Below are positions 1 to 64,000 of a stretch of 64,000 bases of DNA, piece by piece. Made by a program: the position numbers and the translations under genes. This DNA comes from Ustilaginoidea virens (lineage: Eukaryota; Ascomycota; Sordariomycetes; Hypocreales; Clavicipitaceae). Under the pieces are notes generated by a model. It had not been told where the DNA came from. It saw only the letters and a program-made list of their open reading frames with translations, and did not search any database. Position 1 is the stretch's first letter, and the number at the start of each line of letters is the position of its first letter. The DNA lies in the NCBI RefSeq assembly GCF_000687475.1, contig NC_057318.1:496001-560000 (forward strand), written 5' to 3'.

Positions 1-974
1 GCGAAATCGCGAAAAGTTTTTAGTAAACCACTTTATATTGTTGCGCTTTAATATATATCTTTAACGATATAAAGTAGTTTACTAATATCGAGTATAATAT
101 CGATAAGCACCTTATTTGTAATACTTATAATAGTATTTTAAAAGTCTTTAGTATTAGCTCTATTTGAATTATATTATAGGATAGAAGGGCTATTACCTTT
201 ACCGATATTCTATATAATCTGACGATTATAGTAAATCTTTTTACTATAAAAAGGATAAGAAATAAAGGATTATTTTAGAATAATAAAATCGATAAGATTT
301 ACCTATAGAAAAATAGTCAATAAGAAGTTATCTTTTAAGTTTTTTAGGTAGAAGAAAAGCCTTGCATCCTCTACTAAAGTGGCGGAAATAATATACCTAT
401 AGATAAATTTATTATAAGGGCTTAAAATAAAGCCTTAATTATTGATGAAGCCTATTTAGCTTAAGGAGATAGCCGCCAGCCTAAAACTTCGATGAAAACG
501 CCTTATACTATCTAGTATACGCGTTTTAGGCACTTAGGTTAGGATTCGATAGATTATATCTTTAAGGAGGTTTATAGATACCTAAGAAAAAAAAAGCTTC
601 GAATTATAAGGTTTATAGCAGTATAAAAATTATAAAGTAGATATTACGGTTATCTTATAAGCTCTCGATGCCTTAAGAACCCTTTAAAGTAGTCTCTTTC
701 GATCTATTTCTATAAGCTACTACTTTTAATAGTGATAAATATATAGCATTATTTACCTACCGATTCATAGGAATGAAGTGTATTTTTATAATACCTAAAA
801 AGACCGATCTATTTAGATACTAGCTAATCTTTGAGAATTAGGTTTTACGCCTATATAATATAGCGATCGCGATAGTTATCTCTAATAACGAAATGGCGCT
901 TTAGACTAATAATAGTCGGGAAGAAGCTAAGCGGAAAGGCATTATAATTCGAAATTCAAGCCTTAGTTACTAAT
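1..974 (+). pseudogene. D0 fragment 1: protease end and integrase of a family D copia element
   Basis: This is the first visible piece of the outermost element, D0; its 5' part lies outside the window. It aligns by eye with D1 from about 37600 to 38510, covering the end of the protease region, the GAG-pre-integrase segment and the integrase core. Most differences from D1 are C/T or G/A, and stops (TAG, TAA) interrupt every frame, so no protein can be made. At 974 the frame is cut by A0; it resumes at 30461 with an Asn-Gly-Tyr-Ile-Glu stretch that fits the end of a copia integrase DDE core. The family assignment rests on the better preserved D1. The boundary is fixed by the CTAAT target duplication at 970-974 and 30456-30460. 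Confidence 0.8.
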
Positions 975-1689
975 TGTTGAAATCAGCGCCTTTTTAGCTG
1001 TATTTTGGTACTGGTCTTGCCACTATACGACGTCTCTACGTTGAGATATTACGGTGGCTATACCAGGCGCTATGGTGGGGCATAGCGCCCCATAACGCCG
1101 ATTACAGTGGGCCACAGCGCCGGTCACGGCACCGGCACAGCGCCCCACAGCCGGCCATAGCGGCCGGTCACAGTGGGCCATAGGGCCCACAACAGGCGGC
1201 GCATTTCTACGGGATTACCAAATAGGCAAAACAGCACCTTCGGCCTTTTATATACAGTTACCCGCTACACCGCGCCTTTACGGCACACCGATATAGGGCT
1301 TCCGGCCCGTACGGCAGGCTGTTATAGGGCATCCAGCATACCGCTATAAGCCACTGGGCTTAGTTGGGTAGGCATTGGGTAGGATATTGGGCACAGATTG
1401 GGCACGGTTAGGCAGACCGACTTTTCGTCGGGTTTTTCGCTATTTTTACGGTTTTTTATTATTTTCAACCACTTTTTCAAGATGGTAGAAATATGCCTAA
1501 AATTCCCTCTTTCTAGCTAGAATAGTCACCAACAATTAGAATTAGATTTCCCTAATATCTTTACTCTGGTCAACCTCTCGTGCGCTTTAAATCTTTAACC
1601 AGCTCTTTATTTTATTTTGCAACGCCTTGTACGCCACTATCGGTATCCAGTATATTTCCAATAGTGTTCTGAATTACCATTTTGCAATA
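975..1689 (+). repeat. A0 5' LTR
   Basis: The 715-bp LTR begins TGTTGAAATCAGCGCC and ends TTTTGCAATA, the last CA having become TA. It matches the A0 3' LTR at 29741-30455, and in reverse the A1 LTR at 5266-5980. A GC-rich central part with short gggcc/cagcg repeats accounts for spurious open frames on both strands. Confidence 0.93.
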
Positions 1690-1701
1690 GGTTATGAGCC
1701 C
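1690..1701 (+). promoter_or_regulatory. A0 primer binding site (initiator tRNA-Met half type)
   Basis: GGTTATGAGCCC starts at the first base after the LTR. Its complement, GGGCTCATAACC, is the anticodon arm of eukaryotic initiator tRNA-Met (CAU anticodon), not the 3' CCA end. Drosophila copia and Ty5 are known to prime from a cleaved half of this tRNA. The same 12 bases, one changed, occur at 17577-17588 in A2, and unchanged at 22881-22892 in B1. Confidence 0.8.
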
Positions 1702-1987
1702 GGTGTCTCAAGGCTTCCAGCTTAAGACTTTTTTACGCTAACTTAGGATTTTAACGCATTTGGCAGCTAACTCCCAGAAATCTAACTAACGATATTACTA
1801 ATCTGCAGTAAGGGACTGATCATCCTAGATTTAGGAACCCAGCTACCACACTAAGCTGCAATATATTCTTGCAATAGGATTTTCTAAGGTTATTCCTTAA
1901 CGCAGCTTTCTTTTAGTTTTATCTAGATTTTCAGTCTTAATTTTCTTCGCATTTTTAAGACTTTCCGGCACCTTTTCTCTTCCTATA
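1702..1987 (+). other. A0 5' leader
   Basis: Untranslated leader between the primer binding site and gag. It matches the A2 leader at 17288-17576 in reverse. I see no other element in it. Confidence 0.6.
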
Positions 1988-2482
1988 ATAGCCAGTCAGA
2001 ACGTTCCTACCGATAACCCAAGCTATACGGCAGAGGTAAAAGAATCTAATAATAACCAAGAAATTGCCCAGCTTAGGGAAGACCAATAGGAAATAAGAAA
2101 AGAATTCAACTATAAATTTAATCGAATTAATTCTAAAATCGATTTTTTGGCTAATAAGGTGGGCACCTTAGTAGACAGACTAATCAAGCCTGCTACTAGC
2201 CTACTATCCTAGGATATAATGGATGTGGATACCTTCCAAACCCCTGTGGGTAAAGGAAATAATCCACCATCACTACCTAAAGCCTAGCAGCAACCCCTAC
2301 CGGTTCTATCTAGCATTAGCAGCCAAATCAGCGCTATAGCTATTAAAGAACTAGCTAAAATAGCTAATGGATTCTAGGAATCCCAAAAGCTAAGGGGGGC
2401 ATCTAACTTCGACTAATGGAAATAAGCCCTTATGATTCAACTTAGGGCACTCAATATCGCTAAATTCATTGAAAATCCTTCT
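1988..2482 (+). pseudogene. A0 gag, N-terminal part
   Basis: This is the gag start of A0. The codon matching the A2 start (17287) has become ATA at 1988-1990, followed by Ala-Ser-Gln-Asn, so initiation is lost. Exactly 165 codons run to the B1 insertion, and the frame resumes at 23647 without a shift. Several Trp or Gln codons are now TAG. The product would be the nucleocapsid polyprotein; the coiled region with many Glu and Gln is followed by a gag domain (better seen in A2). An in-frame TAG near 2212 is shared with A2. Confidence 0.8.
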
Positions 2483-3231
2483 TATTGCAATTCTTAAGGT
2501 TACTATAAAGCAAAGCCTTACTAGCTAGCTAGATGGCACAAGACTGTCTGCGACCTGTGAACTAATCTTAGTATAAATACTAGATTTTTCACCAAGTCCT
2601 AAGACTATACAAGTGCTATAAAGCAAGGCAAGTGTAAAGGCAAGGCAAATATAAGATAACCAGAAAACGCAGGGAAGGTAAGAAGTTAAGAGGCATATAG
2701 TGCATTAACAGACTCGATTGTGCTACCCTTCTACTATCTAGAAAGAAGGGGGAAAGCTATCCTATATATACACGAAGGAGGGGTGGGCCCAGGCATCCAA
2801 GGTAGCCAGTAAGAAAGCTCCCCGTAATGCTCGCTATGATACGTCAGCAACCCCGCTATATCCGACCTTTCCAACCACCCTAACCACCGCACTAGTAATT
2901 AGTCACCGCACTAGTAACTAACCACCACACTAGTGGACTAGCCACCACGCTAGTAGGCCACCACGCTAATTTAGCAATGCCACACCACGCTAGTAGGCCG
3001 CCACCACGCTAGTAGGCAACCACGCTAATTTAGCAATGCCACACCTTTTTTAATAAGGCCTACCTTACTTGATATACAGTAAATAATCTACTGAAAATCC
3101 TAAGGTAAAAGGCAAAGGCCTAAGGTTGGTAAGACTACCGTAAGTCCAAGAGGCGGTATAAGGGCCAGAAGGTTAGTAGGCCAGTAGGGCATAAGGCCAG
3201 CAGCCTAATAGGCTACTATAGGATTTTAACA
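2483..3231 (-). repeat. B1 3' LTR
   Basis: 749-bp family B LTR, reading TGTTAAAATCC to GAATTGCAATA on the minus strand. It contains a TATA-like TATATATA at 2763-2770 and, at about 2880-3050, degenerate short tandem repeats of the type CCACCACGCTAGTA. Nearly identical to 22893-23641, including those repeats, which shows that these two form a pair. Confidence 0.93.
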
Positions 3232-3243
3232 CCCCCTCTGATT
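3232..3243 (-). promoter_or_regulatory. B1 polypurine tract
   Basis: On the minus strand the sequence AATCAGAGGGGG directly precedes the 3' LTR. This is the usual position and composition of the plus-strand DNA primer. Family A has the same tract, so the two families are close relatives. Confidence 0.8.
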
Positions 3244-3351
3244 AGCTACTGTAGTAGCAAGCTAATCGTGTAAAGGATAGGGAAAGAAAATGCAGTAAAA
3301 GTGCTAAGGAAAAACATAGGAAAAACCTTAGTAAAAATATGTTAGTATAAG

Positions 3352-5265
3352 TTAGCAGGCCCTAAGACCTAGTAACTCGCGGAACCTAGTAAATTTAGGG
3401 CCCGGCAGTGGCTTCGTAAGACCGTCAGCAGGCATACTATTAGTAGGTAAGTAGGTAATTTTAACCAAGCCCAGCTGGGCTTGCTCCCTAATATACCGGA
3501 ATTTTAATAGCGTATGCTTAGTGCGAGCATGCTGATTAGGGTCGTTAGAATTCGAAATGGAGCCCTGGTTATCGCAGTATAGCGGTATAGGGCGTATAAT
3601 ATCAATTTCCAGCTTCTTACAAAGGTTAGAAAGCCACTGTACTTCACGGATAGTCTCAAGTAATGCATCAGATTCAGCTTCTAAAGTAGATAGCACTACT
3701 AAAGAGGCTCGCTTAGAACGCCAGCTAATAGGACCACTATTAATAGTAGTTAAGAAGCCTCCAGTAGATTTAGAGGTTTCTTTACAGCCAGCAAAATCGC
3801 TATCAGAATAAGCGGTTATAATAGGCTGTTGGTTGCTTTTAGTAGTACTAAAGCAAATAGCTAGGTTCTTAGTGCCTTTAAGGTAGCTAAAGCTTCCTTT
3901 CGCAGCATTTAGATGCACATTAGTTGCCTTGGACATAAACCGAGAAAGGTATTAGGTAGGGAATGCTAGGTCGGGTCTAGTCATCATCATAAGCCACATT
4001 ATAGTGCCAGTAAGGCTCTGATAAAAGCTTTGATCAGTGGGGCTAAGATCTTTTCCACTAAATTCATTTAAAATCCCTGGTTGAAGTGGAATAAGCTGAG
4101 GTTTAGTATCCTGTAAGCCGAATTTAGCTAGAACCTCTGCTATAAATTGGGCTTGGTGTAGCCATAATAGACCTTCCTTCCTATTTCGTATAATCTATAC
4201 ACCTAGGAAGAAGGAAGCCGGACCGCGGTCTTCTATAGCATAGACCTTATAAAATTTCCTTTTTAGCTGGTTAATATAAGTTATATTTGGACCAACTAAT
4301 AGGCAATCGTCAACATAAGTAACGATAAAGGTGCTGGTTTGCTTATTATAAAAGACGGCAGCATCAGAGGCTAAAGGTAAGAAGCCTTCACTAGAAATCA
4401 GGTCTTTTAGCCGGTGTTGCCATTCGCGGGGTGCTTGTTTTAGTCCGTATAGGGCCTTCTTTAATAAAATAGCTTGCTTTATAGAAGGGTCAAAGCCAGC
4501 TTCTTTAAGCAAAGTTAGTAGCCGTTGGCGCTGTATATTAGACCAAAGCTTGCTATCAGTTAGTAAACTTTCCGTAAATTCAAGGAATCCATCAGGAATA
4601 TCCATATAAATAGTCTCAGAAAGTTCGCTATTTAGAAAAGCGCCTATAAAGTCAATTTGCTCTATTTCCCAGTTATTACTAGCAGCCAAAGCCAGTATAA
4701 CCCTCCAGGTAGGTGGGATAGAGGTAGAAGCATAGGTATGCTGAAAGTCCTTTCCTTCGACTTGCATAAAACCCTTGACAACTAATCTAGCCTTATATTT
4801 TATAGGCTGATTATTAGCATCCTTTTTAACCCGAAAAACAGGCCTATTGCGTATAATTTTCCTATCAATAGGAACGCTAGACTTAGGAATAAATTGGAAG
4901 ACTTTAGTATCCAATAACTGCTCAAATTCCTTAAATAAGGCCTTTATCCAAAGGTCTTTTTCAGGGCTTTGTAGCACATCCTTCCAGCTATTTGGCGTGC
5001 CGTCAGCATTTTTAGCAAGCTTACGCTTCGCTTTATAGCAGGAATCCCATATCAGGTGGTATAAATCCTGATTAGGGAATAAGTCGGTAGGGCTAGTAGG
5101 GTTAGTAGGGCCCGCAGGTATAGCAGGGCCAGCAGGGCCAGTAGGGCCAGCAAGGTCGGCAGGAGTAAGGCTGGTAAGGATATCTATAAGGTCATCCTTT
5201 GCAGTAGCCGGGGACTGTAATATAGGACGGTTATCCAAGGTAGCATTAGTATTAATAACGCTAGT
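3352..5265 (-). pseudogene. B1 pol: reverse transcriptase and RNase H (partial)
   Basis: This is the C-terminal half of a copia pol gene. In order it holds a linker rich in Gly-Pro and Ala, the RT_RVT2 domain (FIGAFLNSELSETIYMD, LKKALYGLKQAPREW, catalytic YVDDCLLVG), then RNase H with its acidic residues in YSDSDFAGCKETSKSTGGF, LEAESDALLETIREVQWL and LYCDNQGSISN. It ends at the stop at 3352. Only a few stops interrupt it, for example near 3950 and 4195, each fitting a C to T change in a Gln codon, and long stretches stay open (3352-3936, 4195-5265). This makes family B the best preserved coding sequence here. At 5265 the frame is cut by the LTR of A1 (flank CTAGT), so the open frame reading on to 5328 is partly LTR. 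Confidence 0.9.
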
Positions 5266-5980
5266 TGTTGCAAAATGGTGATTCAGAACACTGTTGGAAA
5301 TGTACTGGATACCGACAGTGGCGTACAAGGCGTTGCAGAATAAAACAAAGAGCTGGTTAAAGATTTAAAGCGCACAAGAGGTTGACCAGAGCAAAGATGT
5401 CAGGGAAATCTGATTCTAATTGTTGGTGACTATTCTAGCTAGAAAGAGGGAATTTTGGGCATATTTCTACCATCTTGAAAAAGTGGTTGAAAATAATGAA
5501 AAACCGCAAAAATAGCGAAAAACCCGACGAAAAGTCGGTCTGCCCAACCGTGCCCAATATCCTACCCAATGCCTACCCAACCAAGCCCAGTGGCTTATAG
5601 CGGTGTGCCGGATGCCCTATAACAGCCTGCCGTACGGGCCGGAAGCCCTATATCGGTCTGCCGTAAATGACCGGTGTAGCGGGTGACTGTATGTAGAAGG
5701 CCGAAAGTGCTGGTATTAGCAAGGTTTGCCCATTTGGTAATCCCGTAGAAATGCGCCGCCTGTTGTGGGCCCTGTGGCCCGCTGTGACCGGCCGCTGTGG
5801 CCGGCTGTGGGGCGCTGTGCCGGTGCCGTGACCGGCGCTGTGGCCCACTGTAATCGGCGTTGTGGGGCGCTGTGCCCCACCATAGCGCCTGGTATAGCCA
5901 CCGCGATATCTCAACGTAGAGACATCGTACGGTAGCGAGACCAGTACCAAAATACAGCTAAAAAGGCGCTGATTTCAACA
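5266..5980 (-). repeat. A1 3' LTR
   Basis: 715-bp family A LTR on the minus strand, from TGTTGCAAAATGG at 5266 to GATTTCAACA at 5980. The intact TG..CA ends and the CCCCCTCTGATT that follows (polypurine tract, 5981-5992, on the minus strand) fix the boundary. Confidence 0.93.
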
Positions 5981-6072
5981 CCCCCTCTGATTAGCAACAT
6001 GGCTAATCCTAGCGTTAGAATAAAAGAAAGAAACCCTGTAAAAAATCAGAAAAAAAAAAAAAGATGATGATG

Positions 6073-9000
6073 CTATAGGGATTGCAGCCCTAATAGCTGC
6101 CGAAATATGGGGAATTTCGGGCTTGGAAGTGGTTTGGTGAGTCCATCCGCAGGCATATCTATCGTGGGTAAATAAGATATTTTTACCAGACCACCGTGGG
6201 CCTTCTCACGTATATACCGGAATTTAAGTAAGGTATGCTTAGTGCAGGCATGCTGATTTGGGTCATTTGCATTAGAAATAGACCCTTGGTTATCGCAGTA
6301 TAGTGGTATCGGGCGTTAAATATTGACCTAGATTTCTTTAAATAAATTAGATATCTACTCTACTTCGCGAATTGCCTTAAGCATTGCATCAGACTCGGCT
6401 TTAAGCGTTAATAAAACCACAGTCGAAGACCGTTTTAACCTCCAGCTAATAGGTCTACCATTCAAAGTAGTAAGATAACCACTAGTAGACTTCGAAGTCA
6501 GCCGGCACCTAGCAAAATCGCTGTCAGAAAATGCAGCTAATACTATGGTAGCTTTAGCGGCTCGGTAACGGTAACAAATGGCTGTATTTGCCGTACTAGC
6601 TAAGTAGCGAAAAGCGCCCTTAGCAGCATTAAGCTATATAGTAGAAGCCTGTTGCATATATCGTAACAGGTATTGCATTAGAAAGGCAAGGTCAGGTCTT
6701 AACATCATCATCAACTACATCGATATCCCTACCAGCTGCTGGAATAAGTATTAATTACTAGCATCCAGCGGTATATTACCAGTCTCAGACTCAGCAAGTA
6801 TACCGGGCTGTAGCGGGATTAGATGCGGTCGTGCGTCCTTAAGGTTAAATTTCTTAAGGACTTCCGCAATAAATTGCGATTGGTGCAGCCATAATAGGCC
6901 CTTTTCTCTATCCCTAATAATCTGCACTCTAAGAAAGAAGGAGGCAGGTCCTCGGTCTTCTATAGCGTAAACCTTATAGAACTTGGTCTTAAGCTGGTCA
7001 ATATAGCTAAGATCCGGACTAATAATCAAGCAGTCATCCATATAGGTCACAATAAAGGTATGCATTCTTTTATTATAAAAGACGGCAGCATCAGAAAGTA
7101 ACGGCTTAAAACCCTCTTGCACTAGAAGGTCTTTTAACCGTAATTACCACTCGCGAGGGCCTTATTTAAGCCTATATAAGGCTTTCTTTAATAGTATGAC
7201 CTGTAATACAGAGGGGTCATATCTAACCTTAGTAAGCAAGGCTAAAAGTCGACGACGCTACTGGTCAGACCATAAGGCTGGATTAGGTAAGAGTAGGCTT
7301 TCTGCAAATTCTAGATAACTAGCTGGAATCTCTATATAAATCGTCTCCAGCAGTTCACTATTTAGAAAGGCACTAATAAAGTCGATTTACTCTATTTCCC
7401 AGTTATTTGCAGCAGTAAGAGTAAGGATAATCCTCTATATTGGTAGGATCGAAGTAGAGGCATAGGTCTTTATAAAGTCTTGCCCAGATACCTGTATAAA
7501 GCCTTTGACAACTAATCGTGCCTTATATTTAACCGGGTTATTATTCGCATCTTTCTTAACGCAAAAAATAGGCCGGTTACGCAATATTTTCCTATTAGTA
7601 GGAACACTAGTCTTAGGAATAAATTAGAAGACATTTAAATCGATTAATTATTCGAATTCCAAAAATAAGGCCTTAACCTAGCTATCTTTATGTAGGTTAT
7701 ATAAGACTTCCTTCCAACTATTAGGCACACCTTCTAGGGCCCGTTTTGCAGCCTTTACCTTGCAGTAGATATCGTGCATTTATTAGTAAAAAGCATAGGA
7801 AGGGTGGAAATCCTATATAGAAGCCTCTAGGGGGCTGCCTAGGTATCCGAAAATCTGGTTGTTTTTCGGCTGGGTGGGTAGGAAAGCACTTTATTAGTCA
7901 GTCTATGGGTCAGACTATTGGTCAGACTGTTGGTCGTTAGTCTATAGGTCCAAAAGTAACCTATAGTATCTATAACCTAGGATACCTTATACGTCTCGTA
8001 TCTGTAGTATTCTTCCTCGAATTCTACCCCTAGTAGCCCTAACCTAGTATAGCTGAATAGGCACCTTTTCTAATACTCGAAACATTTTCTCCCATAGTCT
8101 CTCATTTAAGGCGATATCTAGACTCTTGAATTTCAAATATTCTAGTGTAGGCAGCGTTTTACTATAGCGAAATGCTGCATTTACTAGGAAGCCGGGCGAA
8201 AAGGCAGAATCTATTGTATTAGAAAGTCGCAGAAAATCAGTATGTGTGGGGCTTTAAGATTCGGACCATTGAAAATTTATTGTGTGGGGCAAGTCAGAAT
8301 TTTCACTTGTGTGGGTCATGCCTACTTTTGTGACGGATTCGGAAAATCTCTAAGATTGAGATTCCTAGTGACGAGAACTTTCTGCATTTCCTAGCATTTA
8401 TAGCCTTTTTATATGGGAAAAAGGCGCAAATTCCTTAGCCGGTAAAAAAAGACCGTCTTGCCTAAGCTGAAAAGCTAAGTTAGGCTGAAGCGATTTAGAA
8501 TTAAAAGACGGCGAATTGCTAGGAAATATTACAGAGTGCTATGGCGGGCCAATTGGTGGTAGGCCCACTAGTTGTAGTAGATCCGTGTGCTATATTAGGC
8601 CTATTGGTTGTAGTGGGCCCGTAGGCTGTATTAGATCCGTGGCCTATGGTAGGCCTATGCCCTCGGCTAAGCCTGAAATAGGCATATTTAAGCAAGGCGA
8701 TTTCCAAATAGGCTCTTCTAAGGTAATTTAGTCGGCATTTACCCCCTCTAAAATAGAAGACGGTAGGAAGTCGAATTTGCCCTTTAGGCCATTTAAAATA
8801 GGGCCTATACCTTTATTTTGGTAGGTGAAAGTAATAAAAGAGGTCTTAGTGACGACCCGGCGATATAGGATATAGACGAGGTAGGTGCTATTACCTAGCG
8901 TAGCTAGTAACCTACCTGACTCGGTCCGGGGGGCCAGCTTATGGCTAATGACCCGTTTTTCTAGAGGGATTAGCACCTCTACAGCCGCACTAATAGCCCT

Positions 9001-10709
9001 AAAGCTAGTAAGGTCGGGTAGGTAGTAGTATATAATTTCCGGAAAGTCCTTCTTTAATTCCTCAAAAGGTGACGAGGAACGGTTTAAGACTACTATTAGA
9101 TTTACCAAGGTAGTAATACTAAGAATTACTACAGACTAAAGGTAAAAAGGTAACCGAGACTAAAGTATAATAGCTTTAAGTCGGTCAACGATAACCCATA
9201 TAGAGCGTTCTACTAACCCATTTTGCTTATAAATATAAAGGGAAGAGGTTAAGAAATCTATGCCCTTAAGAGCTAGCCAGGCTATAATAACGTCATTAAT
9301 TTCCTTGCCACTATCATAATAGAATTCAATAGCTGATTTGCCATAGCGATTCCGAAGACCTTAGAAGAACCCCTATAATACTAGGAATACTGTGGGTCCC
9401 TCCTTATTAGGTAGTAAATATACCCAACAGAAGCGTGATTTCCGGTCAACTAAGATGAGGCAGATAGGGCGTTTGTTGTATAGTAGAGGGTTGATTTGGA
9501 AGATATCGCCCTCTATAATATCCAAACAATACATAGGGTCTGGTATAGCCCCTAATGTAAAACGCCGAACTGACTTTGCCCTTTTATAGGCAATGCAGTT
9601 GAAATCAGAATCCTTTACCTTACTGAGATCAGGTAACCCTATAGTTAATACACAGGTTTTCTTTAAAAGTTGGATTCCGATATGCCTAAGCCGGATATAC
9701 TAAAGTCCGGCTAGTAATAGCAGCTTTTGATATTCTATATCAGCAGCTGGTATTGGGGCAGGGTTGAGGGCGACCGGGGCCCTCTATAGTGGTTGAGCTA
9801 TATTAGGAATAGCAGCCTCTATTGGTACCACCGAAAAACCAAGACTAGCTTATCGGTTAGCTTGCGAGTCAGCTAGTGGGTCAGCTAGTAAGGTAGGTAA
9901 ATCCTCTAGTAGGGGATATTCCTCGTATTCTTCTAGGTTGGCTAGGGCAGGTAATTCGACCGAGATACTATATAAAGCCAGTTGGCTGGTATGGTGTAAA
10001 AACGGCGAATCTACCCCTTTTTATTATAAAAAGAAGCCATACTTCTTAAAATCAAGAAGCCTAATGCACTTATTATTACTATTAACTAGGCTTTGGCCCT
10101 AAATACTGCCACGATTCAGATAGTGTTTAATGCCGCTAAAGATATTAATATCAAAAGCTGGTATAAAGAGGGCGTTAGTAAGCTCTAAGGTGCCCTACTG
10201 AGGTGGGTTAGTGGCCTATAGCACGGTAAAACGCGCTGTGCCCCACTCACTGGGCTTAATTGGGCTACTACCTATGCTGATGACTGGTCTATTTCCGGTA
10301 TAGTGTTAGAAGTAGGTAAAGTGCTTTTTATTGTTAATGATATACACCGTAGAACCAGTATCGTAGAGCAAAGAATCTATTAGCGTTTTCCCACCGGATT
10401 GTGCACTATAGCTGGTAGCTAGAAATTGCATATATTCGCGGTCCTAAAAGGAAGAATAGGCTATCTTACTAGGTATAAGACTTAGAGTATTATAATTCCC
10501 TAGTACGAAGGAATCAATAGTCTTTTCTTTTTCATCGGTCTTTTATAGGGTATCTGCTTTATTAGCTAAATCTTTCTTTTCTTTATTCTTCTTCTTATTT
10601 TCCGGCTTGCCTTGTATGGCTGAAAAAGACCCTTATTAGGTAGAAGACCCCTATTTCTTTTTGTTGGCGTTGGTAGTAGTGTTTTTACCACCTTTGCTAG
10701 TATTGTTAC
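6073..10709 (-). pseudogene. A1 gag-pol, lacking the gag N-terminus
   Basis: The single frame reads on the minus strand from gag to a stop at 6073. Going downstream it contains a protease with an intact LLYDTGSTVYI active site near 10340-10400, a GAG-pre-integrase segment, an integrase core with YYDSGKEI near 9290-9330, and the integrase C-terminal region (8728-9108 is open). It then holds an RT with TYMDDCLII (6751-7122 is open) and RNase H. Many TAG and TAA codons interrupt it. Two extra codons relative to A2 (near 6780) keep the frame. Some catalytic residues survive here that are lost in the younger A2, so mutation hit the copies independently. Confidence 0.87.
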
Positions 10710-11468
10710 TGTTGCAAAATGGTGACTCAGAACACTGTTGGAAAGTATACTAAGTACCGACAGTGGCGTACAAGACGTTGCAGAATAAAACAAGCTGGTT
10801 AAAGATTAAAAACGCACACACAGGGTTAACCAGAGCAAAGATGTTAGGGAAATCTGATTCTAATTGTTGGTGACTATTCTAGCTAGAAAGAGGGAATTTT
10901 GGGCATATTTCTACCATCTTGAAGAAGTGGTTGAAAATAATGAAAAACCGCAGAAATAGCGAAAAAACCCGACGAAAAGTCGGTCTGCCCAACCGTGCCC
11001 AGTCTGTGCCCAATATCCTACCCAGTGCCTACCCAATGCCTACCCAACCAAGCCCAGTGGCTTGTAGCGGTGTGCCGGATGCCCTATAACAGCCTGCCGT
11101 ACGGGCCGGAAGCCCTATATCGGTCTGCCGTACGGGCCGGAAGCCCTATACCGGTGTGCCGTAAAGGCGCGGTATAGCGGGTGACTGTATGTAAAAGGCC
11201 GAAAGTGCTGATTTGCCCATTTGGTAATCCCGTAGAAATACGCCGCCTGTTGTGGGCCCTGTGGCCCGCTGTGACCGGCCGCTGTGGCCGGCTGTGGGGC
11301 GCTGTGCCGGTGCCGTGACCGGCGCTGTGGCCCACTGTAATCGGCGTTTGTGGGGCGCTGTGCCCCACCATAGCGCCTAGTATAGCCACCGCGATATCTC
11401 AACGTGAAGACGTCGTACGGTAGCGAGACCAGTACCAAAATATAGCTAAAAAGGCGCTGATTTCAACA
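10710..11468 (-). repeat. A2 3' LTR
   Basis: 759-bp family A LTR of the longer subfamily. It contains a 36-bp unit present twice in tandem at about 11098-11163 (ccgtacgggccggaagccc and on) that A0 and A1 have only once. The solo LTR at 31963-32721 has the same length and the same duplication. The polypurine tract follows at 11469-11480. Confidence 0.92.
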
Positions 11469-11554
11469 CCCCCTCTGATTAGCAACATAGCTAATCCTAG
11501 CGTTAGAATAAAAGAAAGAAACCCTATAAAAAATCAGAAAAAAAGATGATGATG

Positions 11555-14500
11555 CTATAGGGATTGCAGCCCTAATAGCTGCCGAAATATAGGGAATTTC
11601 GGGCTTGGAAGTGGTTTGGTGAGTCCATCCGCAGGCATATCTATCGTGGGTAAATAAGATATTTTTACTAGGCCACTGTGGGCCTTCTCACGTATATACC
11701 GGAATTTAAGCAAGGTATGCTTAGTGCGGGCATGCTGATTTGGGTCATTTGCGTTAGAAATAGACCCTTGGTTATCGCAGTATAGTGGTATCGGGCGTTA
11801 AATATCGACCTGGATTTCTTTAAATAAATTAGATATCCACTCCACTTCGCGAATCGCCTTAAGCATTACATTAGACTCGGCTTCAAGCGTTAACAAAACC
11901 ACAGTCGAAGACCGTTTTAACCTCTAGCTAATAGGCCCACCATTCAAGGTAGTAAGATAACCACCAGTAGACTTAGAAGTCAGCCGGCATCCAGCAAAAT
12001 CGCTATCAGAAAATGCAGCTAATACTACGGTAGCTTTAGCGGCTTGGTGACGGTAACAAATGGCTGTATTTGCCGTACCAGCTAAGTAGCGAAAAGCGCC
12101 CTTAGCAGCATTAAGCTGTGTAGTGGAAGCCTATTGCATATATCGTGACAGGTATTACATTGGAAAGGCAAGGTCAGGTCTTGACATCATCATCAACCAT
12201 ATCGATATCCCTACCAGCTGCTAGAATAAGTGTTGATTATTAGCATCCAGCGGCGTATCTTTAGCCTCAGCAAGTATACCGGGCTGTAGCGGGATTAGAT
12301 GCGGTCGTGCGTCCTTAAGGTTGAATTTCTTAAGGACTTCTGCAATAAATTGCGATTGGTGCAGCCATAACAGGCCCTTTTCTCTATCCCTAATAATTTG
12401 CACTCCTAGAAAGAAGGAGACAGGTCCTCGGTCTTCTATAGCATAAACCTTATGGAATTTGGCCTTAAGCTGGTCAATATAGCTAAGGTCTAGACCGACA
12501 ATTAAGCAGTCATCCACATAGGTCACAATAAAGGTATACATTCCTTTATTATAGAAGACGGCAGCATCAGAAAGTAACGGCTTAAAACCCTCTTGCACTA
12601 GAAGGTCTTTTAACCGTAACTGCCATTCGCGAGGGCCTTATTTTAGCCCATATAAGGCTTTCTTCAATAGTATGACCTGTGATGCAGAGGGGTTATATCC
12701 AACCTTAGTAAGCAAGGCTAGAAGTCGACGATGCTGCTGGTCAGACCATAAGGCTAGGTTAGGTGAGAGTAGGCTTTCTGCAAATTCTAGAAAACCAGCT
12801 AGAATCTCTATATAAATCGTCTCCAGTAGTTCACTATTTAGAAAGGCACCAATAAAGTCGATCTGCTCTATTTCCCAGTTATTTGCAGCAGTAAGAGTAA
12901 GGATAATCCTCTATGTTGGTGGGATTGAAGTCGAGGTATAGGTCTCCGTAAAGTCTTGCCTAGATACCTGCATAAAGCCTTTGATAATTAATCGTGCCTT
13001 ATATTTAACCGGGTTATTATTCGCATCTTTCTTTATACGAAAAACAGGCCGGTTACGCAATATCTTCCTACTAGTAGGAATACTAGCCTTTGGTATAAAT
13101 TGGAAGATATTTAAGTCGATTAATTGCTCGAATTCCGAAAATAAGGCTTTAACCCAGCTATCTTTTTGTGGGCTGTGTAAGACTTCCTTCCAGCTATTAG
13201 GCACACCTTCTGGGGCCCGTTTTGCAGCCTTAATCTTTACTGCATAGTAAATATCGTACATTTGCTGGTAAAAAGCATAGGAAGGGGGGAAATCCTGTGT
13301 GGGAGCCTCTGGGGGGCTGCCTGGGTATCCGAAAATCTGGTCGTTTTTCGGCTGGGTGGGTGGGAAAGCACCCCATTGGTTAGTCTGTGGGTCAGACTGT
13401 TGGTTAGTCTGTGGGTCAGACTGTTGGTTAGTCTGTAGGTCAAGTGACCTATAGTATCCGTAGCTTAGGATACCTTGTACGTCTCGTATCCGTGGCTGTA
13501 TTCTTCCTCTAATTTTACCCTTAGTAGCCCTAACCTGGTATAGCTGAATAGGCACCTTTTCTGATACTCGAAATATTTTCTCCTATAGTCTCTCATTTGA
13601 GGCAATATCTGGACTCTCGAATTTCAGATATTCTAGTGTAGGCAGCGTTTTACTATGGCGAAATGCTGTATTTACTAGGAAGCCGGGCGAAAAGGCAGAA
13701 TCTATTGTATTAGAAAGTCGTAGAAAATCAGTATGTATGGGGCTTTGAGATTCGGACTATTGAAAATTTGTTGTGTAGGGCAGGTCAGAATTTTCACTTG
13801 TGTGGGTCATGCCTACTTTTGTGACGGATTTAGAAAATCTCTATATTTGAGATTCCTGGTGACGAGAGCTTTCTGCATTTCCTAGCATTTGCAGCCTTTT
13901 TGTATGGGAAAAAGGCGTAAATTCCTTAGCCGGTGAAAAAGGACCGTCTTGCCTAAGCTGAAAAGCTGAGTTAGGCTGAAGCGATTTGGAATCGAAAGAT
14001 GGCGAATTGCTAGGAAATATTACAGAGTGCTGTGGCGGGCCAATTGGTAGGCCTACTAGTTGTGGTGGATCTGTATGCTGTATTAGGCCTATTGGTTGTG
14101 GTGGGCCTGTGGGCTGTGTTGGATCCGTGGCCTATAGTAGGCCTATGCCTTCGATTAGGCCTATACTGTCGGTCTTAGACGAAATAGGCATATCTAGGCG
14201 AGGCGACTTCCAGATAGGCTCTTCTAGAGCAATTTAGTCGATATTTACCCCCTCTAAAATAGAAGACGGTAGGAAGTCGAATTTGCCCTTTAGGCTACTT
14301 GAAATAGGGCCTATACCTTCATTTTAGTAGGTAAAAGTAATAAAAGAGGTCTTGGTGATGACCCGGCGATGTGGGATATAGATAAGGTAGGTGCCATTAC
14401 CTAGCGTAGCTAGTAACCTATCTGACTCGGTCTGGGGGGCTAGCTTATAGCTAATGACCCGTTTTTCTGGAGGGATTAGTACCTCTACAGCCGCACTAAT

Positions 14501-17287
14501 AGCCCTGAAGCTAGTAAGGTCGGGTAGGTAGTAGTGCGTAATTTCCGGAAAATCCTTTTTTAATTCCTTAAAAGGTGACGAGGAACAGTTTATAACTACT
14601 ATTAGATTTACCAAGGTAGTAATACTAAGAATTACTGCAGACTAAAGGTAAAAAGGTAACCGAGACTAAAGTATAATAGCTCTAAGTCGGTCAATAATAA
14701 CCCGTATAGAGCATTCTGCTAACCCATTTTGCTTATAAATATAAAGGGAAGAGGTTAAAAAATCTATGCCCTTAAGAGCTAGCCAGGCTGTAATAACATC
14801 GTTGATTTCCTTGCCACTATTATAGTGGAATTCAATAGCTGATTTGCTATAGCGATTCCTAAGACCTTGGAAGAACCCCTGTAATACTGGGAATACCGTG
14901 GGCCCTTCCTTATTGGGTAGTAAATACACCTAACGGAAGCGTGATTTCCGGTCAACTAAGATAAGGTAAATAGGGCGTTTGTTATATAGTAGAGGGTTGA
15001 TTTGGAAGATATCGCCCTCTATGATATCCAAACAATACATAGGGTCTGGTATAGCCCCTGATATAAAACGCCGTACTAATTTTGCCTTTTTACAGGCGAT
15101 GCAGTTAAAGTCAGAATCCTTTACCTTACTAAGATCAGGTAACCCTGTGGTTAATACACAGGTTTTCTTTAAAAGTTGGATTCCGATATGCCCAAGCTAG
15201 ATATGCCAAAGTCCGGCTAATAATAGCAGCTTTTAATATTCTGTATTAGCAGCTGGTATTGTGACTGGGGCTGGGTTGAGGGCGACCGGGGCCCTCTATG
15301 GTGGTTAGGCTGTATTGGGAATAGCAGCCTCTATTGGTACCACCGAAAAACTAGGACTAACTGGTGGGTCAGCTAGTAGGATTTCTTGCGAATTAGCTGG
15401 TGGAAGTGGAAGGTCCGAGTCAGCTAGTAGGGTAGGTAAATCCTCTGGCAGGGGATATTCCTCGTATTCTTCTGGGTTAGCTAGGGCAGGTAATTCGACC
15501 GAGATACTGTATAAAGCCAGTTGGCTGGTATGGTGTAAAAACGGCGAATCTACCCCTTTTTATTGTAAAAAGAAGCTAGATTTCTTAAAATTAAGAAGCC
15601 TAATGCACTTGTTGTTGCTATTAACTAGGCTTTGGCCCTGAATACTGCTACGATTCAGATAGTGTTTAATGCTGCTAAAGATGTTAATGTTAAAAGCTGG
15701 TATGAAGAGGGCGTTGGTTAGCTCTAAGGTGCCCTACTGAGGTGGGTTGGTGGCCTATAGTACGGTAAAACGCGCTGTGCCCTACCCACTGGGCTTGATT
15801 GGGCCACCACCTGTGCTGATGACTGGTCTGTTTCCGGTATAGTATTAGAAGTAGGTGAAGTGCTTTTTATCGTTGATGATATGCACCGTAGAACTAGTAT
15901 TATAGAGTAAAGAATCTGTTGGCGTTTTCCTACCGGATTGTGCACTATAGCTGGTAGCTAGAAATTGCATACATTTGCGGTCCTGGAAGGAAGAATAGGC
16001 TGTCTTACTGGGTGTAAGACTTAGAGTGTTATAATTCCCTAGTACGAAGGAATTAATAGTCTTTTCCTTTTCGTCGGTCTTTTGTGGGGTATCTGCTTTA
16101 TTAGCTGAATCTTTCTTTTCTTTCTTCTTCTTATTTTCCGGCTTGCCCTGTGTGGCTGAAGAAGACCCTTATTGTTGGGTAGAAGAAGACCCCTGTTTCT
16201 TTTTGTTGGCATTAGTGGTAGTGTTTTTACCACCCTTGCTAGTATTGTTACTAGCCGGCTTGCTACTATTGTTAGCGTTAGTAGCGGCACCCTTGACCTT
16301 TGCGAGGTAGGTAGTAGCCCTTACTACTGATGATCCTTTAATGCGTTATTCTTCTAGTAAATCAACTATATAAAATTGCAGGTTAATATTTGATGTATTT
16401 CCCTAAGTATAGGCGATTCTCATTATTATGCGGTGCCGTTCTGCCCACTAAAAAAAGACCCCTTCTACAGCATGTAAATACTGGCTGATTTGGTCGAAAG
16501 GTTGTATGTGGGAGCCTAAAATTTGCAGCCTGGATAGGTAGCTATTAAAGGAGGCGTTGAAAGATTCCAAGGTACCCTTGTAGCCTGTAAAATTTAGTTG
16601 ATAGAAGACAGGGTATAGGTGGGTCCGCTGTACGTCTGATGAGTGAGAATACTGTTTGGTGAGTAACGTAAAGGCTGACTCTGGGTTAGTGTACTAGTTG
16701 ATAGCGGCAGCTGGTCCTTCTGTGCAACTATTCTTAATAAGTAATAGTAAAAGTGCTTGCTCTGAATCGTTGAATTTGCTAGTAATAGAAGGTTCTTCGA
16801 TAAATTTAGCGATGTTAAGTGCCCTAAGTTGAATTATAAGGGCCTGTTTCCATTGGTCGAAGTTAGATGCCCCCCTTAGCTTTTGGGATTCCTGGAATCC
16901 GTTGGCTGTCTTGGCTAGTTCCTTGATAGCTATAGCGCTGACTTGGCTGCTAATGCTGGATGGAACCGGCAGGGGTTGTTGCTGGGCTTTGGGTAGAGAG
17001 GTATTTCCCTTACCTATAGGAGTTTGGAAGGTATCTACATCCATCATATCCTATAATAGTAGGCTGGCAGCAGGCTTGATTAGTCTGTCTACTAAGGTGC
17101 CCACCTTATCAGCCAAAAAATCGATTTTTGAGTTCATTCGATTAAATTTATGACTGAATTCTTTTCTCATTTCCTGTTGGTCTTCCCTGAGCTGGGTAAT
17201 TTCCTGGTTATTATCAGATTCTTTTACCTCTGCCGTATTAGGGACTTGGTAGCCTGGGTTATTGGCAGGAACGTTCTGACTGGCCAT
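11555..17287 (-). pseudogene. A2 gag-pol polyprotein gene, full length
   Basis: This is the full gag-pol gene of family A, 1911 codons in one frame from ATG at 17287 (MASQNVPANN) to the stop at 11555. Order: a Gln/Glu-rich coil; gag domain (GASNFDQWKQALIIQLRALN, about 16850); Ser/Thr/Asn/Lys-rich linker; protease, where DTG has become NTS (about 15900); GAG-pre-integrase with a WHI..LGH zinc motif and CIACKK; integrase core (14666-14929) with one catalytic Asp now Asn; integrase C-terminus (14324-14614). A linker with TNQQSDPQ repeats (near 13400) leads to RT (12911-13555, TYVDDCLIVG near 12510) and RNase H. Many in-frame TAG codons but no net frameshift: the damage is point mutation only. 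Dead as it stands. Confidence 0.9.
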
Positions 17288-17576
17288 TGTAGGAAGAGAA
17301 AAGGTGCCGGAAAGTCTTAAAAATGCGAAGAAAATCAAGACTGAAAATCTAGATAAAACTAGAAGAAAGCTGCGTTAAGGAATAACCTTAGAAAATCCTG
17401 TTGCAAAAAGGATGTGTTGCAGCTTGGTGTGGTAGCTGGGTTCCTAAATCTGGGATGATTAGTCCCTTACTGCAGATAGTAATATCGTTAGTTAGATTTC
17501 TGGAAGGTTAGCTGCTAAGTGCGTTAAAATCCTAAGTTAGCGTAAAAAAGTCTTAAGCTGGAAGCCTTGAGACACC
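17288..17576 (-). other. A2 5' leader
   Basis: Leader between the primer site and the gag ATG. The frame stays open upstream to 17338, but the Met at 17287 is the better start because the conserved gag sequence begins there. Confidence 0.55.
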
Positions 17577-17588
17577 GGGCTTATAACC
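17577..17588 (-). promoter_or_regulatory. A2 primer binding site
   Basis: Minus-strand GGTTATAAGCCC directly follows the 5' LTR. It differs from the A0 site by one G to A change and matches the initiator tRNA-Met anticodon arm at the remaining positions. Confidence 0.75.
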
Positions 17589-17740
17589 TGTTGCAAAATG
17601 GTGACTTAGAACACTGTTGGAAAGTATACTAAGTACCGATAGTGGCGTACAAGACGTTGCAGAATAAAATAAGCTGGTTAAAGATTAAAAACGCACACAC
17701 GGGGTTGACCAGAGCAAAGATGTCAGGGAAATCTGATTCT
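17589..17740 (-). repeat. A2 5' LTR, truncated
   Basis: Only the 152 bp next to the primer site remain. At 17740 (flank ATTCT) the LTR is interrupted by the B2 3' LTR, and the other 600 bp are absent from the window. Confidence 0.9.
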
Positions 17741-18407
17741 TATTGCAATTCTCAAGGTTACTATAAAAGCAGAGCCTTACTAGCTAGCTAGATAGCACGA
17801 GACTGTCTGCGACCTGTGAACTAATCTTAGTATAATACTAGATTTTTCACGAAGTCCTAAGACTATATAAGTGCTATAAAGTAAGGCAAGTGTAAAGGCA
17901 AGGCAAATATAAAATAACCAGAAAACGCAGGGAAGGTAAGAAGTTAAGAGGCATATAGTGCATTAACAGACTCGATTGTGCTGCCCTTCTACTATCTAGA
18001 AAGAAGGGGAAAAGCTATCCTATATATACATGAAGGAGGGGTGGGCCCAGGCATCCAAGGTAGCCAGTAAGAAAGCTCCCCGTAATGCTCGCTATGCCAC
18101 GTATATAATACGTCAGCAGCCCCACTATATCCAGCCTTTCCAACCACCCTAACCACCACACTAGTAATTAGCCACCACGCTAGTGACTAACTACCACGCT
18201 AGTAACTACCCACCACACTAGTGGACTAGCCACCACACTAGTAGGCCGCCACCACACTAGTAGGCCCACCACGCTAATTTAGCAATGCCACACCTTTTTT
18301 TAATAAGGCCTACCTTACTTGATATACTGTCAAGGATTCGGGCTACGCCCGTATCATGCTAAGGACAAGCTTGCGCGCAGCATAGTGCCAAGGGGATATA
18401 GGTGTCA

Positions 18408-18437
18408 ATTGTACCAAGTGTGGTAACTTGGTACAAT
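18408..18437 (+). other. TRIM1 LTR inverted repeat
   Basis: ATTGTACCAAGT (18408-18419) and ACTTGGTACAAT (18426-18437) form a perfect 12-bp stem with a 6-base loop. The right arm is also the segment complementary to the putative primer site after the LTR, so the two pairings compete. Present again at 18763-18792 and in TRIM2. Confidence 0.8.
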
Positions 18438-18541
18438 ACGTACTCTTTTGTCTGGCCTAACGGTCAGACAGAAGATTAGGTTTTTACCTGGCGATGTGCG
18501 CAGACACCCGCTTAGGGCCCAATTGGGCCACATCGTTACAT

Positions 18542-18556
18542 TTGTACCAAGTTACC
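18542..18556 (+). promoter_or_regulatory. TRIM1 putative self-priming primer site
   Basis: TTGTACCAAGTTACC begins one base after the 5' LTR. It is the exact reverse complement of GGTAACTTGGTACAA in the LTR. Tf1 and related fungal elements prime minus-strand synthesis from the 5' end of their own RNA in this way. Whether the transcript starts near 18422 is not shown by the sequence. Confidence 0.6.
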
Positions 18557-19175
18557 CAAGGTCACAGGTTCGAGTCCCGTATGTGGTGCGTGCAGCGGGC
18601 TCCTTACCTGGGCTTACAGAGGATGGGACTGGCCTCTGGGGGGTGCGTGGTATCAGATGGCCGGCTGCGGAGAGGGGAGCTATGTCAAGGATTCGGGCTA
18701 CGCCCGTATCATGCTAAGGACAAGCTTGCGCGCAGCATAGTGCCAAGGGGATATAGGTGTCAATTGTACCAAGTGTGGTAACTTGGTACAATACGTACTC
18801 TTTTGTCTGGCCTAACGGTCAGACAGAAGATTAGGTTTTTACCTGGCGATGTGCGCAGACACCCGCTTAGGGCCCAATTGGGCCACATCGTTACATATAC
18901 AGTAAATAATCCACTGAAAATCCTAAGGTAAAAGGCAAAGGCCTAAGGTTGGTAAGACTACCGTAAGTCCAAGAGGCGGTATAAGGACTAGAAGGTCAGT
19001 AAGCCAGTAGGGCATTAGGCCAGCAGCCTAATAGGCTACTATAGGATTTTAACACCCCCTCTGATTAGCTACTGTAGTAGCAAGCTAATCGTGTAAAGGA
19101 TAGGGAAAGAAAATGCAGTAAAAAGTGCTAAGGAAAAACATAAGAAAAACCTTAGTAAAAGTATGTTAGTATAAG

Positions 19176-20800
19176 TTAGCAGGCCCTAAGACCTAGTAAC
19201 TCGCGGAACCTAGTAAATTTAGGGCCCGGCAGTGGCTTAGTAAGGCCGTCAGCAGGCATACTATTAGTAGGTAAGTAGGTAATTTTAACCAAGCCTAGCT
19301 GGGCTTGCTCCCTAATATACCGGAATTTTAATAGCGTATGCTTAGTGCGAGCATGCTGATTAGGGTCGTTAGAATTCGAAATAGAGCCCTAGTTATCGCA
19401 GTATAGCGGTATAGGGCGTACAATATCAATTTCCAGCTCCTTACAAAGGTTAAAAAGCCACTGTACTTCACGGATAGTCTCAAGTAATACATCGGATTCA
19501 GCTTCTAAAGTAGATAGTACTACTAAAGAGGCTCGCTTAGAACGCCAGCTAATAGGACCACTATTAATAGTAGTAAGGAAGCCTCCAGTAGATTTAGAGG
19601 TTTCTTTACAGCCAGCAAAATCGCTATCAGAATAAGCGGTTATAATAGGCTGTTGATTGCTTTTAGTAAAGCAAATAGCTAGGTTCTCAGTGCCTTTAAG
19701 GTAGCTAAAGCTGCCTTTCGCAGCATTTAAATGCACATTAGTTGCCTTAGACATAAACCGAGAGAGGTATTGGGTAGGAAATGCTAGGTCGGGCCTAGTC
19801 ATCATCATAAGCCACATTATAGTGCCAGTAAGGCTCTGATAAAGGCTCTGATCAGTAGGGCTGAGGTCTTTTCCACTAGATTCATTTAGAATCCCTGGTT
19901 GAAGTGGAATTAGCTGAGGTTTAGTATCCTGTAAGCCGAATTTAGCTAAGACCTCTGCTATAAATTGGGCTTGGTATAGCCACAATAGACCTTCCTTCCT
20001 ATTTCGTATAATCTGTACGCCTAGGAAGAAGGAAGCCAGACCGCGGTCTTCTATAGCATAGACCTTATGGAATTTCCTTTTTAGCTGGTTAATATAAGTT
20101 ATATTTGGACCAACTAATAGGCAATCGTCAACATAGGTGACGATAAAAGTGCTGGTTTGCTTATTATAAAAGACGGCAGCATCAGAAGCTAAAGGTAAAA
20201 AACCTTCACTAGAAATCAGGTCTTTTAGCCAATATTGCCATTCGCGGGGTGCTTGTTTTAGCCCGTATAGGGCCTTCTTTAGCAAGATAGCTTGCTTAAT
20301 AGAAGGGTTAAATCCAGCTTCTTTAAGCAAAGTTAGTAGCCGTTGGCGCTGTATATTAGACCAAAGCTTGCTATCAGTTAGTAAACTTTCCGTAAATTCA
20401 AGGAATCCATCAGGAATATCCATATAAATAGTCTCAGAAAGTTCGCTATTTAGAAAGGCGCCTATAAAGTCTTCTGACTTAGGAAGGTAATCCACGGTGG
20501 CATTAGTATTAGTAATATCATCCGGGGTAGCATTAGTAATGCTAGTAAAATTAGTAGGGTCCGGCATGCTTTCTAGGTCATCCGGTATAGCATTAGTGCT
20601 AGTAATGCTAGTAAGGTTAGCAGAGTTAGTAGGGTCAGGAATGCTTTCTAGGTCATCCAGTAAAATAGTAGGTTCTTTACTGCTAAATACCCCCTCTGAA
20701 CCTGTATTTTGCCCTTTGTGAAAGTCTCCTTCTAGGCCACTAGAAATAGGGCCTATACCTTCATTTTGGTGGATAAAGGTAATAAAGGTTGTTTTTTAGT
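19176..20800 (-). pseudogene. B2 pol remnant: reverse transcriptase and RNase H with internal deletion
   Basis: The frame ends at the stop at 19176 and is open from 19389 to 20567 (392 residues). From its start it has a linker with repeats such as MPDPTNFTSITNATPDD, then jumps in frame from YLPKSED directly into FIGAFLNSELSETIYMD. The RT finger region that B1 has before this point (about 600 bp) is deleted. The palm follows with TYVDDCLLVG, then RNase H with YSDSDFAGCKETSKSTGGF. One stop at the end fits Gln to TAG. Upstream, at an A6 run (near 20795), the frame shifts relative to gag-protease. As part of a deleted element it cannot make functional RT, although most of the RT palm remains readable. 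Confidence 0.85.
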
Positions 20801-22177
20801 AACAACCTTCTTCTTTAGAAGGTAGATAAGGTAGGTATTAGCATAGGTCTTTTTAAGTAGCTGAATACCTATATGCCCTAGCCGTACATGCCAAATGCCG
20901 GCTAATTGTAATAGCTTCTGATATTCTGTATCAGCAGCTATAAGGGCAGGAGTAGGGCTAGTAGCCACTACAGGATTTTCGCTAGTCGTAATAGCGGGAT
21001 TTTCGCTAGTCGTAATAGCGGGATTTTCGCTAGTCGTAATAGCGGGATTTTCGCTAGTCGTAATAGCGGGAGAGTTAGTAGTAGGGCTGGTAGCCTCTAC
21101 AGGGTCTTCGCTAGTTGTGGTAGCGGGCTGGTTAGTAGTAGGGCTAGTAGCCTCTACAGGTTCCTTACTAGTCGCAGTAGTAGAAACGGGGGTAATAGTA
21201 ATATCCTCAGGATTACTATAATCAGCAGGGTTAGTAGGGCTGGGGACCTCTACTGATATACTATTAGTAATAGTATAATGGCTACAAGGTTGATGTAGTA
21301 GTGGTGTGTCTATTCCTTTCTGTGGAAGGAAAAAGCCGTATTTATCAAAGTTAAAAATGCCGATGCATTTACGGCTTGCTGACCAAAGCTGATTTTTAAT
21401 TAGTACCCCTTTAGCGGCATAGTGCTTTACACCGCTAATGATGTTAATATCCAAGGCAGGAATATATAGTGCATTCTTGAGCTCTATAATACCCCATTTG
21501 GTGGGATTAACGCCCTGTAGCACAGTAAATCGTGCTGTGCCCCAACCAGTAGGGGAAATAGGGCCACCACCAGTAGTAATTACAGGCTTATCATCCTTCT
21601 CAAAATGGTGAAAAGTGGTGAAATGCTTCTTATCATTAACAATATGATAAGTAGAGCCGGTATCGTAAAGGAGGGCATCCTTCGGGGTCCTACCGCCTGA
21701 TTTAGCACTATAGCTTATATCAGTGGATATAGTGGAAGAAGAAGAGGAATAGGATATATTAGTATCCTGGGTATTATAATTGCCTATAATAAAGGCCTCG
21801 ACATCTTGCTGATTGCTGCTAGAGTCTTGTTTCTTCTTTTGTTGCTGCTTCTTTTTCCTATTATTAGTAGAATTATTCTTGCTATTATTAGTAGAAGCGG
21901 CATTAGTAGTAGTAGGGCTAGTAGCCTCTACAGGGTCCTTGCTAGTCGTAATAGCAGAACCGGAGATAGTAGGGCTAGTAGCCTCTACTAGTTCCTTGCT
22001 AATTGCAATAGTAGGAACGTTACTATTTTGCCTACTAACTAAGCCTTGTATAAGGGTAGTTAGGGTATTCATCTGGGACTTTATATAGTCCATATCTAGC
22101 TGTAGTCGTGCAGTAAGATCAGCTTTAGAGTTGGAATCCAAAGTGGCCTTATAAGTGGAAGGCCTAGACTGTGCCAT
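20753..22177 (-). CDS. Family B gag-protease ORF, integrase core deleted
   Basis: An open frame of 474 residues starts with MAQSRPSTYKATLDSNSKAD at 22177. It has a short gag-like region, an Asn/Lys/Gln-rich basic stretch (NRKKKQQQKKKQ), then an aspartic protease with intact LLYDTGSTYHIVND. After that comes a Thr/Ser/Pro linker with tandem AITTSENP units (24-bp repeats, about 20978-21070) and VEATSPTT units, and finally a GAG-pre-integrase start (WHVRLGHIGIQLLKKTYA). There it jumps to the sequence found after the integrase core in family A (NTYLIYLLKKKVV), so the catalytic integrase is missing. The frame ends after a shift in an A6 run. It lies downstream of the primer site and the 5' LTR of B1. 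It may be B1 or a B2/B1 hybrid. It is the longest intact ORF in the window, but expression is not shown. Confidence 0.8.
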   Translation of the reverse strand: MAQSRPSTYKATLDSNSKADLTARLQLDMDYIKSQMNTLTTLIQGLVSRQNSNVPTIAISKELVEATSPTISGSAITTSKDPVEATSPTTTNAASTNNSKNNSTNNRKKKQQQKKKQDSSSNQQDVEAFIIGNYNTQDTNISYSSSSSTISTDISYSAKSGGRTPKDALLYDTGSTYHIVNDKKHFTTFHHFEKDDKPVITTGGGPISPTGWGTARFTVLQGVNPTKWGIIELKNALYIPALDINIISGVKHYAAKGVLIKNQLWSASRKCIGIFNFDKYGFFLPQKGIDTPLLHQPCSHYTITNSISVEVPSPTNPADYSNPEDITITPVSTTATSKEPVEATSPTTNQPATTTSEDPVEATSPTTNSPAITTSENPAITTSENPAITTSENPAITTSENPVVATSPTPALIAADTEYQKLLQLAGIWHVRLGHIGIQLLKKTYANTYLIYLLKKKVVTKKQPLLPLSTKMKV

Positions 22178-22880
22178 TATAGTGGTTAAAAGTCGTTAAA
22201 AATGGTGCCAATAGCTGTAGGAACAGATGAATAACTAGGTAAATAGCTGGCAAAATAGTCGAGTAACTAGCTGGACAGCTAGTAAATATAGTGGCTAGTA
22301 GCCTACTATAAAAGGTAACCGCAGAATATAGCGGTAGGTCTCAGTATAAAAGCACAGATGCCGTAGGCGTTGTGCAAGTCCAGAATATAGCGTTAGTATT
22401 TAAGGTGCTTATGTGGTGCCGTAATATAAAGGTGCCGTAAGTGCCGTAGGTGCCGTAGGTGCCGTAGGTGCTATAGGTGCCGTAATATAAAAGGTGCCGT
22501 AAGTGCCGTACCAAAAGTGCTATAAGTGGAAGAGTATAACAGGTGCCGTATAGTGCAGTAGGTGTCGTGCACTAGGTGCAAAGGTGTTATACAGTGGTAT
22601 AGTGTGGTAGATATCACACTATAAAATCCGTAGGTGCCGTAGGTTACTCCGAAAATAACGTAAGGTTACGCTAAAAGTGCCGTAAGGTTACGCCGTAAGT
22701 TGCCGTAGGGGTACGCCGTTGATTGCCGCAGGGTAATGCCGTAGGTAACAAAGGGTAAGCCAAAGGTGATAAGAGTAAGCCAAGGATACCAAAGGATAGC
22801 TATATTAGTAGTACTAATAAGCAAGAGAGACCAAGGGGTGAACACAAAAGAGGTAGGGTAAAAACAAAGAAGTAAAACCC
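22178..22880 (-). other. Family B 5' leader with short tandem repeats
   Basis: A leader of about 700 bp between the gag start and the primer site. From about 22400 to 22750 it is dominated by diverged repeats of GGTGCCGTAA / AGTGCCGTAG type. No open frame of note. Family A has a leader of only about 290 bp, so this expansion is specific to B. Confidence 0.7.
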
Positions 22881-22892
22881 GGGCTCATAACC
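22881..22892 (-). promoter_or_regulatory. B1 primer binding site (initiator tRNA-Met half type)
   Basis: Minus-strand GGTTATGAGCCC abuts the LTR with no spacer. It is identical to the site of A0, so families A and B share the priming mode even though their LTRs are unrelated in sequence. Confidence 0.82.
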
Positions 22893-23641
22893 TATTGCAA
22901 TTCTTAAGGTTACTATAAAGCAAAGCCTTACTAGCTAGCTAGATGGCACAAGACTGTCTGCGACCTGTGAACTAATCTTAGTATAAATACTAGATTTTTC
23001 ACCAAGTCCTAAGACTATACAAGTGCTATAAAGCAAGGCAAGTGTAAAGGCAAGGCAAATATAAGATAACCAGAAAACGCAGGGAAGGTAAGAAGTTAAG
23101 AGGCATATAGTGCATTAACAAACTCGATTGTGCTACCCTTCTACTATCTAGAAAGAAGGGGGAAAGCTATCCTATATATACACGAAGGAGGGGTGGGCCC
23201 AGGCATCCAAGGTAGCCAGTAAGAAAGCTCCCCGTAATGCTCGCTATGATACGTCAGCAACCCCGCTATATCCGACCTTTCCAACCACCCTAACCACCGC
23301 ACTAGTAATTAGTCACCGCACTAGTAACTAACCACCACACTAGTGGACTAGCCACCACGCTAGTAGGCCACCACGCTAATTTAGCAATGCCACACCACGC
23401 TAGTAGGCCGCCACCACGCTAGTAGGCAACCACGCTAATTTAGCAATGCCACACCTTTTTTAATAAGGCCTACCTTACTTAATATACAGTAAATAATCTA
23501 CTGAAAATCCTAAGGTAAAAGGCAAAGGCCTAAGGTTGGTAAGACTACCGTAAGTCCAAGAGGCGGTATAAGGGCCAGAAGGTTAGTAGGCCAGTAGGGC
23601 ATAAGGCCAGCAGCCTAGTAGGCTACTATAGGATTTTAACA
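22893..23641 (-). repeat. B1 5' LTR
   Basis: 749 bp, nearly identical to 2483-3231. A TATA-like TATATATA at 23173-23180 is the best candidate for the core promoter driving the B1 transcript toward lower coordinates. Confidence 0.93.
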
Positions 23642-23646
23642 CTTCT

Positions 23647-26600
23647 ATTGCCAGTAGTTTTAACGATTCAGAGCAAGCACTTTTACTATTACTTATTAAG
23701 AATAGTTGCATAGAAGGACCAGCTGCCGCTATTAACTAGTGCACTAACCTAGAGTTAGCCTTTATATTACTTACTAAATAGTATTCTTACTCATCAGATG
23801 TACAGCGGACCCACCTATACCCTGCCTTCCATCAACTAAATTTTATAGGCTATAAGGGTACCTTGGAATCTTTTAACGCCTCCTTTAATAGCTACCTATC
23901 TAGGCTGCAAATTTTAGGCTCCTATATATAACCTTTCGACTAAATCAGCTAGTATTTATATGCTATAGAAGGGGTCTTTTTTTAGTAGGCAGAACGATAC
24001 CGCATAATAATGAGAATCGCCTATACTTAGGGAAATACATCAAATATTAACCTGCAATTTTATATAGTTGATTTACTAGAAGAATAACGCATTAAAGGAT
24101 CATTAGTAGCAAAGGCTACCACCTACCTTGCAAAAGTTAAAGGTGCCGCTACTAATAATAGTAGTAAGCCAGCTAGTAATAACACTAGTAAGGGTGGTAA
24201 AAATACTACTACTAACGCTAATAAAAAGAAATAGGGGTCTTCTACCTAATAAGGGTCTTCTTTAGCTATATAAGGCAAGCCGGAAAATAAGAAGAAGAAA
24301 GAAAAGAAAGATTTAGCTAATAAAGCAGATACCTTATAAAAGACTGACGAAAAGGAAAAGACTATTAATTCCTTTATATTAGGAAATTATAATACTCTAA
24401 GTCTTATACCTAGTAAGATAGCCTATTCTTCCTTTTAGGACCGCGAATATATATAATTTCTAGCTACTAGCTATAGTGCATAATCCGGTGGGAAAATGCT
24501 AACAGATTCTTTACTCTACGATACTAGTTCTATAATATATATTATCAATGATAAAAAGCATTTTACCTACTTCTAATACTATACTGGAAACAGACTAGTT
24601 ATTAGTACAGGTGGTGGCCCAATCAAGCCCAGTAGGTAGGGCATAGCGCGTTTTACCATGCTATAGGGCACTAACCTACCTCAATAGGGCACCTTAGAGC
24701 TTACTAACGCCCTCTTTATATTAGCTTTTAATATTAATATCTTTAGCGGCGTTAAATACTATCTAAATCGTGGCAGTATTTAGGGCTAAAGCCTTATTAA
24801 TAGCAATAATAAGTGCATTAGGCTTCTTAACTTTAAGAAATATGGCTTCTTTTTACAATAAAAAGGGGTAGATTCGCCGTTTTTATATTATACCAGCCAA
24901 AATCACCCGGCTTTATATAATATCTCGGTCGAAATACCTGCCCTAGCTAACCCAGAAGAATATAAGGAATATCCCCTATCAGAGGATTTACCTACCCTAC
25001 TAGCTGACTCGGACTATCTACTAGCTAATTCGCAAGCTACCCTACTAGCTAGTCCTAGTTTTTCGGTAGTACTAATAGAGGCTGCTATTCCCAATATAGC
25101 CCAACCACCACAGAGGGCCCCGGTCACCCTCAACCCAGCCCCAGTCATAGTACCAGCAGCTGATACCGAGTATTAAAAGCTGCTATTACTAGCCGGACTT
25201 TAGTATATCCGGCTTGGGCATATCGGAATCCAACTTTTAAAGAAAACCTATGCATCAACTACAGGGTTACCTAATCTTAGTAAGGTAAAGGATTCTAATT
25301 TCAACTGTATTGCCTGTAAAAAGGCAAAGTCAGTTCGGCGTTTTATATTAGGGGCTATACTAGACCCTATGTATTATTTGGATATTATAGAGGGCGATAT
25401 CTTCTAAATCAACCCTCTATTATATAATAAACGCCCTATTTGCCTTATTTTAGTTGACTGGAAATCACGCTTCCATTAGGTGTATTTACTACCCAATAAG
25501 GAAGGACCTACGGTATTCCTAATATTATAGGGGTTCTTTTAAGGTCTTAGGAATCGCTACGGCAAATCAGCTATTAAATTCTACTATAATGGTAATAAGG
25601 AAATTAACGATGTTATTATAGCCTGGCTAGCTCTTAAGGGCATAGATTTCTTAACCTCTTCCCTTTATATTTATAAGCAAAATGGGTTAGTAGAATGCTC
25701 TATATAGGTTATTATTAACCGACTTAGAGCTACTATACTTTGGTCTCGGTTACCTTCTTACCTTTAGTCTGTAGTTATTCTTAGTATTACTACTTTGGTA
25801 AATCTAATAGCAGTTACAAACTATTCCTCGTTACCTTTTGAAGAATTAAAGAAGGATTTTCCGGAAATTACGCACTACTACCTACCCGACCTTACTAGCT
25901 TTAGGGCTATTGGTGCGGCTATAGAGGTGCTAATCCCTTTAGAAAAACGGGTTATTAGCTATAAGCTGGCCCCCCGGACTAAGTCAGGTAGGTTACTAGC
26001 TACACTAGGTAATGGCACCTACCTCGTCTATATCCTATATCGCCGGGTCGTCACTAAGACCTCTTTTATTACTTTCACCTACTAAAATAAAGGTATAGGC
26101 CCTATTTTAAGTGGCCTAGAGGGTATTTTTGATTTCTAACCGCTTTCTAATTTAAAGGGGGTAAATATCGACTAAATTGCTCTAGAAGAGCCTATTTAGA
26201 AGTCGCCTCGCCTAAATATGCCTATTTCAGGCTTAGCCGAGGGCATAGGCCTACCATAGGCCATAGATCCAACATAGCCTACGGGCCCACCACAACCAAT
26301 AGGCCTAATACAGCATACGGATCCACCACAATCAGCGGGCCTACCACAACCAATAGGCCTACTATAACCAATAGGCCTGCCACAACCAGTGGGCCTACTA
26401 ATTAGCCTGCTACAGCACTCTGCAACATTTCCCAGTAATTCGCTGTCTTTTAATTCCAAATCGCTTCAGCCTAACTCAGCTTTTCAGCTTAAGTAAGACG
26501 GTCCTTTTTTACCAGCTAAGGAAAATACAGTCTTTTCCTATACAAAAAGGCTGCAAATACTAGGAAATGCAGAAAGCTCTCGTCACTAGGAATCTTAACC

Positions 26601-26683
26601 ACTAAGATTTTCCGAATCCGTCACAAAAGTGGGCATACCCCGCACATATGAAAATTCTAACTCGCCCCATATAGTAAATTTTC
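23647..26683 (+). pseudogene. A0 gag C-terminus, protease and integrase
   Basis: The A0 frame resumes at 23647 with Ile-Ala-Ser-Ser-Phe-Asn-Asp, exactly in register after removal of B1. It contains the end of gag, a Ser/Asn/Lys-rich linker, a protease with LLYDTSS (Gly to Ser, about 24510-24530), GAG-pre-integrase, and an integrase core. In that core the family's DSGKE has become NGNKE (about 25585). The integrase C-terminal region is open at 25795-26085. A Pro/Gly/Gln-rich linker runs up to the solo LTR-B. Stops are more frequent than in A2. As the outer copy it has been exposed to mutation longest among the A elements. Confidence 0.87.
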
Positions 26684-27448
26684 TGTTAAAATCCTATAGT
26701 AGCCTATTAGGCTGCTGGCCTTATGCCCTACTGGCCTACTAACCTTCTGGCCCTTATACCGCCTCTTGGACTTATGGTAGTATTACCTTAGGCCTTTGCC
26801 TTTTACCTTAAGGATTTTCAGTGGATTATTTACTGTATATCAAGTAAGGTAGGCCTTGTTGAAAAGGTGTGGCATTGCTAAATTAGCGTGGTTGCCTACT
26901 AGCGTGGTGGCGGCCTACTAGTGTGGTGTGGCATTGCTAAATTAGCGTGGTGGCCTACTAGCGTGGTGGCTAGTCCACTAGTGTGGTGGTTAGTCACTAG
27001 CGTGGTAGCTAGTTACTAGTGCGGTGACTAATTACTAGTGCGGTGGTTAGGGTGGTTAGAAAGGTCGGATATAGCGGGGTTGCTGACGTATTATAGCGAG
27101 CATTACGGGGAGCCCTCTTACTGGCTTCCCTGGATGCCTGGGCCCACCCCTCCTTCGTGTATATATAGGATAGCTTTCCCCCTTCTTTCTAGATAGTAGA
27201 AGGGTAGCACAATTGAGTCTGTTAATGCACTATATGCCTCTTAACTTCTTACCTTCCCTGCGTTTTCTGGTTATCTTATATTTGCCTTGCCTTTACACTT
27301 GCCCTGCTTTATAGCACTTGTATAGTCTTAGGACTTAGTGAAAAATCTAGTATTTATACTAAGATTAGTTCACAGGTCGCAGACAGTCTCGTGCCATCTA
27401 GCTAGCTAGTAAGGCTCTGCTTTTATAGTGACCTTGAGAATTGCAATA
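26684..27448 (+). repeat. Solo LTR of family B
   Basis: A 765-bp LTR, TGTTAAAATCC to GAATTGCAATA, flanked by TTTTC on both sides (26679-26683 and 27449-27453) in the middle of A0 pol. No internal sequence is attached, so it is what remains after LTR-LTR recombination. TATATATA at 27160-27167 shows the likely promoter position. Orientation is opposite to B1 and B2. Confidence 0.93.
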
Positions 27449-27453
27449 TTTTC

Positions 27454-29663
27454 AATAGTCCGAATCTCAAAGCCCCACACATACTGATTTTCTGCGACTT
27501 TCCGATATAATAGATTCTGCCTTTTCGCCCGGCTTCCTAGTAAATACAGCATTTCGCTATAGTAAAACGCTGCCTATACTAGAATATCTGAAATTCGAGA
27601 GTCCAAATATTGCCTTAAATGAGAGACCGTAGGAGAAAATATTTCGAGTATCAGAAAAGGTGCCTATTTAGCTATACTAGGTTAGGGCTACTAGGGGTAG
27701 AATTCGAGGAAGAATATAGCTACAGATACGAGACGTGTAAGGTATCCTAGGTTATAGATACTATAGGTCACTTTTAGACCTATAGGCTGACCAACAGCCT
27801 AACCCACAGACTGACCAATAGTCTGACCAATAGTCTGACCTATAGACTGACCAATAGGGTGCTTTCCTACCCACCCAGCCGAAAAACGACTAGATTTTCG
27901 GATACCCAGACAGCCCCCCAGAGGTTTCCATATAGGATTTCCACCCTTCCTATGCCTTTTACTAATAAATACACGATATCTGCTGTAAGGTAAAGGCTGC
28001 AAAACGGGCCCTAGAAGGTGTGCCTAATAGCTGGAAGGAAGTCTTATACAACCTATAAAAAGATAGCTAGGTTAAAGCCTTATTTTCTGAATTCGAGCAA
28101 TTAATCGATTTAAATATCTTCTAATTTATTCCTAAGACTAATGTTCCTACTAGTAGGAAAATATTACGTAACCGGCCTGTTTTTTGCGTTAAGAAAGATA
28201 CGAATAATAACCCGGTTAAATATAAGGCACGATTAGTTGTTAAAGGCTTTATGCAGGTATTTAGGCAAGACTTTACGGAGACCTATACCTCTACTTCGAT
28301 CCCACCAATATGGAGGATTATCCTTACTCTTGCTGCTGCAAACAACTAGGAAATAGAGCAGATCGACTTTATTGGTGCCTTTCTAAATAGTGAACTACTG
28401 GAGACGATTTATATAGAGATTCCAGCTGGTTTTCTAGAATTTGCAGAAAGCCTACTCTTACCTAACCTAGCCTTATAGTCTGACTAGCAGCATCGTTGAC
28501 TTCTAGCCTTACTTACTAAGGTTGGATATAACCCCTCTGTATTATAGGTCATACTGTTAAAGAAAGCCTTATATAGGCTAAAATAAGGCCCTCGCGAGTG
28601 GCAGTTACGGTTAAAAGACCTACTAATGCAAGAGGGTTTTAAGCCGTTACTTTCTAATATTGCTGTCTTCTATAATAAAGGAACGTATATTTTTATTGTA
28701 ATCTATATGGATGACTGCTTAATTATCGGTCCGGATTTTAGCTATATTGACCAGCTTAAGACTAAGTTCTATAAGGTTTATGCTATAGAAGACCGAGGAC
28801 CTGCCTCTTTCTTTCTAGGAGTATAGATTATTAGGGATAGAGAAAAGGGCCTATTATAGCTGTACTAATCGCAATTTATTATAGAAGTCCTTAAGAAGTT
28901 CAACCTTAAGGACGCACGACCGCATTTAATCCCGCTATAGCCCGGTATACTTACTGAGGCTGATGATACACCGCTAGATATTAGTAATCAATATTTATTC
29001 TAGTAGCTAGTAGGGACATCGATATAATTGATAATGATATTAAGACCTGACCTTGCCTTTCTAACGCAATACCTATCACGATATATATAATAGGCTTCCA
29101 CTATACAGCTTAATGCTGCTAAGGGCGCTTTTCGCTATTTAGCTGGTACGGCAAATATAGCCATTTATTACCGAGCCGCTAAAGCTACCGTAGTATTAGC
29201 TGCATTTTCTGATAGCGATTTTGCTGGATATCGGCTGACTTCGAAGTCTACTAGTGGTTATCTTACTACTTTAAATGGTAGACCTATTAGCTAGAGGTTA
29301 AAACGGTCTTCGATTGTGGTTTTATCAACCCTTGAAGCCGAGTCTGATGCAATACTTAAGGCGCTTCGCGAAGTGGAGTGGATATCTAATTTATTTAAAG
29401 AAATCTAGGTCGATATTCAACGTCCGATACCACTATACTGCGATAACTAAGGGTCTATTTCTAACGCAAATGACCCAAATCAGCATGCCCGCACTAAGCA
29501 TACCTTGCTTAAATTCCGGTATATACGTGAGAAGGCCTACGGTGGCCTGGTAAAAATATCTTATTTACCTACGATAGATATGCCTGCGGATGGACTTACT
29601 AAACCACTCCCAAGCCCGAAATTCCCTATATTTCGGCAATTATTAGGGCTGCAATCCCTATAA
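27454..29663 (+). pseudogene. A0 reverse transcriptase and RNase H
   Basis: The rest of A0 pol runs to a stop at 29661-29663. With the two upstream pieces it gives 1914 codons without net frameshift. The linker with short Asp-Gln/Ser-Asp repeats (27780-27850) is followed by RT with YMDDCLIIG (open 28626-28826) and RNase H (FSDSDFAGYRLTSKSTSGY near 29210). Most Trp and many Gln codons are stops. It ends 77 bp before the 3' LTR, with the GAGGGGG tract just before the LTR. Confidence 0.87.
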
Positions 29664-29730
29664 TTTTTTCTTCTTTTTTTTACAGGACTTCTTTCTTTTA
29701 TTCTAACGCTAGGATTAGCCATGTTGCTAA

Positions 29731-29740
29731 TCAGAGGGGG
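29731..29740 (+). promoter_or_regulatory. A0 polypurine tract
   Basis: TCAGAGGGGG immediately precedes the 3' LTR, matching the tracts of A1, A2, B1 and B2. Confidence 0.78.
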
Positions 29741-30455
29741 TGTTGAAATTAGCGCCTTTTTAGCTGTATTTTGGTACTGGTCTCGCCACCATACGACGTC
29801 TCTACGTTGAGATATCACGGTGGCTATACCAGGCGCTATGATGGGGCATAGCGCCCCACAACGCCGATTACAGTGGGCCACAGCGCCGGTCACGGCACCG
29901 GCATAGCGCCCCATAGCCGGCCACAGCGGCCGGTCACAGTGGGCCACAGGGCCCACAACAGGCGGCGCATTTCTACGGGATTACCAAATGGGCAAAACAG
30001 CACCTTCGGCCTTCTATATATAGTCACCCGCTATACCGCGCCTTTACGGCACACCGATATAGGGCTTCCGGCCCGTACGGCAGGCTGTTATAGGGCATCC
30101 GGCACACCGCTACAAGCCACTGGGCTTGGTTGGGTAGGCATTGGGTAGGATATTGGGCACAGACTGGGCACGGTTAGGCAGACCGACTTTTCGTCGGGTT
30201 TTTCGCTATTTTTACGGTTTTTCATTATTTTCAACCACTTTTTCAAGATGGTAGAAATATGCCCAAAATTCCCTCTTTCTAGCTAGAATAGTCACCAACA
30301 ATTAGAATCAGATTTCCCTGACATCTTTGCTCTGGTCAACCTCTCGTGCGCTTTAAATCTTTAACCAGCTCTTTGTTTTATTTTGCAACGCCTTATACGC
30401 CACTGTCGGTATCCAGTACATTTCCAACAGTGTTCTGAATTACCATTTTGCAATA
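29741..30455 (+). repeat. A0 3' LTR
   Basis: 715 bp, TGTTGAAATTAGCGCC to TTTTGCAATA. Followed by CTAAT (30456-30460), the target duplication that pairs it with the 5' LTR at 975. Confidence 0.93.
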
Positions 30456-30460
30456 CTAAT

Positions 30461-31962
30461 ATTAGAATGGTTATATTGAATGTTCTAGGGGGGTATTAAA
30501 GACGAAGATAGCCCTTCTTAATATAGAAGTAGGTTTTCCTAAGGAGTTATAGCCTATTATAGCTAAAATAGTAGTATATTTGCTAAATCGAAGCCTTAGG
30601 AAGTCGGAAAGACCTTACGATAATTAAAAGTCACCTCTTTAAATGCTTTAATTTTGGCTCTATAATAATAAGCCCGCCTAGAAATACCTACCGGCAGATA
30701 TTCATCTAAAAATTTACTACCTCCGCGCTTATAGATATAAGGCTTTCGTAATGACTTACAATAGGATATTATAAAAAGGTCTAAAGCTCAATTAAAGAGC
30801 TTACATTAGGTATTTAGCAGGCTATATCTCGACTATTTAGTACCTAATTTAGGTGCTTTTATTGAAAAGAAGCTATTAGTTTAATTCTAGCCATATTATA
30901 TTTAATAAGACCGTTTTTTATTAAGATAAATACTATTTACTGATTTCTAAGCAATAGAAGGAGGCCCTAAATAGCCTTATCGGTAATATTAAAGAAACAC
31001 TAATTATTAACGACTTTAAACTTATATTATTTGGGAATTTAATTAAAAATATCTTTACTGACGATCCTATTATTGAATAAGCACTAAAGGTATAAAATAA
31101 AGCTACTAATAATGCCCCTTAACCAATAGAAATTAATCTTAAGGTTATAGACTACCCTAAAAAAGCTATCGCTTAAGCGATACTACTATCCCTGCTATTT
31201 TCGCCTAAGCCTAACGATTAACTTAAGCCGATTATTCCCTTTAATAATATATTCTTTATAAAGCTTGAAGGAAAAACTTACGATATATTTGCAGCCTTTA
31301 TTGCGAAGCCTTTAGCTATAATAGAGGCATTATATATTACGAATATACCTAAAGAGCCGGCGATATAGAGGGAGCTTAGAAAATACCTTAAGCGTAAGGA
31401 ATTTATTACTGCTATAAAAGAAGAATATTCGAAGGTTACGAACGGGGAGATTAGGTATATTATTTAACGTAATGATTTATCTATCGACCTTTAGATTAAG
31501 CTATTAGACCTAAAGTAGGTGTTTGCCTATAAATAGGACTAAAATAGGTATCTTACCGGTTATAAGGTATAATTATGCGTTCGTAGTGATTAATAACCCT
31601 ATAATCTTTATAATACCTAGGCAGTGGCGCTTGCGGTATATATATTTCGGCTTCTTATGGTATTGATATGCTTCTTTAACCTAGAAATGCACTAATATGA
31701 CTTCATTATGGCTTTTCTTAATATACCACTTGATGAGACTATCTATTGCAAATAACCTAATGGATTCCATAATAGCTTTATATTTATTAGGTTGTTGCGT
31801 GCCCTATACGGGCTTTAAAGGTCTCCGCTACTATAGTTTAAAGAATTATTACGGTTCCTATTGCAATAAGGCTTTAAATAGGTCTGCGAGGACCCCTATG
31901 TTTTTATTAATAGCTTCCTTATTGTGTTCTTCTATATTGATAACCTGGTCGTACTTTATTAT
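30461..31962 (+). pseudogene. D0 fragment 2: integrase end to reverse transcriptase catalytic site
   Basis: Continues the D0 frame after A0. It parallels D1 from about 38510 to 40060. It opens with the end of the integrase core, then has the linker, then RT up to the catalytic box. The box reads YIDN where D1 has YVDD, so one catalytic Asp has become Asn. The frame is closed many times by TAG and TAA. Interrupted at 31962 by a solo LTR-A about 20 bp after the catalytic box. Confidence 0.83.
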
Positions 31963-32721
31963 TGTTGCAAAATGGTGATTCAGAACACTGTTAGAAATGT
32001 ACTGGATACCGACAGTGGCGTACAAGGCGTTGCAAAATAAAACAAAGAGCTGGTTAAAGATTTAAAGCGCACGAGAGGTTGACCAGAGCAAAGATATCAG
32101 GGAAATCTGATTCTAATTGTTGGTGACTATTCTAGCTAGAAAGAGGGAATTTTGGGCATATTTCTACCATCTTGAAGAAGTGGTTGAAAATAATGAAAAA
32201 CCGCAGAAATAGCGAAAAAACCCGACGAAAAGTCGGTCTGCCCAACCGTGCCCAGTCTGTGCCCAATATCCTACCCAGTGCCTACCCAATGCCTACCCAA
32301 CCAAGCCCAGTGGCTTGTAGCGGTGTGCCGGATGCCCTATAACAGCCTGCCGTACGGGCCGGAAGCCCTATATCGGTCTGCCGTACGGGCCGGAAGCCCT
32401 ATACCGGTGTGCCGTAAAGGCGCGGTATAGCGGGTGACTGTATGTAGAAGGCCGAAAGTGCTGATTTGCCCATTTGGTAATCCCGTAGAAATGCGCCGCC
32501 TGTTGTGGGCCCTGTGGCCCGCTGTGACCGGCCGCTGTGGCCGGCTGTGGGGCGCTGTGCCGGTGCCGTGACCGGCGCTGTGGCCCACTGTAATCGGCGT
32601 TTGTGGGGCGCTGTGCCCCACCATAGCGCCTGGTATAGCCACCGCGATATCTCAACGTGAAGACGTCGTACGGTAGCGAGACTAGTACCAAAATATAGCT
32701 AAAAAGGCGCTGATTTCAACA
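31963..32721 (-). repeat. Solo LTR of family A
   Basis: A 759-bp LTR of the A2 subfamily (with the 36-bp tandem duplication) flanked by ATTAT at 31958-31962 and 32722-32726. It is a lone LTR left by recombination. The open frames inside it, on both strands, are not conserved as proteins. Confidence 0.93.
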
Positions 32722-32726
32722 ATTAT

Positions 32727-33944
32727 AAGTCACGAATAGAGGTATTTAAATCGTTCTATACGGTATTAATAGCAGCATTTAAGATCAAGGATCTCGGCAA
32801 GCTATAGTAGTTCTTAGCAATTAAGGTTATTCGCAACCGTACGGCCAGAAAGTTATAGCTTATATAGAGGGCTTATTTCGATAAGCTGGCGATAAAATAT
32901 AACCTTATTGCGTTTGACGATACTAAGGACCGCCTTCTAGAGCACCTGCTATATACTATAAGACTTAAGGCATTCGATGGGATAGCTAAACCACACGATA
33001 TAAAGCGATACCAATCGATGGTAGGCTCGTTAGTATATCCGATCATAATTATAAAGCCTAAACTAGGCTATATTGGATCGTAGCTATTAAGATTCCTTTA
33101 AAATCTAGGTCTAGACTATTTACGAGCCATAAGGAAGGCACTCGACTACAGCTATACGTAAAAGAATACTGCGATAGAATTCCAGGCTAATATAGTAGAA
33201 ATAGAGGCATTTTCTAATGCATCCTATGCCGATAATATTATGACGCGATAAAGTAGTTAGGGCTATATAATTAAGCTCTTTAGCGGCCCGATTGTATATA
33301 AATCGGGTTAATAGGATACTATTATAATATCGTTAATAGAGGTAGAGCTTCTAGCGATATCTTATACGGTAAAGGAGGTCGTCGCCTTTAAGAGATTATG
33401 CGAGGAAGTTAGGCTTTAATTATATGCCGATATCCCTATAATTTAATGCGATAATATCTAGACTATTTGCCTATTAAAGGAGGAATTCTTTAAGCTCGTA
33501 ATGCGGCTTTATCATATAGATATTTATTATTATTAGTTGCGATAGGAGGTTTAGAAAGGAACAATCGATATTATATAGGTTCTAACGGGCGATATAGTTA
33601 CTAATGGTTTTATAAAGCCCCTAATAGGCCAGAAATTTGAAATCTTCCGCCGCTAGCTTAGGCTTATTATTTTGAATGGATCCTATAACGCTAGACCGCA
33701 GTCTCACGATGTTGACCTTAGTGGTAAGGCAGAGCCTTAGAAGGACTAAATGATGCCCTGAAAAATCAGATTAAAAGGGGCTTTTTAATAGCTGCACTTG
33801 TTTCCTATAGAAAATTAGAATCTACGGTTTATTGCTGTTTTCGTACTTTATATATGTGCTATTAGGCCTATTTACCCCTATATAGGTAGCCTGTTTAATA
33901 ACGGCACTATCATTTTGCGTATATTATTTTGAGTAGATTGATAT
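32727..33944 (+). pseudogene. D0 fragment 3: RT end, RNase H and 3' region
   Basis: Parallels D1 from 40063 to about 41290. It contains the rest of RT, RNase H and, from about 33750, the 3' untranslated region. Heavily mutated, with no open frame of note. It is cut at 33944 by C1 (flank GATAT). The next 16 bp of D0 reappear at 62822. Confidence 0.8.
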
Positions 33945-34274
33945 TGTCGGAATCGCTGTCGCAAGGTGCCCAATTGGGCACATTGCGACAAATGTGCCGC
34001 GCACACCCGTTACGCACAATATGGCCACTTTTGCCCCTATGCCCCTGAGCCCGGTAGGGCACGCGGGCAGTCCGGCCCGACCGCGCCGATGCACGTGACT
34101 ACGGCACGCACAAAAAGGCCACATCGTATAATTACTCTTTTGCTTCCTTTCTTTCCTCTTAATTAGTCAGTTATAATCAAAGAAGTAATCATACCTTTAA
34201 CCGGTAACCTCACGGTATTTGATACCACGCGCGCGACCCTACGTATAACTAGGTACCCCGAGTTTATATCAACA
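33945..34274 (+). repeat. C1 5' LTR
   Basis: 330 bp, TGTCGGAATCGC to TTTATATCAACA. Near its start (33958-33989) is a near-perfect 32-bp palindrome with core TGCCCAATTGGGCA and arms GTCGCAA and TTGCGAC. The GC-rich middle produces shadow open frames on both strands in every LTR-C. Confidence 0.92.
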
Positions 34275-34771
34275 CTGATCAGTGGTGATAACCACTACTT
34301 ATAGGATAATTACATCCCGCAAAGAACGGTACATTATAGATTAGTAAGATTACTCTCGAAGAGACGATTTCTGTTGCAAATCGTGCTAATTAGGAAGGCA
34401 GATAACCTATTCCGTTGAACGGTTACGCTGCCAACTAATTGGAAGAACGATATAGACCTCTTCTACCTCCGTTTATCACGAAGGAAGAAAATATACTAAC
34501 TATTACGATCTTTGAAGATACCCTTAGTATATATAGGAGGCGGCTAACCTATTCTATTGAACGGTTACCTGCTTATTATAGGAGGCAAATAACCCATTCC
34601 GTTGAACGGTTATCTTGCTAACTAACCCCTTTATTTCTTTCTTTTATCCCTATAGATACCCCTACGGATAAAAGCACTCTTGCACTCTTTGCAAGAGGAT
34701 CGAATCTTACACTCCTTGCAAGAGTGAATATTGCACTCCTTGCAACACACCCCCCCCCCCTCTTAAACCCT
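34275..34771 (+). promoter_or_regulatory. C1 leader with repeated palindromic motifs
   Basis: The leader holds three copies of a motif around CCGTTGAACGG (near 34414, 34556 and 34598; the middle one is slightly altered), each flanked by TAACC and GGTTA. A second motif, TTGCACTC / TTGCAAGAGTG, recurs at about 34665-34745. C3 has the same sets in reverse. The repetition suggests protein binding sites or RNA hairpins. I could not identify a tRNA that primes from the first leader bases. Confidence 0.6.
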
Positions 34772-35719
34772 CCTCTCAACATTATAGCACGATCACGATT
34801 ATTAACATTATAACTAGCACTACCCGAAAGGCTATAACGATTTGCCCCCTTACTCGATAATAATTGGGCTACTGCGATAGAGCTAATTACCCCTAATGCC
34901 ACCACTGTGGCATTATATAACCGCCTAGCCTTCCTAATCTATACCTATGAGAAAGACTGTATAATTGACGATGACCTATGGGAACTATTCTATAACGACT
35001 GTAGTGAATAGGATGAACAACTATTCAACCGCGTTAATCTACTATTCCTACGCGAATTCCGCATATACCTACGGGATTACGGCGTATATATCGGAGTATT
35101 AGGCTCCATCATAATACCTACTTTAATGGAATGCCTTTAATAACAATAGAACCCTGAATGGCCTTAAGAAGAGATCGACCGTCAATTAAGGCATAAGATA
35201 TTCCGGTTACGACTCAACCCTTATAGGGAAGCATTAATACCTATCGGCAATTTCAACGAGGAAGTTATAAGCTTACGGAATTCATTACGAGCACCTACTA
35301 TAGTAAGGCCCTTAAGAAAATCATCATAAGCCTCAATAAGGGACTTCACAATACTAATAGTGGCCCGATTATAATTATAATAACCCATTATTCCCCCCTC
35401 TATATCGAAAAAGCCTCTTGCCCTTGCCCCTACCAAAGAAGAAAAAGGCCGGTCCTAATAACCTAAAGGGAAGACGCCTATTTATAATAGGCCGCTATTC
35501 GAAATAGGGGAAAGCTCCCGGCATCATCAATAATAATATGCAATAGCCGATGAAGACTATAGCCCGACTAATCAAATATTACACCCTAGAGGTTATACCC
35601 CTAGCCGGGCTAGCAGAGGCGGCTATTCTAATGCCCCTCGAGGTTATAGCATACCCAATAGAGCTCGGGTTATAGGCCCTGATAATATGCTTCCTTCAAT
35701 AGAGGACCCCAAGGATTAT
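34772..35719 (+). pseudogene. C1 gag, N-terminal part
   Basis: The frame homologous to C2 and C3 gag begins around here with Pro-Pro-Leu-Asn-Ile-Ile. The C3 ATG (52229) corresponds to a Val codon (34907), so the true start is probably further upstream and I cannot fix it. It includes NRLAFLIYTYEKD and an acidic Asp/Glu stretch, with several TAG/TAA codons. It is 316 codons to the D1 insertion and continues in register at 41566. Confidence 0.7.
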
Positions 35720-35915
35720 TGTCGGCGGGGATACCGGTGGATCATCATATATGTCGGGAATATCCGGATACGAATATGGCACATATAACCGAGGGAATAG
35801 TAGCCCCTTAGGGTTACCCCCGTGCCCACTATAAATAGCTGGTGACCTGAGTACTATTGAGACAGGTCAGGTCAACCCTTTACAATATACCGCTTTCTCT
35901 CCCTACTTCCTAACA
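35720..35915 (+). repeat. D1 5' LTR
   Basis: 196 bp. TATA-like TATAAATA at 35830-35837, followed by an inverted pair TGACCTG / CAGGTCA. It is followed by TGGTAGC at 35916, complementary to a tRNA ending GCUACCA, so a conventional CCA-end primer site is likely, unlike families A and B. Confidence 0.92.
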
Positions 35916-36230
35916 TGGTAGCAATTATGAAAATAACACAACAACCTCATCATTCTCATCCTTTTGTTAGGTGCCATAGCACTATATCGTTCGATATCTA
36001 AGATTATGCTACGGTTACCGCTCTCTTCGGATATCTATTAAGGTGTAACAGTAGATTCCTGCTAGATCTATTAAAACCTCGTATTGCTGTTATACTCGTG
36101 TGGCCTCCCACAATAAAAAGGAAGCTATTCGGAAGATCGCAATACTTTTTCGTGGTTTAACTTCATCTGTAATTAACCTATTTAGTCAGATAATCAGCCT
36201 TTCGTGCCCAGAACGTTGCAGATAGTAAAG
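35916..36230 (+). other. D1 leader
   Basis: 315-bp leader from the putative primer site to the gag ATG at 36231. No conserved open frame is seen. Confidence 0.55.
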
Positions 36231-39200
36231 ATGGGTGCCGATACGGTTGATTACAATAAACCTGCATACATTCTGACATCCCGATACGAGTGGGATATTT
36301 AGTATAATTATATTCGGAGCGAGGCTTAGGCAAGGAAGGTATAGGATCTTATTAATCCTGATTAAGTAGTAATCCTTAACAAACCTAAGGACGTTACGCT
36401 CTAACTATATCGACCTATTCCGGTATAATTATCAGTATCGATATTAGGAGAAACACCAATAGAAAGTGGTCCTTCTGGGAATATAAGGGCAGCCTCGGCG
36501 TCAAAGGCAGCTATAACGCGAAGCTATTCGCAGCCAGACTAATAGCTAAAAGACCCAAATAATTATTTTAAATGGAGATAAATCCTGGATAGCCTAGGCC
36601 CTAACGAATGGGCTACTTTTGTTAATATTATATTAAGAAACGACCGGCACGATTATACCGAGCTAGAACGGGCCCTTTCTAAATATGCAGAGTGGTTTAA
36701 TATAACCCTTGGCCCGGAATTTAAGCAAATGACGGCGATAAGGTCGATAATAAGGGATAAATTACGCATTCTTATTGAGCGTATATAGCCGGTAAAGACT
36801 GCCATTACTAAGCACGTTATATAGTGCTTCGTTTAGGTTATAGAATGGAATCTCAATAAATATAACGTTTTAGAATGGCTTAGTGAAGTATTGACTATTT
36901 ACGACCGACTGGAATAAAATGGCTTAGTCCTCCTATCAGGGAATGAGCCTACTAATATATTAGCGAAAGCCCTCTCTCAGAAGTATCCTAGCATCTAAAA
37001 TAATATCGACCGGGAAATTACTAAAGCCGAAAAGCGAAAGCAATATATTGACTTTCGTAAGATTATTAAAGATATAAGGCAGCGGGTAGAGCTTTAAAAG
37101 AAAAGGAATATTACTAAAGGGAAGCATACTATATTTGCTATTAAAGGAAAGCCTTTATTAAAGGCCGCCACCGCCCCTGGGAATACTACCGGTATAGCTT
37201 TAGCTTTAGCTTTAAAGGAACCATTATTAGAATTAATACCTTGCAAATACTATAAGCAACCGTATATCAAGAAGAAGGGACTGCATTATAAGAGCTATTA
37301 GGCTCTTATTCCTTCTTTAGCGCCTAATAAGTTCCGCTCAAAGATTCAGAAGGAAACTAAAAAGGCCGCGATAGTAAAGATAAAGTAGGAAAGCAAAGAA
37401 GTGTAAGCTGCGTTTAAGGCCTTCTAAGATATACATAATAACGATAATAATAATGATAAGAATAACTCGACTAAATCGAAGGGAAAAGAAAAGGAGAAGC
37501 AGGCCTTTGCCATAGAGGGTGTTTCTATTAAGTCCTTTTCTAATGAGTCTCCTAATTTACGCGCCTATATTATCGTTAATACTAGTGCAATGGCATATAT
37601 ATTTAACGACGAAAAGTGGTTTCTATATATTAATAAGGCTATCGATCAGTACATTCGAGGTATATTAGGCACTACTAGGGTCTAAAATATTGGAACCGTT
37701 TAAATCGTGCTAAAAGATAGACGAATCGTCACCTTTACTAATATTCTATATATTCTAAGGATATTTGTTAATATTCTTTCCGAATTATTAATAAAGAAGA
37801 AAGGATTATATTAGAATACTAAGATAGATAGAATTTACCTTAGGAAAGGAAGAATATAAGAAAATATCTTTTAGATCCGCCGAATTAAAGAGAAACCTTA
37901 TATTCTATATTAGGCAGGCGGAAACGATATGCCTGCAAGCGAATTTCTTATAAGGGCTCGGAATTTCAAAGAAGAAAAGCCTTAATATGCCTATTTAGCT
38001 TGAGGAGACAGTCGCTAGCTGAAGATTTTAATAAAAACACCTTATACTATATAGCACGCCTGATTTAGGCACCTGGGAAGGGATCTAATAGATTATATCT
38101 TCAAAGATATATTAAATATGCCTCCTAAGTAGGCAAAATCTGATTATTAGGTTTATAGCAGCATGAAAATTACGCAGTAGATTTTATAATACCCGCAAGA
38201 GGCATTAATGCCTTAGGAACCCTTTAAGGTCATATCTTTTAACCTTTTCGTATAGTCACCTACTTTTAACGGTAATAAATACATCGCGTTATTCACCTAT
38301 CGATTCATAGGAATAAGGTCAATATTCACAATACCTAGGAAATCAGACCTTCCGGGTTATTAGCTAACCTTCGAGCATTAGGTTCTACGCCTATATGACG
38401 TGAAAATCGCGATAGTCATCTTTAATAACGAAATAGCACTCTAGATATTATGAAGTCGGGAAGAAGCTAAATAGAAAGGCATCGTGCTTCGGTTATTAAG
38501 CCCCAATCACTAATATTAGAATAGTTATACTAAACGTTCTAGGGGGGTATTAAAGATAAAGATATTACTTTTAAGCACTTAAGTAGGATTTCCCGAGGAA
38601 TTATAGCCTATCACAGTAGAAGCAGCGGTTTACCTATTGAATCGTATGCCTAAGAAGTCGGGGAGACCTTATAATAGTTAGAAATCACCACTCTAAATCC
38701 TTCAATTTTGGCTTTAATAGAATCGGCCTGCCTAAGGATATCTACCGGAAGATATACGCCCTTAAATTCACCACCTTCGCGCTTACAGATATAAGGCCTA
38801 TATAATAACGAGGGATAGGATATTATATGCCGGTCCAAAGCTTAATCAGAGGGCTTATATTGGCTACTTAGCAGGATATATCTCTACTACCTAATACCTG
38901 ATTTAGGTACCTTTATTAAAGAGAAGCTATTAGTTTAACTCAAGCTATATTATATTTGATAAGATGATCTTCTATAAGGATGAGGACTAGTTGCCGATAC
39001 TAGCCAAATAGAGGGAGGACCTTAATACCTTTATTAGTGACATTAAGGAAACCCCTATTATTGATAACTTCGAGCTTATTGCATTAGGGAATCTAATTAA
39101 GAACCCCTTTACTAATGAGGTTGCCCCTAAATAGGATACGGATAAGGCTATCGATTAGGGCACTATACTAATTAATACGATTAAGGCTATTAATAATGCC

Positions 39201-41087
39201 CCTTAACCTACCGCTATTAATTTAAAGGTTATAGACTACCCCGAAGAGTCGATCGCTTAAGCATTACTTTTATCACCGCTATTTTCGCCCGAGCTAGACG
39301 ATTAGACCGAGCCGATACCTCCCCTCGATAATATATTCTATATTAAGGTTAACAATATTAAAAGGAAGGATTATAAGGTTTTTACAGCAGCTATAATGAA
39401 GCTGTTAGCTATAATGGAAGCCCCTTATATCACGAATATACCTAAAGAGCCGGCGATATGGAGAGAGCTTCGAAAGCATCCTAAGCGCGAGGAATTTATC
39501 GCTACCGCTAAGGAAGAATACGATAAGGTTACTAATAGGGAGATTAAGTGTATTATTCGTCGGAATAATTTATCTATAGACCCTAAGATCAAGCCATTAG
39601 ACCTAAAGTAGGTATTCGCCTACAAATAGGACTAAGATAGCTTCCTTACCGGTTATAAGGCCCGATTATATATTCATAATGATTAATAACCTTTCGACCT
39701 TTATAATACCCGGGCTGCCGCGCTCGCAGTATGCACTTTTCGCCTCCTAATGGCCCTAACAAGTTACTTTAACCTAAATACGCACCAATACGACTTCATT
39801 ATAGCCTTCCTAAATGCGCCACTTGACGAGACTATCTATTGCAAGCAGCGTAATAGATTTCACGATAGTTATTTATATATTAAGCTGTTGCGTGCCCTCT
39901 ACAGGCTTCAAAGGTCGCTATTGCTATGGTTTAAGGAGCTATCACGATTCCTAATAGAAAGGGGCTTTATATAGGTCTGCAAGGACCCCTGTATCTTTAT
40001 TAACGATGCCCTTATCGTGTTCTTCTATGTGGATGACCTAGTCGTCCTATATTATAAGTCATAGGCAGAGGCATTTAAGTCATTTTATACTACACTAATA
40101 GGCGCTTTTAAGATTAAGGACCTTAGCGAGCTATATTGGTTCCTAGCTATTAAGGTTATTCGCGACCGTACAGAAGGGAAGCTATAGCTTACCTAGAGGG
40201 CATATTTCGACAAGCTCGCGATTAAATATAATCTCACCTCTTTTGACGGAAAGGAACCCCCTAAACACCCGTTAAATGCCGCGAGACTTAAGAAGTATAA
40301 TAGAACGGCTAAACCTAATGATACCTAGCGATACTAGTTAATAGTAGGATCATTGGTGTATCCGATCATGATTACCAGGCCTAAACTAGGCTATATCGGA
40401 TCGCAGCTTTCCCGCTTCCTTTAAAATCCTAGTCTAGACTATTTACGCGTAGCAAGAAAGGCCCTTGACTATGGCTATGCATAGAAGAATACTGCTATTA
40501 AATTTAGTGCCGATAACCCGGAAATGCAGGCATATTTAGATACATCCTTTGCTGACGATATTACCTCCCGACGCAGCTCATAAGGATATATAATCAAGCT
40601 ATTTATTGGCCCGATTGTATATAAAGCTGGTCAACAGGATATAGTAATAACATCATCTACAGAGGCTGAATTGCTAGCGATTTTATATACCGCGAAAGAG
40701 GTTATCATATTCCGCAGGCTCTATGAGGAAGTTAGGCTTCATTTGGTATAAGATATCCCTACTATTTAGTGCGATAACATCCAGACTATTCGCCTATTAA
40801 AGGAAGAGTTTTTCAAACTAGTAACCTGGCTCCGTCATATTGATATTCATTATTACTAGTTGCGGCAGGAAGTCTAGAAAGGCTCTATTGATATTACGTG
40901 GGTTCCCACAGGTAATATGATCGCTAACGGTTTTACTAAGCCCCTAATAGGCCAGAAATTCGAAACCTTCCGCCGTCAGCTAGGGCTGGTAGTATTGAAA
41001 GGCTCCCGCGATACTAGGCAGTCTCACGATATTCGTCGTGATATTAAGGAAATGCCTTATAAAGAGGATAATAAGGATACTCATTAA
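36231..41087 (+). pseudogene. D1 gag-pol polyprotein gene
   Basis: One frame of 1619 codons runs from ATG (MGADTVDYNKPAYILTSRYE) at 36231 to TAA at 41085. It has gag, then a Lys/Asp/Asn-rich region, then a protease whose active site reads NTSA (about 37580, Asp changed). GAG-pre-integrase and integrase follow (core YIALFTYRFIGIRSIFTI near 38280), then a linker, RT and RNase H. RT is open at 39396-39611 and 39750-39974 (FIIAFLNAPLDETIYC) and keeps VFFYVDDLVVL near 40020. RNase H keeps TSSTEAELLAI near 40665. No net frameshift occurs; many TAG and TAA codons do. Family D is shorter than A and C, with a compact gag. Confidence 0.9.
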
Positions 41088-41364
41088 ACAGATTGAAAGA
41101 TGCGTTTCAACAGCCGCATATATTTTCCTGTATAGACCTGAATTTTGTGGTTTATTATTATTTTCTGTTGTCTTTTACGTTCCTCACAATAATATATGTG
41201 AATAGGGGCATTTTTTACCCCTGAGGGTTGTTTTCAATAATAGTGCCTCCACCGCTCTTCTTGCTACGGTATGATGACTTCTATAGTTCTATTTGCTATC
41301 TTATTTTCTATGGGAATTGGCTATGTAGCAGGATATGCTCGATAAAGCACATCCTGGGGGGGTG
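41088..41364 (+). other. D1 3' untranslated region and polypurine tract
   Basis: The stop is followed by 277 bp ending in CCTGGGGGGGTG, a G-rich tract directly before the 3' LTR that fits a polypurine tract. The open frame at 41228-41479 runs into the LTR and is not a gene. Confidence 0.7.
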
Positions 41365-41560
41365 TGTCGGCGGGGATACCGGTGGATCATTATATATGTC
41401 GGGAATGTCCGGATACGAATGTGGCACATATAACCGAGGGAACAGTAGCCCCTTAGGGTTACCCCCGTGCCCACTATAAATAGCTGGTGACCTGAGTACT
41501 GTTGAGATAGGTCAGGTCAACCCTTTACAATATACCGCTTTCTCTCCCTGCTTCCTGACA
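41365..41560 (+). repeat. D1 3' LTR
   Basis: 196 bp, paired with 35720-35915. TATAAATA at 41475-41482. Confidence 0.93.
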
Positions 41561-41565
41561 ATTAT

Positions 41566-44383
41566 ACCCTCTAAGCCAATACCGCCCCTAATACCAGATA
41601 TTACGAATCGCGGTATCGCGGCCTATAGGCTCAAATGCCTCAACTACTAGCTCTAACGCCTTATCTAATAATACTAAGAATAGGTATGGCATCTGGCCCT
41701 TCCCGCTAATATCGGCCTACTTAGGCCGATAAACAGACCGTCTTGATGGGAGGACCGGTAAACCTGGCCCGACCTGGGTTATAGGATAACCCCGCTAGAG
41801 ATCCCGCCAGCCTACCGTAAGGCTATCGATAAGCTATTCCGGAATACCCTCCGGAAGATTATACCCGGAAAGCCTATATAGAGGCCGGGTTTAACTAAGA
41901 AGATTATTCCCGAACCGGGTTTAATAATATATCTAAAAAGATATCCGACCTCTTATAAAGCTATCGTATAGAGGATAGATATAGCGGCAAAATGGATGAT
42001 TTTATTATACTAAAAGTTATCTTTTTTAAGAGTAAATGCTGCCTATTAGGATTACCCGACTATGCATTCGCTAGAGCTTTTTAAATTATACTAATCGGCA
42101 ATACTAAGACCTATTACTTTGATAATATTAAACGCATTCGCAATACCCTCACTTTTGACGATATAGTCTATAAAGTTAAGAGCTATTTCGAAAATAAGAG
42201 TATAAAGCAATTCTATTTGCACTATTAGAATAGAATAACGCTCTAATTAACTATCGCGAAATATCCCGATAAGTTAAAGCTAGAATGCCTTAATATCCTA
42301 TTGGAAGAACTTTAATGCCTATATCGTAGTCTTTTTTCCCCCTTTATAGCTGATATAGAGCTTTACCGATAAGTCCTTAACGCTATAAGGGATACCCCTG
42401 AGTGTAGCTAGGTGCTGTATCGATATGCCCCTATATTTGAAGGCCTCGCTACTAACCTATGGCGATCCCTTTCTATTTACGAGACTACCTATATGACTTA
42501 ATAATATTATTTCCTTTAATAATAGCCTTAGCAATATTAGGATGTTAAAGATATTGATATCGCTAATAATATAGCGTTATTCACAGATCGTAGATATGGT
42601 TAATCCTATAGCCGGTATCAACGCCCCTAACGATACGGACCCCCTTAACGCCGATTTGGCCCATATTAATAGTATTAATAATAGAATCGTGCCCTTTTAG
42701 ATAGGCCCCATTAAAGATGTTATTTCGTTTGCAATAAAATAGGGTATTAGTTATTTAACTACTCTGCTAAAGAGCAATAAGAATTAAAGGATTGATAGAT
42801 GAAGAACCGATCCTACTGTACTGCCCCTAATGATAAGAAATTCCGTATTTTCTTATAGGAATATAAAGAGCCTGGGCCTTAAGGCCTTAAAGAAAAAGAT
42901 ATAGAGGCTAACTTTAACGATATTATCGGTAATATCGAAGTAATAATAGCAGGGGATATATAATGGGATGCAGAGAATACTGCTATACCATAAATCACAG
43001 CCACTTAGTATTTCTAAGCCCCTACGTAAGTAGAACCGTCATCATCTATTAAGATATTATAGGCCCTACAAGATAAATTATGCCGATACGCCTTTTTATA
43101 AGTTAACCCCTTCTAAATGCCCTTACCGAACTGTAATTCTGCCTTTCTAGAAGAAGAACGCTATAGCGATTATACCTTCCGCGGAATCTTACTGGATACC
43201 AGCGCTTCCGGCCTATTAATAGCAGGCCTGGGTTAAGCAAAGGCACTAATAAGATTGATGAAGACCCTAACTATCGAGACAACTAATAAAAAGCATATAG
43301 TAAACTTCGGCGCAGGCTCCGCCACCTCTTCCGGCATACTAAATATCCTGACGATATTCGGTAATATCCTTTTCCACGTTCTTAATAGCAGTACCCCCTT
43401 TCTTTATTCTATCACGGATATAGATAGGATAGGCGTAAAGCTTAATAATATTAATAACCTATTAATCCAAGGGGATACTAAGGTCCCTATTATTAGGAAA
43501 TAGGGACATCTATAGTAGACTCTTAATGCTATAGATATTGCAGCCTTCTATCTATCGTCGCAGGAAATCTATTAGCTATATTATCGATTTAGGCACCCCT
43601 CTATTAATAGGCTTACTAAATTACTTTAATAGGCTAGTTATAATGATATTGACTGTAATATCATCGAAAGTATCACCTATATATACTATTAATGCCAGAT
43701 AAATGTAAAGGCACCTAGCCGATTTAAATTTAAATTAAAGGATGACTGCTAATTTAACTACAAGATAATTGTAGATATCCTTTATATTGATAATCGGCCG
43801 GTATTACATATTGTGGATGCCGTAATAAGCTTCTAGGCAGCTAGGTTCCTTAATCTATAAAGATAGAAGGCTTAAGACGTTTAGAATGCCCTTAAGGAAT
43901 ACTAGATTGATACTTACCTTAGCCTGCCGGATTGGATAGTTTACGATGCTAGATCTAACTTCGCTTCTGCCGAATTCCGCTATAATGCCCGGCTTCTATC
44001 TATTAATGTGGATGAAATTCCTATAGAAGCCTATAATAGCATTGGCAAAGTCGAGAGATATTACGCCTTATTACGCCAAGCCTATACTATCGTTGATAAC
44101 GAAGTAGGCGACCTAATAATAAAGGAATAGAAATTACAGCTCGCTATAAAAGCTATTAATAATTCTGCTGGACCTAACGGTCTAGTGCCTACGTTACTAG
44201 TCTTTAGAGTATATCCTCGACTTACAGATGATTCACCCCCTAGCTTATCAGTATTATAATATGCTTTAATATTACGAAAGGCCATTAATGAAGCTAGGAA
44301 ATGCCTCGCTAAGCGCCAGGTTTATAATACCCTCGCCTAACGGAATAGCCTAGATACGCAGCCTATCTACCGACTACCCCTAT
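41566..44383 (+). pseudogene. C1 gag C-terminus, protease and integrase
   Basis: The C1 frame continues after D1. It holds the gag domain (about 42000-42300, homologous to C2 54507-54701). Next is a protease whose core follows a Leu-Asp-Thr-Ser-Ala-Ser site near 43195 and is open at 43255-43503 (LYSITDIDRIGVKLNNINN). The GAG-pre-integrase and the integrase part end at the C2 insertion (flank CCTAT). The frame is in register with the RT piece at 60103 onward once C2 is removed. Confidence 0.83.
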
Positions 44384-44726
44384 TGTCGGAATCGCTGTTG
44401 CAAGGTGCCTAATTGGGCACTAATTGGGCACATTGCGACGAATGTGCCGCGCACACCCGTTACGCACGATGTGGCCACTTTTGCCCCTATGCCCCTGAGC
44501 CCGGTAGGGCACGCGGGCAGTCCGGCCCGACCGCGCCGAAGCATGTGACTACGGCACGCACAAAAAGGCCACATCGTGTAATTACTCTTTTGCTTCCTTT
44601 CTTTCCTCTTAGATAGTTAGTCATAATCAAAGAAGTAATTATACCTTTGACTGGTGACCTCACGGTACTTGATACTACGCGCGCAACCCTACGTACAACT
44701 GGGTACCCCTTGATGTAATACCAATA
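44384..44726 (+). repeat. C2 5' LTR
   Basis: 343 bp, TGTCGGAATCGC to ATACCAATA. Its palindrome region has an extra AATTGGGCAC unit compared with C1. Confidence 0.92.
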
Positions 44727-44920
44727 CTAATTAGTAAAGTTGAAGTTCACTTCACAGATTAGCTAGGAACAGTAAGAAGAGACGATTTAAACAGGTCGTG
44801 CTAATAAGGAACGTGATCTAGCCTATTCCGAAGAACGGCTACGGATATTACGAACTAAGGGATAAATTAATTGTGTCTAACCTTCCCTACTCGTCTATCA
44901 CGAGGAACAACCGCTAATAT
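44727..44920 (+). other. C2 leader, first part
   Basis: Leader after the LTR, cut by a solo LTR at 44921. It holds one copy of the CCGAAGAACGG version of the repeated leader motif seen three times in C1 and C3. The leader resumes at 45276. Confidence 0.6.
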
Positions 44921-45270
44921 TGTTGATATAAACCCGGGGTACCCAGTTGTACGTAGGGTTGCGCGCGTGGTATTATATACCGTGAGGTCACTAAGTAAAG
45001 GATTTATTGACTTTACTAATAACTGACTATCTAAAAGGAAAGAAAGGAAGCAAAAGAGGGTAATTACACAATATGGCCTTTTTGTGCGTGCCGCTGTCAC
45101 GTGCATCGGCGCAGTCGGGCCGGGCTGCCCGCGTGCCCTACCGGGCTCAGGGGTAAAGGGGCAAAAGGGGCCAAAGTGGCTACATCGTGCGCATCGGGTG
45201 TGCGCGGCATATCCGTCGCAATGTGCCCAATTGGTGCCCAATTGGGCACCTTGCGACAGCGATTCCGACA
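44921..45270 (-). repeat. Solo LTR of family C
   Basis: 350-bp LTR, TGTTGATATAAACC to CGATTCCGACA on the + strand, flanked by AATAT at 44916-44920 and 45271-45275. Same length as the C4 LTR. Confidence 0.93.
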
Positions 45271-45275
45271 AATAT

Positions 45276-45850
45276 TATATTGATTAATGGTGTCAGTCAG
45301 TAACGATCGCTAAATACCACGATATCTTTGGTTGTGCTAGGATATACGTAGCGCTAAAGATCTATCGTAATACCATTAGCAGGCACAAACGTAAGTTCTT
45401 ACGCAAGCGACTCAGAACCTTAACGGTAAAGGACCTATTTGCCGATATATAGTCAAATAAGCAATCGGAATGCCTATAATATCCTGCCCGACTATTGCTT
45501 CCTTCCTTCTTTTCTTCCTTTACTAATTATAACCTTTTTTTCATTAATTACTTCCTTCTTTCCTCTATTAATTACTACTTTCCTTCATCAGTTATTTTCT
45601 TATAATACCCACACCTCGCTCTCTATTACATACGCCTACCCCTATCAACATCACGATAGATGCATTACTACCCGAAAAGCTCAAGTCTCACGCTAAGGTT
45701 ATCATAGAGGACTAGGCCGATGCAATAGAATAAATTGACCCTACTAATATCACGGATGAATAGTTATATAATTAGATCGTCTACCTCATCAATAACTACG
45801 CAATAGGTGATGAGAAGAATGATGATTTATAGGAATAATTCCGTGAAGAT
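45276..45850 (+). pseudogene. C2 leader end and gag N-terminus
   Basis: From about 45600 the frame shows Asp-Ala-Leu-Leu-Pro-Glu-Lys-Leu and NNYAIGDEKNDD, which align with the gag starts of C1 and C3. The start codon is not certain, and three or more TAG/TAA codons interrupt it. The stretch 45276-45600 is leader with T/C-rich runs. The element is cut by C3 at 45850 (AAGAT) and resumes at 53166. Confidence 0.6.
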
Positions 45851-46189
45851 TGTTGATATAAACTCGGGGTACCCAGTTATACGTAGGGTTGCGCGCGTGG
45901 TATTATGTACCGTGAGGTCACTAAGTAAAGGATTTGATTGCTTTACTAATGACTGAATATCTAAAAAGGAAAGAAAGGAAGCAAAAGAGGGTAATTACAC
46001 GATGTGGCCTTTTGTGCGTGCCGTGGTCACGTGCATCGGCGCAGTTGGGCCGGGCTGCCTGCGTGCCCTACCGGGCTTAGGGGTAAAGGGGCAAAAGTGG
46101 CCAAAGTGGCTATATCGTGCGTAACGGGTGTGCGCGGCATATCCGTCGCAATGTGCCCAATTGGGCACCTTGCGACAGCGATTCCGATA
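45851..46189 (-). repeat. C3 3' LTR
   Basis: 339 bp, TGTTGATATAAAC to CGATTCCGATA on the + strand (final CA now TA). Pairs with 52822-53160. Confidence 0.92.
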
Positions 46190-46475
46190 CTGGCAGCTTT
46201 TCTTTTTATAGAAGTAAATATCGGAATCGCTAGGATGTAAGGCGTATATATAGAAAGAAAAGTGTGGCGCGGTCTCGGCAGGTTGTGCCGCCGATAACGC
46301 TGTCGTGCCGCGCGGCCTTATACCGTATAGCCGGTATGTTGAATATCGCAGCTAAAATAAAGGGGCAAAAAGGGGCAGTAGTAAACGCAGTAAAAGCAGC
46401 ATTGCATATAATATTGAATATAGGAAAATCCACACACTTGCCACCCATGATATTACTAATACCTCCCAAACGCAG
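46190..46475 (-). other. C3 3' untranslated region
   Basis: Between the pol stop and the 3' LTR. It contains a GC-rich stretch with the palindrome GCCGCGCGGC and, close to the LTR, an inverted copy of the first 13 LTR bases that could pair with them across a purine-rich loop. The same layout is seen in C1, C2 and C4. Open frames here are on the wrong strand or lack homologs. Confidence 0.65.
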
Positions 46476-49400
46476 TTAGATATTAACCGGCCTCTTTACC
46501 TATTCTTCCATACGTATAATAGCCCTATTTTGGTCGACGAAGGTCTTAAGGGCTTTGTTAGGCGTTCCCTTAGTTATTATGTTGGCGAGATTGTTATTCC
46601 TATTAATCTAACGGATCTTATATATCTCCTAGCGCTCGTATGACTGTCGTAGGGCTATAATATCTATTATAAGCCTCTTTTCCTTAGTAGTACCTAGCTT
46701 GATAAGGCATTCGTATAATGAAAACGAATCCGTATATATAATAGTAAGGATCTTCGGTAATCCCAGCCTATTGGTAATTATATTAAGGGTCGTGCCTATC
46801 GCGTATGTAATATCGACCCCTTGCACTATACTATATAGTTCCGAAGCGAGTGCGCTGTGCGTTATACGCTTACTCTTTGTAGAGCTGTAAGTAATAATGT
46901 TACTAGTTAGCTGGAAGGCGTTATTTGCAGTATCTGCCTCATTCCCTAGCATAATGATATAGCCAATCTGGGAGCTTAAATCTTTATTGTTGGCAAAGGA
47001 TCCGTCAATAAATATAAAGAGTTTGGTTGTAGTAAGGGCTAGATTGATGTACCGCAAGCTACAATCCTGGTTATCGCGTTGCCATTAAAGGCGCTTATTT
47101 AACCTCGCGATATCGTTAGGGTCAGGCTGTTGGTGCTATACTGCGATAGATAGGTTAAAAGACGCTTCGGGTTGATAGACTGTAGCTATATAAGCGCTAC
47201 AAGCATATTATTCGATATAATTATGCTGGGCTGTAGGCGCATTCTTATCGATGGTTGTGATCTTCTTATTTTGACCTTTCTGGCATAATGTTATTGTGCC
47301 ATCGGTAGTGGCTATTAGTATACACCCGTTGAATATTAGGGGCACGGTTGGCGATAGCCTCGTCTTAGGCTTGGCGTTGAAGCCTGCCTTAGTAAGCTCT
47401 AATTCCTCTAGTTAGAAGAAGGTATTATTATTTAGTCCGAGGGTATTATCAGTCTGCATACCTACGATACCGAAGCATGTGCTAGTATTGTTGGTATCGC
47501 TAGTGCGGTCAGGAACGTTAGTATAGTTAGTATCGCTAGTATGGTTAGGAACGTCAGTATGGTTAGTATCGCTAGTATAGTTAGGAACGTCAGTATCGTC
47601 ATTAGCGGCGGATATTAACAAATAGGGGTTATAGGTTAAAGTAGTTATGCCTAACTTCTCACGATGGTGCCGGAAGTACGTCGCCTACTAGTGGGTGCCT
47701 GCTTTAGCTATTCTGTATAGTGGCTTTACTACTTCTATAATTGTATTATCGGGGTATTAATGCGCTATCTGCTTAGGTAGCTTGGCGATAATCGATCTGT
47801 TGAGGGTAGTGGATGACTGCACGTAAGCCTATATGATGTTATATATCTAAAGGAATAGGCCGTAAGAATGTTATAGTGATAGAGCTATTAATATTAGTAG
47901 CTTTTGACTCGCCTGTTGAATTATAGGGGATTGAGTTAATATTAATTGCTTCTTATTATCACTATAACCTTGTATTATAAGCCTAGACTTCTCATATAGT
48001 ATATCTATGCCTTTGCCCTTAATCTCTCGTACTATATATGAGTTAAAGAGGTATTAGGCGCTATATTTGCCGATATTAAAGGTAATAAATCGGAATATAT
48101 CGCGGGCCTGTAATACTTCTACCTTTATATGGTTAGACTATTCGAAGGGGGCTCCTAGGGTTGTTATCTTCCCTTCCTAGCGTAATTAACTAGTAAGCTA
48201 TAGGTTAGCTTGCTCTTTTACGGTTAGGAAAGAGATATTAATAACGGTATTGGAAGCGATAGCATTGACGAAAGCCTCTTCTTGGTCTTTATTGATTATA
48301 ACGTCAGATGCCACCCTTGCTAGTGATAGTGATATTGGCCGTAACGCCGGTATCCTGGCTGGGTTAGGGGTTAGCGACGATATTGCGGCTAGAGGTGCGG
48401 CTGCAGCTGGGATCCTGACTTTTAGCCTGCCGGGGCGGGCCGGGCCTTCGTCATAAACGATATTTTCGGGATCGTCGGTAGTAGGATTACTATTAAGGTC
48501 GTGGTTATAAGGTTTGATGACTGTTAACCGGAACTTAATGGGGCTATATAGCATTTATATAATGCAGGTCTCACTATTAAGGCTGATTAGCCGGTATAGC
48601 CTATGCCAGCCACCTTTCTCTCGCTATACCTATACATCGGATTATAGGGGTAGTCGGTGGATAGGCTATATATCGGGGCCGTTCTATTAGTTAAGGGTAT
48701 TATGGACCTGACGCCTTACGAGATATTTCCTAGCTTCGTTAGTAGCCTTTTGTAATATTAAGGCGCGTTATAATACTAATAAGCTGGGGGGTGAATCATC
48801 TGTAAGTCGAGGATATGCTCTAAAGACCAATAATATAGGCACTAGACCGTTAGGTCTAGCGGAATTATTAACAGCCTTTACAGCAAGCTATAATTTCTGT
48901 TCCTTTATTATTAGGTCGCCTACTTCGTTATTAATAATTGTATAGGCTCTACGTAAGGGGGCATAATATCTCTCGACCTTGCCAATACTATTATGGGCTT
49001 CTATAGGAATTTTATCTATATTGATAGATAAAAGCCGGGCATTATAATGGAATTTAGCGGAAGCGAAATTTAGACTGGTATTATAGACTATCCAATCCGG
49101 TAGGCTAAGGTAAGTATTAATCCAGTATTTTTTGAGGGCATTCTAAACGTCTTGGGCTTTCTATTTTTATGGATCAAGGAATCTAGCTGCCTGGAAGCTT
49201 ATCGCGGCATCTATAATATATAATATCGGCCGATTATCAATATAAAGGATATCGACGATAATTTCGTAGTTGAATTGGCTAGTATTATTATCCTTAAGTG
49301 TGAATTTAAATCGGCTAGGTGCTTTTGCGTTTATTTGGCATTAATAGTATATATGGGTGATGCTTTCGATAATACTACGGTTAATATTATTATAACTAGC

Positions 49401-52364
49401 CCGCTGAAGCAATTTGGTAAGCCTATTAATAGAAGGGTGCCCGAATCGATAATATAGTTAATGGATCTCTTATAACGATAGATAGAAGGCTGCAGTATCT
49501 ATGGCATTAAGAGTCTACTATGGATGTCCCTATTTCCTGATAATTGGAACCTTAGTATCCCCTTGGATTAATAGGTTATTAATATTATTAAGCTTTATAC
49601 CTATCCTATTTATATCTGTAATAGAATAAAGGAAGGGGGTACCACTATTAAAGATATGAAAGGGGATATTGCCAAATATCGTTAGGATATTTAGTATACC
49701 AGAAGATATAGTAGAGCCTACGCTAAAGTTTACTGTGTGCTTCTTATTAGTCGTTTCGATAGTTAGGGTCTTTATTAATCGCATTAGGGCCTTTGCTTGA
49801 CCTAGGCCTGCTATTAATAGGCCTAAAGCGCTAATATCCGGTAGGATTCCGCAGAAGGTATGGTTATTATAGTATTCTTCTTCTAGAAAGGCAGAATTAT
49901 AGTCCGGTAGTAGTGAGGGCATTCGGAAGGGGTTAATCTATAAAAAGGCGTATCGGCACGATTTATCTTATAGGGCTTATAATATCTCGATAGATAACAT
50001 TAGTGACGGGTCGTTACCAGGGGCTAGGAAATACTAAGTGGCTGTAATTTGCGGTGTGGTAGCATTCTCTGCATCCTATTATGTATCCCCTGCTATTATT
50101 ACTTCGATATTACCGATAATATCGTTAAGGTTAGCCTTTGTGTCTTCTTCTTTGAGGCCTTAGGGCCCGGGCTCTTTGTATTCTTGTAAGAAAATATGGA
50201 ATTTCTTATTATTAGGGGTAGTATGGTGGGATCGGTTCTTTATCTATTGGTCCTTTGATTCTTATTGCTCTTTGGTAGAGTGGTTAGATAACTAATATCC
50301 TGATTTATTGCAAATAAAGCATCTTCTTTAACGGGGCCTAGTTGGAAAGGCGCGATTCTATTGTTGCCGTTGATACTACTATTATGAGCTGAATCGGCGT
50401 TAAGGGCATTAGTGCCGATCGTTGGATTGACTATATCTATAGTCTATGAATAATACCATATTATTATCAATAATATTATCAGTATCGTAATATTGTTATT
50501 AAAGGAAATAATGCTATTGATTTGTATGAATTGACTTGTAGATAGAAAGGGATCGCTGTAGGTTAGCGGCGAGACCTTTAAATATAGGGGTATGACGATA
50601 TAGGGCCTGGCTATACTTAGGGGTATCCCTTACAGCATTAAGCACTTATCGGTGAAGCTCTGTATTAGCTATAAAGGGGGGAAAAAGACTACGATATAGG
50701 CGTTGAAGTTCCTCTAATAGGATATTAAGGCATTTTAGTTTTGATTTATCGGGATGTTTCGCGATAGTTGACTAGAGCGTTGTTCTGTTCTAATGGTGCA
50801 AATAGAATTGCTCTGTGCTCTTATTTTTGAAATAGCTTTTGACTTTATAGATTATATCGTTAAAAGTAAGGGTATTACGAATGCATTCGATATTATTAAA
50901 GTAATATATCTTAGTATCGCCGATGAGTATAATTTGGAAGGCTTTGGCGAATGTATTATCGGGTAATCCTAGTAGGCGGTATTTACTCTTGAAAGAGATG
51001 ACTTTTGGTATAATAAAGTCATCTATTTTGCTGCTATATCTATCCTCTATACAATAGCTATATAAGAGGTTAGATATCTTCTTTGATATATTATTAAACC
51101 TGGTTTGGGAATGATCTTCTTAGCTAAACCCGGCCTCTATATAGGCTTTCTGGGTATAGTCTTTTTGAGGGTATTCTAAAGGGTATTTTAGAATAGCTTG
51201 TCGGTAGCCTTGCGGTAGGCTGGCGGGAGCTCTGGCTAGGTTATCCTATAACCTAGGTCGGTCTGGGTTTACCGGTCCTCCTGTTAAGACGGTCTATTTA
51301 TCGGCCTAAGTAGGCCGATATTAACGGGAAGGGCTAGGTGCCGTGCCTATTTTTAGCATTATTGGATAAGGCGTTTAGGCCTAATATCTAGTATTACGGG
51401 CGGTATTAGCGGCGTTAGCTCGGAAGGTATTATTATCGGGGTCCTCTATGGAAGGAAGCATATTATCGGGGCCTGTAACCCGAGCTCTATTGGGTATGCT
51501 ATGACCTTAAGGGGTATTGATATAGCCGCCTCGGCTAGCCCGGCTAGGGGTATAACCCCTAGGGTATAGTATTTGATCGGTCGGGCTATAATCTTCGGTT
51601 GTTGTATGTTGTTGATGGCGGGAGCTTTCCCCTGTTTCGAATAGCGGCCTATTGTAAATAGGCGTCTTCCCTTTTAGTTGTTAGGACCGGCCCTTTTCTT
51701 CTTTAATAGGGGCGTGAGGCTTTTTCGATATAGAAGGGGGGATAATGGGTTATTATGATTGTGATCGTGCTACCCTTAGTATTGTGAAGTCCTTTATTAT
51801 TGAAGCTCGTAAAGATCTTCTTGAGGGCCTTATTGTGGTAGGTGCTTGTAATGAATTCCGTGAGCTTGTAACTTCCTCGTCGAAATTGCCGATAGATATT
51901 AATGCTTTCCTATGAGGGTTAAGTCGTAACCGGAATATCTTACGGCCTAGCTGACGGTCGATCTCTTCTTAAGGCCATTTAGGGTTCTGTTGTTATTGAA
52001 GGCATTCTATTAAGGTAGGTATTGTGATAGAGCCTAATGCTCCGATATATACGCCGTGATCTTGTAGGTATGTGCGGAATTCGCGTAGGAATGGAGGATT
52101 AATATGGTTGAATAGTTATTTATCCTATTCACTATAGTCTTCGTGGAATAGTTCCTATAGGTCGTCGTTAATGATATAATCCTTCTTATAGGTATAGATC
52201 AAGAAGGCTAGGCGGTTATGTAATGCCATAGTAGTGGCATTAGGGGTAATTAGCTCTATCGCAGTAGCCTAATTGTTATTAAGTAAGGGGGCAAATCGCT
52301 GTAACCTTTTGGGTAGTGCCGGTTGTGATATTAATGATCGTAATTATGCTATAGTGTTGAGAGG
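46476..52364 (-). pseudogene. C3 gag-pol polyprotein gene
   Basis: The frame runs from about 52364 (first clear homology; ATG at 52229 is not shared by C1) to a stop at 46476, about 1960 codons without net frameshift. Order: gag with FQIILIG..YYFNNI (about 50900); protease open at 49530-49922 (MPSLLPDYNSAFLEEEYYNN, site PDISALGL, so mutated). Then come GAG-pre-integrase and integrase, a linker (48198-48554) and RT. The RT motif VKPLYG falls near 47700, followed by a linker of TSDTNHTDVPN repeats (47412-47621) and the catalytic GIVGMQTDNT (Asp to Asn). RNase H (46629-47057, FIFIDGSFANNKDLSSQIGY) completes it. In this branch QTDD stands where other copia elements have YVDD; that is family knowledge, seen here in mutated form. 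Confidence 0.88.
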
Positions 52365-52821
52365 AGGGTTTGAGAGGGGGGGGGATGTATTATAAGGAGC
52401 GCAATATTCACTCTTGTAAGGAGTGCAAGATCGGCCTTTACCGGTAAAGGTAAAGGAAAGAAAAGAAGGGGTTAATTAGTAAAATAACCGTTTAACGGAA
52501 TGGGTTATATTGCTTCCTATAGTTAGTAGGGTGACCGTTTAACGGAATGGGTTAGCCGCCTCCTATATATACTGAGGGTATCTTTAAAGATTGTGATAGT
52601 CAGTATGTTTTCTTCCTTCGTGATAGATGAAGGTGGAAGAGGTCTATATCGTTCTTCTAATTAGTTGGTAGCGTAACCGTTTAATGGAATGGGTTATTTG
52701 CCTTTCTGATTAGCACGATTTGCAATAGAAATCGTCTCTTCGAGAGTAATCTTGCTGATCTGTGATGCACCGTTCTTTGCGGGATATAATCCTATGAGTG
52801 GTGGTTATCACCACTGATTAG
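52365..52821 (-). promoter_or_regulatory. C3 leader with repeated palindromic motifs
   Basis: Mirror of the C1 leader. AACCGTTTAACGGAATGGGTT-type motifs occur three times (near 52485, 52533 and 52675), and a TTGTAAGGAGTGCAAG-type motif lies near 52415. Keeping three copies in two elements of different age and orientation argues for a function in expression or RNA structure. Confidence 0.6.
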
Positions 52822-53160
52822 TGTTGATATAAACTCGGGGTACCCAGTTATATGTAGGGTTGCGCGTGTGGTATTATGTACCGTGAGGTCACTAAGTAAA
52901 GGATTTGATTGCTTTACTAATGACTGAATATCTAAAAAGGAAAGAAAGGAAGCAAAAGAGGGTAATTACACGATGTGGCCTTTTGTGCGTGCCGTGGTCA
53001 CGTGCATCGGCGCAGTCGGGCCGGGCTGCCCGCGTGCCCTACCGGGCTCAGGGGTAAAGGGGCAAAAGTGGCCAAAGTGGCCATATCGTGCGCAACGGGT
53101 ATGCGCGGCACATCCGTCGCAATGTGCCCAATTGGGCACCTTGCGACAGCGATTCCGACA
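52822..53160 (-). repeat. C3 5' LTR
   Basis: 339 bp, TGTTGATATAAACTCG to CGATTCCGACA on the + strand. Followed by the second AAGAT. Confidence 0.93.
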
Positions 53161-53165
53161 AAGAT

Positions 53166-55073
53166 TGTGATAAGTAGACCGAGGAGCTATTTAGCTATAT
53201 CAATAAACGGCTCCTACGGGAATTCCGAATAATACTATAGGAACGAGGGGTATACGTTAGAAGCATAGGGTCATCAACAGTTAAGACCCTTACCTACTGC
53301 CTCCAATAAGAGAATATGCCTAAATAGCCTTAAGAAGAAATAGATCTCTAATTTGTATATAAGACCTTTATCTCTCGGTTAAACCTAGATAGGGAATAAT
53401 TAGTCCCTACTGCTTTTACTGAACGGGAGATGCAAATGAACTAGGATACCCCCTCTATTATAAGCTTAAGGAATTCACTTCCTGCTATAATTGTTCGAAT
53501 ACCCTTATAGATACTATTATAAATACCCTTATGAATACCCTCGCGATTACCCTTGCGAAGACCTTTATAAGCCCCTTCGACCCCTAGGGACTTTATAATA
53601 CCAACGGCACAATAACCCCTTATCCCTCTATCTATATTAAAGAAAGCCCCTATTCCTATTAATACTAAAGAAGAAAGGGGCCGGCCGCTATAATAGAAAG
53701 GGAAAGCGCCTATTTATAGGCCGCTATTTAAGATAGGGGAAAGCTCCCGATAATAGTAATATTCAACGGACGATGACTATAGCCCGACCGACTAAATACT
53801 TCATCCTAGGGGTTATACCCCTAGCCGAGCTAGCCGAAGCGGCTATCCTAATACCCCTCGGAATTATAATATGCCTATAAGGACCAGAGGTCAGGTTATA
53901 GGCCCTAATAATGTGCTTTAATTAATAGAGAGCGCCGACAGTAATACCCTTAAAGTTGCTAGCGATACCCTCCAAGCCACCAATATCAATATTCCCCGAT
54001 ATACCGCTACTAGCGGCACCGGGCAAGCCCCTAATATTGATAAAACAGCTGCCCCTAATGCCAGATATCACGAATCATAGTATCGCAGCTACAACCTATA
54101 GGCCCGGATGCCTTAACCACCGGCTCTAATGCCTTACCTAATAATACTAAAGATAGGCACGGCACCAGACCCCTCCCGGCACTATCGGCCTACCTAGGCT
54201 GATGAACGGACCGTCTTAATAGGAGGACCGGTAAACCTAGACTAACCCGGGTTATAGGATAACCTAGCTAGAGATCCCGCCAGCCTACCATAAGGCTACC
54301 GATAAGCCGTTCCGGAATACCCTTTAGAATACTACTAAGAAGATTATACCTAAAGAGCCTATATAGAGGCTGGGTTTAATAATATTTCGAAGAAGATATC
54401 TAACCTCTTATGTAGCTATCGTATAGAGGATAGATATAGCGGTAAAATAGATAACTTCTTTATACTAAAGGTAGTATCCTTTAAGAGTAAGTGCCGCCTT
54501 CTAGGATTGCCCGATTATATACTTATAAAAGCCTTTCAAATCATACTAATCGGCAATGCTAAGACGTATTACTTTAATAATATTAAACGCATTTGTAATA
54601 CCCTCACTTTCGACGATATAATACGCAAAGTCAAAAGCCATTTTAAGAATAAGAGCATAGAGCAATTCTATTTACACTATTGGAATAGAATAACGCTTTA
54701 ATTAACTATCGCGAAATATCCTAATAAGTTAAAGCTTAAATGCCTTAATATCCTACTAGAGGAACTTCAATGCCTATATTATAGTCTTTTTCCCCCCTTT
54801 ATAGCTAATATAGAGCTTCATCGATAAGTACTTAACGCTATCAGGGATACCCCTAAGTATAGCCAGGCCATATATTATTATGCCTCTATATTCGAAGGTC
54901 TCGCCGCTGATCTATAGCGATCCCTTTCTATCTATAAGACTACCTATATGACTTAACAGCATCAATTCCTTTAATAATAATAGCAGCCTTAGTAACATCA
55001 GGATATTAAAGATGCTGACATTGATGATAATATAGCGTTATTTACAGATTGTAGATATAGTTAATCCTATAAC
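53166..55073 (+). pseudogene. C2 gag, central and C-terminal part
   Basis: Continues C2 gag after C3 with LLREFRIILQERGVYV near 53205-53255, homologous to C1 at 35050. A Pro/Arg/Leu-rich stretch follows, and then the conserved gag domain, open at 54507-54701 (IILIGNAKTYYFNNIKRICN). It is cut at 55073 by TRIM2. The frame across TRIM2 and into the protease at 56255 is continuous once 566 bp (element plus duplication) are removed. Confidence 0.82.
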
Positions 55074-55634
55074 TGTCAAGGATTCGGGCTACGCCCGTAT
55101 TATGCTAAGGGCAAGCTCGAGTATGCGCGCAGCATAGTGCCAAGGGGATATAGGTATCAATTGTACCAAGTATGGTAACTTGGTACAATACGTACTCTTT
55201 TGGCCGTATGGTTAAGAGAGTAGGTTTTTACCTAGCGATGTGCGCAGACACCCGCTTAGGGCCCAATTGGGCCACATCGTTACATTTGTACCAAGTTACC
55301 CAAGGTCACAGGTTCGAATCCCGCATACGGTGCGCGGGCTCTTCATCTGGGCTTACAGAGGACGTGCTACTAGCCTCTGGGGGGTGCGTGGTATCATATG
55401 GCCGGCTGCGGAGAGGGGAGCTATATCAAGGATTCGGGCTACGCCCGTATCATGCTAAGGGCAAGCTCGAGTATGCGCGCAGCATAGTGCCAAGGGGATA
55501 TAGGTGTCAATTGTACCAAGTATGGTAACTTGGTACAATACGTACTCTTTTGGCCGTATGGTCAAGAGAGTAGGTTTTTACCTAGCGATGTGCGCAGACA
55601 CCCGCTTAGGGCCCAATTGGGCCATATCGTTACA
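55074..55634 (+). mobile_element. TRIM2: 561-bp terminal-repeat retrotransposon in miniature
   Basis: Two 211-bp direct repeats (55074-55284 and 55424-55634) flank a 139-bp internal part; target duplication ATAAC (55069-55073 and 55635-55639). The repeats differ at about five positions, all transitions. The self-complementary pair recurs: GGTAACTTGGTACAA at 55174-55188 in the LTR and its exact complement at 55286-55300 just after it. A tRNA-like sequence is split over the LTR edge. GCCGTAT (55203-55209) can pair as a 7-bp acceptor stem with ATACGGT (55325-55331), and between them lie an A-box-like TGGTTAAGAGAG and a B box GGTTCGAATCC (55311-55321). In TRIM1 this acceptor pairing is absent. 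The purine tract GGAGAGGGGAG precedes the 3' repeat. Confidence 0.88.
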
Positions 55635-55639
55635 ATAAC

Positions 55640-58600
55640 CGGTATTAACGCCCCTAACGATATAGACCCCCTTAATGGCAATAATAGAATCGCGCCTTTC
55701 TAGCTAGGCCCTATTAAAGAAAATGCTTTATTTGCAATAAATTAGGATATTAGTTATCTAACTATACTAATAAAGAGCAATAAGAATTAAAGGCACAATG
55801 GCTAAAGAACCGCTCCAACCGGACCGCTCTTAATAATAAGAAATTCCGCATTTTCCTATAGGAATATAAAAGGACCGCCGACTAAGCCCTTAAAGATGCT
55901 GATTTTAATAATATTATTGAAGATATTAAAGTCATAATGGCAGGGGTTATATATTAGGATATAGAGGATGCTATTGCACTACAATTTATAGCCACTTAGT
56001 ATTTCTTAGCCCTTATGCAAATAGAACCGCCACCTTCTTCATCTATCGAGATATTATAAGCCTTATAAGATAAATTATGCCGATATGCCTTCTTATAAAT
56101 TGACCCCTTCCGAATACCCTTACTAGACTGTAATTCTGCCTTTCTAGAAGAAGAATACTATAGTAACTATACCTTCCGCGGAATCCTACCGGATACTAGC
56201 GCCTCTAGCCTATCCACAGCAAGCATAGGTTAAGCAAGAGCCCTAATAAGATTAATGAAATCTTTAACGATTGAGTTAATAGATATACAGCATACCATTA
56301 ATTTCGGAGCAGGTTCTGCCATATCTTCTAGTATATTAAATATCCCGATGATATTCGGTAATATCCCCTTCCACGTTCTTAATAGTAGCACCCCCTTTCT
56401 CTATTCTATTATAGATATAGATAGGATAGGCGTAAAGCTGGATAATATTAATAACTTGCTTATTAAAGGGGATATTAAGGTTCCAATTATTAGGAAATAG
56501 GGATATCTATAGTGGACTCTTAATACTATAGATACTGCTGCCTTCTACCTCTTATTATAGGAAATCTATTAGCTTTATTGTCGATTCGGGTACCCCTCCA
56601 TCAATAGGCTCTCCAAATTGCTTTAATAGGCTAGTTATAATAATATTGACTATAATATCATCGAAAGCATCACCTATATATACTATTAATACTAGATAAA
56701 TATAAAGGCACCTAACCGGTTTAAATTCACCCTTAAGGATAACGATATTAGCTAATTCAACTACGAAATTATCGTCGATATCCTTTATATTAACAATCGG
56801 CCGGTATTATATATTATAGATACTATAATAAGCTTTTAGGCAGTTAGGTTCCTCGATCTATAAAGATAAAAGGCCCAAGATATTTAGAATACCCTTAAGG
56901 AATACTAGATCGATACTTACCTTAGCCCGCCGGATTAGATAATTCACGATGCTAGACCTAACTTTGCCTCTGCCGAATTCCGCTATAATGCCCGGCTTCT
57001 ATCTATCAATATAGATAAAATTCCTATAGAAGCCCATAATAGTATTAGTAAAGTCGAAAGATATTATGCCCCATTACGCCGAGCCTATACTATTATTAAT
57101 AACGAAGTAGGCGACCTAATAATAAAGGAATAGAAATTATAGCTCGCTATAAAAGCTATTAATAATTCCGCTAGACCTAACGGTCTAGTGCCTATGTTAT
57201 TAGTCTTTAGAGCGTATCCTCGACTTATAGATAACTCACCCCTTAGCCTATTAGTATTATAATATGCCTTAATATTACGAAAGGCTACTAACGAAGCTAG
57301 GAAATGCCTCGCTAAGCGATAAGTTCGCAATACCCTTGCCTAATAGAATGGCCCGAATATATAGCCTATCTACCGACTACCCCTATAGTCCGATGTATGG
57401 GTATAGAGAGAAAAGGGTGGATAGTACGGGCTATACCGGCTAATCAGCCTTAAAGGTAAGACCTATATCGTGTAGATGCTATATAGCCCCGTTAAGTTCT
57501 AGTTAACGGTCGTCAAACCCTATAATTACGACCCCAATATAGATAATCCTGAAGATATCGTCTATACTAAAGGCCCGGCCTGTCCCGGTAGGATAGAAGT
57601 CAGGATACCGGCTATAGCCGCACCTCTAGCCGCGACGATACCTATAGCCGCGATATTATTATCGCCAACCCCTAACCCAGCCAGGGTACCGGCGTTATAG
57701 CTAGTATTACTATTACTAGCAAGGGTGGTATCCGACATTATAATCAATAAGGACTAAGAAGAGGCTCTTGTTAATACTATCGCTTTTAGTACCATTATTA
57801 ATGCCTCTTTCCTTACCGCGAAAGAGCAAGCCAACCTGTAGCTTACTAGTTAATTACGCTGGGAAGGAAAGATTATAACCCTAGGAGACCCCTTCGAATA
57901 GTCTAACTATACAGAGGTAGAAGCGTTATAGGCCTGCAATATATTCCGACTTATTACCTTTGATATCGGTAAATATAGAGCCCAGCGTCTATTTAACTTA
58001 CATATAGTACGAGAGATTAAGGGTAAAGGTATAGATATACCGTATAAGAAATTACGACTCATCATACAAGGTTATAGTAATAATAAAAAGCAATTGATAT
58101 TGACTTAGTCCCCTATAATCCAACGGGCTAATTAACGGTTACTTATATTATTAGCCCTATTACTATAACGCTCTCACGGCTTATTCCTTTAGATATATGA
58201 TATCATATAGGCTTATATGCAGTTATTAACTACCCTTAATCGGTCGATTATCGCTAAATTACCTAAGCAAATAGCTCACTAGTACCCTAATAATACTATT
58301 ATGGAAGTGGTGAAGCCACTATACGGAATAGCTGAGGCAGGCACCCACTAGTGGGCGATATACTTCCGGCACTATCGCGAGAAGTTAGGTATGACTATAT
58401 TAACCTATGACCCCTATTTGCTGATATCTACTAATATTACCGACCGTACTAGCGATACTATATGCTTTAGTATCGTAGGTATACAGACTGATAATACCCT
58501 TAGCCTGAGTAACGATACCTTTTTCTAATGGGAAGAATTAAAGCTTACTAAGGCAGGCTTTAATGCTAAGCCTAAAACGAAGCTATTACTAACCATGCCC

Positions 58601-59461
58601 CTGATATTCAATGGGTGTATACTGACGGCTAATACTAACGGTATAATATTGCGCTAGAAAGGTTAAAGTAAGAAGATCGCGACTATCGATAAAAATACGC
58701 CTACGGCCTAGCGTAATTATATCGAATAATGCGCTTGCGGTGCTTATGTAGCTACGGTCTGCTAGCCTAAAGTGTCTTTCGACCTATCTATCGCGGCATA
58801 GCATTAATAGCCTGACCCTAAGGATATCGCAAGGTTAAATAAGCGCCTTTAATAGCAGCGCGATAACCAAAATCGTGGCTTATAGTATATCAATTTGGCC
58901 CTTACCACAGCTAAGATCTTTATATTTATTGACGGATCCTTTGCCAATAATAAAGATTTAAGCTCCCAGATTGGTTATATAATTGTGCTAGGGAATAAGG
59001 CAGATACTGCGAATAACGCCTTCCAGCTAACCGGTAATATTATTACTTACAGCTCTATAAAGAGCAAGCGGGTAATGTATAGTGCACTCGCTTCGGAGCT
59101 GTATAGTATGGTGTAAGGGGTCGATATCGTATATACGATAGGCACGACCCTTAATATAATTACCAGTAGGCTAGGATTGCCGAAGATCCCTACAATTATA
59201 TGTACGGATTCGTTTTCGCTATACGAATGCCTTATTAAGCTGGGTACTACTAAGGAAAAGAGGCTTATAATAGATATTATAGCCCTGCGATAGTTATACG
59301 AGCGCCGGGAGATTTATAAGATCCGTTAGATCAATAGGAATGATAATCTTACCGACGTAATGACTAAGGGAACGCCTAATAAAGCCCTTAAGACCTTTAT
59401 CGACTGAAATCAAGCTATTATACGTGTGGAAGGGTGGGTAAAGAGGCCGGTTAATATCTGA
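55640..59461 (+). pseudogene. C2 protease, integrase, reverse transcriptase and RNase H
   Basis: 1274 codons in one frame to TGA at 59459-59461, a stop shared by C1, C2 and C4 and therefore the family's own. Protease: PDTSAS near 56200 and an open stretch 56255-56500. GAG-pre-integrase and integrase: about 56540-57350. A linker holds an Ala/Pro/Ile-rich part (57600-57740). RT has MEVVKPLYGIAEAGTH near 58300 and SIVGIQTDNT near 58470 (Asp to Asn). RNase H is open at 58895-59116 (FIDGSFANNKDLSSQIGY). Short Asn/Thr/Asp-rich insertions before the RT catalytic box vary between C1, C2 and C3. It is followed by a 293-bp 3' region. Confidence 0.87.
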
Positions 59462-59754
59462 CTGCGTTTGGAAGGTATTAGTGATATAATAGGTGGCAAG
59501 TGTGTGGATTTTCCTATATTTAATATTGTGTTCAATGCGGCCGTTTTTCCTATGTTTACTGCCGCCCCTTTTTGCCCCTTTGTTTTAGCTACGATATTCA
59601 ATATACCGGCTATACGGTATGATGCCGGCCGCGCGGCGCAATAGTATTATCGGCGGCACAACCTACCGAGACCGCGCCGCACTTTTCTTTCTATATGTGC
59701 GCCTTATATCCTAGCGATTCCGATATTTGCTTCTATAAAAAGAGAAGCTGCTAG
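59462..59754 (+). other. C2 3' untranslated region
   Basis: It contains GCCGCGCGGC at about 59628. It also contains AGCGATTCCGATA (59713-59725), which is the near-perfect inverse of the first 13 bases of the LTR at 59755. Between them GCTTCT..AGAAGC can form an inner stem around AAAAAGAG, the only purine run near the LTR. Confidence 0.65.
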
Positions 59755-60097
59755 TGTCGGAATCGCTATCGCAAGGTGCCCAATTGGGCACCAATTGGGC
59801 ATATTGCGACGAATATGCCGCGCATACCTGTTACGCACGATGTGGCCACTTTTGCCCCTATGCCCCTAAGCCTGGTAGGGCACGCGGGCAGTCCGGCCCG
59901 ACCGCGCCGAAGCATGTGACTACAGCACGCACAAAAAGGCCATATCGTATAATTACTCTTTTGCTTCCTTTCTTTCCTCTTAGATAGTCAGTTATAATTA
60001 AAGAAGTAATTATACCTTTGACCGGTGACCTTATAGTACTTGATACCACGCGCGCAACCCTACGTACAACTGGGTACCCCTTGATATGACACCAACA
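59755..60097 (+). repeat. C2 3' LTR
   Basis: 343 bp, TGTCGGAATCGC to ACACCAACA, followed by CCTAT. Confidence 0.93.
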
Positions 60098-60102
60098 CCT
60101 AT

Positions 60103-62216
60103 AATCCGATATATAGGTATAGCGAGAGAAAGGTGGCTGGCACAGGCCGTACCGGCTAATCAGCCTCGATGGTGAGACCTATATTGTATAAATGCTATAT
60201 GGCCCGGTTAAGTTCCGGTTAATGGTCGTTAAGCTATATAACCACGACCCTAATGATACTAAAGATATCGTCTATACCAAAGGCCCGGCCTGCCCTAGCA
60301 GGTTAGAAGTTAGGATACCGGCTGCAGCCGTACCTCCAGCCGCGATAATACCTATAGCCGAGATATTATCGACGATACCTATAGTCGCGATATATCTATC
60401 GCCAGCTACTGGCCCTGATTAAGTCGGGCTAGTATTACTATTACTACCGCCAGTACGTGTAATATCCGATATTATGATTAATGAGGACTAAAAAGAGGCT
60501 TTCGTTAATGCTATCGCTTCTAATACTGTTATTAATGCCTTTTTCTTAACCGCAAAAGAGCAAGCCGACCTATAGCTTACTAGTTAATTACACCGGGAAG
60601 GGAAGATAATAACCCTAAGAGCCCCCTTCGAATAGTCTGACTATATAGAGATAGAAGCGTTATAGGCCTACAGTATATTCCGATTTATTACCTTTGATAT
60701 CGGTAAATATAGAGCCTAACGTCTCTTTAACTTATATATAGTACGAGAGATTAAGGGCAAAGGTATAGATATACTATATAAGAAGTTACGACTCGTTATA
60801 TAAGGTCATAGTGATAATAAAAAGCAATTGATATTGACTCAGTCCCCTATAATCTAATGGGCTAATCAACGGTTACTTATATTATTGGCCCTATTACTAT
60901 AACGCTCTCACGGCTTATTCCTCTAGATACGTGATATCACACAGGCTTATATATAGTTATCTACCACCCTCAATAGATCGATTATCGCTAAGCTACCTAA
61001 GTAGATAACGCATTAATACCCCAATAATACGATCATGGAAGTAGTAAAGCCACTATACGGAATGGCTAAGGCAGGCACCTACTGGTGGGCGATATACTTC
61101 CGGCACTATCGCGAGAAGTTAGGCATAACTATATCAACCTATAACCCCTATTTGCTGATATCCGCCGGTAATAATAATACTGACCGTACTAACGCTCCTG
61201 ACCGTAATACTACTATATACTTCGGTATTGTGGGTATATAGACTAATAATACCCTCGGCTTGAGTAACGATGCCTTCTTCTAACAGGAGGAATTAGAGCT
61301 TACTAAGGTAGGCTTTAACGCTAAGCCCAAAACGAGGCTATCGCTAACTATACCCCTAATATTCAATGGATGCATACTAACGGCTAATAATAACGGTATG
61401 ACCTTATGCCAGAAAGGGCAAAGTAAGAAAATCACGACTATCGATAAAAATACGCCTACGGCCTAGCGTAATTATATCGAATAACGCGCTTATGGCGCTT
61501 ATATAGCTACGGTTTGCCAGCCTGAGGCCTCTTTTAACCTATCCGTCGCAGTACAATAATAGCAACCTGACTATAACGATATCGCGAGGTTGAACAAGCG
61601 CCTTTAATAGCAGCGCGATAACCAGGATCGTAGCTTACGGTACATCAATCTAGCCTTTACTATAGCCAAACTCTTTATATTTATTGATAGATCCTTTGCT
61701 AATAATAAAGATTTAAGCTCCTAGATTAGTTACGTGATTATGCTAGGGAACGAGGTAGATATAGCGGATAATGCCTTTAACCTGATAGGTAATATCATTA
61801 CTTATAGCTCTATAAAGAGTAAGCGTATAATATATAGCACACTCGCTTCGGAGCTATATAGTATGGTATAAAGGGTCGATATCGCATACGCGATAGGCAC
61901 GACCCTTAATATGATTACCAGCAGGCTGGGACTACTAAAGATTCCTACGGTGGTATGCATAGATTCTTTTTCGTTATACGAATGCCTTATCAAGCTAGGC
62001 ACTACGAAAGAGAAGAGGCTTATAATAGATATTATGGCCTTATGACAGTCATATAAGCGCCGGGAAATCTATAAGATTCGCTAGATCAACGGGAATGATA
62101 ATCTCGCTAATGCAATAACTAAGGGAACGCCCAACAAAGCCCTTAAGACCTTCATCGACTAAAATAGGGCTGCTATACGTATGGAAGGGTGGGTAAAAAG
62201 GCCAGTCAATATCTGA
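60103..62216 (+). pseudogene. C1 linker, reverse transcriptase and RNase H
   Basis: The last part of C1 pol, to TGA at 62214-62216. It opens in the region after the integrase, then a Pro/Ala/Ile-rich linker (60300-60410). RT follows with VKPLYGMAKAGTYW (open 61035-61241) and the insertion GNNNTDRTNAPDRN before YFGIVGI, where the following Gln is a stop. RNase H has LFIFIDRSFANNKDL near 61675 (Gly to Arg). Across the D1 and C2 inserts the total is 1960 codons without frameshift. Confidence 0.86.
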
Positions 62217-62486
62217 CTGCATTTGGGAGGTATTAGTGATATCATATATAGCAAGTGTGCGGATTTTTCTATGTTTAATATTATAAGCATTTGATGCTTT
62301 TACTGCTTTTACTGCTGCCCCTTTTTGCCCCTTTATTTTGGCTATACGGTATGATGCCGGCCGCGCGACGCGATAGCGTTATCGGCGGCACAACCTGCCG
62401 AGACCGCGCCGCACTTTTTTTTCTATGTGTGCGCCTTACATCCTAGCGATTCTAATATTTGCTTCTATAAAAAGAGAAGCTGCCAG
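62217..62486 (+). other. C1 3' untranslated region
   Basis: Same layout as C2. The GC palindrome is partly lost (CCGCGCGACG), and the inverted copy of the LTR start has a C to T change (AGCGATTCTAATA). Confidence 0.6.
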
Positions 62487-62816
62487 TATCGGAATCGCTA
62501 TCGCAAGGTGCCCAATTGGGCATATTGCGACGAATGTGCCGCGCACACCCGTTACGCACAATGTGGCCACTTTTGCCCCTATGCCCCTGAGCCCGGTAGG
62601 GCACGCGGGCAGTCCGGCCCGACCGCGCCGATGCATGTGACTATGGCATGCACAAAAAGGCTATATCGTGTAATTACTCTTTTGCTTCCTTTCTTTCCTC
62701 TTAGTTAGTTAGTCATAATCAAAGAAGTAATTATACCTTTGACCGGTGACCTCACGGTACTTGATACCACGCGCGCGACCCTACGTATAACTAGGTACCC
62801 CGAGTTTATATCAACA
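62487..62816 (+). repeat. C1 3' LTR
   Basis: 330 bp, starting TATCGGAATCGC (TG now TA) and ending TTTATATCAACA, followed by GATAT. Confidence 0.92.
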
Positions 62817-62821
62817 GATAT

Positions 62822-62837
62822 TTCTACTTGTTATCTT
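62822..62837 (+). pseudogene. D0 fragment 4: 16 bp of 3' region
   Basis: TTTCTACTTGTTATCT matches the D1 3' region near 41290-41305 apart from C/T changes, and it directly continues D0 from 33944. It is cut by the C4 LTR, so D0 continues beyond the window. Confidence 0.6.
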
Positions 62838-63187
62838 TATTGATATAAACTCGGGGTACCTAGTTGTACGTAGGGTCGCGCGCGTGGTATTATATACCGT
62901 GAGGTTACTAAGTAAAGGATTTATTGACTTTACTAATAACTAACTATCTAAAAGGAAAGAAAGAAAGCAAAAGAGGGTAATTACACGATATGGCCTTTTT
63001 GTGCGTGCCGCTGTCACGTGCATCGGCGCAGTCGGGCCGGGCTGCCCGCGTGCCCTACCGGGCTTAGGGGTAAAGGGGCAAAAGGGGCCAAAGTGGCCAT
63101 ATCGTGCGCATCGGGTATGCGCGGCACATCCGTCGCAATATGCCCAATTAGTGCCCAATTGGGCACCTTGCGATAGCGATTCCGACA
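62838..63187 (-). repeat. C4 3' LTR
   Basis: 350 bp, TATTGATATAAAC to CGATTCCGACA on the + strand, the same length class as the solo LTR at 44921. Confidence 0.9.
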
Positions 63188-63469
63188 CTAGCAGCTTCTC
63201 TCTTTATAGAAGTAAATATCGGAATCGCTAGGATGTAAGGCGCACATATAGAAAGAAAAGTGCGGCGCGGTCTCGGCAGGTTGTACCGGCGATAATATTG
63301 TCGCGCCGCGCGGCCGGCATTATACCGTACAGTCGGTATATTAAATATCGCAGCCAAAATAAAGGGGCAAAAAGGGGCAGTAGTAAACGCAGTAAAACAA
63401 TACAATATTGAATATAGGAAAATCCATTCACTTGCTACCTATGATATCACCAATACCTTCTAAACGCAG
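63188..63469 (-). other. C4 3' untranslated region
   Basis: Matches C3 46190-46475, including GCCGCGCGGC and the inverted LTR-start copy. The open frames here on the minus strand are not conserved. Confidence 0.6.
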
Positions 63470-64000
63470 TCAGATATTAACCGGCCTCTTTACCCACCCT
63501 TCTATATGTATAATAGCCTGATTACGGTCGATAAAGGTCTTAAGGGCTTTATTCGGCATTCTTTTGGTTATTATATTAGTAAGGTTATTATTCCCGTTAA
63601 TCCAGCGAATCTTATAGATTTCCCGGCGCTCGTATAACTATCGCAAGGCTATAATATCTATTATGAGTCTCTTCTCTTTCGTAATGCCTAGCTTAATAAG
63701 GCATTCATATAACGAAAAAGAATCTATACATACAACAGTAGGGATCTTCGGTAATCCTAGCCTGCTAGTAATTATATTAAGGGTCGTGCCTATTATATAT
63801 ACGATATCGACCCCTTGCACTATACTGTACAGCTCCGAAGCGAGTGTGCTATGCATTATACGCTTACTCTTTATAGAGCTATAAGTAATAATATTACCGG
63901 TCAGCTGGAAGGTATTATTTACAGTATCTATCTTATTCCCTAGCACAATTATGTAACCAATCTGGGAGCTTAAATCTTTATTGTTAGCAAAGGATCCGTC
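63470..64000 (-). pseudogene. C4 RNase H, partial
   Basis: The end of C4 pol, from the window edge to the family stop at 63470-63472. It is open from 63638 to 63946 and contains STLASELYSIVQGVDIVYII-type sequence with the RNase H acidic residue, then SFSLYECLIKLGITKEKRL. It is homologous to C3 46629-47057. The catalytic start of the domain falls at the window edge, and RT and the rest lie outside. Confidence 0.85.

Follow-up and report, generated by a model that had tools for sequence, protein, structure and literature searches.

Self-priming is known from full LTR elements, and the self-complementarity of Tf1 spans 11 nt. For Tj1, the available part of one report describes self-priming together with the layout of its primer site and folded leader (PMC4600332), and another text, in its available part, names self-priming as a mere possibility with no clear mechanism (PMC6934838). 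Among TRIMs, the Helenus type (TRIMp3) comprises 113 families in rust fungi alone according to the accessible sections of its survey (Kojima 2024, PMC10886601), and TRIMs have also been sought in the ascomycete genus Pseudocercospora (PMC13041039, accessible part), so that the remark of an earlier, sequence-only reading of the locus described here, that TRIMs are little described in fungi, needs correcting. The same sections of the Helenus survey place a tRNA-like part with an A and a B box inside the LTR, describe solo LTRs, a 5-bp duplication in fungi and a primer site that fits either the 3' end or the anticodon loop of a tRNA, and associate the fungal families with Copia; all fungi given as hosts in its Table 1 are basidiomycetes. 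They also present Cassandra and Ajax, TRIMs with a piece of 5S rRNA in the LTR (PMC10886601). In the literature searched, which includes texts available in part and has most subscription papers outside its scope, we found neither a TRIM with a found self-primer nor an account of the family described below. A 2026 genome paper on U. virens tallies repeats by class and does not name TRIM in its available part (PMC13233505), and that of PMC9970103 has no TRIM account, only software names.

The family examined here is represented by two copies, TRIM1 and TRIM2, in a stretch of 64,000 nucleotides of the Ustilaginoidea virens genome (C3:496001-560000, hereafter the window). Like Helenus, it is short, has LTRs but no coding capacity, carries boxes of the A and B type, makes 5-bp duplications and leaves solo LTRs, but its B box lies outside the LTR, its primer is likely its own RNA, its likely partner is a Gypsy element and its host is an ascomycete. 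Both defining Helenus features that we tested fail, since the B box is internal in 34 of 34 copies rather than in the LTR with the A box, and the primer site is not complementary to a tRNA (best match 8 nt among 33 tRNA genes, within the shuffled range); the TRIM1 family is thus not a Helenus. As in the self-priming Ty3/Gypsy elements Tf1 and Tj1, a primer site behind the LTR pairs with the presumed 5' end of the RNA, and the leader is predicted to fold. Unlike those full elements with gag-pol, the TRIM is non-coding, and its self-match reaches up to 15 nt. Because it encodes neither a reverse transcriptase nor an integrase, it is a dependant of the Tf1/sushi group and not a member of it. With Cassandra and Ajax it shares promoter-like features of a small RNA gene, theirs being the 5S rRNA piece; TRIM1 itself has no 5S rRNA match at E ≤ 10.

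The two window copies and their family

TRIM1 (18328-18895) and TRIM2 (55074-55634, within another host repeat) are laid out in Table 1. The sequence-only reading had taken them for a TRIM family with LTRs of 211-213 bp, a purine tract and 5-bp target duplications, inserted in different host elements, and all of this is borne out: the LTRs measure 213 and 211 bp, the duplications are TATAC and ATAAC, and both the flanks and the empty-site paralogues differ between the two copies. The LTRs of TRIM1 are identical, as had been read, and the TRIM2 pair has five differences, every one a transition. Judged by eye from its flank, the host of TRIM1 is an LTR of a minus-strand Copia element with a reverse transcriptase frame at 19389-20795. 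The joined flanks of TRIM1 have empty-site paralogues in the window at 2930-3227 (90%), 23340-23637 (90%) and 27002-26688 (85%), and those of TRIM2 at 42469-42786 (77%) and 50549-50258 (71%), each of the latter with at least 30 gap positions. The two copies are therefore separate insertions, because their flanks and duplications differ and their joined flanks align to copies of the host repeats that lack the element. That they form a single duplicated segment and no mobile family, the outcome named beforehand as a refutation, is so improbable that it hardly needs weighing: both do lie in repeat-rich DNA, but each has its own duplication, flanks and filled and empty paralogues, and dozens of insertions across the genome carry a duplication of their own. 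The element also lacks coding capacity, as proposed. Its longest ATG frame covers 95 aa, and internal lengths among copies are 139, 140, 142, 143, 144, 158, 164 and 171 nt, variants that shift this frame, so no protein is conserved.

Table 1. Features of TRIM1 and TRIM2 (positions in the window)
Feature	Position	Strand	Basis or remark
TRIM1 target duplication, left, TATAC	18323-18327	.	
TRIM1 5' LTR, TGTCA...TTACA, 213 bp	18328-18540	+	
TATA-like GATATAGG in TRIM1 LTR	18395-18402	+	word present in 33/33 copies counted (TRIM2 outside the 33)
Self-primer GGTAACTTGGTACAA	18422-18436	+	exact reverse complement of primer site; presumed RNA 5' end
A-box-like TGGCCTAACGG	18453-18463	+	at tip of predicted hairpin in LTR
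Five-T run in TRIM1 LTR	18481-18485	+	may act as Pol III terminator or as loop of a hairpin
TRIM1 internal part, 142 nt	18541-18682	+	
Primer-binding site TTGTACCAAGTTACC	18542-18556	+	complementary to 18422-18436
B box GGTTCGAGTCC	18567-18577	+	inside tRNA T-arm-like stretch
Polypurine tract GGAGAGGGGAGCTA	18669-18682	+	directly 5' of 3' LTR
TRIM1 3' LTR	18683-18895	+	identical to 5' LTR (213/213)
TRIM1 target duplication, right, TATAC	18896-18900	.	
TRIM2 5' LTR, 211 bp	55074-55284	+	second-type A-box-like segment at 55201-55211
TRIM2 internal part, 139 nt	55285-55423	+	B box 55311-55321
TRIM2 3' LTR	55424-55634	+	ATAAC flanks TRIM2 at 55069-55073 and 55635-55639

We searched the genome (37.16 Mb, 8 contigs) with the whole element, which gave at least 44 matches at E ≤ 1e-3 (40 of 92 candidates scored), with the LTR (at least 40 matches; 40 of 147 candidates scored) and with patterns for the primer site (54 matches, none for the reversed pattern) and the purine tract (51 matches, one for the reversed pattern). 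Merged, these searches define 58 places, 47 of which carry both patterns. One of the 58, C6:1355177, matches only the purine-tract pattern and has no LTR match; we rejected it as a family member, and the family therefore occupies at least 57 places.

Thirty-four copies with two LTRs, TRIM1 and TRIM2 (locus L047) among them, have LTRs of 207-225 bp and total lengths of 556-603 bp. Outside this set are six of 39 loci (L029, L034, L037, L044, L045 and L046), which have a single full LTR or are incomplete, and the copies fetched later; counts given below for 33 copies omit TRIM2. An exact 5-bp target duplication flanks 27 of the 34, and four of five bases agree in two more. The remaining five have neither (L028, L030, L033, L036 and L038), L028 and L038 being in tandem arrays. 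Six further two-LTR copies (L085, L086, L087, L090, L093 and L094) all have an exact 5-bp duplication, as do six of seven solo LTRs (L045, L046, L097, L099, L100 and L101; L098 matches at four of five bases). The family is a TRIM by all features tested: short LTRs, a length below 1 kb, a primer site, a purine tract, a duplication of 4-6 bp and the lack of coding capacity. Tandem arrays of TRIMs sharing LTRs occur at L088, L091 and L038, and at L091 three LTRs lie between one pair of AGCAT duplications, as if a dimer had inserted. At L082 (near C5:5068600) a TRIM is adjoined by an inverted piece of its own LTR.

The LTRs within 33 pairs differ at 261 positions in total. Of these, 187 show C/T with an A following or G/A with a T preceding, and 10 are transversions, a signature of RIP. 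Four of the 33 pairs are without any difference, in agreement with the recent movement that had been read from TRIM1.

Proposed self-primer, predicted leader and candidate partner

Three features escaped the sequence-only reading: the self-primer, a Gypsy family whose LTR start matches, and the conservation of the B box. When reverse-complemented, TTGTACCAAGTTACC, which lies just 3' of the TRIM1 5' LTR, is identical to LTR bases 95-109, and the TATA-like GATATAGG begins 27 bases upstream of LTR nt 95. Self-complementarity between primer site and LTR extends over 10-15 nt in 23 of the 34 copies; the longest exact self-match is 15 nt in eight copies, 14 in four, 12 in eight, 11 in two and 10 in one. 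Against self-priming counts that it is at most 8 nt (6-8) in the other 11 of the 34. As a control, 354 other internal 20-nt pieces gave a mean self-match of 5.7 nt and a maximum of 9. We folded the leader, taken to run from around LTR nt 95 as far as internal nt 48, for six copies chosen from those with a self-match of 12-15 nt, and in all six the 5' end is predicted to form 14-15 pairs with the primer site. The predicted energy of the TRIM1 leader is −72.1 kcal/mol, compared with −45.5 ± 4 for 200 shuffled sequences, none of which was as stable (z = −6.65).

No such complementarity was found to tRNAs. The best complement of the primer site among 33 tRNA genes (33 of 63 matches listed, repeats and mitochondrial ones left out; CCA appended to 20 of the 33) is 8 nt, and 200 shuffled sites gave a mean of 7.0 and values up to 10; with a fit no better than that of shuffled sites, we rejected a tRNA as the TRIM primer. 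The Copia primer site served as a positive control and has 14 nt complementary to a tRNA-Met (CAT) gene (L060), taken for the initiator. As modelled, the TRIM signals match the layout of Tf1/sushi-type self-priming, in which the LTR stretch could form the 5' end of the RNA with its predicted fold. An inverted copy of the self-primer lies upstream, near the presumed RNA start, in TRIM1 (LTR nt 82-109) and also in the Gypsy LTR, where L079 has it at nt 133 and 181.

That some partner must supply proteins, as the sequence-only reading had held, is upheld by inference. The searches revealed no full-length element that carries the TRIM LTR or primer site; of 147 candidates, the LTR search scored 40. 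Around the 54 primer-site matches there is no larger element: 49 have a purine tract no more than 200 bp away and the other five belong to loci L088, L091 and L094, where LTR copies are spaced at about TRIM length. With primer sites beside purine tracts or in such TRIM-spaced arrays, a larger element with the TRIM LTR was rejected. The locus with the top reverse transcriptase score, C3:1954423, was rejected as a partner as well, since it has no LTR pair and was judged LINE-like.

The best candidate partner, judged from sequence likeness, is a Gypsy family that shares the LTR start: TGTCACGGGCTCGGGCTACGCCCG in Gypsy and TGTCAAGGATTCGGGCTACGCCCG in the TRIM agree at 21 of 24 bases, and the Gypsy LTRs end in TTTACA (L079, L004) where the TRIM has GTTACA. 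These LTRs were assigned to Gypsy by the order of the reverse transcriptase and RNase H matches adjoining them. Two Gypsy copies (L107, L037) have an 11-nt self-primer, AGTCTATTTAA, whose site, like that of the TRIM, is offset from the LTR by one base. L003, from another subfamily, has AGTTTTATTAA in place of AGTCTATTTAA in its LTR, so that the self-match is lost there; the geometry is thus kept in two of the three Gypsy copies read with a primer site. The Gypsy LTR-start pattern has 313 matches in the genome with up to three mismatches (none for the reversed pattern), an upper figure for Gypsy LTR starts, since TRIM LTRs differ by three and may be included; the matches listed all have at most two mismatches and Gypsy letters. 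The match to Gypsy is confined to the LTR ends and extends neither to the remainder of the TRIM LTR nor to the TRIM's internal part. The motif TTGTACCAAG is present upstream in the TRIM LTR as well, so that part of the Gypsy match could be a repeated motif.

A working Gypsy partner was not seen among the matches listed, despite the four of 33 TRIM LTR pairs that are identical. All 150 RT_RNaseH_2 matches listed (150 of 306 candidates scored) contain stops, and the stop-free RVT_1 matches among those listed are at C8:46050, on a small contig taken for the mitochondrial genome, and at C2:3103665. The latter (C2:3103665-3103910) resembles a reverse transcriptase and lies in a stop-free frame of 370 aa. 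Whereas all the Gypsy RT_RNaseH_2 matches listed carry stops, certain Copia elements keep frames of 1000-1688 codons open; it seems that these have escaped RIP.

These open Copia frames bear on the question of who moves the TRIM. If Copia, of which the genome has many elements with long open frames, supplied the proteins, the likeness to Gypsy LTR ends would be old or coincidental, and such a reading can draw on stop-free Copia frames of up to 1688 aa among the matches listed, on a Copia duplication that is also 5 bp (GAAGG; one copy, by eye) and on the fungal Helenus, which the accessible part of their survey considers to be mobilised by Copia (PMC10886601). We nonetheless regard it as unlikely. 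The Copia LTRs read start with TGTTAAAATCC and end in GCAATA (ends set by eye), and the TRIM shares neither, whereas its LTR start agrees with Gypsy as described; the Copia primer site pairs over 14 nt with the tRNA-Met gene and that of the TRIM does not. As the origin of the TRIM LTR or primer site Copia was rejected, because the sequences do not match. The likely partner is thus a Gypsy element, apparently dead in this genome, or a relative of it that escaped detection; Copia is the rival.

Taken together, we consider it probable that this is a non-autonomous TRIM family of 0.56-0.6 kb copied by Ty3/Gypsy machinery of the self-priming (Tf1/sushi) type. Its RNA would begin near LTR nt 95 (18422) and terminate in the 3' LTR, and its first 15 nt would pair with the primer site just 3' of the 5' LTR. 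RNase H would then nick the duplex, the freed 5' end would prime minus-strand DNA and the purine tract would prime the plus strand; a Gypsy integrase recognising the common LTR end would insert the DNA with a 5-bp duplication. Each TRIM RNA would carry its own primer and so need neither a tRNA match nor the primer site of its partner. If correct, such a cycle would explain how a non-coding element that shares only LTR ends with its partner continues to be primed, and would extend TRIMs with Pol III boxes to Ascomycota. With a genome marked by RIP, a candidate partner that looks dead in all the matches listed and some TRIMs that look fresh, it would also allow a direct test of how elements that parasitise other parasites survive the loss of their hosts.

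Box-like sites and the question of Pol III

We built box models from 18 A-box and 24 B-box words of this genome's tRNA genes, picked by eye; the A-box model holds 11-base A boxes only, and tRNA genes with longer spacing were left out. The B box lies at internal nt 27 in all 34 copies, scoring 17.7-17.8 in 29 of them (the maximum for tRNA genes is 17.8) and 9.8-15.5 in five. Across the window, in either orientation, no site scores 14 or more apart from the B boxes of TRIM1 and TRIM2. A-box scores of at least 10.5 number nine in the window, two of them in TRIM1, so an A site alone would not convince. The internal part of L041 shares 18 bases, CACAGGTTCGAATCCTGT, with a tRNA gene read as tRNA-Ser (L120), and shuffled internal parts aligned as well to any tRNA gene in 0 of 500 cases for L041 and for TRIM1 and in 5 of 500 for L025. 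In the alignment of 33 internal parts, transversions or gaps (pooled) occupy one of 1320 cells in columns 1-40 and 878 of 4422 in the rest; something appears to keep the B-box stretch, though the primer site shares these columns.

Two versions of the A site exist: of 33 copies, 23 carry TGGYCTAAYGG or a near variant of it and 10 carry the TGGCCGTATGG type. Both are found with short and with long internal parts (17, 6, 6 and 4 copies; n = 33), so the element is a mosaic. The first version is identical in many copies to the A box found in a tRNA-Gln gene (L077, TGGTCTAACGG), and in L025 to that of a tRNA-Arg gene (L048, TGGCCTAATGG); the second is unlike the A boxes of tRNA genes, scoring 7.3 where those score 10.0-15.7. 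When whole LTRs were aligned to tRNA genes, shuffles did as well in 19 of 500 cases for TRIM1 and 3 of 500 for L031, where the best alignment in both was to tRNA-Gln and covered the A site. The figures were 28 of 500 for L041, whose alignment fell in another part of the LTR, and 389 of 500 for L025. Since these alignments are weak against shuffles, we rejected a tRNA gene inside the LTR and retain only an A-box-like site. The Rfam tRNA model scores 15.8 bits on TRIM1 (E 2.5; gathering score 29) and finds nothing at E ≤ 10 on nine further loci.

Together, the internal B box and the A-box-like site of the LTR might constitute a split Pol III promoter. The layout recalls the promoter of the yeast U6 gene SNR6, with its TATA-like site, A box inside the gene and B box far downstream past a T run; the likeness is one of layout, not of kinship, and SNR6 compares in its promoter only. 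We would give somewhat better prospects, roughly an even chance, to transcription by Pol II from the TATA-like site, with the B box as a captured relic of a tRNA or SINE and the A-like site as the tip of a hairpin. A run of at least five T, present in 32 of 33 5' LTRs, lies between the A and B sites in TRIM1 and L041 and fits Pol III poorly; both versions of the A site fold into a predicted hairpin of 13-14 bp, so that structure alone could keep them; and the low score of the second version and the Rfam results, below the gathering score in TRIM1 and empty elsewhere, point the same way. What Pol II transcription accounts for less readily is a B box of nearly the best possible score, fixed in position in every copy, in nearly invariant columns (the primer site also being there), and confined in the window, at scores of 14 and above, to the TRIMs. 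Only tentatively, then, do we suggest a self-primed element transcribed by Pol III, with a promoter split over the LTR border, its TATA-like site and A box on the LTR side and its B box on the internal side. Since such a promoter would be complete at the 5' LTR alone, it would face no competition from the 3' LTR. If this were so, the TRIM RNA would bring its own primer and lead a SINE-like life on Gypsy proteins without tRNA priming.

In L025, L086 and L092 the T-run hairpin of the LTR (AGGTTTTTACCT) is swapped for a different hairpin with an A-rich loop, a replacement that hints at selection on RNA structure.
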